From a virus, in IMG/VR virus record IMGVR_UViG_3300009285_003938, positions 1 to 44,258 of that record: a DNA stretch of 44,258 bases; one strand, given 5' to 3'. Of the stretch, positions 1 through 44,258 are shown in pieces; position 1 is the first letter of the stretch, and every line of letters starts with the position of its first letter. The notes under the pieces were generated by a model. It was not told the origin of the DNA. It saw only the letters and a program-made list of their open reading frames with translations, and did no database searches. A program made the translations under genes and the position numbers.

Positions 1-117
1 TTATTAAATTTTTAAAGTTTTTATATATAATTAAACCATAAGATATATGAAAAATAAAAATTTAATTCAAGAAAAGATGAAAGAAGATTGCAAATATTAT
101 ATAGAGGAAAACAAGCA

Positions 118-636
118 ATGAAAGATAAATTAAAAGATAATCAAGAAGAGATTGACTATCAGAAAGCGGTCGCAATAGACCCAGACAAGCTTGACGAGGA
201 AATCTTTTCTCAACCTGGCCTTTATATGAAATTTTCTGAAGTGTACGCTGAAACAGAAAGAAGAAGAGAGAAACTGAGGCGCAAGCTCGAAATTTTGGAA
301 GCTGAGTTAGACTTTCAGATAAGAACAAGGCCGGAAAGATTTGGATTGAAAAGTTTGAAATCTGTTACAGAGGCTCTCGTTAAGAATACTATCCAAAAAC
401 AAGAAGAGATCCAAGAACTTAACGAGAAAATTATTCAAGTGAATTACGACTTGAATATTGTCAAGGCAGCGATAACGTCTTTGGAACATAAAAAGAAGAT
501 GCTAGAGAAGGCAGTTGATCTTTATAATGGACAGTATTTCTCCCCTATCAAAGCTCAACATTCTATCAAGGGCGGCAAGCGTATATATTATGAAAACATT
601 AACAGACAAATGTATCAAGGGTTGAATAAGAAATGA
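118..636 (+). CDS. UvsY-like recombination mediator
   Basis: Predicted mediator that loads a UvsX-type recombinase onto ssDNA coated with single-strand binding protein. The 172-residue product is strongly helical and charged. An N-terminal DEEIFSQPGLYMKFSEVYAE-type segment is followed by a long coiled coil and a C-terminal motif (LEHKKKMLEKAVDLYNGQYF) that I associate with phage UvsY-like proteins. The frame is open from a TTG at 88, but ATG 118 is preferred because GAGGAA lies 8 nt upstream. It is the first gene of the rightward arm and is followed by a strong hairpin terminator, so it may be expressed from its own short transcript. The UvsX-like and gp32-like proteins in the same arm support the role. 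The assignment rests on family pattern and context, with no catalytic motif to check. Confidence 0.7.
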   Translation: MKDKLKDNQEEIDYQKAVAIDPDKLDEEIFSQPGLYMKFSEVYAETERRREKLRRKLEILEAELDFQIRTRPERFGLKSLKSVTEALVKNTIQKQEEIQELNEKIIQVNYDLNIVKAAITSLEHKKKMLEKAVDLYNGQYFSPIKAQHSIKGGKRIYYENINRQMYQGLNKK

Positions 637-736
637 AGGGTTTCTGGCAAGAACAGACGCGATGTGGGTAGTAAATTCTGATTCTGCCTCCAGAAGACTA
701 CAAACGGAACATGGGTAAGATTTAAAAAATCCCTTT
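632..736 (+). pseudogene. Possible decayed small ORF after the UvsY-like gene
   Basis: An ATG overlapping the stop of the upstream gene (ATGA) opens a 12-codon frame, MKGFWQEQTRCG. Two consecutive stops, TAG and TAA, end it, but the same frame then continues with a protein-like segment, ILILPPEDYKRNMGKI, up to a TAA that falls inside the terminator stem. The overlap and the appearance of the second half suggest a small gene that has been interrupted. Chance is a real alternative at this length. Confidence 0.25.
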
Positions 737-757
737 GGCAGGAAGGGATTTTTTAAA
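721..757 (+). terminator. Strong hairpin terminator, probably bidirectional
   Basis: A perfect 15-bp stem (721-735 with 743-757) has a 7-nt loop, a CCCTT/AAGGG core, a T-run on the 3' side and a matching A-run on the 5' side. It can therefore act as an intrinsic terminator on either strand. It lies directly after the UvsY-like gene and before the next ORF, so it would separate the first early gene from the rest of the arm or attenuate readthrough. Confidence 0.85.
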
Positions 758-811
758 TCTGGATACCGTACCGGCCAGAAACTCTTTTAAGACTTAGAAA
801 GAAAAATAATT

Positions 812-1111
812 ATGGAAAAATTTATAAAGGTTGAAAATAAGACTGGTGTTGTCTATGACACGAAAATCATAGACCTTGAATCCGGGGTCGAATTGCAAAA
901 TACAATAAAGTCATTAACAATAAATCCTTTAATTCCCGGAGAGATAATCTCCGGGTCAATGGAAATTTATGTTGGAGCATTAAATATTAAAAATATAAGA
1001 GTACTTGTAAATGAAGCGAGCGATAATTTAAGCGAAGTATATCGGACAAAGAAAGAATCGAGGTGGAGTATTTTATTTCAAGCGTTGGCAAAGGGATTTT
1101 TGAGTTTGTAA
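812..1111 (+). CDS. Hypothetical protein, possibly beta-rich
   Basis: I do not recognise this 99-residue product. It alternates hydrophobic and polar residues (KVENKTGVVYDTKIIDLESG, then EIISGSMEIYVGALNIKNIR) in a way that suggests a small beta-sandwich, and ends in a short basic-hydrophobic helix. No Cys pairs, signal peptide or catalytic motif are visible. The start at 812 has only a weak purine stretch upstream. It is the first ORF after the terminator and is followed closely by another unknown gene in the same direction. Confidence 0.55.
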   Translation: MEKFIKVENKTGVVYDTKIIDLESGVELQNTIKSLTINPLIPGEIISGSMEIYVGALNIKNIRVLVNEASDNLSEVYRTKKESRWSILFQALAKGFLSL

Positions 1112-1140
1112 CGAATATATGGATAAGGAGAAATGAAAAC

Positions 1141-1494
1141 ATGCCAATAAAGATATTGACAGAAAAAGTAATAATTGATGGAAAGCAATATAGGGGTGCT
1201 GTCTCGATGCAAGGAGTTCTTTCTAGGGATGAATTACCGCAGAGATATCTTGATAGTGATTTACCTGCATTCTATTTCAATACAATGTTTGGACGTAGTC
1301 TTGACAGTACAGTAAGAAGAGATACATTTCTTTTTTATTGTAATGGCATTCCTCTTTTGAGAGCAAAAGTATATCCAGAGAATGAATTTCAACAAATTCT
1401 TTCTTATATCCGAAAGGCGGGATGTAATTTACGACGAATAAAACAAGAGTTGAAATTACAGAATTGGAAAGGGCAAGAAGAGTTTGTAATTTAA
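1141..1494 (+). CDS. Hypothetical protein
   Basis: An unrecognised product of 117 residues. The frame is open further upstream (an ATG at 1063), but ATG 1141 is chosen because AAGGAG sits 10 nt before it and because 1063 would overlap the previous gene by about 50 nt. The protein starts MPIKILTEKVIIDGKQYRG, is mixed alpha/beta and has a basic C-terminal helix (IRKAGCNLRRIKQELK). There is no clear domain. It belongs to a run of small early genes. Confidence 0.65.
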   Translation: MPIKILTEKVIIDGKQYRGAVSMQGVLSRDELPQRYLDSDLPAFYFNTMFGRSLDSTVRRDTFLFYCNGIPLLRAKVYPENEFQQILSYIRKAGCNLRRIKQELKLQNWKGQEEFVI

Positions 1495-1529
1495 TTTTTT
1501 TTAAGAAGAAAAAAGAAAGGGGGTAAAAC

Positions 1530-1703
1530 ATGCAACAAGTTGAATTTAAGTTTAATATTGATGAAAAAGTTCGGACAGTGCTTCAAACAGAAGGAGTTAT
1601 TTCACATGCAATGGTTGGAAGAGACGGAAAAATGTATTATGTTAAAACCATTCACACATCTGAATGGTTTTATGAAGATCAACTTTCTGCAATACAAAAA
1701 TAA
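1530..1703 (+). CDS. Small SH3/KOW-like protein
   Basis: This 57-residue protein begins MQQVEFKFNIDEKVRTVL and ends near WFYEDQLSAIQK. The pattern (F-x-I-x-x-x-V, a central GRDGKMYYVK segment and a closing W-x-x-E-x-x-L) resembles the small SH3/KOW-type proteins common in phages, whose roles are mostly unknown. A very good ribosome site (GAAAGGGGG, about 7 nt upstream) decides the start. An overlapping longer frame from 1540 reads through this gene and has no ribosome site, so I treat it as spurious. Confidence 0.7.
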   Translation: MQQVEFKFNIDEKVRTVLQTEGVISHAMVGRDGKMYYVKTIHTSEWFYEDQLSAIQK

Positions 1704-1751
1704 TTTTTATATTGCAGTTCATTTTTTAAATATGAAAGGGGGGGGATTAAC

Positions 1752-2567
1752 ATTAGCAGGTCAAGTGAAAGAAGACAGTCTTTTCGGGAGCGTTCTGAAC
1801 AAGGGGTAAAGGATAGAGAGAAGAGCGGGGGTCGGTTTTCCTGCGTCAATCTTAGTAAGATTGAAGGGATTAATTTCTTTAAGCCAACTTCAGATAAGAA
1901 ACACAGGAATGAAATTGATATAATTCCATTTTTTGCGACTCAGGATTGGACCGGGAAGATGCGAAGTTTCAATGGGGCTATATTAGGAGTTGAGCCAGGA
2001 GATATGCTTTATAAATTAGAAGTTCCTGGACATGTAAAAGTTGGACAGGAAGAGAGAACGTTTTTGTGTCTTAAAGCGGCATTTGGTAAATCTTGTCCTA
2101 TCTGTAATGAACGAGACGCTCTCAAGGAAAATGAAGATGCAGATGAGGATTTGATTAAGTCTCTCTATCCTAAATGGAAGGTGTATTATAACGTTCGAGA
2201 CAAAAATGAGGAGGACAAAGAAAAGAGACGGAAGGTCTGGGAAGCATCATATCATAATTTTGAAAAGTTCTTTCTTGAAGAGGCGGACATGGGCGCGGAT
2301 GGGGTTGTGATATTTGCCGATCCTGAGGATGGTAAGACAGTTCAATTTAAAGGGCGAAAAAAGAATTTCAGTGGTCGAAGCTATCTTGAAGCGGAATCCA
2401 TTGAATTCCTCGATAGAAAGAGACAATATTCCGAAGAGGATATAAAGGAGTCCGTGTCATTTGATAAATATTTGAAAGTTCCAACTTATGAGGAAGTTGA
2501 GAAAGCGTATCTTGGGATAGAGGATGAAAAAGGAGAGAAAAAGAAGAAAGAAGAAGAAGAAGAATAA
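1752..2567 (+). CDS. ssDNA-binding protein, T4 gp32-like, with an ATT start
   Basis: The 271-residue product begins MSRSSERRQSF if ATT 1752 is the start. Family features are present from the N-terminus: a basic Ser/Arg stretch, LSKIEGINFFKPTSDKK (residues about 34-50), NEIDIIPFF, and a zinc-type H94-C106-C115-C118 set ending in CPIC. The H-x11-C-x8-C-x2-C spacing is close to T4 gp32. An acidic/lysine-rich tail (residues about 255-271) matches the acidic tails used to recruit partners. The first in-frame ATG (1959) would delete the conserved N-terminus. No ATG, GTG or TTG exists upstream in frame after the stop at 1701, but ATT 1752 sits 6 nt after a run of eight G that can act as a ribosome site. 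Alternatively, one extra G in that run would join ATG 1732 to this frame. Confidence 0.8.
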   Translation: MSRSSERRQSFRERSEQGVKDREKSGGRFSCVNLSKIEGINFFKPTSDKKHRNEIDIIPFFATQDWTGKMRSFNGAILGVEPGDMLYKLEVPGHVKVGQEERTFLCLKAAFGKSCPICNERDALKENEDADEDLIKSLYPKWKVYYNVRDKNEEDKEKRRKVWEASYHNFEKFFLEEADMGADGVVIFADPEDGKTVQFKGRKKNFSGRSYLEAESIEFLDRKRQYSEEDIKESVSFDKYLKVPTYEEVEKAYLGIEDEKGEKKKKEEEEE

Positions 2568-2626
2568 GAAATTTTTGAAATAGAAAATATTGTTTTATTT
2601 GAATTTTATAAACGATTGGAGAAAAT

Positions 2627-2914
2627 ATGGGAAAGAAAGAAGATGATACGATAGAATCGGTGATTGAAGCGATTGAAGATAACATAAACAAATTAAAAGC
2701 CCTTGCAGCTGAAAAACCGTCTGATGTAAAAGAAGATAAATCCGCCAAAAAATCAGAGCCTAAAATTGAGGTCGGATCGGAAGTTGAATGGAAGGATGAT
2801 GATGAGGATGAACATGAAGGGAAGGTGACAAAGATCAAAGGAGATGTTGCAACCGTAGTTGACGAGGACGATGAGGAGTTTAAGGTTGACCTCGATGACC
2901 TGGAATTGGCTTAA
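2627..2914 (+). CDS. Acidic small protein with Tudor/SH3-like C-terminus
   Basis: A 95-residue, very acidic protein. The N-terminal half is a helical, charged region (EDDTIESVIEAIEDNINKL). The C-terminal half, EVGSEVEWKDDDEDEHEGKV followed by a VATVVDEDDEEFKVDLDDLE-type strand pattern, resembles small Tudor/SH3-like barrels found in DUF2945-type proteins. ATG 2627 has GGAG about 7 nt upstream. It directly follows the ssDNA-binding protein gene and could be a DNA-mimicking or partner protein, but that is only inference from charge and position. Confidence 0.6.
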   Translation: MGKKEDDTIESVIEAIEDNINKLKALAAEKPSDVKEDKSAKKSEPKIEVGSEVEWKDDDEDEHEGKVTKIKGDVATVVDEDDEEFKVDLDDLELA

Positions 2915-2960
2915 GAAAGCTATTTTTAAATAGGTAAATTTTAATTTGTAAACAAATCAG

Positions 2961-3040
2961 TCTAAGCAAGAGGGTAGGAAATGTCCGAGAGAAAGTAAAA
3001 AGATACCGGCTTGTTTTTTACTTTCTACCTCTTGCTTAGA
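2961..3040 (+). ncRNA. Strong interrupted hairpin, candidate structured RNA
   Basis: The outer stem pairs 2961-2977 with 3025-3040 (16 bp with one bulged G). An inner stem pairs 2991-3001 with 3015-3025 (about 11 bp). The 3' arm is continuous, while the 5' arm is interrupted by 13 nt (about 2978-2990); the apical loop is about 13 nt. The 5' interruption holds AGGAA followed by a five-codon ORF, MSERK-stop. The whole element lies in a 150-nt gap and ends about 8 nt before the ribosome site of the HTH gene. It could be a cis-regulator or a processed RNA. No family is recognised. Confidence 0.55.
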
Positions 3041-3064
3041 ATATTATAAGGAGTGAAATATGAA

Positions 3065-3262
3065 ATGGTAAGTATGTTAAAAGAAAAAACAATAAGTACA
3101 GATGAAGCGCTGGGAGTTATCATTGAAAATGAATTGGGAACGATTACGAAGACAACGTTGATTGCTTGGGTGCGTAAAAATAAGTTAGGCAAAAAGGTTG
3201 GTGGGCGTTGGAGGGTTAATGAGGAGAAATTCTTTAAATATCTCGGTGTTGATGGAAAATAG
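3065..3262 (+). CDS. HTH excisionase-like DNA-binding protein
   Basis: A 65-residue protein. Residues about 26-60 (LGTITKTTLIAWVRKNKLGK then VGGRWRVNEEKFFKYL) match the winged helix-turn-helix of excisionase/MerR-type proteins: T-x-x-T-x-x-x-W-x-x-x-x-x-L, then a G-rich wing ending R-W-x-V. Such proteins bind DNA as small regulators or architectural factors. GTG 3053 is possible, but ATG 3065 sits 11 nt after AAGGAG. It follows the 2961-3040 hairpin and overlaps the next small ORF, so it may be the regulator of this cluster. Confidence 0.75.
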   Translation: MVSMLKEKTISTDEALGVIIENELGTITKTTLIAWVRKNKLGKKVGGRWRVNEEKFFKYLGVDGK

Positions 3263-3440
3263 TATAAATAAAATTCAACCGAAAGAAGATGTTTTAGAAA
3301 TGTGGAGAAAAGATTTATTTTTTGCGGATAAGTTAAAATGCAAAAATTCTCAACATGAGGTTTCAGAAATTTGGTTAAACAAGCGAAATCTAATTTTTGG
3401 AAATTTATCAATGGGGATAAATTCACTTATCCACTTTTGA
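3252..3440 (+). CDS. Hypothetical small protein
   Basis: A 62-residue ORF whose ATG overlaps the 3' end of the HTH gene by 11 nt, typical of translational coupling. The product (MENSINKIQPKEDVLEMWRK onwards) is mixed and charged, with one Cys and no recognised domain. No ribosome site of its own is evident. The frame extends upstream to 3198, but that would overlap most of the HTH wing. Confidence 0.45.
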   Translation: MENSINKIQPKEDVLEMWRKDLFFADKLKCKNSQHEVSEIWLNKRNLIFGNLSMGINSLIHF

Positions 3441-3459
3441 TCTATAGGAACAATAAGAA

Positions 3460-4548
3460 ATGCAAACTTCAAAATTCATAAGGCGAGTTAAATCTGAGAT
3501 TTCAGAGTTAGAGAAGAAAGATAAAATATTACTAATTCCATCAGGTTCAACCCTTCTTAATTGCGCATGTTCGGATTCTCCGTTGGGGGCATTTAAGGCC
3601 GGGGAAATAGTAACATTGCCGGGAGCAAGCGCATCTGGCAAGACAATGCTTCTTTTTACGATGTTTGCCGAGATGTGTCAAATGAAAAAATTTGATGGTT
3701 ACGCATTAATTTATGACGATGCAGAGGAAGCATTGGCGATAAATATAAAAAGGTTATTCGGCTCAGATACGCAAGAAAGAGTAAAACCTCCAATTTATTC
3801 AAGTGAGGGTGATTCTATTTATAATCAAACAATACAAGATTTTCAAAACAGTATTTTATTGATGATTAAAAAAGAAAAGCCTTTTGTTTACGCGCTTGAT
3901 AGCCTTGATGCTCTTTCTTCGGACGAGGAGCTAGCACGAGAATATAAGAAAGCTATGTTGAGTGTCAAAGATCCTGAGCAATTAAAAAAGTTAAAGGGTT
4001 CTTATCATACAGAGAAGGCAAAAATTACAGGACAATGCTTACGTATGATAAGAGGAAAAATAAAAAACACAAAGTCTCTACTTATCATTGTTCAACAAGA
4101 AAGGGCGAATGTCGGAGGAGGCATGTTTGAAAAAGAAACAATTACAAGTGGAGGTAAAGCCCCTTTTTATTATTCTTCCCATCAAGTTTGGATGAAGCGA
4201 GTTAAGTCATTAAAGAAAAACGAAAAGAAAATCGGAAATAGAGTTAAAGCGATGGTGACAAAAAATAAGCTAACGGGCAAAGAGCGTAATGTAGAGTTTG
4301 ACATCTATGATCAATATGGAGTAGACGATATAGGAAGTCAGATAGATTTTCTTTTGGAAGAAGAAATATGGAAGAAAAGGAAAATGGAGATTGATGCTGT
4401 CGGGTTAGACGTATGCAAGATGAGAAGTGGATTGATAGCGCATATAGAAAAAGAGAATTTACAGCGAGAGTTACGTCGTATCACCGGGGAAGCCTGGAAT
4501 AAGATAGAGTCTGAATTGAAGTTGAATAGAAAGATGAAATATGAGTAA
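3460..4548 (+). CDS. UvsX/RecA-like recombinase
   Basis: A 362-residue P-loop ATPase of the RecA superfamily, predicted to form filaments on ssDNA and drive strand invasion. Walker A is GASASGKT (residues 55-62). The aspartate of Walker B is in FVYALDSLDAL (D147). A later LLIIVQQERANVGGG segment corresponds to the motif-3/L1 region, and SGGKAPFYYSSHQVWMKR resembles the L2-plus-beta-strand region of UvsX-type proteins. An acidic helical C-terminus follows. A DnaB/KaiC-type ATPase is the main alternative; the UvsY-like, gp32-like and Mre11/Rad50-like neighbours favour a recombinase. Confidence 0.8.
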   Translation: MQTSKFIRRVKSEISELEKKDKILLIPSGSTLLNCACSDSPLGAFKAGEIVTLPGASASGKTMLLFTMFAEMCQMKKFDGYALIYDDAEEALAINIKRLFGSDTQERVKPPIYSSEGDSIYNQTIQDFQNSILLMIKKEKPFVYALDSLDALSSDEELAREYKKAMLSVKDPEQLKKLKGSYHTEKAKITGQCLRMIRGKIKNTKSLLIIVQQERANVGGGMFEKETITSGGKAPFYYSSHQVWMKRVKSLKKNEKKIGNRVKAMVTKNKLTGKERNVEFDIYDQYGVDDIGSQIDFLLEEEIWKKRKMEIDAVGLDVCKMRSGLIAHIEKENLQRELRRITGEAWNKIESELKLNRKMKYE

Positions 4549-4756
4549 TTTATTATTTGCCCCAGAAGGTAAAAGCGAAATTATTGCAAAGGGAATAATT
4601 ACTAAATGTTTTTGCCAAAATTGTGGCCGCGACGAGCACATGAATATCGAACAACATTTTTTTATTTTAGTAAAAATTTTTTATGAAAAAAGGGTCTGTT
4701 TAGTTTGTGGACATAAGTTTTATTTTAAAAGAAAACCATTGGAGCATAAAAAATGA
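4541..4756 (+). CDS. Zinc-ribbon small protein
   Basis: This 71-residue protein carries two Cys pairs: CFCQNCG near residue 25 and CLVCGHKFYF near residue 55. Together they look like a zinc ribbon with a hydrophobic insert between them. The ATG overlaps the end of the recombinase gene by 8 nt, and its stop overlaps the next start, so it is part of a tight translationally coupled string. Its function is unknown. Confidence 0.65.
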   Translation: MSNLLFAPEGKSEIIAKGIITKCFCQNCGRDEHMNIEQHFFILVKIFYEKRVCLVCGHKFYFKRKPLEHKK

Positions 4757-4944
4757 TATATGTATATACCGCAGATAATTGTCTAAAGTGCGAGAAGTTA
4801 AAGGCAGAATTAAAGGCTAATGGCTCTATTTTTCAGGAACGTTCAGCTGACAGAATAAAATCTCCTATCGATGAGATTGACAGAGAGGCAATGGTAGAGG
4901 CTTCCTTTATGAATATGAGTTTGCCAATTATGGTGGAGGCATAA
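4753..4944 (+). CDS. Glutaredoxin-like protein
   Basis: A 63-residue protein starting MIYVYTADNCLKCEKLKAEL. A beta strand leads into a CxxC redox motif (C10, C13) and then a helix, as in glutaredoxins. The second half keeps an SLPIMVEA segment, which fits the cis-proline loop (x-x-P) that follows in the fold. It is shorter than typical glutaredoxins (about 80 residues), so it may be minimal. A role supplying electrons to host ribonucleotide reductase is typical for phage glutaredoxins but is not shown here. Confidence 0.7.
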   Translation: MIYVYTADNCLKCEKLKAELKANGSIFQERSADRIKSPIDEIDREAMVEASFMNMSLPIMVEA

Positions 4945-4946
4945 CA

Positions 4947-5453
4947 ATGAAAACGTACATAGGTATCGATAATGGAACTACGGGTACGATAACAATTATA
5001 AATGAGAATACTTCTGTTCATTTCAAAACCCCTATAAAAAAAGAACTTTCTTATACGAAGAAAAAACAATATATTTCCAGGATAGACTATATTCAATTAG
5101 GAATTATAATGGCAAGAAATATAAAACAAAACGATGTATTTTGCTTGATTGAAAGGCCTATGATAAACCCTATGAGATGGAAAGCCTCTATGTCTGCGAT
5201 AAGAGCGTTGGAGACAACACTTATTTATCTGGAAGAGCATTGGATACCTTATCAGTACATTGACTCTAAAGAATGGCAGAAATATTTCTTGCCTAAAAAT
5301 TTAAAGGTAAAGAAAAAAGGAGGAAGGAAAATATCTACTTCGGAACTTAAAGAAGCAGTAGTAGATATTGCAAGAAGATTGTTCCCTTCCATTAAAACAA
5401 AAGATGCTGACAGTGTACTTATCGCGGAATATGCCCGAAGGATGAAATATTGA
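4947..5453 (+). CDS. RuvC-like Holliday junction resolvase
   Basis: A 168-residue RNase H-fold nuclease. The start MKTYIGIDNGTTGTITI gives the first acidic residue (D8) on beta strand 1. The LIERP segment supplies E69, and the C-terminal KDADSVLIAEYARR supplies D153/D155, which is the RuvC order of D, E and D/D. RuvC enzymes cleave four-way junctions; in phages they also resolve branched DNA before packaging. It overlaps nothing and sits 2 nt after the glutaredoxin gene in the recombination cluster. A different RNase H-fold nuclease is possible but less likely. Confidence 0.8.
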   Translation: MKTYIGIDNGTTGTITIINENTSVHFKTPIKKELSYTKKKQYISRIDYIQLGIIMARNIKQNDVFCLIERPMINPMRWKASMSAIRALETTLIYLEEHWIPYQYIDSKEWQKYFLPKNLKVKKKGGRKISTSELKEAVVDIARRLFPSIKTKDADSVLIAEYARRMKY

Positions 5454-5454
5454 T

Positions 5455-5780
5455 ATGGATACTTTTTGGGAAGATAAGGTAGTTCATCAGTTAGCAATAT
5501 TGAAATACAAATTTAAGAAAAAATGTACAATAGAAAAGTTTGAATCGAAAATAATAAAAATGCTCTATGAAATGGAATGTTTTGCTGAAGGTCAATCTCC
5601 AATCGATCTTATATTTCAATGTCAAATGACAATGAAAGAAGAAACTAAAAAAAAGATTGTTGAGTTATTGAAAAATGAAATTGTCCTGACATAGTCTTCG
5701 ATGCTTTTCTGGGAGAATCGCTAAGATCGTCGAGAGATGAGGCGAATAGATTGTTGGCTATGTCAGGAAATTATAAATAA
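5455..5780 (+). CDS. Hypothetical protein whose two halves lie in different frames
   Basis: ATG 5455 opens a 79-codon frame that stops at 5694. In the -1 frame, right after that point, a coherent segment reads DIVFDAFLGESLRSSRDEAN then RLLAMSGNYK and stops at 5780, where TAATG overlaps the start of the HNH gene. The region is 326 nt long; one extra base (for example CC to CCC near 5685) would give a single 108-residue product. The first half is helical and charged (KKKIVELLKNEIV). I do not recognise the family. Either the gene is frame-shifted, a base is missing, or the second half is a separate product with a non-standard start. Confidence 0.5.
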
Positions 5781-6286
5781 TGTTTTTTAAATCTTCGGAT
5801 ATTCTTTCTATGTCATTTAAGGATTTAATGGGATGTAGATTTGGTAAATTAACAGTTCTCGGATTAGTAGGCCGAAGCATTAGCAGGCATTTAATTTGGA
5901 GGTGTTTATGTGATTGCGAAAATTTAACAGAGGTTTTATCTTCTAAATTAATAAATGGAGTAACTCAATCTTGTGGATGTTTACAAAAAGAAAGAACAAG
6001 AGAAATTCATTTTAAACATGGGAAGAGTAAAAGTAAAATTTATAGAACTTGGTCAGGAATGAAAGATAGGTGTTCTAATCAAAATAATGAGTTTTATTTT
6101 GATTATGGAGGTCGAGGAATTCAAGTGTGTGAAAGGTGGAAAGTCTTTATTAATTTTCTTTCAGATATGGGAGAACCTCCAACGTCCAGTATGACAATTG
6201 ATAGAATAGACGTAAATGGAAATTACGAGCCTGACAACTGTCGTTGGGCAACTTGGATAGAACAAAACAATAATAAAAGAAAATGA
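5780..6286 (+). CDS. HNH homing endonuclease
   Basis: A 168-residue HNH endonuclease of the type scattered through phage genomes. The N-terminal part (MSFKDLMGCRFGKLTVLGLV) is the common DNA-contact module, followed by CDCENLTEVLSSKL and QSCGCLQKE with paired cysteines. The HNH core runs from KHGKSKSKIYRTWSGMKDRC through a GGRGIQVCERW segment to NYEPDNCRWATW. Such genes spread by cutting cognate intronless or geneless sites. Translation may start at 5780 (AGGAA upstream) or at 5810. It splits the RuvC-like/hypothetical pair from the Rad50-like gene and looks like an insertion into the cluster. Confidence 0.85.
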   Translation: MFFKSSDILSMSFKDLMGCRFGKLTVLGLVGRSISRHLIWRCLCDCENLTEVLSSKLINGVTQSCGCLQKERTREIHFKHGKSKSKIYRTWSGMKDRCSNQNNEFYFDYGGRGIQVCERWKVFINFLSDMGEPPTSSMTIDRIDVNGNYEPDNCRWATWIEQNNNKRK

Positions 6287-6335
6287 AAAATTTATTTTAT
6301 AGTATGAAAGTTAGAAATTTTTACGAAAACAAGAA

Positions 6336-7256
6336 ATGACAATTAAAAGTTTAAAAATTTCTAACTTTCAAAGCCATGAAAAAACCTTCTTGAAATTTGA
6401 TAAGAGGTTAAATGTGGTCTGTGGGAAGACGGATAGTGGAAAGAGTGCGTTGCGCAGGGCGATTGAGTGGATTATTAACAATCGCCCTTCAGGAGAGTCT
6501 TTCAAATCAAAATGGGGCGGAGATACAAAGGTTGAATTGCGTGTTAAAGACAAAGGAGTCAAGTCGCTTATTTCAAGGAAGAAAGGGAGAGAGAATCTCT
6601 ATGTTCTCGGAGAGAAGAAATACAAGGCTTTCGGGCAGGATGTTCCAGAGGACATAAAGAAAGTTCTCAGAATGTCGTCGATAAATATCCAGAGCCAGAT
6701 ATCTCTTCCTTTCATGTTAACGATGTCGGCAGGGGAGACAGCTCGGTATCTAAATGAGACTGTTAATCTTGATGATATAGATATTGCATTATCAAATATC
6801 CAATCTACAATAAGACAAGAGAATGCTCGATTACAGGAAAGAAGATTATTAAAGTCTCAATATAAGTCTGATTTGATGTCTTATGAATGGGTCGATGAAA
6901 CAGAAAAAAGACTTATTTTTCTGGAGGTTCTTGACAATGAAATTCAATCTTTGAAAATGCAAGAAGAAGAAATTCAAGCAATCGTTCAAAAGATTAAATT
7001 AGAAGAAAAGCATTTTGAAAGGTTATCTGGGGTAGATATTGATTTTGTAGGCAAGGAATTAGCTAAGATAGAAAGTCTCTCAAAAGAAATAGAGAAAGAC
7101 AACGAATTAATTTCAAGTATTGAAAGTCTTATTTCAGACATAGATTATATGCAAAAAGAAATCAATTCTTTACAAGCAAGCAAGAAAAGTATAATAAAAG
7201 AGTTCGAGATATTGATGCCTGATGTTTGTCCTTTATGTGATCAAGAAATCAAATGA
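6336..7256 (+). CDS. Rad50/SbcC-like ATPase, N-terminal half with terminal zinc hook
   Basis: This 306-residue protein is the N-terminal half of an SMC/Rad50-type ATPase. It has a Walker A GKTDSGKS (residues 30-37) after the classic MTIKSLKISNFQSHEKT start, then a Q-loop-like INIQSQISLPF segment, then a long coiled coil (about 155-290). It ends exactly at a CPLC zinc-hook motif (C298, C301), 5 residues before the stop. The signature and Walker B half is missing here and lies in the gene at 10604-11233. With the Mre11-like nuclease at 8481 it likely forms a DNA-end-processing complex, as T4 gp46/gp47 do. Stand-alone halves of this kind occur in other phages, as far as I recall. Confidence 0.8.
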   Translation: MTIKSLKISNFQSHEKTFLKFDKRLNVVCGKTDSGKSALRRAIEWIINNRPSGESFKSKWGGDTKVELRVKDKGVKSLISRKKGRENLYVLGEKKYKAFGQDVPEDIKKVLRMSSINIQSQISLPFMLTMSAGETARYLNETVNLDDIDIALSNIQSTIRQENARLQERRLLKSQYKSDLMSYEWVDETEKRLIFLEVLDNEIQSLKMQEEEIQAIVQKIKLEEKHFERLSGVDIDFVGKELAKIESLSKEIEKDNELISSIESLISDIDYMQKEINSLQASKKSIIKEFEILMPDVCPLCDQEIK

Positions 7257-7405
7257 GAATATGTATAGTCTGTAAAAAATTAAAAGAAAAAGAATGTTTC
7301 TATAAGAATCCTGGCAATAGCACTGGATACGCAAAGAAATGTAAGTCTTGCGCCAGGCAGTATGCAAATGACAGAAGAAGAATTAAAAAAAGAAAACGAC
7401 GATAA
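7253..7405 (+). CDS. Small Cys-pair zinc-finger protein
   Basis: A 50-residue basic protein starting MRICIVCKKLKEKECFY, with two Cys pairs (CIVC and CKSC) about 28 residues apart and an Arg/Lys-rich tail. This looks like a treble-clef or HNH-like zinc finger without the nuclease part. It overlaps the previous stop (ATGA) and the next start (TAATG), which supports that it is translated. Its function is unknown; DNA or RNA binding is plausible from the basic tail. Confidence 0.7.
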   Translation: MRICIVCKKLKEKECFYKNPGNSTGYAKKCKSCARQYANDRRRIKKRKRR

Positions 7406-7842
7406 TGATTAAGAACTACACATCAACCGTACCCATAGAAAGATCAATTAACCATATAGAGGCTAAATTGGTAATTCATGGGGCTAAAGATATTATGAAA
7501 CGATACGATTCGGTAGGCAGACTCGAAAGTATCTGTTTCATTATTTTTGTATCTGGGAATAATATATCATTTAAACTACCGGCTAAGATAAATGCTTGTT
7601 GTGAAATATTGAAAGCGGAGATTAAAAGACCCAGAGACGGTACTTACGAAAAAGTCGAGAAACAAGCGGAAAGGACGGCATGGAAGTTGGTATCAGATTG
7701 GGTCGATATTCAAATATCAATGATTGAACTGCAACAAGCAGAATTTTTGGAGGTGTTTCTACCCTACGCCTATAATCCACAAAAACAACAAACATTTTAT
7801 GAGCAGATACGAGAATCAAAATTTTTGGCATTAACGAAATAG
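7405..7842 (+). CDS. Conserved phage hypothetical protein
   Basis: A 145-residue protein of a type I recognise from many phage early regions but cannot assign a function. The hallmarks are YTSTVPIERSINHIEAKLV at the start, a central VSGNNISFKLPAKI strand pair, KQAERTAWKLVSDWVDIQIS, and QAEFLEVFLPYA near the end. It is alpha/beta with no catalytic motif that I can name. The start overlaps the previous stop (TAATG). Its steady position beside the recombination genes suggests a DNA-metabolism role, which is inference. Confidence 0.75.
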   Translation: MIKNYTSTVPIERSINHIEAKLVIHGAKDIMKRYDSVGRLESICFIIFVSGNNISFKLPAKINACCEILKAEIKRPRDGTYEKVEKQAERTAWKLVSDWVDIQISMIELQQAEFLEVFLPYAYNPQKQQTFYEQIRESKFLALTK

Positions 7843-7858
7843 AAAGGGGTAAAATCAA

Positions 7859-8041
7859 ATGTTGCATAGGGGGTTTTATGAAAATCGATTAACCCAAGAT
7901 AATCTTAGAGAAAGTATGTTTTCAATAAAATGGAAAAAAGAAAATGACAGACCAGATGGATCACAACTTGTTCAAATGTTAATCCCGAAATGTACCGAAA
8001 GAGATACGGAAGTTGCCGCCACCACATTACAAATCAAATAG
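7859..8041 (+). CDS. Conserved small hypothetical protein
   Basis: A 60-residue protein beginning MLHRGFYENRLTQDNLRESM, with the closing motif RDTEVAATTLQIK that resembles a small conserved phage family (usually ending VAAT-x-IQW-L-G). The C-terminus seems shorter than in that family. The ribosome site AAAGGGG about 8 nt upstream is excellent. No function is known. Confidence 0.65.
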   Translation: MLHRGFYENRLTQDNLRESMFSIKWKKENDRPDGSQLVQMLIPKCTERDTEVAATTLQIK

Positions 8042-8113
8042 TATGGGAGTTATTAACGTGATAGAAGAATCAAAGGAGAATTTTTAAAGTAAAAATATAA
8101 GGAGTAGTGCAAG

Positions 8114-8479
8114 ATGAAAAATGCCGCTATATTTGGACTCATGGTTGAAGAAACTAAGGATAATTTAAATTCTGTTAATGGAGATTTGTTGGAAATATTA
8201 AAAGTGGCAATGGAATCTACGCATACTCATTGGTTAATGACAGATGAAGACGAACAATTTCAGGCCGCAATAGCTGCCGTTATGTTGTATTATGGAGAAG
8301 ATCGTGAGGAATATAAAAGGTTGAAATGGGAAGTTGAACAAATAAGAAAAGCTGTTGCCCTCGTTAACGCAATACAGGTCGGATTATCTATTTCTCTAGA
8401 TAGTTCTTTTGGAGAAAATTCAAAATTTTCTCCTATCGGATTATCTAAGTTATGGGCAGAGATTAAAAAGGGAAAATAA
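8114..8479 (+). CDS. Hypothetical helical protein
   Basis: A 121-residue, mostly helical acidic protein (MKNAAIFGLMVEETKDNLNS onwards) with an aromatic stretch, TDEDEQFQAAIAAVMLYYGE. No known domain is recognised. AAGGAG lies about 11 nt upstream of the start. The stop is 1 nt before the preferred start of the Mre11-like gene, so the two are likely co-translated. Confidence 0.6.
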   Translation: MKNAAIFGLMVEETKDNLNSVNGDLLEILKVAMESTHTHWLMTDEDEQFQAAIAAVMLYYGEDREEYKRLKWEVEQIRKAVALVNAIQVGLSISLDSSFGENSKFSPIGLSKLWAEIKKGK

Positions 8480-8480
8480 A

Positions 8481-9419
8481 ATGCAAAAAGATATTAATAC
8501 GAGTGATTTAATCCTTACAGCCGACTGGCACATTCGCTCTGATGTCCCTGAGAATAGAAAAGATGATTTCTTACATGCGCAAGAGAAAAAGATTGACTTC
8601 ATTCTCGCGCAATCTGATAAATATCAAGCTTCAATTCTTGTCGCAGGAGATTTAGGAGATAAGTCGAAGTGGGAAAACTGGCTTCTAGAGAAATATATTA
8701 AGAAATTCAAAGCGCATTCTCAAAAAATATATGTCTTGCCAGGGCAACATGATTTGCCTAATCATAGATTGGATAAATTATCTGAAAGTGGGTTGGGAGT
8801 TCTAGTCGCAGCTAAAGCAATAGAGGAGCTAAAAATACTATGGCCAAAAAATATTGGTGAAATATCTACGATGTATAATTTTCCATTTGGGCATCATATA
8901 AAAATGCCCTCCTCTTTCGCGCCTACCCATAGAAAAAATATTGCTATTGTTCATCAACTCATTGTGCAATCGAAATTGTGGGCGTCCCAGGAAAATTTCA
9001 TTTACGCGGAATCTCTTCTCAAGAAATTCCCTTGCTATGATTTAATTGTTTCTGGCGACAACCATCAGTCATTTGTAGAAAAATACAAAGACAGGATTCT
9101 CGTTAATCCAGGCTCTATCATGCGGTCAACTGTCGCGCAATATGATCATCAACCAAAAATTTATTTGTGGTGTGCGGAGGGCAATAGTGTCGAGGAGATA
9201 GAAATTCCAATTGTATTATCAAAGGATGTGTTTGATCTATCTCGTTCAGAGGAGATAAAGAAGAAAGACGAGAGAATGTTCGCGTTCATTGACTCGTTGC
9301 GTATGGATGGAGAGATCAAGATGAGTTTCAAGAAAAACCTTGAGTGGTTCTTCAGAAAAAATAGAGTCGATCAGCAAGTGAAAGATAAAATTTTCATGTC
9401 TTTAGAGAAAGGAAAATAG
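8481..9419 (+). CDS. Mre11/SbcD-like DNA repair nuclease
   Basis: This 312-residue calcineurin-fold metallophosphoesterase carries the five phosphodiesterase motifs: D15-x-H17 (TADWH), GDLGD at 56-60, GQHD at 88-91, IVHQ, and SGDNH followed by VNPGSIMRS. The family's usual GNHD is GQHD here, a variant I associate with phage SbcD-like proteins. The start is set at ATG 8481, after AAAGGGA; an upstream ATG at 8409 would overlap the preceding gene. With the two Rad50-like halves it should process double-strand ends for recombination. T4 gp47 is the best-known functional counterpart. Confidence 0.85.
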   Translation: MQKDINTSDLILTADWHIRSDVPENRKDDFLHAQEKKIDFILAQSDKYQASILVAGDLGDKSKWENWLLEKYIKKFKAHSQKIYVLPGQHDLPNHRLDKLSESGLGVLVAAKAIEELKILWPKNIGEISTMYNFPFGHHIKMPSSFAPTHRKNIAIVHQLIVQSKLWASQENFIYAESLLKKFPCYDLIVSGDNHQSFVEKYKDRILVNPGSIMRSTVAQYDHQPKIYLWCAEGNSVEEIEIPIVLSKDVFDLSRSEEIKKKDERMFAFIDSLRMDGEIKMSFKKNLEWFFRKNRVDQQVKDKIFMSLEKGK

Positions 9420-9698
9420 ATGCTGCGATTGTACCTCGCATTTTTATTTCTTATATCTTTAATTGCGACAAATGGGGGCGCGTATCAAAAAGAAGATGAT
9501 TGGATTAAGCATTGTGATATTCACCGATTTATTTGTGATGTTTGCGAAATAAGAGGAACTTTGCAAATTTATAATCGACATGTGCTTGAATGCTCTAATT
9601 GTAAATATCTAACTTTAATAAGTGATTATAAAAATCAACTGTATAGTATTTCTATTTGCAAAGAAATTAAATTGAATGCTCAAGATACAAAAATATAA
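9420..9698 (+). CDS. Exported or membrane-anchored small Cys-pair protein
   Basis: A 92-residue protein. Residues 4-18 (LYLAFLFLISLIATN) form a hydrophobic segment that looks like a signal peptide or anchor. The rest carries CDVC and CSNC pairs about 20 residues apart, as in a zinc ribbon. The start directly abuts the nuclease stop (TAGATG). Export of a zinc-ribbon protein from an early operon is unusual, so the N-terminus may instead be an inner-membrane anchor with the ribbon in the cytoplasm. Confidence 0.6.
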   Translation: MLRLYLAFLFLISLIATNGGAYQKEDDWIKHCDIHRFICDVCEIRGTLQIYNRHVLECSNCKYLTLISDYKNQLYSISICKEIKLNAQDTKI

Positions 9699-9712
9699 AA
9701 AGGGAGGATAAA

Positions 9713-9925
9713 ATGACGACAAAAGAATTAGCAATTAAGTTGATCATATCCAATCAAAAGATAGCGAATCTTACTAACCAATTGCTTGAATTAAGAAGAT
9801 ATGAAGCAGAAACAGAATTCTTACTTTTAGCAGAAATAGAAACAAATGACCAAGTGGAAAATATGCTGCGAGTCGAATTGGTCTGCGATGCTGCATATTT
9901 GCATACAAAAGAAAACGTAGGATAA
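9713..9925 (+). CDS. Hypothetical coiled-coil small protein
   Basis: A 70-residue, Leu/Glu-rich helical protein (MTTKELAIKLIISNQKIANL onwards), probably one long helix or coiled coil. A strong AAAGGGAGG ribosome site lies just upstream of ATG 9713. There is no recognised family. It is followed by the 97-nt sequence that is repeated in the right arm. Confidence 0.6.
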   Translation: MTTKELAIKLIISNQKIANLTNQLLELRRYEAETEFLLLAEIETNDQVENMLRVELVCDAAYLHTKENVG

Positions 9926-9932
9926 AGTCCTG

Positions 9933-10029
9933 TAAAGCGATTGAAAGTGAGTTCACGTATAAATACTAAAAAAGGGAGTTGAAACAGCGTACAAACGATC
10001 CTACAAAGGAATTCAAGGGATTAAAATGG
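9933..10029 (+). repeat. 97-nt inter-operon repeat, left copy
   Basis: This sequence matches the reverse complement of 31136-31232 at 94 of 97 positions with no gaps; the differences are at 9957, 9977 and 9978. Both copies are sense to the local transcription and lie between two genes. It contains GTGAGTTCAC (a near palindrome), an AT-rich TATAAATACT stretch, an A-run and an AAGGG-ATTAAA-ATGG ending. In this copy the ATG gives only MVV-stop; in the other copy the same ATG starts the tail-terminator gene. The right copy is therefore the likely source. Confidence 0.95.
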
Positions 10030-10045
10030 TAGTTTAGGAGTAAAT

Positions 10046-10324
10046 ATGACACTTTCTGAAAAATTAGTGGAATTAAAGGAAAAAATCGCTCAGAAAGCAA
10101 GCGAGATTGATAGGAGCAAAGGTAAGCTGTCTATGTTACACGATGATTTAAAAAAGATGGGATTTAAAGATATTCAATCTGCAAAAATAAAATTAAAAGA
10201 TATTCAAACGAATTTAAACAATAAGCAATTTATATTTAAAAGAAAAATAGTAAAATTAGAAAATATGATATCGACAGAATTCAAAGAAAAGCTCTCTATT
10301 ATATTCGGAGATGATGGAGAATAA
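10046..10324 (+). CDS. Small coiled-coil protein between the Rad50-like halves
   Basis: A 92-residue, almost entirely coiled-coil protein (LSEKLVELKEKIAQKASEID, then KIKLKDIQTNLNNKQF) with an acidic tip. AGGAG 7 nt upstream gives a firm start. It sits between the Mre11-like gene and the C-terminal Rad50-like half. Small coiled-coil proteins in this position are, as far as I recall, recurrent in phages with split SbcC genes. It may lengthen or bridge the coiled coil of the split ATPase; this is inference. Confidence 0.65.
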   Translation: MTLSEKLVELKEKIAQKASEIDRSKGKLSMLHDDLKKMGFKDIQSAKIKLKDIQTNLNNKQFIFKRKIVKLENMISTEFKEKLSIIFGDDGE

Positions 10325-10379
10325 GCCAATCTCTCCCTTTTCGACAAGAATTGATTAAATGGTTAAGGTGAATTAATAT

Positions 10380-10619
10380 ATGGTAGCTATATTTGTAAAT
10401 AAAAAGGACATTCCTAAAGAAATGATAGCAGATTCAAGATTGACATTCATATCTCAAAATAGCTGTATGATAGGAGACTGGCAAATTCAATCAACGAAAC
10501 AGTATTTCACGCTAGAGCATCTTATCATGTTTGACTATCTTAACCCGGTATCATGGACGATGCTCTTGGAGTTCATAGGCAATATTCCGCTAAAATTTCA
10601 ATCATGCTTCAACGCCTAA
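10380..10619 (+). CDS. Hypothetical protein overlapping the next gene
   Basis: A 79-residue ORF (MVAIFVNKKDIPKEMIADSR onwards) with an AAGGTG stretch upstream. Its last residues overlap the preferred start of the Rad50 C-terminal half by 16 nt, consistent with coupling. The composition is protein-like (YFTLEHLIMFDYLNP), but I do not recognise a family. If the next gene starts at 10553 instead, the overlap would be 67 nt. Confidence 0.5.
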   Translation: MVAIFVNKKDIPKEMIADSRLTFISQNSCMIGDWQIQSTKQYFTLEHLIMFDYLNPVSWTMLLEFIGNIPLKFQSCFNA

Positions 10620-11233
10620 GACAAATCATTGAACAGAAGAAAGGACAAAGAGACAAGGTTAATTCTCTTTTGTTATTTTGCAGGAAAGAGATTGCAGCCC
10701 TCAAAAAAGAACTAATCTATTCCGAGCAAGCACAGACGATCATTCAGAAGGTAGCTCAGGAAACGCAGAAGCAACTTGAATGGCACATAAGTGAGATAGT
10801 CACGCTTGCCCTCGCATCCACGTTTGACACCCCTTACACCTTTAAGGCTGAATTTGTAATGAAGCGAGGAAAGACGGAATGCAACCTTTTCTTTGAGCGA
10901 GACGGACATCAGGTTAATCCTGTCTTGGAAGCAGGTGGCGGAGCGGTTGACGTAGCAGCATTCGCCTTGCGAGTGGCTATGTGGTCATTATCAAAATCCA
11001 AATGGAGAAATACATTAATTTTTGATGAACCGTTCAAAAATATAAATGACAAAACAAGGAAGACGCAAGAAAGCGTTGCAAAAACAGTTAGGGAATTATC
11101 TAAAAAACTTAACCTGCAATTTATTATAATTACGATGCTTCCTGAATTCGAAGATATCGCCGATAGGATTTTTGAATTTAATCTTGTAAAAGGAAAGACG
11201 AAAATAGAAGCGAAACACAATGAAGAGACATAA
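10604..11233 (+). CDS. Rad50/SbcC-like ATPase, C-terminal half
   Basis: A 209-residue C-terminal ATPase half: a short coiled coil (residues 1-50), then HISEIVTLALASTF, the ABC-type signature region LEAGGGAVDVAAFALRVAMW (about 108-127) and Walker B TLIFDEP (137-143), followed by a D-loop-like KNIND. It pairs naturally with the N-terminal half at 6336-7256, which has Walker A. The start is uncertain: ATG 10553 is also in frame, but 10604 gives a start that coincides with the coiled coil. No good ribosome site precedes either, so coupling to the upstream ORF is likely. Confidence 0.8.
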   Translation: MLQRLRQIIEQKKGQRDKVNSLLLFCRKEIAALKKELIYSEQAQTIIQKVAQETQKQLEWHISEIVTLALASTFDTPYTFKAEFVMKRGKTECNLFFERDGHQVNPVLEAGGGAVDVAAFALRVAMWSLSKSKWRNTLIFDEPFKNINDKTRKTQESVAKTVRELSKKLNLQFIIITMLPEFEDIADRIFEFNLVKGKTKIEAKHNEET

Positions 11234-11381
11234 AAGGCTATCGAAAGAGCCTTGTGAATTATGCGGAAGAAAGAGAAACGTTCAATATGTTGCCACGGAT
11301 TTAGAGTATAGCTATTTATGTTTCAAGTGCTGGAAGAAATATCCTGAAGATGTCTTGCCCTCTGATAAAAAATTATATTAA
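11220..11381 (+). CDS. Small zinc-finger protein
   Basis: A 53-residue protein, MKRHKRLSKEPCELCGRKRN onwards, with CELC and CFKC pairs 21 residues apart. This is a compact zinc finger similar in layout to the one at 7253. Its ATG overlaps the end of the Rad50-like half by 14 nt. Its function is unknown. Confidence 0.65.
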   Translation: MKRHKRLSKEPCELCGRKRNVQYVATDLEYSYLCFKCWKKYPEDVLPSDKKLY

Positions 11382-11390
11382 GATGAATTA

Positions 11391-11495
11391 ATGAATTATA
11401 AGCCATGTAAATATTATGAATTTAGCTGGATTGCCTTAGCAGGAAATCTGATAGGTTTTATTTGTTTGATTATATTTTTATCTCTTAGTTTTTAA
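11391..11495 (+). CDS. Tiny single-TM peptide
   Basis: A 34-residue ORF with a polar N-terminus (MNYKPCKYYEF) and a hydrophobic stretch (WIALAGNLIGFICLIIFLSL) that would span the membrane once. No clear ribosome site is present. It could be a real small membrane peptide or chance in AT-rich DNA. Confidence 0.35.
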   Translation: MNYKPCKYYEFSWIALAGNLIGFICLIIFLSLSF

Positions 11496-11522
11496 AGATG
11501 AATACAAAAAAGAGAAAAAGAA

Positions 11523-11944
11523 ATGAGGACACAAGATGAAATTTTAAGGAAGATAGAAGAAGTAAAGGACTCTGATTTTTTACAAATTAAAACAGGTGAT
11601 TTGATTATCTATCTTGATTATGAACATGCAAAGTCGTATTTAAAGCCAGAGGTAATGGCAAATGAATGGACGCCTAATATCAATGAGAAAGAAAGTATTT
11701 TAAAAGAGATGCTTGACTATATGCCATTTGCCTGGGGAAAAAGCAAATGGGTGTCGGGGGAATTTCTGCATCTCGCTCAATGCAACATTATAGTATTTGG
11801 ATATGGATGCTTGGTGAAGAAGAATTCTTTGCCGACTTAGAAAATTATGAATATTATGGGAAAGGCAATCTCGTTAAAATCTGTAATTATTATGGATGGG
11901 ACAGTATACAATGGGATAATAATATAAGGGTAAATAATGGGTAA
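11523..11944 (+). CDS. Conserved phage hypothetical protein with a -1 frame break
   Basis: The first half (from ATG 11523) reads MRTQDEILRKIEEVKDSDF up to EMLDYMPFAWGK. The second half is in the -1 frame and reads GVGGISASRSMQHYSIWIWM on to ENYEYYGKGNLVKICNYYGW, ending at 11944. Joined, they give about 140 residues and match the layout of a conserved phage family that I recall as uninterrupted (MRTQ-E-I start, LDYM-FAW middle, YEYYGK-LV-IC end). The switch lies at GGGGAAAAA (11735-11743), which in the zero frame contains G-GGA-AAA, a classic slippery heptamer. One missing A would have the same effect. The stop overlaps the next start. Confidence 0.7.
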
Positions 11945-12215
11945 TACATTTTTTGATAACGCATTAAATAAAGTAAAAGTCAACTGTGATGCCATAATTA
12001 AACAAACAGAAGGTCAGAAAAAAGAAGAAGGTAAAATTTGCATATATTATCTCCAAAAAGAAGAACGTCAATGCAACAATATTTTTAAGTCAGAAGGAAT
12101 CGCAAACCGATATTGCCCGCAATGCAATAGAAAGATTAATAAAATCAACGAGAAAAATTATCTTAAGTATTCAAAAAATAAATCAATAGGAGGAAAGCAT
12201 GGAAAAAGTGAATGA
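11937..12215 (+). CDS. Hypothetical protein with Cys pairs
   Basis: A 92-residue, lysine-rich protein. A CIYYLQKEERQC segment and CPQC near residue 62 suggest zinc binding; the tail is very basic (KYSKNKSIGGKHGKSE). The ATG overlaps the preceding stop by 8 nt and its own 3' end overlaps the next gene by 17 nt. No family is recognised. Confidence 0.55.
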   Translation: MGNTFFDNALNKVKVNCDAIIKQTEGQKKEEGKICIYYLQKEERQCNNIFKSEGIANRYCPQCNRKINKINEKNYLKYSKNKSIGGKHGKSE

Positions 12216-12816
12216 CGTATATGAGTCACTAATACGAGAGTTTATCTCTGAATATGAGCAAGTAAAAATAATTATTGAACAAAATTTAAGCTTCGGGTTT
12301 AAGCAAAATGTTATCTATAAATTAGACCGTTTATATCGATGTTTTACCGAAGCAACAAAAGCAACAAAAGCAACAATCTATTTTAAAAATAAAGAAGAGC
12401 CGGTTATCGATAAATTGAACCCAAAAGAACTTGTTGAATCTCAAATATCTGAAGCGGAAAAATTTCTAATCAAAGATATGGGGAATAAGTTGAATCGATT
12501 AGATAGTGAAATAAATAAAGAAGCCCAACTACATCAAGTTCAACAATTAATCTCGGATACTTGTGATAAAATTAAAGAAATGCTTCTCGAAAAAAACAGG
12601 AAATATGGAAGCTCTGCATTAATTCCAAAGAGGATATTCTCTAAGGCAAATCCTATTGAGCAGATAAATGTTCGTATAGACGATAAATTGAGCCGAATTG
12701 AATCGGCTCAAAAAAATGAAGACGAAGATGTAGAATTAGATTTATTAGGATATTTGATATTAAAGCAAGTAGCAAATGGGATGGCTGGAGTAATGGATAA
12801 GGAAAGTAAGAAATAA
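12199..12816 (+). CDS. DUF1599-like (nucleotide-modification-associated domain 1) protein
   Basis: A 205-residue protein. The N-terminal 100 residues are helical with no recognised fold. The C-terminal half, MLLEKNRKYGSSALIPKRIF then INVRIDDKLSRIES and DVELDLLGYLILK, has the K-N-x-x-Y-G, R-I-x-D-K-x-x-R and D-x-x-G-Y pattern of DUF1599, a MazG-like helical family often found in phages with modified nucleotides. AGGAGG 8 nt upstream fixes the start. It is the last gene of the rightward arm. No thymidylate-synthase-like or base-modifying enzyme is visible nearby, so any modification role is unproven. Confidence 0.65.
   Translation: MEKVNDVYESLIREFISEYEQVKIIIEQNLSFGFKQNVIYKLDRLYRCFTEATKATKATIYFKNKEEPVIDKLNPKELVESQISEAEKFLIKDMGNKLNRLDSEINKEAQLHQVQQLISDTCDKIKEMLLEKNRKYGSSALIPKRIFSKANPIEQINVRIDDKLSRIESAQKNEDEDVELDLLGYLILKQVANGMAGVMDKESKK
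12688..12711 (-). terminator. Candidate terminator of the leftward arm
   Basis: A perfect 9-bp stem (12688-12696 with 12703-12711) has a 6-nt loop and a GAGCCGA/TCGGCTC core. Read on the minus strand, it is followed by TTTATCG, a short U-rich tail. It sits immediately after the last small minus-strand ORF but inside the DUF1599-like gene of the other strand. The tail is weak, so efficiency is uncertain. Confidence 0.4.
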
Positions 12817-12842
12817 ACCAGCCATCCCATAAAAATTGCCAT
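12708..12842 (-). CDS. Possible small membrane protein antisense to the DUF1599-like gene
   Basis: A 44-residue ORF starting MAIFMGWLVYFLLSLSITPA, with one hydrophobic helix and a Ser-rich tail. Its ATG overlaps the preceding stop (TAATG), which suggests coupling, but most of it lies antisense to the 3' part of a well-supported gene. That weakens the case. Confidence 0.3.
   Translation of the reverse strand: MAIFMGWLVYFLLSLSITPAIPFATCFNIKYPNKSNSTSSSSFF
12776..12830. other. 13-bp inverted repeat at the convergence point
   Basis: Positions 12776-12788 and 12818-12830 are perfectly complementary (ATGGGATGGCTGG and its inverse), separated by 29 nt. It spans the end of the rightward arm and lies in the antisense small ORF. 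No U-run follows on either strand, so a classical terminator is unlikely; a structural barrier between convergent transcripts is possible. Confidence 0.5.
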
Positions 12843-13015
12843 TATTCCAGGCGTATAGAGGAAATTAATGCAGCATACAAAAGCTTACTTAACCCCTCTT
12901 GGAAATTGAAAGTTTCAGGGGCAATTACCATTGTAGAGATAGCTACCGTTCCCCCGCTAATTCCTGCATTCATCAACCCTTTGATCCGCGCACTAACGTC
13001 TTTCATGTCAAGCAT
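12842..13015 (-). CDS. Small phage protein, possibly membrane-associated
   Basis: A 57-residue protein starting MLDMKDVSARIKGLMNAGIS, with a VAISTMVIAPETFNFQEG segment and a closing hydrophobic helix. The pattern (short amphipathic start, VIAPETFN, then a second hydrophobic stretch) resembles small holin-like or tail-end proteins I recall in siphoviruses, but the usual C-terminal helix seems cut short here. AAGGAG 6 nt upstream of the start is a strong ribosome site. Confidence 0.6.
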   Translation of the reverse strand: MLDMKDVSARIKGLMNAGISGGTVAISTMVIAPETFNFQEGLSKLLYAALISSIRLE

Positions 13016-13082
13016 AAATTACTCCTTAATAAAATTCAGGATAGCAACACTATGATTAGAAAGAAGAAATATCATAGCGCCG

Positions 13083-13187
13083 CTATCCCTTCCCGCGGTA
13101 AGGCGGCTCGAATACTGTAATTGTGAAATAATTAATTATTGCTGTCAGCACAAACGCTGCAACAATTAATATCCGTATATCCCAAAT
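13083..13187 (-). CDS. Possible 34-residue membrane peptide with an ATT start
   Basis: Overlapping the 3' end of the tail fibre, a frame with no ATG, GTG or TTG reads (from ATT) MWDIRILIVAAFVLTAIINY then FTITVFEPPYRGKG. One transmembrane helix is followed by a short aromatic, basic tail, very protein-like. An AGGAG lies about 12 nt upstream of the ATT. It could be a lysis-related peptide. The start codon is the weak point. Confidence 0.35.
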   Translation of the reverse strand: MWDIRILIVAAFVLTAIINYFTITVFEPPYRGKG

Positions 13188-15343
13188 CCCTTCACCGCTA
13201 CTCCTGTCGAACTTCCGAAATTAATTTTAATTTTAGCATCTTGACCAGATGATTGGTTTGTTACATCTATCATATTTGTACTTCTGTAATAAAAATCTGT
13301 AGTTGTCCCTATTTGACTTAATGGACAGGCTGTAAAAGTACCACCACCCCTTGAAAGACTTGCACTAATCGCAGTTGTTGCCGTAGAAAGTTTCAGAACA
13401 CAGCCCATTTGGGTTGGCGCACTAGGCATTGTATATGACACGGACTGGAATGATCCAGTGGTCGAGCCATAATCATACACCCTGAAAGCCATGTCTCTCG
13501 TAACTGTCCCCCATGTCCCATTCGTGGAGACCGCCATTGTTCCATTCACATAAGGGGCAGTACTTTGGCTCAATGGTTGGAAAAAATTACCTCCCGAACC
13601 TTGATTGTCGCAATACAATCTTATCCAATACACACCCGATGTAAGTGTTCCAGGCGAGGCAAATGCGAAATCATTCCATGCGCTCGGCGTAACTGTGCCT
13701 GGGTTTAGACTTAAATTACTATCCGCCAACGTCTCGGACGGTAATCCAGCGTTGTCCGACACCACTCGGATCGTTACGCTTCCGCTTGGCGCTCCCGTTA
13801 CAGAGTCAAATTTTACACCTACATATTTTACTCCCTGCGTACCTGTTAGTGTAAATGATTGTGCGGTTCTTAATTCATTTCCTGGCCCTGTCCTACCTAA
13901 TACTTCCGTAATATCACCAAGTAATTGGCTAACAATAGAGCCACTATCCGTACCTGTATTGGATAATTTCATGGTCTGTGCTGATGAAGAGTACGTTCCG
14001 TTTGAGATAGCTGTTATTCCGGTGCTATCGGAAAAACCATCTAAAATCATATTGCCATAATGCTTGTGGGTGATACTCCCCAGCTTTAATCTTTCCATTT
14101 CAGAAAGAGCCTGTGCAGACGATGTAATGTTGAAACTAGGCGCAAAGTGTATATCTATCCAGTTATAGTCCAACTTTCCAGTCGTACTTCCAATAGGTAT
14201 TTTCCCTGCTGCACCTGTAACGGAAACCGAACCATTGTCGATAGGACTGCCAGTGATGGCTGACCAAGCTACCGTACTAGAGCTACTCCCAGCAACAAGT
14301 TGTCCCCCTACAATTTTTACGAAGTCATTTTCATTCATAACTATATTAACATCGGAAAGAGTATTTACACTCAAACTACCGACTGCTGCATTTACTCTTG
14401 TATCAGTATAATATTTATTCGTGCTTCCCTCAGAAATATTATCTGAGGTTGGTGTTCCCAGCTTTGTGACGTTGTTGCTTAAAAAAGCATCAGCGATTGT
14501 GGTTGAATTTGTGCCTGTCATTACAATGGTACTTGTCCCTGGAGTTTTTGAAGCATTTGCAGGATTTTGTATTACGAGAGAGTTTGCATCCAGCGAAGCT
14601 ATACCAGACACCTGTCCTTTAGAATTATAAAAAGTATCCAACGTTGTATGACTAGTACTACCTGTGCCAGTAATGTTACTATGCGATATTTTTACACTAT
14701 CTGTTCCCCCGTGTGCATGCGTAGACATAGTTCCAGCAGCACTAACTATTCTTGCTTCAAATTCTCCTGTAGCATTGTTTACAGCGGAATATTCAGCAGG
14801 GGTTATAATAAGTCCGTTAGCCTCAAACGAGGCAGTGATTGATCCTTGCCCTGCAAGGGTTGTATTCGTAAAGACATTAGTAGTTCCTGTGCCTCCAACG
14901 GAATCAATTTTACCTGTCATAGAACCTGCAGAGGGTATGTCTACTCCGTCAATAGTTACATAATCAAACCCGTTAAAATCTATAGTTGAGCTTCCATTAT
15001 TATACAGATAATTTAAGAAAGGCAATCCTGTTAAAGTTCCAGAAAGAATATATCCTACTGTTCCAGAACCTCGACAAGATTGTGTTCCAAAATATATTCT
15101 TATTTCTGCATCATTAGAGGTAGATCCAGAACCAGGCTGAACAAATAGCCCTTTTACTCCTGTTCCAATATTTATTCTACTTCCAGTCTTAACGTCTAAA
15201 GGAGCTCCATCCGAACTATATCCAAAAGATGTTTGTATAGAAAATAAAAACCAAAAAATAGAAATCCCTATTAAAATTCCAATTGTATATAATCCTGACT
15301 TTTTCAATAATTCTTTCTCCGTCATTTTAATCTCCTTATTCAA
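13166..15343 (-). CDS. Tail fibre protein with an N-terminal membrane/signal segment
   Basis: A 725-residue protein. Residues about 17-42 (LYTIGILIGISIFWFLFSIQ onwards) form a hydrophobic helix after a charged start, which is unusual for a virion fibre. The body is Gly/Ser/Thr/Asn-rich. It has the repeated fibre motif EGSTNKYYTDTRVNAAVGSL (around residue 310) and AITGSP-type triple-fibre segments, then a C-terminal beta-sandwich region (KYVGVKFDSVTGAPSGSVTI, SGVYWIRLYCDN) resembling secreted carbohydrate-contacting modules. It overlaps the upstream gene by 8 nt. It probably binds the host surface. The N-terminal helix could anchor it, route it through Sec, or be buried in the tail tip. Confidence 0.75.
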   Translation of the reverse strand: MNKEIKMTEKELLKKSGLYTIGILIGISIFWFLFSIQTSFGYSSDGAPLDVKTGSRINIGTGVKGLFVQPGSGSTSNDAEIRIYFGTQSCRGSGTVGYILSGTLTGLPFLNYLYNNGSSTIDFNGFDYVTIDGVDIPSAGSMTGKIDSVGGTGTTNVFTNTTLAGQGSITASFEANGLIITPAEYSAVNNATGEFEARIVSAAGTMSTHAHGGTDSVKISHSNITGTGSTSHTTLDTFYNSKGQVSGIASLDANSLVIQNPANASKTPGTSTIVMTGTNSTTIADAFLSNNVTKLGTPTSDNISEGSTNKYYTDTRVNAAVGSLSVNTLSDVNIVMNENDFVKIVGGQLVAGSSSSTVAWSAITGSPIDNGSVSVTGAAGKIPIGSTTGKLDYNWIDIHFAPSFNITSSAQALSEMERLKLGSITHKHYGNMILDGFSDSTGITAISNGTYSSSAQTMKLSNTGTDSGSIVSQLLGDITEVLGRTGPGNELRTAQSFTLTGTQGVKYVGVKFDSVTGAPSGSVTIRVVSDNAGLPSETLADSNLSLNPGTVTPSAWNDFAFASPGTLTSGVYWIRLYCDNQGSGGNFFQPLSQSTAPYVNGTMAVSTNGTWGTVTRDMAFRVYDYGSTTGSFQSVSYTMPSAPTQMGCVLKLSTATTAISASLSRGGGTFTACPLSQIGTTTDFYYRSTNMIDVTNQSSGQDAKIKINFGSSTGVAVKGFGIYGY

Positions 15344-16373
15344 TTCTGTAAGAGTGAAGAGTAGTTTCTAAAGTGTTGCCTGGCACTATAGCCCCTACTT
15401 GATTTATTCTTAAAGTTAATATATTTGTAGTTAGAAAATCTGTCTGAGTAAAAGCAACATATCCACTTTTACTCCCATCTGAGATAGTAATAGTTACAGG
15501 AGTTCCAATAGCCACTCCGTTCTTATATAACTCTAAAATAACAGAAGAGCCTTCTGGCCTATCAGTAAAATTATAACTAAGTCCAAAGAATTTGGACTTA
15601 ACAGGAGGATACCATCCTGTTCCTATAATTCCTCCTACAGTTAAGTCCCCTATCCATACCCTATTAAAATCATATCTAATTTCTTGTGGAGATATAGGAT
15701 GCCAAGTAATATCTACAAAATAGTTACTTCCTGCAGGAGCATTGACTGTTATCCATTCACACTCTGTATAATCTCCCGATGCAACAGTTAAGGTTTGGGC
15801 AGAGGATCTATTATACTTACTTCCAGCAGATAAAACTAAGTTTATGCTCTGATTAACTCCATTAATTTCTAAATCCGCCGTTAAAGCATTATCTGGAGCA
15901 CCCCCATCTGTCCCATAAGCAAAATAATCTATTTGAGCCGCACAAGACCATTTTAGATAGCCAAACTTAGCTGTTTGAACTGGATCTCCAAGATAAAATC
16001 TCTGTGTTATCCTTTGTTTCGTTGAAGGTGCTCCAGCAAAGGCAAGTTCGTCAATTATCTTTTGAAGATTATATCTTTGAACATCATAATTATCCCTCTG
16101 GTCACTTGAAGGAAATACAATTCCATACTGTCCATCTATGTCTGTAAATATCTGAAAACTGTCAACTCCTGTTACCCCCGCATAAGGCTCTTGGATGACA
16201 AGAGATGTATTAGCTGTAGGAGTCTGAGCTAAGGTGTACATATTCGGTTCACCCTTTCTCTTGATCTTATGACCTGAAATTGCTCCCTTACTAAAAAAAT
16301 CAGCTCCTGTAAAGGAAACAGTAGTACTTCCATTAGTGAAAGTTGCTGTTCCAGCATTGATAATATCGGACAT
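15336..16373 (-). CDS. Minor tail / upper-fibre structural protein
   Basis: A 345-residue, beta-rich protein starting MSDIINAGTATFTNGSTTVS, a strand pattern (G-x-A-T-F-T-N-G-S-x-x-V-x-F-x-G) common at the N-termini of phage tail-tip attached proteins. A helical TKQRITQRFYLGDP stretch and a C-terminal jelly-roll-like half follow. AAGGAGG just upstream gives a strong start. Its place between the tip protein and the fibre suggests an adaptor or baseplate-proximal protein. I do not recognise a named family. Confidence 0.6.
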   Translation of the reverse strand: MSDIINAGTATFTNGSTTVSFTGADFFSKGAISGHKIKRKGEPNMYTLAQTPTANTSLVIQEPYAGVTGVDSFQIFTDIDGQYGIVFPSSDQRDNYDVQRYNLQKIIDELAFAGAPSTKQRITQRFYLGDPVQTAKFGYLKWSCAAQIDYFAYGTDGGAPDNALTADLEINGVNQSINLVLSAGSKYNRSSAQTLTVASGDYTECEWITVNAPAGSNYFVDITWHPISPQEIRYDFNRVWIGDLTVGGIIGTGWYPPVKSKFFGLSYNFTDRPEGSSVILELYKNGVAIGTPVTITISDGSKSGYVAFTQTDFLTTNILTLRINQVGAIVPGNTLETTLHSYRIE

Positions 16374-16383
16374 AACTGCCTCC

Positions 16384-16545
16384 TTAGAGTTGATTAATTA
16401 TTAATGAACTTACATTAACATAAGATAGAAGTCCTAATATCACCAGCAATATTGATAGTATTATTAATCTGACAAAAAATAAAAATCTACACCTACAAGA
16501 TATAATCCAAAGATATAAAATATAAAGTAGAGTATATAAAGCCAT
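16384..16545 (-). CDS. Small two-TM protein
   Basis: A 53-residue ORF filling most of the gap between the tip protein and the next tail gene. It is almost wholly hydrophobic: residues 2-16 (ALYTLLYILYLWIIS), a short basic turn (CRCR), and residues 20-45 (FLFFVRLIILSILLVILGLL). This is the size and layout of a small holin. There is no convincing ribosome site, and AT-rich DNA can give hydrophobic frames by chance. Confidence 0.45.
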   Translation of the reverse strand: MALYTLLYILYLWIISCRCRFLFFVRLIILSILLVILGLLSYVNVSSLIINQL

Positions 16546-16570
16546 TATTTTTTTAATAGTGAATAAATAA

Positions 16571-19500
16571 TTAAAGATCTATAGAGGTCTTGAGTTCATA
16601 ATATATTTTACTAATATGGGAGGTAGCATCTGGAAAAGTTCCCCCAACTGACTCAGTACAAATTAAAGTTCTTCGTAAGCGGACATTTCCATTAGGCACA
16701 CCAGCATGACTAACTTGATATACCATCCACCTATTTTGATCTTGATGAACAATATAAGGGTTTTCATATATCCAAGCGTCTCCCCTTTTAAATTGTACTC
16801 TTATTTGTCGTGCTGCCATTCCAGAAACAGATGTTGCTATATTCACATCAGGCTGCTCTAAAAATCCTGCCTCTGTGAAAGTATAAGTAGGTATTTCGCC
16901 TGATTGAAGCGTATATGTGTTACTTAACAATACTTGACTTGTCTTAATACTATTCCCATCAGCATCATGAGTACTAAATAGCATATCGTTTGGATCTGTG
17001 GCTGTATCCGCATTAATACCAGGTTTGCTAATAATCATTTTAGGAGTTCCTCCGTTTGTAGCGGAAATCTTAATTCTGTTTACAGAATTGTTATCTTGGA
17101 ATAGCATCTTTGCCCCACTACTATGTCCCATAGTTAGCGTTCCGTTAATATTCATCTTTGATGCTTCTACAGACAAGGCGGCTAAATGTGCCGTAATAAT
17201 AGACCCTGCCGAGATAAACGATGAATTGACTTGAAAGTCTTTCTTATCTGAAAATCTTGAAAAGAATGCAACTTGTCCTGTATCACCTTTTTGACAGAAT
17301 GCCATAGGAGTCTTCCCTGTGGCTGCTAAATATTGAGCCGAAGTCAATGCTTTAAACTTATTATTTGCGTTCGGAGCATCCCCAGGCCAGACTATCCACA
17401 TAGCCTCAGTCATATTGCCTGTACTTCTTGTAGGGTCTGCTGCATTTGTTATACTGTAATCAATAGTTGAGCCATTGGTATTTTTAAATTGAAGTATTCC
17501 TGTTGACCATGTAACTGTATCAATATCTGCGGCACTAAACGTCCCACTAAATATAAACTTTTTAAAGTCGTAGTCAAAATCATCGCTAGATAATCCTGTG
17601 ACGGCAGTCGTATTATATGCCCATGCCGACCATGCTCCTTCCTTGCCAGAGCTATTTCTAAAACGTATTCGTACGAAATAGGTATATCCCACTTTTGCAC
17701 TTTTGATAATTTTTCTATTGGTTGTATATAGCTCGGATTCATCAGTATTTATTTTAATAGGAGTTTTTTCTCCTATTACCAATTTTGCATTATCACTATT
17801 CAAATAGCCTTGATCTACTTCTCCGAGTATAGGAACATCCCCACCAACTGATGTTAATGAAAGAGGAAGTATCGGTGTCCCTGTAAATTGAGAAGCTCTC
17901 CAATCAACAATAGCCTCAATTATATCTGTGGCATGAGTCACAGAAGGATTATTCCACTTAATAACTACGTTATTATTCGAGTTAATCGAAAGTGTAACCC
18001 CTGAAACTTGTTCAGGGGGTTCAATTTTATCCTCTATATCTTCCTCGTCATCATCTGTTACCCCAGGTTGAATATTAGCTGTTGAAGATAAACTTGTTGT
18101 CTCTGTGCTTGTCCCGAAAACATCATAGAACCTCAACCTGAAATAGTATGTTTTCTTTGGGTCGAGCCCTTTAAAATCTTCTTGATATGTAGTTGCAGAC
18201 ACATCCTCATCATTACTATTTACTGTAATAGAAGACATTACTTTTCTCTTCTTTAATGTGCCTCCTGTAAAATTAGTATTTTCACATCTCTCAATCATAA
18301 TATGACTTAAATCATATTCTTCATCTCCATTGGAATCATAAGGATGAGGAAAGGAAACCCTAATTCCACTCTTTAACTTTTTCAGGATAGGAGTTATCTT
18401 TGTTGTCCCATTAGAAAGATAAGCTCCAGGAGCTGGATTAGTTAGGGTTAATTCTGTATAGGCTGACTTTTTGGAATAGTCATTTATACAATAGAGCCTG
18501 GCTCTAATTGTTCTTTGAGGAACATTATAATAGGTATTATAACTTGTATGAGTAGAATAATTCTCAAATATCTTAGATATGTCCTCCATAGTATCTTCAT
18601 AATCATAGGTAAACTTATTTGAATTTAGGGTCTCGTGTCTTGCAATCATATCTCTTACACTGGTATTTCCTATTTTTACAGTGGACGGAATTGCAGAGAA
18701 GTAAATTTCTAAATAATATTTTAATTTTTCATACCCTGCTTTTCTCATTGCATAAGTTAAGCTTTCCTTTGTTTGACTTGTCATTTCATCCCACCTAAAC
18801 TTGAAGGCTCTCCCATAAACATTCCCAAGAGTTCCCATTCTATTAGCTATTTGAAAACCTTTAGGTATCGGTAATCCTACTGCATTATCATCCTCTCCAT
18901 ACACAAAAGTATCGTGAATAACTATATCCGAAGATTGAGAACCATAAGAAAAAGATCTTATCTCGTATTCATAAGATTCTCCTGCAATTAATCCTGAAAC
19001 TCTAAGGGGGTTTCCTGTAGTTTTTCCTGCAAAACTCCATTCTTCTGAATCTATATTTTTATATTGTATTTCTGCGTAAGACCAGTTTCCCCCTATAGGC
19101 GCAGTTATATAGATGACCGCTTCTCCTTGCACCAAAGGGTCTTCCTTCACAATCGCATGAGTGATGGGAGGAGGAGGAGACTTTGAAAAGTCCATCGAGT
19201 TCAATTCATCGTTCTCCTCCACATTGGATATGGTTGCTCCGGAGGTCTCCTGCGAAGGAGTAGCAGTATCGTATATGTCTTTGAAAACGTTATCATCGTA
19301 GGTGATTGCCAATATTTCATAGGTATATTCTTTGGGCTTCTTTGCGACGCAGGTAAATAATCTGTAATATTCGTTATTTATATCCGCCGTCCCAAAAGAG
19401 TAAATGCTATTGATAGATACCGAGGTAATTGTCGCGCTGCAAGTGACCACTCTTCCCGACTGCGAATTTATGATATATTCAGTTGCTGTTCCATTGTCGT

Positions 19501-22255
19501 TTCTAAATAGAACTTTCTGTCCATTAGCAACTGCAACATCCTTATCTGCTGTGAACGTAGCTCCTGATATGGCAATCACCCTGCCACAAGTAGCGGACCA
19601 TTTCTTTGCTGTTCCTATTTGAGTCGAGTTATTGACGGCTTCATGACTAAAATAAAATACATCTCCAACGTCATATATGCAAGCGTCTATCCCTTGTTCA
19701 AATGCTGCTATATGCTTGATATTCTTGGAATACTTCAGCATGTAAGAAAGAATTTTTATTGCGTGCCATTTATCAGAAATTCCATAGAGATGAATTTGCT
19801 CCATGACAAGATCGCCGATCGTATATCCTTCGTCAATGTAATCCCTCCCCACTTGATCTTGCTTGTATCCTCGATAGCGATTAAGAATGGAAGCATAAAT
19901 TCTATTTATTTTATCCTCGACATTAACTTCGCTTATCATAAAAGAATCAGGAACAATAACAGCGTTATTGACCATAGTGACAGGAGCCCTATATCTGTCT
20001 ATGTAAGTCAGAAGCTTCTGGCCATCCCAGTAGTTGTATGCCCTTGCGCTTTTCGCTAAGACTTCCAAAGTGTCCATGAGGGGTTGCCTGAAATCTATGT
20101 TGATATTTATATCTATTCGATCTCTAACTTTCCCATTTTCAGTAATATTATGATTGCAATATTCCCTATCCGTTATGCCGTTCGCATCATCCATATTATA
20201 TGAATCATACAAATCGTTCAATATTGTGTTGTTAAAATCAAGATATTGTCCTCGTCCATACATTTTATTTTGTTGCAGGTCACAGATTATATCAAGAGGG
20301 TTGTCGTTCCATTTGCAAGAATCTTCCTGCCATTCGCAAGTTCCGTCAAATATAACAGCCCCAGAGATAGGTTGCCAGGCCGGTTCATTAGCGGCAAGAG
20401 TCGCCGTAGTTCCGATCTTAATGAGCCTATAAGCATGCTGACAATCTTTTGCAGTAGCCAAAGCTCGTCTCCTTATAGGTTGGCCATCTCCATCAACCAG
20501 TGAAGAAAATACTGTTCCAGCTGCCCATTGAGTTAAAGAGGATATATCTTCACTGGTATCTTTTACCAGAAGTCCGTGGACAACAGTAGTTATATTATCT
20601 AATGAGCCGCTTATCTTTTCTGTCATTAACAATCTCATTCCAATAAGGGCTTCCCCTGGATAAACAAGATCATCTAATTTTATATCTTCTATAGAAGTAA
20701 TAACTATTTTATGAGCATCACTTGTTATATTATGAGGAATCAATGGAAGTACCAGTTTATACTGGATCTCATATTGCTTATAGGAAGGAAGCTTTTCCTC
20801 ATCTCCAAGTCCGTCCTGCGGAAATTGAAAAGTCACCTGATAACTTCCCTGTATAGTTTTTGGTTTTTCTGGAATTAAAATTTTTGCAGAGTTTATATTT
20901 ATAGACTTATGATACCATATAGAATAAGTCTTTTTTGTTACATCTCCTCCTTCATACTTTCCACTTGACTTTTCGGAAGGATTTATTCTAGATTTGAATT
21001 TAATTTTTCCTCTATATAAAGGAATTAAATGTCCGTCTTCTGAACTTGGCGTATAATCTCCAGTTGGGTCTGCAAAAGCAGTATCAATAACATAGGTAAA
21101 ATCAGCATTCTGTCCTTTAGAAACTCCCTCGAAATCTATTTCCATTCCTTCTTTTATATTATCAAGATAATCAAAAGTTTCTTCAGTTCCTGTTATCTCT
21201 ACGCCTGTAGAAGCATCTACCAATATAGCATAATTTTTATTTTTAGTAACTTTTATAGTATGCTCTGTCTCAGGCAACACTGTTCGATCTGTTCCTTCAG
21301 TTACCCAAGAACCTTCTCCTACTGCCTTCCACCTAACAGCTATCTTAACCTGATGAGGTTTATACCCATCGTCATTGTCAAATTTATATAAACCTTCAGG
21401 AAATTCAAAGGTAGTAGCAAAAGCGTCTACCTTACCATTTGTTGTGAAAATGGAACTCCAAGAATTTGTTAATTCAATATTATTTATATCTTGATGGAAG
21501 GTAGACACACTACCTATATGAGGAATTATCTCTCTCACAATTCCAGTATCGTCCTTCTCTATCTTATACATCTGAACAACATTATCACCAGAAGAGTGAC
21601 TTTTGGAAATTCTTACTCCCTTAAATGTAGCAACAAGTCCAACTACAGAGACAGATAAATATCTAACAAATTCATAAGTTTCTTTACCTGTATCTGTATC
21701 ATCTGTATAGATAAGAAGATATCCTGGTTCTTTAGCTGATGCAGTTTGAAATGAACGACTATTAGTAATAGTTACAGAAAAACTTGTACTAGAGGTAGTG
21801 ATAGCCCCATTTAATGTGCCTTTAACCTCTTTAACAAACTTATAAACTTTCTGTTGGTATTCCCCATGAGTCATGTAAATTTCACAATCTTTATTAAATT
21901 TAGAATAGTAGTGTCTTATAGGAAGTCCATTAAGCTCAATACCCCTACATCCTGCTATTTGACCATGCCCTAAAGAGCCGATGAAATGTGCCCTGGTCTT
22001 TCCTCCATTACCTCTTCTATACCAATTAATAATAGCAGGAGGAAGTCTTATATCTCCATAAGGAAGATTCAGAGGTGTTCCTGGCTCATAAGAATTGGCC
22101 ATGCCCTGCCAACCATACGTTGGAGAATCAAAAGCATTAGGTTTCTTTGCATGAGATTTTAACAAGTAGCTTAGTGCGGTAGTGAGCAAAGAGATTCCCC
22201 CATAGATAGCAGGCATCACCCACCAAGCAAGAGCCGCCGCAGGAACTACAGCCAT
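16571..22255 (-). CDS. Tail tip / host specificity protein, gpJ-like
   Basis: The largest gene encodes 1,894 residues. Features in order: a hydrophobic N-terminal helix (about 2-32); a gpJ-like N-terminal segment, NSYEPGTPLNLPYGDIRLPP, with CRGIELNGLPI; long beta-rich hub domains (about 150-1000); a WAAGTVF-to-DGTCEWQED module around 575-645 that resembles one inside the tail tube protein; several fibronectin-III-like repeats (about 1050-1480, with EPPEQVSGVTLSINSNNNVV as a clear boundary); and a C-terminal region (ITAHLAALSVEASKMNINGT) typical of the fibre-attachment end of lambda gpJ relatives. It should form the tail tip and contact the receptor. The frame is intact over 5.7 kb. Confidence 0.85.
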   Translation of the reverse strand: MAVVPAAALAWWVMPAIYGGISLLTTALSYLLKSHAKKPNAFDSPTYGWQGMANSYEPGTPLNLPYGDIRLPPAIINWYRRGNGGKTRAHFIGSLGHGQIAGCRGIELNGLPIRHYYSKFNKDCEIYMTHGEYQQKVYKFVKEVKGTLNGAITTSSTSFSVTITNSRSFQTASAKEPGYLLIYTDDTDTGKETYEFVRYLSVSVVGLVATFKGVRISKSHSSGDNVVQMYKIEKDDTGIVREIIPHIGSVSTFHQDINNIELTNSWSSIFTTNGKVDAFATTFEFPEGLYKFDNDDGYKPHQVKIAVRWKAVGEGSWVTEGTDRTVLPETEHTIKVTKNKNYAILVDASTGVEITGTEETFDYLDNIKEGMEIDFEGVSKGQNADFTYVIDTAFADPTGDYTPSSEDGHLIPLYRGKIKFKSRINPSEKSSGKYEGGDVTKKTYSIWYHKSININSAKILIPEKPKTIQGSYQVTFQFPQDGLGDEEKLPSYKQYEIQYKLVLPLIPHNITSDAHKIVITSIEDIKLDDLVYPGEALIGMRLLMTEKISGSLDNITTVVHGLLVKDTSEDISSLTQWAAGTVFSSLVDGDGQPIRRRALATAKDCQHAYRLIKIGTTATLAANEPAWQPISGAVIFDGTCEWQEDSCKWNDNPLDIICDLQQNKMYGRGQYLDFNNTILNDLYDSYNMDDANGITDREYCNHNITENGKVRDRIDININIDFRQPLMDTLEVLAKSARAYNYWDGQKLLTYIDRYRAPVTMVNNAVIVPDSFMISEVNVEDKINRIYASILNRYRGYKQDQVGRDYIDEGYTIGDLVMEQIHLYGISDKWHAIKILSYMLKYSKNIKHIAAFEQGIDACIYDVGDVFYFSHEAVNNSTQIGTAKKWSATCGRVIAISGATFTADKDVAVANGQKVLFRNDNGTATEYIINSQSGRVVTCSATITSVSINSIYSFGTADINNEYYRLFTCVAKKPKEYTYEILAITYDDNVFKDIYDTATPSQETSGATISNVEENDELNSMDFSKSPPPPITHAIVKEDPLVQGEAVIYITAPIGGNWSYAEIQYKNIDSEEWSFAGKTTGNPLRVSGLIAGESYEYEIRSFSYGSQSSDIVIHDTFVYGEDDNAVGLPIPKGFQIANRMGTLGNVYGRAFKFRWDEMTSQTKESLTYAMRKAGYEKLKYYLEIYFSAIPSTVKIGNTSVRDMIARHETLNSNKFTYDYEDTMEDISKIFENYSTHTSYNTYYNVPQRTIRARLYCINDYSKKSAYTELTLTNPAPGAYLSNGTTKITPILKKLKSGIRVSFPHPYDSNGDEEYDLSHIMIERCENTNFTGGTLKKRKVMSSITVNSNDEDVSATTYQEDFKGLDPKKTYYFRLRFYDVFGTSTETTSLSSTANIQPGVTDDDEEDIEDKIEPPEQVSGVTLSINSNNNVVIKWNNPSVTHATDIIEAIVDWRASQFTGTPILPLSLTSVGGDVPILGEVDQGYLNSDNAKLVIGEKTPIKINTDESELYTTNRKIIKSAKVGYTYFVRIRFRNSSGKEGAWSAWAYNTTAVTGLSSDDFDYDFKKFIFSGTFSAADIDTVTWSTGILQFKNTNGSTIDYSITNAADPTRSTGNMTEAMWIVWPGDAPNANNKFKALTSAQYLAATGKTPMAFCQKGDTGQVAFFSRFSDKKDFQVNSSFISAGSIITAHLAALSVEASKMNINGTLTMGHSSGAKMLFQDNNSVNRIKISATNGGTPKMIISKPGINADTATDPNDMLFSTHDADGNSIKTSQVLLSNTYTLQSGEIPTYTFTEAGFLEQPDVNIATSVSGMAARQIRVQFKRGDAWIYENPYIVHQDQNRWMVYQVSHAGVPNGNVRLRRTLICTESVGGTFPDATSHISKIYYELKTSIDL

Positions 22256-22582
22256 TTAATTCTCCAATATTTTTTTGAAGTTTAACATAAAATTATTGCA
22301 AGTTTGCAAGGAGGGATTTTTTATAAACTCTAAGCCCCCTAACTTATCACACCTAAATCCTAAAAACTTAATAAAAAGACACCTATCGCATTTTAATTCC
22401 TTATGCAAATATTCCTTACACATAGGACAAGAATAATGAGAGCAATTAAGAAAAGAGCCATCTTGCCATTTTGGAGGATTCCCAGGAAATGCTTTAACCC
22501 CCAATAAAAATTTTGATTTGATGTCTCTATCCCAATGATAAATGCAATCATATACAATACTCCTTTCTTTATCAGTAAGCAT
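22256..22582 (-). CDS. Cys-rich protein between gpL-like and gpJ-like genes
   Basis: A 108-residue protein with a dense cysteine cluster: CSHYSCPMCKEYLHKELKCD, then RCLFIKFLGFRC, plus two outer cysteines. The spacing suggests one or two zinc sites or an Fe-S site. In lambda the gpK peptidase gene occupies this place, but no peptidase motif is visible here. It abuts both neighbours (1-nt gaps), so it is firmly in the tail operon. It may be a tip assembly factor; this is inference. Confidence 0.65.
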   Translation of the reverse strand: MLTDKERSIVYDCIYHWDRDIKSKFLLGVKAFPGNPPKWQDGSFLNCSHYSCPMCKEYLHKELKCDRCLFIKFLGFRCDKLGGLEFIKNPSLQTCNNFMLNFKKILEN

Positions 22583-22583
22583 A

Positions 22584-23372
22584 TTAAATTATCCCTTTCA
22601 ATGGAGTCTGGGGCATTCCAGGATAAAATCTACCTCTAAGTTTAGGCTTATTTGTGCTGTCTGTTTGGTTAAAATGCGCCCCACAACCATTTTTCCCTCT
22701 TACACTAAAATCGCAAGTATAAGGAACTGATGTATCGCAATTAGCATAGTTTGTTGTATCAAATGCCCCTGCTAAAACTCCATAGGGAGGATTGCCAACA
22801 TCTTCAAAATTCTTATGTGCATACTGTGTCCACCATCCACAAGACATAGCGGCTATCGGGTCAGTCCCGTCAGCGTCGAATTTCCATCCACATCTATTTC
22901 TATCTCTAATGAAGATAGGCACGTCACTCTTGAACTCTGAGGCTATCGGGCGCAAGTTATATACAGCCTCTCTTGTCGTATCGTCGTAGCCAGGTTTGTT
23001 TATCTTATATTTGTAAATGTCTATATAATCTGCCGCTGCCGTCAACCCCTCATAAGTCCTTGTAACGACAACTATGCGACCTCCCACGTCTCCGACATTT
23101 AAAAAATCACTATTCACTTTATCAATGGTTGAAATTCTGAGCGTTGCAAGGGCAAGTTCACCTTCTATATTTTGCCCTCCTTTCATTTCCATTTTGAGAG
23201 CAATGCAAGTATAATCATTTCCTCCCCACGTGTAATAGCTTCCATTGCCAACAGAGGTCTTTTCAAGATCACAATATCGCTTTGTTATTGAAACATATCT
23301 TATTTCAATAAGAGTTATTATTCTCGGTTGCTCTATCGCTAAGGCGTAAGCAATAACATTTGCACTTGGCAT
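22584..23372 (-). CDS. Minor tail protein, gpL-like, with C-terminal Cys cluster
   Basis: A 262-residue protein. The N-terminal two-thirds is beta-rich (TWGGNDYTCIALKMEMKGGQ, then LALATLRISTIDKV) like gpL/DUF-type distal tail proteins. The C-terminal third carries the cysteine set typical of lambda gpL, which binds an Fe-S cluster: RNRCGWKF, a middle SCGWW, CDFSVRGKNGCGAHF, and a closing LRGRFYPG. Gene order (tape measure, gpM-like, gpL-like, gpJ-like) agrees with lambda. It should sit at the tail tip below the tape measure. Confidence 0.75.
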   Translation of the reverse strand: MPSANVIAYALAIEQPRIITLIEIRYVSITKRYCDLEKTSVGNGSYYTWGGNDYTCIALKMEMKGGQNIEGELALATLRISTIDKVNSDFLNVGDVGGRIVVVTRTYEGLTAAADYIDIYKYKINKPGYDDTTREAVYNLRPIASEFKSDVPIFIRDRNRCGWKFDADGTDPIAAMSCGWWTQYAHKNFEDVGNPPYGVLAGAFDTTNYANCDTSVPYTCDFSVRGKNGCGAHFNQTDSTNKPKLRGRFYPGMPQTPLKGII

Positions 23373-23373
23373 A

Positions 23374-24138
23374 TTAAGTAATTACCTCTTTAAGACTAAT
23401 AGACACCATATCTTCTTCGATTTGCTTGATCTGTCTCTCAAAAGACTCCATATCAAATCTAACTGTATAAGTAGTATTTTCAAGATAATTGGAGATCATT
23501 GAATAAGGATTAAAATTAAAAATAATATCCTTCCCTGTGACAGTATCTTCAAAGAAAGTAATTAGATTTGTCAAATCGTCAACAGAATACGACAATAAAA
23601 ATTCATGTGCAGTTGTAAATCGCTTGGGGAATCTTATGGAATTATATGCCTCTATTATTGGAATTTCTACCGAGAATCTTCCTGGAGCAATCATTGATAT
23701 TTCAAGTTCGTCAGAATCAAAATTCACGGTAGTAATATCTCCTCCAAACATAGAATATTCGGTATATGGCGAAGCTTCAGCGTATTGCAGCGAAAAATTA
23801 TTAAATCTTCCTTTTCTATTTACGAAAAATGTTTTGATTGCTGTCCTTTGATCTGAATTAATATTGTCGAAATGAAGGGCATATTTCCTTAACGCCGCCT
23901 CGAATCTTGTTCTTCTTTGTTCTCTAAGATTATCTATTTCAGAAGAAGAAATAACTTCTCTCGAAATAGATTCATTTATGCTATAGAACGGGATTGGCAT
24001 ATTAGATTGCGTATCCATTCGAGTAAGAGAACCATAAGCAGCCTGCTTTAAGGTACTCAATGGAATTACTGTCGTAGAAAATATTATCTTTTCTAAAATC
24101 GGATAACTAGGTTTTGGAGAGCTAATAAAATCTGTCAT
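23374..24138 (-). CDS. Distal tail protein, gpM-like
   Basis: A 254-residue protein in the lambda gpM position, directly after the tape measure (4-nt gap). It has the helical REQRRTRFEAALRKYALHFD stretch, then ... KTFFVNRKGRFNNFSLQYAE, a layout shared by distal-tail/DUF2460-type proteins that form the ring joining tube and tip. The second half is beta-rich. The assignment rests on position and fold impression; sequence similarity to lambda gpM itself is not evident to me. Confidence 0.6.
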   Translation of the reverse strand: MTDFISSPKPSYPILEKIIFSTTVIPLSTLKQAAYGSLTRMDTQSNMPIPFYSINESISREVISSSEIDNLREQRRTRFEAALRKYALHFDNINSDQRTAIKTFFVNRKGRFNNFSLQYAEASPYTEYSMFGGDITTVNFDSDELEISMIAPGRFSVEIPIIEAYNSIRFPKRFTTAHEFLLSYSVDDLTNLITFFEDTVTGKDIIFNFNPYSMISNYLENTTYTVRFDMESFERQIKQIEEDMVSISLKEVIT

Positions 24139-24141
24139 GTT

Positions 24142-25758
24142 TTATCTCGCAGCCTTAATCGTCCTTCTCACCCCAGAATTATTTCCATAACTTTCTTGCA
24201 ATTCTCTCGACACCATATTGCCTATCTCTCTTGAGGTATATCCAGAGCCGATATTGATATTGATTGGCCTCCGATGCGATCCTCTAGAATCGCTCCCTTT
24301 TGCCATTGCTGGAGCCCCTTTAAAAAGATCCATTAACCCTCCAGCAGGCACGCCCCCACTAGATGTAGAGCTAAATCCGGTAAATGCGCCCCCTGACGAA
24401 AAATAGCTAGTGAACATATTGCCTCCTGTGCCAAAGAGACTTGACAAAAAATTCTTCAGCGGTTGCATCGCCGCCGCCGCAATTGAATCTCCTAATGTTC
24501 TTCCTATCAATTTGCCAAAACTTCTTATTATATCCACTGGAACTATTTTTTCTCCTGTAAATATATTTGTTAGTACGTCCGACAACGTTCTTTCTCCGGC
24601 AAAGACCATCCCATCTCCAATCGCCCTCATCAACTTCATTCCTATGGTATTCCGTATCATATCTTCCTTGGCCGCTATTTGCTTATCAATCTTCATTGCC
24701 ATATCATCGACAAGCTTTTCCATATTTCCAGGTCTATCTACCCAATTACTTGAGTCTCCTGGAACAGAGGGCGCACTCGTAGCTTCAGTGCCAATACCAG
24801 TAAAGCCTAACCCTTCAGTGTCTACTCCTGGCATAAATGAAGAAAAAATACTTGATGTTATTCTTGGACTCTGCCCTGTCGGAACATGAAAATTACCTGT
24901 AGAACCCGTCCATCCCTTAGCTTCTTTTGTGCCTCTGTTCATCATCTCAAACCACTCTTTCCAAGAGCCCGATCCCATGCTTGGTCTTGTCGTAGATAGC
25001 TTAACTAAAACCTCTAATAATTTTGTTAATGGGGGGATAAGATTGTTCCCGACAGATATTTTAAGTTCATCTGAATTCACCTTCATTAATTTAAGTTGAT
25101 CGTTGAATTTATTTGCCGCCTCTGCCATTGGCTCAGTTATCTGAGCTTTTGTTTTTGAAAAGGTTTGAAATATTTTCTCGAAGACTACAATAAATTCGCT
25201 TCCTCCTCTTCCCATCAATTCATTTGCGAGACTTACTTTTGATGCATCGTCCCTATAGGAATGGAATTTTGCAGATATGTCCAGCAATATATCTGTCATG
25301 TTTCTAACACGTCCACTGCTATCGGTAACTTCAACTCCCATGAGCTTAAATAATTTTGCAGAATCTCCAACTCCTTTGCCTGCATCTGCAACGCGATTGG
25401 AGAGAAGACTTAATCTTGAAACTAATTCATCAATAGAAGAGTCAGCAAGGTAAGAGATAGTCTTAAATTTTGACAAATCCTCAACGCTCATTCCGAGCCG
25501 CTTACTCATTTTTCCTAATTGCTCTTCTGCGTCGGCTGTGCTTTTTGCAAGCTTAAATACTCCCAGCCCAGTGCCAATGAATGGAGCGGCCATTGCCCCT
25601 AATCGCAAAGTAACCATACTAATCGCTTTGCCAAATTCGAGGAACCCGCCGATACTCGTCTGCGACCAAGTATTTATTTTCTTGGCGGCACTATCGAGTC
25701 CTGTATTCAGACCTTTCAAGTCGAACAATATCTTTAAATTAATTGCTGGATCAGCCAT
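24142..25758 (-). CDS. Tape measure protein
   Basis: A 538-residue protein that should set tail length. The N-terminus has the typical FDLKGLNTGLDSAAKKINTW start and an amphipathic/hydrophobic region (about 35-80, VTLRLGAMAAPFIGTGLGVF). Then comes the motif family EEQLGKMSKRLGMSVEDLSK, followed by KFKTISYLADSSIDEL and LANELMGRGGSEFI, well known in tape measures. The C-terminal part is Gly/Ser-rich with a conserved basic end. At about 0.15 nm per residue the tail would be near 80 nm, short for a siphovirus. Confidence 0.85.
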   Translation of the reverse strand: MADPAINLKILFDLKGLNTGLDSAAKKINTWSQTSIGGFLEFGKAISMVTLRLGAMAAPFIGTGLGVFKLAKSTADAEEQLGKMSKRLGMSVEDLSKFKTISYLADSSIDELVSRLSLLSNRVADAGKGVGDSAKLFKLMGVEVTDSSGRVRNMTDILLDISAKFHSYRDDASKVSLANELMGRGGSEFIVVFEKIFQTFSKTKAQITEPMAEAANKFNDQLKLMKVNSDELKISVGNNLIPPLTKLLEVLVKLSTTRPSMGSGSWKEWFEMMNRGTKEAKGWTGSTGNFHVPTGQSPRITSSIFSSFMPGVDTEGLGFTGIGTEATSAPSVPGDSSNWVDRPGNMEKLVDDMAMKIDKQIAAKEDMIRNTIGMKLMRAIGDGMVFAGERTLSDVLTNIFTGEKIVPVDIIRSFGKLIGRTLGDSIAAAAMQPLKNFLSSLFGTGGNMFTSYFSSGGAFTGFSSTSSGGVPAGGLMDLFKGAPAMAKGSDSRGSHRRPININIGSGYTSREIGNMVSRELQESYGNNSGVRRTIKAAR

Positions 25759-26035
25759 TTTTTTCTTTTCTCGATATTGTTAATTTTCGATTGCAGTTTT
25801 TACACTCTGATTTACCTGTTTTCTTACATGCAACACAATATTCCGCAAAATAATAATTTTGCTCCATATCTTTATCTTTAATTCCCATTACCCAATGAGT
25901 CAACGCAATGACAGATTCCCGAAATAATATCTGTCGTTTATGATATTTGAGAAATGGCTCGCAATCTTGCATTGTGAATGTCCATCGAATTGCATCTTGT
26001 TTTGTAATATCTCCTTGACAGAGAATGACGATCAT
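25751..26035 (-). CDS. Tail assembly chaperone, downstream frame (gpGT-like T part)
   Basis: A 94-residue ORF between the first chaperone and the tape measure. It contains an N-terminal helical region (ILCQGDITKQDAIRWTFTMQ), a central helix and a C-terminal CVACKKTGKSECKNC zinc-type cluster. The same frame is open upstream of its ATG as far as the end of the first chaperone, so the functional product is probably a frameshift fusion of the two, as in lambda gpG/gpGT. The 3' end overlaps the tape measure start. Confidence 0.6.
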   Translation of the reverse strand: MIVILCQGDITKQDAIRWTFTMQDCEPFLKYHKRQILFRESVIALTHWVMGIKDKDMEQNYYFAEYCVACKKTGKSECKNCNRKLTISRKEKNG

Positions 26036-26067
26036 ATCTTTTATCTGAACTAAAACCTCAGATAAAT

Positions 26068-26511
26068 CTAAGTTTCTTTTTGAACTGTCTGAGGAGAAAC
26101 TTCTGTCGAAGGAATCAATCTCGCCAACGCGGATAGCACTTCTCCGATCGGCGTGCAGACGAAAAAATCCGTTATCACCTTTATTCCTAAAGTAATATCT
26201 ACACTATTTGCAAAGAAATTGGAAAGCTCTTTTATTTCATCCGTTTCTTGTTTTTTTAACATTCCCTCTAATGTCTTCATTTCTATTTTTATATCTGACT
26301 TACCTTCTTCGTATAAAGTAATTGCCATAACATGAGGCAGTTTATTTCCTATTGCACTTAAAATTTGAATGTTCGTCAATCCCTTTTCTAGTCCCATATC
26401 TTTCAATAAGTCAATCAACAATTCAAGTTGACCTAGAACGAGTTGTTTCTGGTAAAATTTTCTTCCTTTAATGTTATAATTGTATCTTGCTTCTTTTGTC
26501 TCTTCTGTCAT
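26068..26511 (-). CDS. Tail assembly chaperone, upstream frame (gpG-like)
   Basis: A 147-residue helical protein just before the tape measure, the standard position of gpG-type chaperones. It starts TEETKEARYNYNIKGRKFYQ and has a LVLGQLELLIDLLKDMGLEK helix. Near its 3' end a CAAAAAG run (26076-26082 on the plus strand as CTTTTTG) allows a -1 shift, after which the reading continues as RNLDLSEVLVQIKD into the second chaperone frame. The heptamer is not a perfect slippery site in this frame, so the efficiency is unclear. Confidence 0.65.
   Translation of the reverse strand: MTEETKEARYNYNIKGRKFYQKQLVLGQLELLIDLLKDMGLEKGLTNIQILSAIGNKLPHVMAITLYEEGKSDIKIEMKTLEGMLKKQETDEIKELSNFFANSVDITLGIKVITDFFVCTPIGEVLSALARLIPSTEVSPQTVQKET
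26076..26082 (-). promoter_or_regulatory. Probable -1 frameshift site in the tail chaperone pair
   Basis: On the minus strand the sequence is CAAAAAG, read CAA-AAA-GAA in the gpG-like frame just before its stop. Slipping back one base at AAA continues in the gpT-like frame without a stop to 25751. The combined span is 761 nt, one base short of a multiple of three, as expected for a -1 event. Confidence 0.5.
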
Positions 26512-26537
26512 ACGATAAATTCTCCCTTCTTTATTTT

Positions 26538-27077
26538 CTATAAATTTTCTGTTTCCCCTAATAATATCCCCAATATAGTTACACTTTGAGTTCCTGCTCC
26601 AGTATCACTTACTGATTGTAATATTTGAATTCTATCTAAAAATGGAGATATGGTTACTTGACTAGTCCCCGTCCCAGTAAAGACACTATCAGTTCCAACT
26701 ACAATCCATCTTCCTGTCGCGGTAGTTGTTCCCAAAATACCTTTAATTCTAATTACTAACGATCCAGAGCCAGACCATGTGCCCACGTCAATAGTTATAT
26801 CTTTTACGCCAAGTATCCCAGAAATAGGCAATCCATCAGAAGAAGTGCTTCCATATTTATTGACAATAAATTCTCCACTATGCCCTGTTATAGTCCCCCA
26901 AACAGATCGAAAATTAAAATCTTTATAAAATTCTACATTATATCCCTTTGTCGTTCCTGCACGTTTAGCAACAGTATATCCAGCGACCTCGGATGCGGCC
27001 TGTGCGCTTATTTCTACAAAAAACAAACAAGAAATAATTAAAGCTAAAGCAAAGAATATTTTTTTCTTTAATTTCAT
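26538..27077 (-). CDS. Exported beta-rich protein with a Sec signal peptide
   Basis: A 179-residue protein with a clear signal peptide: KLKKK, a hydrophobic core (IFFALALIISCLFFVEI) and a signal-peptidase-I-like AQA-A site near residue 27. The mature part is Gly/Thr/Ser-rich and beta-rich (GTWSGSGSLVIRIKGILGTT then TGRWIVVGTD). The IKGIL-x-W-x-V pattern also occurs in the exported protein at 35886-36491, suggesting related folds. It sits among tail genes, which makes a secreted protein surprising. A surface or adhesion role, or a virion protein with a removed leader, is conceivable. Confidence 0.65.
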   Translation of the reverse strand: MKLKKKIFFALALIISCLFFVEISAQAASEVAGYTVAKRAGTTKGYNVEFYKDFNFRSVWGTITGHSGEFIVNKYGSTSSDGLPISGILGVKDITIDVGTWSGSGSLVIRIKGILGTTTATGRWIVVGTDSVFTGTGTSQVTISPFLDRIQILQSVSDTGAGTQSVTILGILLGETENL

Positions 27078-27104
27078 TTTAATCCCCTTAATAAAAACTT
27101 TAAC

Positions 27105-27404
27105 TTATAAAACCCTGTCTTTTTTTGTATCGGAATTAATATAATGATCCAATATTTTAGTGACCAAAACACCTGTAGCGAACGACCAAATAATTTCAGG
27201 TTTTATTTGTCCATCCCCTATTCCTGTATGCCGCACAACTACAAAGGTGATCAGAGCGCAAAACCACGCTACCATACCAGCCCTGACCCATCCCCTGCGC
27301 CTTTCGGACATTTCAACTGTATCTTTGCGCATTGAGATTATTTCTGCTTGCAACTCGGCGATTATCATATCTTGTTGTTTATCAATTAATTGATCTGTGG
27401 CCAT
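27105..27404 (-). CDS. Holin-like two-TM protein
   Basis: A 99-residue protein. A charged helical N-terminus (DKQQDMIIAELQAEIISMRK) is followed by two hydrophobic segments, about residues 41-58 (AGMVAWFCALITFVVVRH) and 70-86 (EIIWSFATGVLVTKILD), and a charged tail. This matches the general layout of phage holins and small hole-forming proteins. It lies downstream of a permuted papain-fold enzyme and a lipoprotein, and these may form a lysis set. AAGGAA precedes the start. Confidence 0.6.
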   Translation of the reverse strand: MATDQLIDKQQDMIIAELQAEIISMRKDTVEMSERRRGWVRAGMVAWFCALITFVVVRHTGIGDGQIKPEIIWSFATGVLVTKILDHYINSDTKKDRVL

Positions 27405-27424
27405 TTTATTTTTCCTTATTTTTT

Positions 27425-27470
27425 ATATGGGGAGAGGTGGAGAATTGTTAAAGAGTCCCTCTCCCCATAT
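27425..27470. other. 13-bp hairpin before the holin-like gene
   Basis: Positions 27425-27437 and 27458-27470 are perfectly complementary (ATATGGGGAGAGG core), with a 20-nt loop. On the minus strand it lies between the zinc-ribbon gene and the ribosome site of the holin-like gene, and is followed by an A-run and not U. It may modulate mRNA stability or timing of the downstream gene. Confidence 0.7.
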
Positions 27471-27502
27471 AATGTCCCCTTACTTCTCTTGAGTAAGGCG
27501 AA

Positions 27503-27640
27503 CTATTTCTTTCCATTGATATAAGACGCATCTCCAGATTCAAGTGGAAATCTTCTTCCGCAGTTAGGACAAACAACTTCCTCTTGTATTTCATTCTCTC
27601 TAATTGAATGCTCGCAAAAAGGACAATCTATCTTAATCAT
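27503..27640 (-). CDS. Small zinc-ribbon protein
   Basis: A 45-residue protein, MIKIDCPFCEHSIRENEIQE onwards, with CPFC and CPNC pairs about 18 residues apart and a GRRF turn, a textbook zinc ribbon. The frame is open further upstream to 27757, but that part overlaps a better-supported ORF. ATG 27640 overlaps the preceding stop (ATGATTAA), which favours this start. Confidence 0.65.
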   Translation of the reverse strand: MIKIDCPFCEHSIRENEIQEEVVCPNCGRRFPLESGDASYINGKK

Positions 27641-27782
27641 TTTTACTTTCGCAATGTTCACAATTACATACCTGACTAATTGAGAGAGCTTTAGGATTCT
27701 TTTCGTGACAAGAGCAATTACAATAATGAATAGGAGGTAACCATGCAATAAAATCAAAAAATTTATTTTTTAAGTTTTTCAT
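27633..27782 (-). CDS. Small Cys-rich protein
   Basis: A 49-residue ORF that starts on an ATGA overlap with the lipoprotein stop. After a helical start (MKNLKNKFFDFIAWLPP) it has six cysteines and two histidines: HYCNCSCH and CNCEHC. Its ends are coupled to both neighbours, which supports translation. It is probably metal-binding; its role is unknown. Confidence 0.6.
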   Translation of the reverse strand: MKNLKNKFFDFIAWLPPIHYCNCSCHEKNPKALSISQVCNCEHCESKND

Positions 27783-28111
27783 GGGGTTGAAACTGTTTGC
27801 GTTTTTATTGCCACATCCATCGCCGTCTTAGCGAAATTTGCAAGTGCATCTACCGCTTTACTATCTGCATTTTCAACAGTATCGAAAGAAGCATCGACAG
27901 TCCCATTATTATCTTTATGCACCTTAAATCCCGTGACCTTTGTCAAAACAAATCTCTTTCTAAGCTCAAATGTCTCTCCTCCCGTAGTCACGCCATCTTT
28001 TATAACAATAGGGGCGACATATTTAAGCGTCGTACAGCCTAAGCCAACGCATGAACCCAAAAAACAAACAATAACAAGCATTCTAAATCCCAATAATTGC
28101 AATTTTCTCAT
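27779..28111 (-). CDS. Lipoprotein
   Basis: A 110-residue protein with a basic start (MRKLQLLGFR), a hydrophobic core and a lipobox-like LGSC (residues 18-21). The mature part is polar (VIKDGVTTGGETFELRKRFV) and ends in a helical segment. GGGAGG lies 9 nt before ATG 28111, and the start overlaps the previous stop. Next to a possible lysis enzyme and a holin-like gene it could act as a spanin-like outer-membrane component (suggesting a Gram-negative host) or in superinfection exclusion. Both are inference. Confidence 0.65.
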   Translation of the reverse strand: MRKLQLLGFRMLVIVCFLGSCVGLGCTTLKYVAPIVIKDGVTTGGETFELRKRFVLTKVTGFKVHKDNNGTVDASFDTVENADSKAVDALANFAKTAMDVAIKTQTVSTP

Positions 28112-28719
28112 AACACCCATCCTCCCGGCTTCAATGAATTATATCCTTTGATTTCTTTTTGTTGCCCTGCCAACTGATAATAATTAATATCATATAAATC
28201 AAACATGCACAAATCTATTGGAGTTACTTCAGACGAATTAATTTCTTCGATAACCCGTATATACTCATAAAATGCAGACACCAACTCACTGCAAAAGAAC
28301 TTGTCAAAATCCTCTTTATTGTTTATTAATAAATCTAAACCCGCTCCAATTGCTTGAAGGCTATCATATGCCTTTCTCTTCTGTCCTTTTAGCCATTCAT
28401 AAGCCCCATCGAAATTTGCGCGAGCTCTAATATCATGTCTTAATGGTAGCCACCAAGCCTCTCCGACATAATTTTTCAACCTATTGCTTAACCTATTAAT
28501 AATAACCCCGGAATAACCATCCAAAGTAGTTGATTCAATTATCATATTCAATCGCTCTCCAGTTTCTAGCACAGACTTTAGAATCAAAGCAACATGGCTA
28601 ACATTGGAACGAGTAAATAATTTAATAAGATTAGAGACTCTCCCTTTGCCTCCAAATGCAATTATATCTCCGTCCTGAATATCATTTCTTATCTGATGAT
28701 ACTTAGCTTCAATCAACAT
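28108..28719 (-). CDS. Permuted papain-fold (YiiX/NlpC-P60 type) enzyme
   Basis: A 203-residue protein. DIQDGDIIAFGGKGRVSNLI followed by SNVSHVALIL gives the His (H42) of the permuted papain fold, and FDKFFCSELVSAF supplies the Cys (C143) afterwards; E62 could be the third polar residue. His before Cys is the YiiX/YaeF-like order. These enzymes cleave peptide, amide or ester bonds, some in cell-wall or lipid contexts. The start at 28719 follows AAGGAA; a longer frame from 28806 would overlap the tail tube gene. It is the best candidate for an endolysin here, since no lysozyme, amidase or transglycosylase motif is seen, but a tail-associated function is also possible. Confidence 0.7.
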   Translation of the reverse strand: MLIEAKYHQIRNDIQDGDIIAFGGKGRVSNLIKLFTRSNVSHVALILKSVLETGERLNMIIESTTLDGYSGVIINRLSNRLKNYVGEAWWLPLRHDIRARANFDGAYEWLKGQKRKAYDSLQAIGAGLDLLINNKEDFDKFFCSELVSAFYEYIRVIEEINSSEVTPIDLCMFDLYDINYYQLAGQQKEIKGYNSLKPGGWVL

Positions 28720-28729
28720 ATTATTTTCC

Positions 28730-29902
28730 TTATGGTGCAGCAATTGTATTTTTAAAAACCGCCTGAAATGTGCTCGCCTCTGAGCTATTTTGATAATAAC
28801 CTTCAAAATTCAATTCAGTAAAAACCCCCAATGGGCCGCTTATCATTGGAGATTTTGGAGTATATGTTAATTCTGGAATGAATAGTTCAGTATATTCCGC
28901 TCCTGCTCCTCCGTCTCCTGCTCCTCTCGTACAGATCACCTTAATACTACTTTCCGTATTGTTGACCGCTTTATTATATAGCGTTACAGTCTCAAACAAC
29001 GCCTTTAATGTTCCAGTTACCTTGATCAATCCGATAGGTAAAGCATACCTTGCCCCAGAATTTCCTATGGTAAACACGCTGCCATCAAGGTTTGTCTCTA
29101 TCAAAATATCAATCTCGGTGCAAATAGTTGAATTACTGCCGCCCTCTGCAATAGTAATTTCTCCCATTTCCCAAGGAACGTGCCCATAATCTGTTGCGGT
29201 AGAGTCATAAGCCGTTACTGCTATCACTTCAGATTTACCCAGAAGATCAAAGGTAATAGGAACAATCCCTTCCGATCGAAAGGACATACGACAAGAATTA
29301 ATCTTATTTCCAACATATTTAAAATACTGAGGTGTCGCAAGATTCAAAAATTGTTTTTCAAATACAAGACTTTCAATCGTGTATTCTTTCCACGTTGGCC
29401 CGCCAGATTCAGCAACTGTGCTTGCCTCAGCCGTTGGCCAGGTGGGCTCTGTTAAAGCGTGGGAAGTTCCTGCCACGGTACAAATATAAGCATGTCCATT
29501 TCTATTCGCAGTTGTCGGATATACCATGTCGTTTACAAGATATGCAGTATTAGCAATCCAGTCTGCTGTTGGCCTTAAATCTCCTACTTTAATCGTATGC
29601 GTATATTTCGCCGAACTTACAGTTGTCGTCATCTTACCCAACAAATGTTTAAACAAAGTCGCCATGTAAGGATTAAGCTCTGACGTAATATCCCCTGACA
29701 CTGATTTATTGCCTCTTCCCGGTTTGCTCCTGTTTCTCGTGTTATTGATCGCTTCGCTGGATATAATATTTGTATTATAACCCAATGAATCGCTTGAAAA
29801 TGGCAATACTTTAACATCCGGAGTTGTTGATCCTAACCCATATCCTTTTGTTTCCGTCTCGTATACCAATATGCTACTTGAGCCTTGTGCTTGTGGAGAC
29901 AT
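28730..29902 (-). CDS. Major tail tube protein with an inserted module
   Basis: A 390-residue protein in the tail tube position. The N-terminal part has SSSILVYETETKGYGLGSTT and a NRSKPGRGNKSVSGDITSEL segment typical of tube proteins. An insertion at about residues 112-175 (ADWIANTAYLVNDMVYPTTA, then EPTWP and GPTWKEY) resembles carbohydrate-binding-like modules that decorate phage tubes. The C-terminal part returns to the tube beta-sandwich (FTIGNSGARYALPIGLIKVT). GGGAGG upstream gives a strong start, fitting a highly expressed protein. Confidence 0.8.
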   Translation of the reverse strand: MSPQAQGSSSILVYETETKGYGLGSTTPDVKVLPFSSDSLGYNTNIISSEAINNTRNRSKPGRGNKSVSGDITSELNPYMATLFKHLLGKMTTTVSSAKYTHTIKVGDLRPTADWIANTAYLVNDMVYPTTANRNGHAYICTVAGTSHALTEPTWPTAEASTVAESGGPTWKEYTIESLVFEKQFLNLATPQYFKYVGNKINSCRMSFRSEGIVPITFDLLGKSEVIAVTAYDSTATDYGHVPWEMGEITIAEGGSNSTICTEIDILIETNLDGSVFTIGNSGARYALPIGLIKVTGTLKALFETVTLYNKAVNNTESSIKVICTRGAGDGGAGAEYTELFIPELTYTPKSPMISGPLGVFTELNFEGYYQNSSEASTFQAVFKNTIAAP

Positions 29903-29905
29903 ATC

Positions 29906-30082
29906 TTATTTACCTCCCTTTTCTTTTTTAGGAGAGTCTTTAATTTTAACCCATTTCAGACTATTTTTCTTTAATAGTTTTTGTGCTAACTCTTCGCTAA
30001 CCTCTCGTGGCACATCTCTCTTAAATTCGCCTAAAGGAAGTATCTTTATCTTGTCCGGACCCTCAACATATTTTATAAACAT
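29906..30082 (-). CDS. Small tail-operon protein
   Basis: A 58-residue protein, MFIKYVEGPDKIKILPLGEF then RDVPREVSEELAQKLLKKNS, with a basic end. The pattern (short strand pair, then VPREV-x-x-x-LA-x-x-LL-x-x-x) is common in small proteins encoded next to phage connector and tail tube genes. Its 3' end holds the ribosome site of the tail tube gene, implying coupled translation. Its function is unknown. Confidence 0.65.
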   Translation of the reverse strand: MFIKYVEGPDKIKILPLGEFKRDVPREVSEELAQKLLKKNSLKWVKIKDSPKKEKGGK

Positions 30083-30110
30083 AATTTATAATTCCTCGCT
30101 GAAAATATCT

Positions 30111-30284
30111 TTAACAAACATGAAACTCTTTATTGTTTATAGTTTCAATAAAAAATTGAATTATCTTCTCTGCTCGCGTCAAATAATCGTGCGATTGATG
30201 CTTGAGCAAATCTTCAAATTTAATATTATTTCCTATTTCTTGCTCAAATAATAATCTCGCTAATTTTTCTTTTATCAATATCAT
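30111..30284 (-). CDS. Small hypothetical protein
   Basis: A 57-residue helical protein, MILIKEKLARLLFEQEIGNN then LKHQSHDYLTRAEKIIQFF. It resembles the small helical proteins often present in phage genomes (ARLL-x-E start, YL-x-x-A-x-x-II). GGAAG lies just upstream. No function can be given. Confidence 0.55.
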   Translation of the reverse strand: MILIKEKLARLLFEQEIGNNIKFEDLLKHQSHDYLTRAEKIIQFFIETINNKEFHVC

Positions 30285-30303
30285 TATAGCTTCCGTATTA
30301 TTT

Positions 30304-30717
30304 CTATTTACTTACCGGCGCGGATAATAACATGAAAATATATTTCGTCAAAGCGAATCCCCATCCACTACCAGCAATAATTGTAATTAACCATTTCATT
30401 AAAACCCCTGTATTCTTGTGCCAAAGCAAATGAATATCGATTCTCTCGTGCGCTCTTTCAGTATTTCTTATATTGCCATAAAATTTCTCTTTAACCGTTT
30501 CGGTGAAAAAGGTTTTTGCAAGACAACTTTTTTCACTCAATAGAATTTTTTCGGCGCAGAACTCTTCAATTTTTTCAATCAACTTATCATTAGATTTAGC
30601 AATCTCTTTTACTGCTTCATGAATAAGATTTTTAACTCCATCATAAGTTACTGGCTCAGACAAATCTTTGCCTCCTTTTATATTCCTGTCTAACATCATC
30701 GATGTTTCAGTTAACAC
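30304..30717 (-). CDS. Hypothetical protein with a C-terminal TM helix
   Basis: A 137-residue protein. A helical, charged N-terminal region (KNLIHEAVKEIAKSNDKLIE, probably coiled coil) leads to a transmembrane segment at about 108-131 (LMKWLITIIAGSGWGFALTK). This layout is seen in XhlA-like haemolysin/holin partners and other phage membrane proteins. It overlaps the tail terminator stop (1-nt overlap). It may be part of lysis or of a tail-membrane interaction. Confidence 0.55.
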   Translation of the reverse strand: MLTETSMMLDRNIKGGKDLSEPVTYDGVKNLIHEAVKEIAKSNDKLIEKIEEFCAEKILLSEKSCLAKTFFTETVKEKFYGNIRNTERAHERIDIHLLWHKNTGVLMKWLITIIAGSGWGFALTKYIFMLLSAPVSK

Positions 30718-31139
30718 TATAGAATCCCCGATACATTCCGATAAGCAACCCGGAAAACAAGCATCAATCCTGTATATTCACCTGTCGGATCAAAGTCCAA
30801 AGGATCTACGCTCATCAATGTAGTTCTCAAGGCATATCCTGCGCGACTTCTGCTCGTATAAAGCGCATTATAAATGGTCTGCAATAAAGCTTCTGGAGAA
30901 GTCGTCTTTGTATAAATTTCTACTATTACATCCCAATCCCAAGTTTCATACCCAATAACAGCTTCAGCCCCGGAGAGAATTTGGACTTGCACTCCAGAAT
31001 AAATAAAACACGCGGGCAAAGCGACATCATCAAGCTTGACAGGGGTTGTCCTATTCGATTCTACGTAATTGATCCCTGAAATAGCAGTCAATACCGTATT
31101 CATATTTGCAATTATGTTTTGTCTGACCGTATTAGCCAT
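30717..31139 (-). CDS. Tail terminator / tail completion protein
   Basis: A 140-residue protein in the tail terminator position. MANTVRQNIIANMNTVLTAI opens the fold, followed by beta strands and the WDWDVIVEIYTKTTSPEAL segment typical of gpU-like/minor-tail proteins, ending LMLVFRVAYRN. Its start codon and AAGGG ribosome site lie inside the right copy of the 97-nt repeat. It should form the ring that ends tube growth. Confidence 0.7.
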   Translation of the reverse strand: MANTVRQNIIANMNTVLTAISGINYVESNRTTPVKLDDVALPACFIYSGVQVQILSGAEAVIGYETWDWDVIVEIYTKTTSPEALLQTIYNALYTSRSRAGYALRTTLMSVDPLDFDPTGEYTGLMLVFRVAYRNVSGIL

Positions 31140-31232
31140 TTTAATCCCTTGAATTCCTTTGTAGGATCGTTTGTACGCTGTTTCAATGCCCTTTTTTAGT
31201 ATTTATATGTGAACTCACTTTCAATCGCTTTA
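31136..31232 (-). repeat. 97-nt inter-operon repeat, right copy
   Basis: The reverse complement of this stretch equals 9933-10029 at 94 of 97 positions. It fills nearly the whole 109-nt gap between the neck protein gene and the tail terminator gene, in an operon where other genes overlap or nearly touch. It ends with AAGGG-ATTAAA-ATGG, the ribosome site and first codon of the tail terminator. It has a near-palindromic GTGAGTTCAC and an AT-rich stretch, but no convincing promoter spacing. Confidence 0.95.
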
Positions 31233-31248
31233 AAACACATTCTAGACA

Positions 31249-31788
31249 TTATTTAATAGCTGTTTTTATCGCTTCTTCAAATCCTCTCTTAATCTCTGGA
31301 GTAAATAATTGAATAATAGTCTTTGGATGTACCCTTGTTTTAATTTTAACCTGTTTCACCATCCTAACTCCGCCCTTTGCATATTTGCCTTTAAAAACTC
31401 CTGAACGATATAATGATTTGCCAACCGGAATAAATAAATACCCGCTCTTATTGCTCGCCTTCGGGCGTATTGTGGTCACTTGTCCTTCCGGACCAATATG
31501 CACTTTAGCATAATTCGCTCCAAACTGAATTCCCCCTTCGAGCGTACTTCCTACAATTTTCGTCTTTATTGGAATTGTCGTTCTCATTAAATGCCCACTT
31601 CTCACGGCAAGTCTATTTGGAGTTGTTCCTCCTCTTAAATATTGAATCGAAACAAATCTCCACATTGCTCGACTCTGAACAGTCATCTCCTTTTGCAAAG
31701 CGACAAGAACATTTGTCCGAGTCTTTGTAAAATAATTTCCTATCTCTTTTGTGTCTATTTCAATTTTTGCCGCATTTTCTATTGTCAT
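31249..31788 (-). CDS. Neck / head-tail joining protein, HK97 gp10-like
   Basis: A 179-residue basic protein in the gp10/neck position. RFVSIQYLRGGTTPNRLAVR followed by SGHLMRTTIPI and FGANYAKVHIGPEGQVTTIR matches the R-x-G-x-L-x-x-S and Y-A-x-x-x-x-x-G patterns of HK97-gp10 and phage virion-morphogenesis families. The start overlaps the upstream connector gene stop. It should take part in joining head and tail. Confidence 0.7.
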   Translation of the reverse strand: MTIENAAKIEIDTKEIGNYFTKTRTNVLVALQKEMTVQSRAMWRFVSIQYLRGGTTPNRLAVRSGHLMRTTIPIKTKIVGSTLEGGIQFGANYAKVHIGPEGQVTTIRPKASNKSGYLFIPVGKSLYRSGVFKGKYAKGGVRMVKQVKIKTRVHPKTIIQLFTPEIKRGFEEAIKTAIK

Positions 31789-32354
31789 TTTTGTCCTACC
31801 GGAAGCTTATATCTATTCAGAATATCTTCAACATTCTTTAGCCAACCATTTGCAGTCAATACATTTATCGAACCGTCAGGCATAGATATTGAACTTAAAC
31901 CAATATCCTTCCTTCTTCTGAACAGAAAAATGATTTGTTGAGTGCAAGCAAATTTCAAATCGTCAGGAACAGCAAGCACGCTACCTGATTCTGTGTATCC
32001 CCCAGTATAAGTGATTGACACGGCCTTCGGGGTTGTATCTGTCGGAGCGGTTATAAATTCTATTAGTGCAAGATCGTCCCAAAGATAATAGCCTGCATCG
32101 ATTGTTTGTGCCGCTCCTGTCAAAGTAACAGTCAATGTGGCAGTAGAATCAACCGGAGGTGCAGAAAGATAAAAATGTTTCCTTCCGGCATTAAAAACCT
32201 CTGTTCGCGCTTCCTTCTTAAAATTACGACGGCAATAAGTTTGCATGTCTGCGCTGACTTGCTGGATCAAGGTTGTCAGAATTGTGTCATGGGTAGAATC
32301 TGTCTTTTCCATGATTACTTTAACCGCCGTATTGTCTGTAAATTGGATGGACAT
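31785..32354 (-). CDS. Head-tail connector, HK97 gp6-like
   Basis: A 189-residue protein: a helical start (TTLIQQVSADMQTYCRRNFK), a beta insertion with LSAPPVDSTATLTVTLTGAA, then VSITYTGGYTESGSVLAVPD and a closing helix (DLKFACTQQIIFLFRRR). This is the pattern of gp6-like connectors (A-D-x-x-x-x-Y-C-x-R, then I-x-Y-x-G-G-Y, P-x-D-L). It forms the ring between portal and neck. Confidence 0.8.
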   Translation of the reverse strand: MSIQFTDNTAVKVIMEKTDSTHDTILTTLIQQVSADMQTYCRRNFKKEARTEVFNAGRKHFYLSAPPVDSTATLTVTLTGAAQTIDAGYYLWDDLALIEFITAPTDTTPKAVSITYTGGYTESGSVLAVPDDLKFACTQQIIFLFRRRKDIGLSSISMPDGSINVLTANGWLKNVEDILNRYKLPVGQK

Positions 32355-32357
32355 TTG

Positions 32358-32645
32358 TTATCCTGTCTTCTTTGGGGTTTTTATTACCCTGGTAAATGCG
32401 GGCTTCTTCACAGAACGATCAATGTTAGACTCTTCAGTCTCCTTATTGTCAGAGATGCCAGGAGTTAAAACAGGAATCGTAAACTCTTCTTTTTCTTCAA
32501 CCAATTCCACTTTATGCGGCTGATCTTTATATTGAGCATCTGTCAATTCAACTGAACCTTCTTTAATTCTGAGATTCCCTTTAAAGACACAATATCCACT
32601 TCTTACTTTATATAATTTAGTTTCCTCTTTGATCTGCATCCCCAT
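32358..32645 (-). CDS. Hypothetical protein in the head operon
   Basis: A 95-residue protein starting GMQIKEETKLYKVRSGYCVF, with beta-strand character in the first half and a charged, probably disordered second half. No family is recognised. It follows the capsid gene after a strong hairpin. GGAG lies just upstream of the start. It could be a head decoration or completion protein. Confidence 0.5.
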   Translation of the reverse strand: MGMQIKEETKLYKVRSGYCVFKGNLRIKEGSVELTDAQYKDQPHKVELVEEKEEFTIPVLTPGISDNKETEESNIDRSVKKPAFTRVIKTPKKTG

Positions 32646-32666
32646 ACAATTCTCCTTTCTTAATCT

Positions 32667-32713
32667 TTTGGGAGGTGAAGAAAAGAAAAATATTCAATCC
32701 TTCACTTCCCAAA
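32667..32713. other. Hairpin after the major capsid gene
   Basis: Positions 32667-32680 and 32700-32713 form a 14-bp stem with one mismatch and a 19-nt A/T-rich loop. On the minus strand it directly follows the major capsid gene. The 3' side is followed by AAGATT, not a U-run, so partial termination or 3'-end protection of capsid mRNA is more likely than full termination. Confidence 0.65.
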
Positions 32714-32739
32714 TAAAAATATAAATACATTCTTACAGT

Positions 32740-33954
32740 TTAAGTGAATACGCTATTTGCATCGTTGCAAAGGCAAAATGATTGTGCATGGCGGACGCCA
32801 ATATCAACATCCTGCAAAATACGAACCCAGGTCTGATTTTTCTCAAAGGCGTCGCTGGTTTCCTGAGAGGCCATTATCTGCATAGCACCCCAGCTACCAA
32901 TAAGCAATTCCTCCCAATTGCCGAAGTATATCTCACTCAAGCTTGTTCCACTACCCTTCGAGAGATTAGTAGGAATCTGATTTGAGGTCTCAAAGGCATA
33001 CCCCAATCTTTCTTTCAAAACGGCGTCGGTCATGGGTAACATCACATAAGCGCCTTTCCCATCTCCGCTAAACTGAGGAACACGTTCCCTCTTCATTTTA
33101 CCTTTGACCTTTGCGTGAAAGGCAAAACCCAGTTTACCCTTCAAGGCATTGTCAACGTCAAGCTCGTCGATCATCCGCATCGCAATATCAAAATCAAACA
33201 CTCCTCCGCTTGTCCCGATTGCAACTGTGTTAATTCCCGATGTATTTGCAATGCCCGTTGGAGTGTTACTTGTTCCATCCCCTCTCAACGCCTTCAAGTC
33301 TATGGCAAGTGCAAGTGCTGTTGCAATATCTCGCCTCACCATTACTTCAGCAGAAGGATTAGAAAGCTGGATGAGCCTGTTTGACAACTTAACCAGGCAA
33401 CCAACTGCCTTTGGAGATAAGCTCAACTGATCCAAAGTCAAGTCGCTACCTGTAATGGCAGCATTTTCTCCTGGCCAATAAGCTGTTGCGCCACCAGTCT
33501 GCTTAGGAATTTCAACCGGGGAACCAGTAAGATTGTCAAGAACGGTTGCCCCAAGCGCAATACACACCGCCCTGTCATATAACATCTCAATCAATTCTGC
33601 TATGTGCTGAGTGGGAACTAAATATCCCCCTGCCGAATCAGTCCCTTGACTCATTGCCCTCTTGCGTGTCTCATCGAATACTTCTTTCTCGAACCCTGCG
33701 TCTTTCCAGTCGCTCCAGCGAATCGCCCGAATTGCTTTCAAAAACGAAAACTGCTGCTTTCCTTCATTTACCCCAGGCAAAGAAACTCCAGCGGATTTCC
33801 TCGTTCTAAAAAGGTCTTCCATCATCTTAATTCTTGCGTCCATTCCCAGCGTTGATGTAGTTAAATCCTTAATAGACGATTCAAGAGGATTAAATTTACC
33901 TTCAATCAAAGTCTTCTGTTTTGCCAACTCGTCTAATATAGCCTGTAAACTCAT
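32740..33954 (-). CDS. Major capsid protein, HK97 fold
   Basis: A 404-residue HK97-type capsid protein. The first 55 residues are a coiled coil that could act as the delta/scaffold domain. Diagnostic segments follow: SQGTDSAGGYLVPTQHIAEL, then VEIPKQTGGATAYWPGENAA and ITGSDLTLDQLSLSPKAVGC. Next come LALAIDLKALRGDGTSNTPT and the C-terminal FGNWEELLIGSWGAMQIMAS. Cleavage by the prohead protease would probably occur before SQGTDSAGG. AAAGGAGG from the tiny upstream ORF serves as the ribosome site, consistent with high expression. Confidence 0.9.
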   Translation of the reverse strand: MSLQAILDELAKQKTLIEGKFNPLESSIKDLTTSTLGMDARIKMMEDLFRTRKSAGVSLPGVNEGKQQFSFLKAIRAIRWSDWKDAGFEKEVFDETRKRAMSQGTDSAGGYLVPTQHIAELIEMLYDRAVCIALGATVLDNLTGSPVEIPKQTGGATAYWPGENAAITGSDLTLDQLSLSPKAVGCLVKLSNRLIQLSNPSAEVMVRRDIATALALAIDLKALRGDGTSNTPTGIANTSGINTVAIGTSGGVFDFDIAMRMIDELDVDNALKGKLGFAFHAKVKGKMKRERVPQFSGDGKGAYVMLPMTDAVLKERLGYAFETSNQIPTNLSKGSGTSLSEIYFGNWEELLIGSWGAMQIMASQETSDAFEKNQTWVRILQDVDIGVRHAQSFCLCNDANSVFT

Positions 33955-33957
33955 AGT

Positions 33958-34002
33958 TTACTTACCTCCTTTACCCTTTGGCTTCTTCTTGTCTTTTGCC
34001 AT
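33958..34002 (-). CDS. Tiny Lys/Gly peptide ORF carrying the capsid ribosome site
   Basis: A 14-codon ORF, MAKDKKKPKGKGGK, whose last codons (AAAGGAGGTAAG) form the ribosome site of the capsid gene. It may be a true basic peptide or only a leader that couples translation to the capsid start. Too short for a firm call. Confidence 0.35.
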   Translation of the reverse strand: MAKDKKKPKGKGGK

Positions 34003-34074
34003 TTTTATTTTTCCTCAAAGTTAAATTTCACATCAAATAAAATACACAAATTATTTTGCCTGCTTTGTCAATTG

Positions 34075-35838
34075 TCACTTGGACTTGACAGCCAGCTTGG
34101 AATTTGTGTCTTGGATATTTCTGAATATCTGTTTCATGTGTTCATCCGATTCTTTTTCTCCTTCCTCTTTTCCGATTGGAGCAGGAAACATTTGTTGAAT
34201 TTTCTTAACGACCTCTTCCATGTCGGCGACATGTTTTATCTCATACTCTGTTTCTTTTTCTCGTGTTCCAGGAATATAGTCAGATAAATTTATCTCTATT
34301 TTATCAGGGCTGATATTTTTCATTTTCTGTTCAACCAACTCAACCACCTTCTTCACGATAACATCAACCTGTTTTATGTTTATCACCGTGAGCCTTGTTT
34401 CAATCTGCTCTTCTTTACTGCGCAAGAGATTAATGGTCGAATCAGCAAATGCAATTTTTACAAATGCAGCAGAAGATAATTTAGACACAAGCGCCATAAA
34501 TGTCTTTTCGTCTTTACATCCACTCCAAGCATCAGATATATCTTTATATTGCTTCATTTCCGGCGGCTCTTTACCTGCGTCTTTATAGTGTTTTGAAAGA
34601 TGAGTATATATTCCTTGCGTCTCACCATCAGGACTAATGGACAATAAAAAGGTCATTACCTCGACAACACCTTTCCAATTCGTCATCATCTTTCCTTCAA
34701 CTATGTCATGGTGAGGCATCTTATAACTTGCCGGATTATCCTTTTCTTCTCCGACCCAAGAAAACCCTTTTGCATATTTATCCCAATCAATCTTTTCTTT
34801 TCCTTCACCATCGTCGCTACTTGCCCACTTGGCAATGTTTGCAACTGCCTTGTCTTCATCCCAATCTGTTTCCATGTCCATCATCGGATACATTTCATGT
34901 GGAATTGCCATTTTGCAATTAATAGAAAAACTTTTATTCCCCTTTAAATGTTCCTCCGCCCACTTACCCGCAGATTCCATTGTCCACCCATCTTCTTTTG
35001 GAAAACGAAAAGACTGTAAAACCATTGCAGATGTATCTTCCCCTTCTTTCAATTTTCCAAATATCGCACTAACTCTCGGTTTATCTTCCTTAATTATTTT
35101 GGTTATAAAAGAATCCGGGTCAAATAATTCAGGCTCTTTCACTCTGTATTGAATTTCATTTTCTGTCTCTTCCAGTTTTTTCTCGATAGATTTCTTTTCA
35201 AGTAAAATTCTTTTTCTTGAATCAATATCTTTTCGATGGAAATTCTCAGATGTATTTAATGTTATTGTTTGCTCAATTATAGACTTAATAACGGGATCAC
35301 TTTCGACGATAAGACTATTCTGAAGGGCGTTAGAATTTGCAGGCACAAGAACTTGACTCACCTCCAACAATTCAACTTCTGTGTATCTTCGACGGACTCC
35401 AGCCGGCCATACTTTAAATTCCTCGCTGTCAGGCGCAGGAGGGTCTTGAAACCCATGAGGAATAAATCCTACACTGAAGGCGGCAATTCCTTTCTCTGCC
35501 AGTTTAAATCCCCAATCCGCTTCTTCGTTCCCTTCTCCGACAAAATATTTAAAATCAGCGTGTAACTTATTGTCCTGAATGTAAATATTTTCTGCCTGTC
35601 CTATCTGGCAAGTCAACTTGTCGTAATTGTGAGAACTCAGTAAGATAGGATGTTGTTTGTAAGTGGGTAGCCGCTTTTCGTATGCCGATGCCAGAATACA
35701 CTCTTTATATCTATCCATGGAGTCATCCGACACGACGGCATTGACAATATACTTTTCTTTGTCAACACTTTTTATCTTCGCCCGAAATATCTTATGTACC
35801 ATTTCAGGCTTGTCTCTTTGCTTTATCTTGGTTATCAT
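34075..35838 (-). CDS. Prohead protease fused to a scaffold-like region
   Basis: A 587-residue protein. The N-terminal 190 residues are an HK97-type (U35) prohead protease: HPILLSSHNYD (H70), GIAAFSVGFIPHGF (S122) and the VELLEVSQVLVPAN strand with E159. After a charged linker comes a second globular region (about 290-440: WTMESAGKWAEEHLKGNKSF, then NPASYKMPHHDIVEGKMMTN and THLSKHYKDAGKEPPE), a module I know from other phage protease/peptidase ORFs but cannot name. A helical, acidic C-terminus could be the scaffold. Its ribosome site is inside a hairpin. Confidence 0.75.
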   Translation of the reverse strand: MITKIKQRDKPEMVHKIFRAKIKSVDKEKYIVNAVVSDDSMDRYKECILASAYEKRLPTYKQHPILLSSHNYDKLTCQIGQAENIYIQDNKLHADFKYFVGEGNEEADWGFKLAEKGIAAFSVGFIPHGFQDPPAPDSEEFKVWPAGVRRRYTEVELLEVSQVLVPANSNALQNSLIVESDPVIKSIIEQTITLNTSENFHRKDIDSRKRILLEKKSIEKKLEETENEIQYRVKEPELFDPDSFITKIIKEDKPRVSAIFGKLKEGEDTSAMVLQSFRFPKEDGWTMESAGKWAEEHLKGNKSFSINCKMAIPHEMYPMMDMETDWDEDKAVANIAKWASSDDGEGKEKIDWDKYAKGFSWVGEEKDNPASYKMPHHDIVEGKMMTNWKGVVEVMTFLLSISPDGETQGIYTHLSKHYKDAGKEPPEMKQYKDISDAWSGCKDEKTFMALVSKLSSAAFVKIAFADSTINLLRSKEEQIETRLTVINIKQVDVIVKKVVELVEQKMKNISPDKIEINLSDYIPGTREKETEYEIKHVADMEEVVKKIQQMFPAPIGKEEGEKESDEHMKQIFRNIQDTNSKLAVKSK

Positions 35839-35841
35839 CTT

Positions 35842-35889
35842 TTAATCTCCCATGAGTAAAATTTCTAAATTAGAGATAAGGGAGATTAA
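35842..35889 (-). promoter_or_regulatory. Hairpin that can hide the protease ribosome site
   Basis: Positions 35842-35851 and 35880-35889 pair perfectly over 10 bp with a 28-nt loop. On the minus strand the 3' arm, GGGAGATTAA, contains the GGGAG ribosome site 8 nt before the protease ATG, and the 5' arm includes the stop codon of the exported protein gene. Ribosomes finishing the upstream gene would open the stem, so translation of the two may be coupled. Confidence 0.6.
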
Positions 35890-36491
35890 GGATTCTTTGG
35901 ATTATGGCCAAATGGATCTACATCAATAAATGATACTTTCCATTTAGACGCAGGAGAAGAAGCTCCGTTTGTCAATATGCCTTTAATTTTCACGAAACAT
36001 TCAGTTGGAAATCTCATTCGATAAAAACTGGAAGAACCTGTTACTGTATTTGCGTATGCTCCTCCGAAAAGAGTTGTATGTGTACCTCCATAATCCGGAG
36101 CAAACCAAAATCCAGTATCAGAGCCTGAACCGGAAGAAGCAGTTGTCGAAGTGACAAGGGTATTTGTTACCTGAACCATATATATAGCAGATATTGACCC
36201 ATAAGTAACATCGTCCAATGAGTATTCTGCATTAATAGTTAATGTTTCAGTTCCCGTAACGCTTGTAACATCGATTTGACACCATACATCCTTAACATTC
36301 TTAATAACTTTGGTCGTGCTGGTCTTCGTTCCATTTATCAAAAAATCCATCGCAGCCAAATGATTCTTGCTTGTCGTCGGAACTTTCAAGTCGAAATCAG
36401 CGGTCGCAAATACCTGACTTGTCGTTGCAAACATAGCTATAAAAGTCGAAATGCAAAACAAACCCAAAATTCTTTTCTTCATCTTTTTCAT
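35886..36491 (-). CDS. Exported beta-rich protein in the head operon
   Basis: A 201-residue protein with a signal peptide: MKKMKKRILGLFCISTFIAM, with a VFA-T cleavage-like site near residue 30. The mature part is beta-rich: TKVIKNVKDVWCQIDVTSVT, TLTINAEYSLDDVTYGSI, then FPTECFVKIKGILTNGA and KWKVSFIDVDP. Similar folds without a leader occur as small structural proteins in other phages. It shares the IKGIL-x-W-x-V pattern with 26538-27077. Why a protein in the head operon has a Sec leader is unclear. Confidence 0.65.
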   Translation of the reverse strand: MKKMKKRILGLFCISTFIAMFATTSQVFATADFDLKVPTTSKNHLAAMDFLINGTKTSTTKVIKNVKDVWCQIDVTSVTGTETLTINAEYSLDDVTYGSISAIYMVQVTNTLVTSTTASSGSGSDTGFWFAPDYGGTHTTLFGGAYANTVTGSSSFYRMRFPTECFVKIKGILTNGASSPASKWKVSFIDVDPFGHNPKNP

Positions 36492-36516
36492 TGCCTCCCT
36501 TTAAATTTTCTATCTA

Positions 36517-36582
36517 CTAAAAAAATAAACCCTGTAAGAATTCCTCTACTAACGGAAAAGGAAAATTCTCCCAGGGCTTCAA
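36517..36582 (-). CDS. Possible tiny ORF with uncertain start
   Basis: From TTG 36582 (GAGG upstream) the frame reads MKPWENFPFPLVEEFLQGLF, 21 residues. It is open further upstream to an ATT (reading NKYTEDLLKPW), with no standard start. The sequence is protein-like and resembles small conserved phage peptides, but this is weak support. Confidence 0.3.
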   Translation of the reverse strand: MKPWENFPFPLVEEFLQGLFF

Positions 36583-36647
36583 TAAGTCCTCTGTGTATTT
36601 ATTTCTAATTTATATTTTTCTTACCTAAGAGCTGTCCATTGGGGATT

Positions 36648-36809
36648 TCACTCCACCTTTATACTAAGTTCGATCTTGATAAATTTCTGATTCCCACTTT
36701 GCTCTTGCGTCACGCTGTTATGCGTCAAATCATTTTCATTGAAGAAGTCATATACCTGATTCATAAACTCCTCGTACAACTCAAATCCTTTCATTGGAAT
36801 TATCTTCAT
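36648..36809 (-). CDS. Small hypothetical protein
   Basis: A 53-residue ORF, MKIIPMKGFELYEEFMNQVY then TQEQSGNQKFIKIELSIKVE, mixed helix and strand. A weak AGG-containing stretch precedes the start. It lies in the roughly 500-nt zone between the exported protein and the zinc protein that otherwise holds only tiny frames. Confidence 0.45.
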   Translation of the reverse strand: MKIIPMKGFELYEEFMNQVYDFFNENDLTHNSVTQEQSGNQKFIKIELSIKVE

Positions 36810-36873
36810 CTCTGTAACCTATAATAATATTATTATAGAAAATGTAAACTATTTTTTTAAAACATTTACCAAA

Positions 36874-36990
36874 TTATATCTTTCTTTCTCCAAATCCCAT
36901 AAGAGGAATATCAATAAAAATCAACTCCTCTCCAAATACCGTTTTGATATATTGCATAATAGCAAATTTAAAATCAATAGTTGTTCTCAT
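36874..36990 (-). CDS. 38-residue paralogue of the neighbouring protein's segment
   Basis: The ORF starts on an ATGA overlap with the previous stop and reads MRTTIDFKFAIMQYIKTVFG, ending in IPLMGFGERKI. The first 15 residues resemble the segment GTTVHFKFALAQFVKTTGEG inside the neighbouring protein at 36987-37496, so it is probably a partial duplicate of it. Its function is unknown. Confidence 0.55.
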   Translation of the reverse strand: MRTTIDFKFAIMQYIKTVFGEELIFIDIPLMGFGERKI

Positions 36991-37496
36991 ATTTTCCTTT
37001 CTTTGTTATCACTAAACCCTACTGATAAAAAATCTATTAAAGTTAATTCACTCTCCCAAACCCACGATGATTTATTATTGAACATCACCCAATATTTATT
37101 TCCCGCTTTTTCATTTGCGAGAATTTGAATAACGCCCTCTCCTTCTCCTGTCGTTTTTACAAATTGTGCAAGAGCAAATTTAAAATGAACAGTTGTTCCT
37201 ATGTCTCTTTTTTCCTTCAACTCTCTTCTGTGATGAAAAGATAAAATAGATTCAACAAATTGCTCTTTTTCCAATTTTTTAAACCACCCAAATAAACCAC
37301 CTATTGTCGTATATTCTCTTTCCCATATCCCTGTTACTTCTTCTATCTCCTTACTCCCACATTCAGGACAACACCCATAAAAATCCATTGAATCTATAAC
37401 TGGAAAATTGGCATGTTTCTGACACTTTCGCATTACATGCCCACTCTTGCATCTATAGGCCTCTTGGTGCTTAGTTTTTTCAAATATCAATGCCAT
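36987..37496 (-). CDS. Zinc-binding hypothetical protein
   Basis: A 169-residue protein starting MALIFEKTKHQEAYRCKSGH. Cysteines and histidines (CKSGHVMRKCQKHANF, then YGCCPECGSKE) form one or two zinc sites in the first 70 residues. A helical middle part follows, then the TTVHFKFALAQFVKTTGEGE segment that is duplicated next door, and a KYWVMFNNKSSWVWESELTL strand region. AAGGAG upstream of ATG 37496 favours this start over an ATG further upstream at 37532. It lies just after the portal gene. Confidence 0.6.
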   Translation of the reverse strand: MALIFEKTKHQEAYRCKSGHVMRKCQKHANFPVIDSMDFYGCCPECGSKEIEEVTGIWEREYTTIGGLFGWFKKLEKEQFVESILSFHHRRELKEKRDIGTTVHFKFALAQFVKTTGEGEGVIQILANEKAGNKYWVMFNNKSSWVWESELTLIDFLSVGFSDNKERKI

Positions 37497-37498
37497 TC

Positions 37499-39829
37499 TT
37501 ATTTTTCTCCTTTCTTTTTTTGTTTCATCCAATCAACTTCTTCTTTGGTGGCTTCAATTAAAACGGTCACTTTCGGGCGCTTTTCTCGAAGCGTTTTTAT
37601 CTCATCATCTTTTGTTGTTATTATGGGCAGAGTCACGCATCTACAGTTTATGACTTCTCCTGGTTCTCCCTCCATATCTCCCGGATACTTCAATCCACTG
37701 CTTCCACTAAATCCTCCTTTTCCTCCAAAGTCAAATTCCTCGCCCAGCGTTGCAATAGAACCTTCAAGCGCCTTATGGCTATCTCTGACCGCCTCATCCA
37801 ATGCCGTTATCCACTCGTGCTTTTGAACTCCTTCTTTTTCCAACTGGATAAACCGTCCAGCGTTTATAGAAGAAGCAGACTCTGTACGGGCAATGGTCAA
37901 TGTCCTACCGGATGCCATATTGTAAACCCCTTTAACTCTCTCCGCCAATTCATTAACTCCTTCTCCCGCAGTTATTCCTTGCGTCAATACATCTCTGAGT
38001 TGATCCTTAATTGTCTCGACCATTCCTTTTGGAATCTTCGTCACCCTCATTTCCATATATGCCAAAAAGGCTTTATCAAGAGGATTAAATATAAAGCTGG
38101 AAGTTCCGACTTGCTCAGCCGCCATCTCAGCCCCATCCTTCAACGACAATTCATATAGCGGGCGAATTAATTTTTGCATAGCCTTGATTTCAAAATCCTC
38201 GTTAAATATTTCATCTGATACGTCTTTACTTAAAGAAGAATGCAATTTCTCTAATACTCTCGAACGTTGTTCAAACAAAAATCTTTTAACTTTACTATGA
38301 AAAGTTTTCTCTAATGGAATTTGCTTGGCAAGAAATATCTTCCAGTGAACTTCTGCATTTACTGTTTTTTTTTGAGTTAGCTTCTTCACGAGAATTAACT
38401 TCTTTGGTTTAATTTCAATTTGTGCTTTAATAGCGTCTTTAGGCAGTTCATAAGCAATCTTTATCCGTTGTTTTTCTTCTTCAAATTTAAATTGAAATGC
38501 TTTCTTGGGGTCTAATCCCTGCGGAGTTCCTTTAAGTATTTGCCTTGCTTCTTCAATTTTAGGTTCAAGAAAAGTCGTTCCTTCGCCGCTAGATATAGGC
38601 ATCATTCCAAGAGGCTTCCAGGTTACATCCCCCCAAGGAACAGCATCCATTCCTAATCCTAGTTTCTTGTTAATCGCGTTGATTGGCCAACCCATCAAAG
38701 CCATACGTTCAGCGGAAGCAAGCTTTTTCTCAAAATCTTCTTGAAGGGCTTCAATTGATTGTCTATTAAATTCTCCCCATATCTGCCTATTACCAATATT
38801 ACTAAATAAACTCCACCATAATGTATTGACAATAAGCTCTTGTCTTGGAATTATACACTCCTGCCAGAAACTCTTTCTTGCCTCCTTTACGCCTTCATAC
38901 GACTTAATGTCTTCATAAATTCCCATTGCGACAGGGTTTGCCTTATAGACAGCGAATATCTCAGTGCGCCCCATTTTCTTCATCTGTATAAAGTCCATAT
39001 CTTTTTGAGATATACGAGCTTCAATAAACTTGCCTCCCCCTTCCAGAATCCCTATTCTATGCGCTTTATTTGCCCCTTTATGTCTATCTTCAAATTGATT
39101 CAATAGTCGATTATATTGTATATCGTTTAATCCTTCTTCATATTGGATAAATCCCCCGGTAGGTGCCCCTTCTTTAAAAAACGCCCTATTATATTGATTC
39201 GCAAAATACTCCTGGTCAATGCCTATCGTTGCCGCTGTCAATGGAGAAAGCCCTCTGTAGTCATCATAAGGGTTAAAATATTTGATTTGAATTATCTCGT
39301 GCAATCCAAAAACGACATCTTCTACCCCACTATATTTCCAGCCTAAAAGTATCTTTCCTTTAGAATCGAATATTGGCTCGAATCGTAAAGGATCAAATGT
39401 CCATATCTCTTTTGGAATTTGAGCAACATTTTCTCTTCCCTCTAAAATTAGAAACGCTTCTCCTCTTAGATCAAGATATGTAGATACCGCCTCAATGAGA
39501 ATTTCCATAGACATAAATGGATTGGGCTTCTTCAAGACTGAATATTCTTCCGGCCATTCAATAACTTTTTTACTTTCTGCATCTCCGTATTTGCCTTGAT
39601 ATGCAACAAAAGGTGTACGAGCTATATTCATTGCAATGCTTCTTATTGTCGCATAGACCCATACGGATTGACTATAAGGTTTGAGGACTTCTGACTGGGA
39701 CGAAAACAAATTACGAAGGGAGCGATAGATGGTAAAATCATCTTTGAGTGGGCCGACTCCTTTTTGTTGAACGATTGGCATTGTCTTACTTTTGTTACTT
39801 TTTGACTGCCTCGTCACTTTCTTTGCCAT
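37499..39829 (-). CDS. Portal protein fused to MuF-like minor head protein
   Basis: A 776-residue fusion. The N-terminal half (to about 420) is an HK97-type portal: FSSQSEVLKPYSQSVWVYAT, AIRSIAMNIARTP-type helix, YRGLSPLTAATIGIDQEYFA, FFKEGAPTGGFIQYEEGL and QMKKMGRTEIFAVYKANPVA. A linker of about 150 residues follows. The MuF domain (about 570-740) has ARTESASSINAGRFIQLEKE (from residue 647), then EWITALDEAVRDSHKALEGS and EVINCRCVTLP. The fusion guarantees one MuF copy per portal subunit. It is intact over 2.3 kb. Confidence 0.9.
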   Translation of the reverse strand: MAKKVTRQSKSNKSKTMPIVQQKGVGPLKDDFTIYRSLRNLFSSQSEVLKPYSQSVWVYATIRSIAMNIARTPFVAYQGKYGDAESKKVIEWPEEYSVLKKPNPFMSMEILIEAVSTYLDLRGEAFLILEGRENVAQIPKEIWTFDPLRFEPIFDSKGKILLGWKYSGVEDVVFGLHEIIQIKYFNPYDDYRGLSPLTAATIGIDQEYFANQYNRAFFKEGAPTGGFIQYEEGLNDIQYNRLLNQFEDRHKGANKAHRIGILEGGGKFIEARISQKDMDFIQMKKMGRTEIFAVYKANPVAMGIYEDIKSYEGVKEARKSFWQECIIPRQELIVNTLWWSLFSNIGNRQIWGEFNRQSIEALQEDFEKKLASAERMALMGWPINAINKKLGLGMDAVPWGDVTWKPLGMMPISSGEGTTFLEPKIEEARQILKGTPQGLDPKKAFQFKFEEEKQRIKIAYELPKDAIKAQIEIKPKKLILVKKLTQKKTVNAEVHWKIFLAKQIPLEKTFHSKVKRFLFEQRSRVLEKLHSSLSKDVSDEIFNEDFEIKAMQKLIRPLYELSLKDGAEMAAEQVGTSSFIFNPLDKAFLAYMEMRVTKIPKGMVETIKDQLRDVLTQGITAGEGVNELAERVKGVYNMASGRTLTIARTESASSINAGRFIQLEKEGVQKHEWITALDEAVRDSHKALEGSIATLGEEFDFGGKGGFSGSSGLKYPGDMEGEPGEVINCRCVTLPIITTKDDEIKTLREKRPKVTVLIEATKEEVDWMKQKKKGEK

Positions 39830-39977
39830 TTTTATTTAACTCCATTGAGGTGTAAGGATCAATATATTTTTTTGGAATAATATATCTCCCTGTGCCTAAA
39901 TCATAATTGACAAAAATATCCATTCTAAAAATATTTCCTATCTTTTTATTATCAATTTTCAACCACAATTGATCCAT
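39795..39977 (-). CDS. Small hypothetical protein before the portal gene
   Basis: A 60-residue ORF overlapping the portal start by 35 nt. It reads MDQLWLKIDNKKIGNIFRMD then GTGRYIIPKKYIDPYTSMEL, mostly strand-forming with a charged tail. Its ATG overlaps the preceding ORF's 3' end. No family is recognised. Confidence 0.5.
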   Translation of the reverse strand: MDQLWLKIDNKKIGNIFRMDIFVNYDLGTGRYIIPKKYIDPYTSMELNKNGKESDEAVKK

Positions 39978-40104
39978 TTTTTAAATCTCGAATTTTAATC
40001 TCAAATTCATCGACTTCATTGATCATACATATATCAATATAGTCAACATCTATCTCTTCTGGGACTATATCATCAATCTTCTTTTTTATGTCCTTCCATT
40101 TCAT
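39952..40104 (-). CDS. Small hypothetical protein
   Basis: A 50-residue ORF, MKWKDIKKKIDDIVPEEIDV then NEVDEFEIKIRDL, acidic and mixed helix/strand. The MKWKDI start and the DEFEIK strand recall small phage proteins encoded beside portals. A weak AGGGAA stretch lies upstream. Its 3' end overlaps the next ORF. Confidence 0.5.
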   Translation of the reverse strand: MKWKDIKKKIDDIVPEEIDVDYIDICMINEVDEFEIKIRDLKNGSIVVEN

Positions 40105-40144
40105 CGTTATTATATTCCCTTTCTTAATTTAGTAAATAGTATTT

Positions 40145-40423
40145 TTAAAACATCAACTTTATACTTCCTTCTTTTTGCTTTCTTACAGACACCGTTTTTT
40201 CTCCATCATCCAATACATTAATGATTATTTCATAACATGGAATCATTTCTCCTTCTTTTTTCTCCTCGAACTGCTCAGATATACCTTCCATAATAAAGAT
40301 TGGAGGATAATATAAATGCTCGACTCTCGTCGGAGCAAATCTCATTTTTGCCAAAATCATAGCCACATCATTTGACTGCTTCCTTATATAATCCTCTGAT
40401 ACAGTAAATTTTCCTATCTTCAA
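40145..40423 (-). CDS. Hypothetical protein after the large terminase
   Basis: A 92-residue protein, MKIGKFTVSEDYIRKQSNDV then RFAPTRVEHLYYPPIFIMEG, with a strand-rich C-terminal half. It is unrecognised. It lies 16 nt after the large terminase gene in the packaging cluster. Confidence 0.55.
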   Translation of the reverse strand: MKIGKFTVSEDYIRKQSNDVAMILAKMRFAPTRVEHLYYPPIFIMEGISEQFEEKKEGEMIPCYEIIINVLDDGEKTVSVRKQKEGSIKLMF

Positions 40424-40439
40424 ATTACATTCTGCTTTC

Positions 40440-41981
40440 TTATATCATTCTAAACCGTATTTCTTTCGTATTAATAAATGGATACGCATAACACAATATA
40501 ATTGCATCTGCCCTGTTAGGAGATTTTATTCCTCTTGTTCTCATATCTTTCTTTGACTCTATCAATATTTTCCCGCCACCTGTAAATTTATATTTCGGTT
40601 GGCAAAGTTCGGTTATTGATTGTTTATCATTAATAAGAGAAATCAATTCGTCTGACTTATATTCTTTAACTTTATTCTTGTGTTCATAAGTTCTTTCGAT
40701 TCTCCTTCTCATCAACCACCAAAGTTGTGCTTTAAGATTAGCAAACATATCACTATTCTTTTTACCTTCGCAGTAATTGCCTCTTGTCGGGCTTTCTCCG
40801 GTGCAAACACCGATCGCTGTCAACCACTCAAACTCTTTATTGCTTAGCTCTCCTTTTACTCCAGCTCCTACTCCAATATTATCGTACATCAATATATTGC
40901 AATTATTTTCCTTGCAAATAAAGGCGGCTTTACGTGCAGACTGAGTTGTATTGCCTTCTTTCCAAAACCAAATCTTAAAAACTTTCATTCCTTTGCGCAT
41001 GTAAAGGCAATTCTCATCTCCTCCTTCATCTGCAACATCTAATCCAGCGACAATCTCACCGCTATCAATCCCTTCCATTTCAAAGTTAATAACTGCTTGA
41101 AGATATTCATTTGCAATACAGATATTCTCGGTCGAGGTAAAATAATCTCTGTCGATTTCCTGAGCGACGATAATCGGGTCTAATTTTTCTTTTTGTTGCG
41201 CATACCACTTCTCAGATTTACGAGGGTCATCTCTCCAGTCAAATACAAACACAGGTATCTTGCCCCCATGCCGTTTATGGTAATATGGATTTCCCGCTCC
41301 ATTTGGAGTTGACATATCTATCTTAACATCACTATTCTGAGACAATGCGGATTCAATAAGAAGAGGCCTCTCGTAAAATGCAGACTCATCCTTGAAATAA
41401 ATACTAGAGCGACCTCCTCTTCCAATATTATCTCCCGCCTCTCCTGTTATAGTTGAGTTGTTGAATGGGTTGACAAACTTCATGAACGTACAATGTTTAT
41501 CGATCTCAAACCCAATAGGAAGAATTATCTTTGGAAGGTAACGCAATAAAATACGCCCTTTCTCAAATATACTGTCCGGGTCTCCTACCCTGTCGACAAG
41601 AGCCTCTTTCCTGCTCCCAAAGCTAACTTTAGATCCTTCGTGAAATAAGAATAGCCAGAGAGAAAAGGCCATGCTTAAATATGTGACTCCTGCATCTCTG
41701 CACTTTTCTACGAGCCCATCCTCTTTTTTCTCATATCTTTCTTTCAGCCATAATATATATTCTTTCTGTCTCTCCCACATAACAAATGGAAGCATCGCAG
41801 GCGTTGAACGAGGGTCATATGTCATCATCCAATCATCAATAAAATCAATTGGACTAGATTTATAATGCATTAATGCGGCACGTCGCGCAGAGACAGAAGA
41901 AAGAAAACATAACAATAATTTCTGTCGTCTAATTAAGATATGATTATTAACAAGAGAAATTTGATCTTTTATTTTATTCAA
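40440..41981 (-). CDS. Terminase large subunit
   Basis: A 513-residue packaging ATPase/nuclease. The N-terminal region has DDWMMTYDPRSTP and a QKEYILWLKERY adenine-contact segment. Walker A is the degenerate KCRDAGVT (93-100) common in TerL, and Walker B is SSIYFKDESAF (D198, E199). The nuclease has D315 (GLDVADEGGDEN), D367 (MYDNIGVGAGV) and a C-terminal SPNRADAIIL. The start is a TTG that overlaps the stop of the preceding small ORF; an AGGAG lies about 12 nt upstream. It should pump DNA through the portal and cut concatemers. Confidence 0.9.
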   Translation of the reverse strand: MNKIKDQISLVNNHILIRRQKLLLCFLSSVSARRAALMHYKSSPIDFIDDWMMTYDPRSTPAMLPFVMWERQKEYILWLKERYEKKEDGLVEKCRDAGVTYLSMAFSLWLFLFHEGSKVSFGSRKEALVDRVGDPDSIFEKGRILLRYLPKIILPIGFEIDKHCTFMKFVNPFNNSTITGEAGDNIGRGGRSSIYFKDESAFYERPLLIESALSQNSDVKIDMSTPNGAGNPYYHKRHGGKIPVFVFDWRDDPRKSEKWYAQQKEKLDPIIVAQEIDRDYFTSTENICIANEYLQAVINFEMEGIDSGEIVAGLDVADEGGDENCLYMRKGMKVFKIWFWKEGNTTQSARKAAFICKENNCNILMYDNIGVGAGVKGELSNKEFEWLTAIGVCTGESPTRGNYCEGKKNSDMFANLKAQLWWLMRRRIERTYEHKNKVKEYKSDELISLINDKQSITELCQPKYKFTGGGKILIESKKDMRTRGIKSPNRADAIILCYAYPFINTKEIRFRMI

Positions 41982-42117
41982 ACAATTATTTCTCCTGTAA
42001 TTTTTATTTTATCAACATGGTCTTTAAGCGCGTCAAGAAAATCAATTCAGAAATTCCATTCGGAAATAACCCATAATGGATATCTTTTTCTATCGTCAAA
42101 ATAAGTTTTATTTTCAT
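41978..42117 (-). CDS. Small protein whose two halves lie in different frames
   Basis: ATG 42117 starts 3 nt after the previous stop and reads MKIKLILTIEKDIHYGLFPN then GISE. In the -1 frame the reading continues IDFLDALKDHVDKIKITGEI and ends at 41978, overlapping the terminase TTG start. The region is 140 nt, one short of 141. The second half cannot start alone with ATG, GTG or TTG (it begins at ATT just after a TGA). A -1 shift or a missing A near GAATTGAT gives a single 46-residue product. No family is recognised. Confidence 0.5.
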
Positions 42118-42120
42118 TTT

Positions 42121-42537
42121 CTATTTTCCATTTTTAACTCTATAAAGAAATTGTTCAGAATAAATTCCACTTGTTCCACTTCCTGATAATCTCTTGACCA
42201 TGATATAATGGATATATTCAGTGGTCGGTTTTGACTCAACCTTAATTACAACACCTATAAAATCACTTATCCTGTAACCTAAATATTTGATGCTATGAAC
42301 AACCTCGTCTCCTATTTTAAAATTTGGACATTCATAAGGGGGTATATCTTTGCCTTCCATCTCGATCTGTGCAATTTCTTGTTCTAATATTTCCTTTTCG
42401 CTAAACGCTACCGTTGCACTTCCATTGATTCCATTTACAATTGAAGAATAAAACATTTGCATTCCAGTCGCAGAAAGAAGCAATGGTTCTGCAAAAAACA
42501 GAATCGCAATTACAATCAGGCTTCTTCCTGTTTTCAT
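42121..42537 (-). CDS. Protein with N-terminal signal/anchor and SH3-like tail
   Basis: A 138-residue protein. Residues 5-22 form a hydrophobic segment (RSLIVIAILFFAEPLLLSAT), a signal peptide or anchor. An acidic helical linker (SEKEILEQEIAQIEMEGKDI) follows, then a strand-rich end, CPNFKIGDEVVHSIKYLGYR, with F-x-I-G-D-x-V and GVVIKVE patterns of small SH3-like domains. Its start overlaps the stop of the upstream frame (ATGA). It lies between the two terminase genes. Confidence 0.55.
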   Translation of the reverse strand: MKTGRSLIVIAILFFAEPLLLSATGMQMFYSSIVNGINGSATVAFSEKEILEQEIAQIEMEGKDIPPYECPNFKIGDEVVHSIKYLGYRISDFIGVVIKVESKPTTEYIHYIMVKRLSGSGTSGIYSEQFLYRVKNGK

Positions 42538-42658
42538 CTATCATTCTCCTTTTTATTTCTGGGTTTAGAAGGGGATAAAATTATCCACAACAAACCAATT
42601 AGGAAAAGAGAATAAAAAATGTTAATAATGCATGTTCAGTAGTCCAATTATCTATCAT
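42534..42658 (-). CDS. Small membrane protein split by a -1 frame change
   Basis: ATG 42658 overlaps the small terminase stop (ATGA) and reads MIDNWTTEHALLTFF before a stop at 42599. The -1 frame reads FYSLFLIGLLWIILSPSKPR then NKKENDR and stops at 42534, itself overlapping the next start (ATGA). Joined at a run of six T (42616-42621 on the minus strand) they give a 41-residue single-TM protein. The region is 125 nt, one short of 126. Both outer ends are coupled to neighbours, which argues that the joined product is real. Confidence 0.55.
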
Positions 42659-43482
42659 ATTGTTCTCCTCTTAAATTTATTCTCTTTTTCTTTATTACTA
42701 CTACCTAATTGCAAAGGTTCTTTTATTGTATTACTTGTCAAAACACTCACATCAACAGACTTTATCAATTCGAGATATTTCTGAGTTGCCAATTCCGGCG
42801 TCATTAATTGCATTTCATTAGCTTGAATAATAGTAATTGGATTTCCTTCCAATTTGACTCTCTCAACAAACATTCCCAAATGCTTTGCTAAAAGTTCAAG
42901 CGCCCTATTGGAACCTCCCGAATCAAACGCATATTCCCCCGTTGCTATTCCTAACTTATTTAATACTGGTTTTGCCTGCATACACCTTTCAACAATTTCC
43001 TTTAGCTTTTCAACAATCCACTCAGGAGTTACCTTTGTTCTTTCCTCTAATTTTCTATAACACCAGTCAAGAGCAGATTTGATTTTATTGTTTTTTAATT
43101 GTACATGTGCGGCAACTCCAGCAGAAAAATAACTATTGGTAGGAGAAAATCCAGCATGTTGAGCGGATTTAGTCGCATTGTCCGTAATAAGATATGTCCT
43201 GACGAACTTCGCCTGCTTTGCGGACAAATCAAATTTGCTTATAAGCGTACCTATACTTATTCCTATATTATCCTCCTCTTCATCCTGATCGAGATTTATC
43301 CTATTTATTTTCTTTTGCCTCTTTTGAGAAACATCATACTCAAATATAAGGCTCTTTAAATTATTTGCAAATTGAGAATCATTCTCTTTTTTTGCTTTTA
43401 CGAAAAGAAAATTAAGCAAAGATTCCATAGTCAAACGAGTATATTTCTTTTTTGTCTTCTTCAATTCAAAATTCTTACTCAC
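42655..43482 (-). CDS. Terminase small subunit
   Basis: A 275-residue protein. The central helical DNA-binding part, KFDLSAKQAKFVRTYLITDN then ATKSAQHAGFSP, is the terminase_2-type motif (L-x-x-x-Q-x-x-F-V-x-x-Y, A-x-x-A-G-Y/F). A coiled oligomerisation helix follows (TPEWIVEKLKEIVERCMQ). The first 90 residues are a charged extension that is longer than usual. The start is a GTG at 43482 with a weak upstream purine stretch. It should recognise the packaging site and recruit the large subunit. Confidence 0.8.
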   Translation of the reverse strand: MSKNFELKKTKKKYTRLTMESLLNFLFVKAKKENDSQFANNLKSLIFEYDVSQKRQKKINRINLDQDEEEDNIGISIGTLISKFDLSAKQAKFVRTYLITDNATKSAQHAGFSPTNSYFSAGVAAHVQLKNNKIKSALDWCYRKLEERTKVTPEWIVEKLKEIVERCMQAKPVLNKLGIATGEYAFDSGGSNRALELLAKHLGMFVERVKLEGNPITIIQANEMQLMTPELATQKYLELIKSVDVSVLTSNTIKEPLQLGSSNKEKENKFKRRTI

Positions 43483-43509
43483 AAATACATTTTCTTATTT
43501 TCTTCTCTT

Positions 43510-43611
43510 CTACTTATCCAAAGTTGAACTAATATCTCGAAAAACTATTTGGTCGATTCTATCTTTAAAACAATCTGCCAAAATTTGAAATATTTTCTCT
43601 TCGTCGATCAT
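43510..43611 (-). CDS. Tiny helical ORF before the small terminase
   Basis: A 33-residue ORF, MIDEEKIFQILADCFKDRID then FRDISSTLDK. GAAAG lies upstream, at the end of the previous gene. The composition is protein-like and acidic. No family is recognised. Confidence 0.45.
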   Translation of the reverse strand: MIDEEKIFQILADCFKDRIDQIVFRDISSTLDK

Positions 43612-43613
43612 TT

Positions 43614-43988
43614 TTATTTTCTTTCAAACTTATTCTTTTTTTGCTGCTCCAGTTCATAATGCCGCTTTGCTTGTCGAATTAAATCTATGAGATCCCGCAA
43701 GTTTGCCTTGACAAAATTCGGGCACATATTTGCCATTGTCCAATCCTTATAAATTTGTTTCTTGGAATAATTCTTGACGTTTGCTTTGAGACGAGTTCCC
43801 AATCGAAAGACCTTGGGAGTAATTTGATCGAGCATCGTAAGCCCTTGTTGATCACAACGAACAATACATTTATCGTAATGTATCTTGTCAGTAACGACCT
43901 CATTATATTTAAAAAAATTTCCGACAGAAATACTCGCCTTCAGATGTTCACAATCTTCACAGGAAATCAATTGTTGTTTGTCTTTCAT
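43614..43988 (-). CDS. Hypothetical zinc-binding protein, first gene of the leftward arm
   Basis: A 124-residue protein starting MKDKQQLISCEDCEHLKASI, with CEDC, then CIVRC and a later C (MCPNF) that could bind zinc. The second half is basic and helical (FVKANLRDLIDLIRQAKRHY). It is the first gene after the divergent promoter region. Its position would suit a small regulator or host-takeover protein, but no family is recognised. Confidence 0.55.
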   Translation of the reverse strand: MKDKQQLISCEDCEHLKASISVGNFFKYNEVVTDKIHYDKCIVRCDQQGLTMLDQITPKVFRLGTRLKANVKNYSKKQIYKDWTMANMCPNFVKANLRDLIDLIRQAKRHYELEQQKKNKFERK

Positions 43989-44037
43989 TTTTATTAATAC
44001 AAAAATAACCAGAAAAAATTATAAACCTATACACTAT

Positions 44038-44066
44038 ATTATATTTAATCTCTAAGAATTTCTTAA
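44038..44066 (-). promoter_or_regulatory. Candidate leftward promoter
   Basis: On the minus strand TTAAGA (44061-44066), a 17-nt spacer and TATAAT (44038-44043) lie 50 nt before the first leftward gene. Two weaker candidates with 17-nt spacers occur upstream (44133-44161 and 44173-44201). The region is very AT-rich, so chance matches are possible; this one has a perfect -10. Confidence 0.5.
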
Positions 44067-44194
44067 TAAAATATCAAGAGAAATTAAACGAAATATATTT
44101 TTATTATTTTCTTTACAAATTAAAGAAACTGCATTATAATTGTATTTATTAAATGACTTAAATAATCCTTATAAAATATATTTATTTATTTATC

Positions 44195-44223
44195 TTGACA
44201 ATCTTAATAAAGTAGATTATAAT
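44195..44223 (+). promoter_or_regulatory. Perfect sigma-70 promoter pointing out of the right end
   Basis: TTGACA (44195-44200), a 17-nt spacer and TATAAT (44218-44223) form an exact consensus promoter on the plus strand. Transcription would start near 44230, 28 nt before the window ends. No plus-strand gene lies there, but if the ends join, the leader runs straight into the UvsY-like gene at 118. It would be the main early promoter. Confidence 0.8.
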
Positions 44224-44258
44224 AATAATATAAATTTAATTCAGCAAAACTTTTTGAG

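Follow-up and report, generated by a model that had tools for sequence, protein, structure and literature searches.

A probable three-polypeptide Rad50 encoded in a conserved Mre11-Rad50 gene module of phages and bacteria

How could a Rad50 (SbcC) be assembled if its gene is divided, with the zinc hook at the end of one piece? This question is raised by a viral DNA of 44,258 nucleotides (IMG/VR record IMGVR_UViG_3300009285_003938; "the window" below is this whole stretch), in which a preliminary description had placed a Rad50/SbcC split into two genes at positions 6336-11233. The genes of the module, and the recombinase and resolvase genes upstream of it, lie on the plus strand. The ORF at 6336-7256 (306 amino acids), which we call the N-half, carries Walker A (GKTDSGKS, 6423-6446, residues 30-37) and a Q-loop reading NIQSQ, and it stops exactly 5 residues (DQEIK) after the zinc-hook motif CPLC (7227-7238, residues 298-301), in agreement with the earlier account. 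The C-half (10604-11233, 209 amino acids) has, as described, both a signature-position motif (AGGGAVD, 10931-10951) and Walker B (TLIFDEP, 11012-11032); its reading frame is open over 10553-11233, and homologues are better fitted by the ATG at 10604. Between the halves are the expected Mre11/SbcD-like nuclease (8481-9419; Pfam Metallophos, 5.5e-8) and a gene for a 92-residue helix-turn-helix protein, the small coil protein (10046-10324), plus additional small ORFs at 7253-7405, 7405-7842, 8114-8479, 9420-9698, 9713-9925 and 10380-10619. The gene just upstream of the N-half is, judged by its motif, probably HNH/AP2-like. Bacillus phage vB_BboS-125 has an annotated AP2 gene between its N-half and its small coil gene.

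By sequence profile, the N-half and the C-half are complementary lobes I and II of Rad50. The top PDB matches of the N-half are Rad50 N-lobes (3aux, 8.2e-14; 1ii8_A, 3.5e-12) and those of the C-half are Rad50 C-lobes (3qkr_B, 3.8e-15; 1ii8_B, 1.6e-14), archaeal Rad50 being the first match of both profiles, and the matches include PDB entries with Rad50 heads solved as two chains. An AF2 model of the N-half (pLDDT 91.6, pTM 0.49) resembles lobe I of Rad50/SMC/RecF proteins (9a9j_A, 4.5e-8) and, in a comparison restricted to the structures of the VIA list, aligns with 1f2u_C at Z 14.5 over 127 residues with an rmsd of 2.5. The two halves are held as separate phage families, PHROG 16465 (exonuclease; N-half, 1.2e-29) and PHROG 15167 (ATPase; C-half, 2.6e-23), which are named apart without a statement that both form one Rad50. 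The possibility that the halves might be different types of ATPase, which the preliminary description had named as evidence against its reading, was checked by profile, and both halves are of the Rad50 type. As both are Rad50 lobes, two chains would have to come together to form the head, in support of the original proposal, with an N-half and a C-half pairing into one ATP head.

This arrangement is not peculiar to the window. Among 146 distinct C-half loci, all four genes (N-half, Mre11, small coil and C-half) are present in 129, and 127 of these complete loci keep the gene order of the window. For the 128 loci that extend 6 kb or more upstream of the C-half, an N-half was found every time, within the locus for 125 and elsewhere in the record or genome for 3 (L014, L037 and L457), and an Mre11-like gene is present in 125 of the same 128. 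The lobes occupy separate ORFs in 146/146 loci and share a polypeptide in 0/146; no ORF joins N-half to C-half, or small coil to C-half. Across the complete loci, the glycines and lysine (G, G, K) of Walker A and the Q-loop glutamine are each conserved in 128/129 and the Walker B aspartate and glutamate in 129/129. The usual Rad50 signature is SGG-E/Q; here the position reads S/A-G-x-G-x-x-D, an altered form whose G, G and D are kept in 128, 129 and 129 of the 129 loci, respectively. The H-loop histidine is replaced by methionine in the window alone (1/129). Six Asp/His columns of the Mre11 metal site are conserved in 127-129 of 129 loci, and in a further His column 101 loci have Asp and 28 have His. 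The hook is equally constant: 131 of 132 N-halves, window included, end 2-22 residues past a CxxC, with the first cysteine present in 129/129 and the second in 128/129 complete loci. The 139 small coils and the 146 C-halves are all without a CxxC, which bears out the earlier claim that only the N-half has a hook. The CxxC of the N-half would bind zinc and lie at the apex of the arm. In Microbacterium phage Magritte the N-half lacks the hook and lies far from the C-half, and there is no recognizable small coil. A search with the N-half of L023 returned no viral relatives. We conclude that a three-piece variant of Rad50-Mre11 is real and widespread.

The small coil protein is a member of this module. 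It is present in 139/146 loci and in 125 of the 128 that extend 6 kb or more upstream of the C-half, its profile matches exactly one ORF in 138/146, and it was located elsewhere in the record or genome in all five exceptions tried (L014, L021, L037, L457 and L018). Its gene lies directly upstream of the C-half with a median gap of 16 bases. AF2 predicts helices at residues 3-37 and 43-87 (pLDDT 91.3), which, with the conserved position upstream of the C-half, is the basis for proposing it as the third Rad50 piece. Its profile has no clear relative: the top PDB match is plectin (3.7e-4), followed by a Rad50 coil fragment (0.007); a Foldseek search gave no match, the window protein has no PHROG, and at most 2 of 116 members matched any one PHROG.

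In relatives the arm of the N-half consists of tandem 47-residue repeats, from 2 to about 6 in number, and the window belongs to the two-repeat class, with approximately two such units at 6885-7175 (borders approximate, drawn from AF2 helices at residues 184-230 and 235-293 and the period in relatives). Repeat classes were assigned from 132 N-halves, of which L178 is too short for a repeat number, and the values for L011 (6) and L023 (5) are estimates from length. Repeats are gained or lost whole while the lengths of small coil and C-half are unchanged; correlations with arm length are 0.055 for the small coil and 0.065 for the C-half, measured on 116 of the 131 N-halves with a CxxC, the 15 without an anchor being set aside. 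The preliminary description had suggested that the small coil protein may complete the coil. Its place in the module stands, but a simple length-matched return strand does not fit, as the arm varies in 47-residue steps without an answering change in the small coil or C-half. An up-and-down bundle of arm helices is judged unlikely, because the hook is kept at both even and odd repeat numbers.

Coevolution among the four proteins was measured on 100 of the 129 complete loci (the three-repeat class) by a mean-field method with a reduced alphabet. The top 100 pairs included 13 between N-half and C-half, 10 between N-half and Mre11, 5 between N-half and small coil, 1 between Mre11 and C-half, and none between the small coil and either Mre11 or C-half, whereas a second, noisier method placed 13 Mre11–C-half and 21 N-half–C-half pairs in its top 100. 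For the N-half arm and the C-half coil, the best of 490 helix registers was antiparallel (sum 205) and located where both leave the head, and registers of Mre11 controls were similar, with scores of 3.41 and 3.66 for the controls versus 3.15 and 3.24. The N-half–C-half register ranked 1-8 of 462 in 12/12 subsamples. Couplings between N-half and small coil recurred at a lag of 47 residues, which ranked 1 of 90 lags; the same lag ranked 2 for the C-half coil, 2 for the C-half head, 6 for Mre11 and 8 for the N-half head, and in a 47-residue ladder test of N-half against small coil, 6 of 74 control windows scored equal or higher. The coevolution evidence for contacts between the pieces is thus suggestive only.

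The lobe profiles and the conserved four-gene linkage, with the fusion and the chromosomal operons described below, make it probable that the module encodes an Mre11-Rad50 (SbcD-SbcC) DNA-end-processing complex whose Rad50 is made from three polypeptides. The N-half would supply lobe I, with Walker A and Q-loop, and an outgoing helical arm with the zinc hook at its C terminus; the C-half would supply lobe II, which carries signature and Walker B, together with a short coil that runs back into the head. Two heads would close on ATP around DNA ends for Mre11 to cut, and one zinc held between two N-half hooks would join the arms at their tips. The small coil protein would be an arm subunit that replaces the return strand, probably on the 47-residue repeats. 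We raise, tentatively, a modular arm of n identical 47-residue units (n = 2 to 6), in which every unit is supported by a separate copy of the small coil protein. If this were true, repeat number and the supply of small coil protein would set the arm length, with no need for a return strand of matching length; the zinc hook would sit on a free chain end, and the stoichiometry would change with repeat number.

A fusion protein bears on the role of the small coil. A genome search outside the 146-locus set returned L516, a single 700-residue frame consisting of Mre11 (residues 5-255), lobe I motifs from residue 337 and lobe II at 501-680, with no long coil, hook or small coil. Joint loss of small coil and long coil is expected if the small coil is part of the arm, and in this single case speaks against the alternative that it is an accessory or regulatory subunit, comparable to Nbs1 for Mre11-Rad50, which merely shares the operon while the arm is unpaired or otherwise paired. 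Such a subunit would fit a length independent of the arm (r 0.055), the lack of clear similarity to Rad50 coils, and coevolution with the N-half not clearly above controls (6/74 windows as high); the position immediately before the C-half (median gap of 16 bases) and the first-ranked 47-residue lag weigh on the other side, and we regard it as unlikely. The arm could instead be paired with itself. Two N-half arms zipped in parallel along their full length into a rod, held shut by the zinc hook, would need no return strand, and the C-half coil would brace only the base. Arm length that varies without change in C-half or small coil is compatible with such a rod, and the long helices with short breaks predicted by AF2, at pTM 0.49 and pLDDT 91.6, fit an extended arm. 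But the parallel pairing lacks direct evidence, and a small coil present in 139/146 loci would be left unexplained, so that we consider the rod rather improbable.

Far less credible is that the pieces share no head, whether because they are two ATPases of different kinds or because a Rad50 has been disrupted by mutation, a frame error or a mobile insertion. The other small genes between the pieces, the presumed HNH/AP2-like gene upstream of the N-half and the AP2 gene inside the vB_BboS-125 locus speak for such an origin, but the split point, intact motifs and linkage are common to more than 100 divergent loci, and the halves are complementary lobes that are fused in L516. On these grounds a pseudogene, a frame error and two unrelated ATPases were each rejected. 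Joining of the halves after translation into an ordinary Rad50, by split intein or trans-splicing, was rejected as next to impossible, since the N-half ends 2-22 residues past the hook (131/132), too soon to accommodate half an intein, and the lengths of the three pieces do not sum to a matched coil.

Similar halves had been mentioned for other phages, and the many loci found here agree with this; the architecture also extends beyond phages to bacterial chromosomes. Within one bacterial phylum, the C-half is present in 49 of 299 genomes and ordinary SbcC in 117, with the two found together in 1 genome versus 19.2 expected (Fisher p 9.7e-11, uncorrected for kinship; 1/49 split genomes has an SbcC match at E 1e-20). 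The curated cut-off of the NCBIfam SbcC model TIGR00618 was passed by 0/20 split-operon genomes and by 0/299 sampled genomes. The chromosomal operons are in tight order, and 22/22 N-halves end at CPxC plus 13-25 residues; in one bacterial locus checked, the operon is flanked by recX on one side and the RNase Y gene on the other. In bacteria the three-piece Rad50 appears to take the place of ordinary SbcCD. A considerable number of bacteria without a recognized SbcC may have the three-piece version instead, in loci annotated only as unrelated ATPase and hypothetical genes.

The module shares with archaeal Rad50, E. coli SbcCD and T4 gp46-gp47 the motifs of lobes I and II, a long helical arm with a CxxC hook and an adjoining Mre11-type nuclease. 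Ordinary Rad50 is one chain with the hook in mid-chain, whereas the present system has three chains, the hook at a C terminus, an arm of 47-residue repeats, an extra small coil gene and a changed signature motif. Of this universal repair machine, the long arm with its hook is understood least, as head, coil and hook are usually parts of a single chain. The present system divides them among genes, one for lobe I with its arm and hook, one for lobe II and one for the proposed arm partner. Some relatives are set apart by precisely one arm repeat (L028 versus L026 and L029) or are armless (L516), so that arm length, hook and strand pairing become testable by mixing pieces.

No description of a split Rad50 was found in open-access PMC papers, including passages of PMC6375668, PMC7824862, PMC12153180, PMC3175470, PMC8066314 and PMC9389158, which accords with the earlier remark that the architecture is little described. 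Mre11-Rad50 fusion proteins, as presented in PMC3175470, are also rearranged Rad50/Mre11 genes of viruses and bacteria, and in a Bacillus phage fusion the authors did not see one SbcC P-loop segment. Those fusions join Mre11 to Rad50, whereas here Rad50 itself is divided; L516 belongs to the present lineage and is fused without the coil. A likewise divided replication enzyme, but a different one, is the DNA polymerase III alpha of jumbo phages, split in two proteins that are thought to reconstitute one enzyme; passages of that paper (PMC7824862) mention SbcC/SbcD and not a split Rad50.

In the window, the module lies downstream of genes for a RecA/UvsX-like recombinase (3460-4548; Pfam RecA, 9.9e-23; PHROG 97, UvsX-like, 1.3e-34) and a RuvC-like Holliday junction resolvase (4947-5453; PHROG 1770, 4.6e-13). 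In this phage the complex may serve recombination-dependent replication or repair beside the RecA-like recombinase. Among the 118 loci with an N-half and more than 3 kb upstream of it, a RecA/UvsX relative is present in 95 and, by pairwise search, a RuvC-like relative in 17.

The module claimed in the preliminary description, consisting of a Rad50 N-half (lobe I, arm and hook; 6336-7256), Mre11 (8481-9419), a small coiled-coil protein or small coil (10046-10324) and a Rad50 C-half (about 10604-11233), is present in the window, a viral record of 44,258 bases, with all four ORFs on the plus strand. As also claimed, exactly 5 residues separate CPLC from the N-half stop. The window annotation places a RecA/UvsX-like recombinase and a RuvC-like resolvase upstream, indicating that the module is located in a recombination region. 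In T4, gp46-gp47 performs end processing for recombination-dependent replication, and we infer that this phage may use the split module for the same process. A 50-aa Cys-rich, basic ORF (7253-7405) has a start that overlaps the N-half stop codon. Directly upstream of the N-half, the gene at 5780-6286 gave no match in Pfam and presumably resembles an HNH/AP2 homing-type endonuclease; in Bacillus phage vB_BboS-125, an annotated AP2 gene sits between the N-half and the small coil.

Against solved structures, the N-half profile placed Rad50 N-lobes at the top (3aux, 8.2e-14; 1ii8_A, 3.5e-12) and the C-half profile Rad50 C-lobes (3qkr_B, 3.8e-15; 1ii8_B, 1.6e-14). The chains matched by both profiles derive from Rad50 heads solved as two separate chains, and thus the natural split follows a division that had been introduced artificially for crystallography. 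The predicted N-half structure (pLDDT 91.6, pTM 0.49) resembles lobe I of Rad50, SMC and RecF (9a9j_A, E 4.5e-8; 1f2u_C, Z 14.5, rmsd 2.5 over 127 residues), and since RecF and SMC chains score about equally in the structure comparison, the N-half fold alone is not specific to Rad50. Judged by sequence, the C-half matches Rad50 lobe II, and the gene anatomy is that of a Rad50 divided into pieces.

Lobe homology, linkage and fusion strongly imply that these pieces together form one head. The fusion, locus L516 of genome G050 (4652-6754, minus strand), is an apparent single 700-aa frame that runs through Mre11 and both Rad50 lobes; its linker is short, the long coil and the hook are missing, and the small coil was not found in 10 kb of this region. 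We consider L516 a putative armless Mre11-Rad50 head. Linkage, this joint loss (one case) and weak coevolution imply that the small coil is located on the arm. Databases already keep the halves as separate families (PHROG 16465 and PHROG 15167), and in vB_BboS-125 they are annotated "exonuclease" and "ATPase". No description of a Rad50 split, a third piece or the repeats was found in the open-access PMC literature; as far as this search shows, split Rad50 is a previously undescribed variant of Rad50.

Profile scans of viral contigs, genome contigs and two phage records, sampling the best 80 of up to 461 relatives per query, gave at least 146 distinct C-half loci, the window counted. All four genes occur in 129 of the 146, and 127 of these 129 keep the order N-half, Mre11, small coil, C-half. 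Where at least 6 kb lies upstream of the C-half (n = 128), the N-half, Mre11 and small coil were each found in 125. The three loci with no N-half (L014, L037 and L457) have one elsewhere in the record or genome, and the small coil was located in all five cases tried (these three, L021 and L018). The genome of L014 (G001) carries the N-half and small coil at 41-44 kb of contig C35, away from its C-half. In Microbacterium phage Magritte (L012, L013), gene 155 encodes a hookless N-half, far removed from the C-half encoded by gene 2, and gene 1 bears no resemblance to the small coil.

We also found a cellular form among 299 genomes sampled from the phylum that includes the Tissierellia MAG carrying L023. 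At E 1e-20 or better, the C-half was detected in 49 genomes, including the L516 fusion and one contig-end fragment, and SbcC (TIGR00618) in 117; the two co-occur in 1 genome versus 19.2 expected (Fisher p 9.7e-11, without kinship correction). Mre11, N-half, small coil and C-half are closely packed in that order in 19 regions, a 20th being a contig end; the small coil is recognized by profile in 16 and by position in all 19. All 22 chromosomal N-halves (the 19 regions and three more) terminate in CPxC plus 13-25 residues. At L501, a chromosomal locus, NCBIfam identifies CinA, RecA and RecX as neighbors, with RNase Y and TIGR00282 after the operon, and the operon genes themselves fall far under every NCBIfam cut-off; the L504 neighborhood is similar, judged from sequences.

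Within the locus set, CxxC lies 2-22 residues before the C-terminus in 131 of 132 N-halves and is absent from small coils (0/139) and C-halves (0/146). The single exception, L061 (4319-5386), has two half-motifs and ends in CPFYNVICPL, as if a hook had been doubled and then broken. Across the 129 complete loci, Walker A Gly, Gly and Lys (128 each), Q-loop Gln (128), hook Cys residues (129 and 128), signature-region Gly, Gly and Asp (128, 129 and 129) and Walker B Asp and Glu (129 each) are conserved. The H-loop position is His in 109, Asp in 19 and Met in the window only (region 11151-11153), so the ATP cycle of this copy may differ. Six Asp/His columns of the Mre11 metal site are conserved in 127-129 of 129. 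A further His column, in the GHxH-type motif (about 9054-9071 in the window), is Asp in 101 and His in 28, the motif mostly reading GDNH; the GNHD-type motif varies between Gln (72 loci) and Asn (57).

Coevolution between the Rad50 pieces is suggestive, no more. Mean-field coupling on 100 loci gave, in the top 100 pairs, 13 between N-half and C-half, 10 between N-half and Mre11, 5 between N-half and small coil, 1 between Mre11 and C-half, and 0 between small coil and either Mre11 or C-half. The top N arm-C coil register among 490 is antiparallel with sum 205, the arrangement that would result from a joint exit of both from the head, and ranked 1-8 of 462 across 12 subsamples of 70 loci. The top register of the N arm with small coil helix 1, among 474, is also antiparallel (252) and ranked 1-97 of 446 across 12 such subsamples, with other best registers near 299 and 349, one and two repeats onward. 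Mre11 control registers reach equally high scores, 6 of 74 control windows equal the score of the 47-ladder, and pseudo-likelihood coupling placed 13 Mre11-C-half pairs in its top 100 versus 21 N-half-C-half pairs.

Arm length, measurable in 116 of 131 N-halves, falls into discrete classes of 150-165 (14), 192-215 (90), 234-251 (10) and about 300 residues (2), and is uncorrelated with the small coil (r 0.055) and C-half (r 0.065), both constant in length. Within the three-repeat class, column profiles are most self-alike at lag 47, then lag 94, among 110 lags, and these lags also lead in 13 chromosomal N-halves. On a quick head tree built without the arm, with many weak forks, repeat number changed at least 25 times. 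L028 has one additional 47-residue unit relative to L026 and L029 (N-half identity 67-70%), with small coil and C-half equal in size. The hook is retained whether the repeat number is odd or even, so new units probably extend the arm in line. For the small coil, structure prediction gives two helices (3-37 and 43-87), each about one arm unit long, and this match in length makes it conceivable, if rather doubtful, that each unit would be backed by one small coil.
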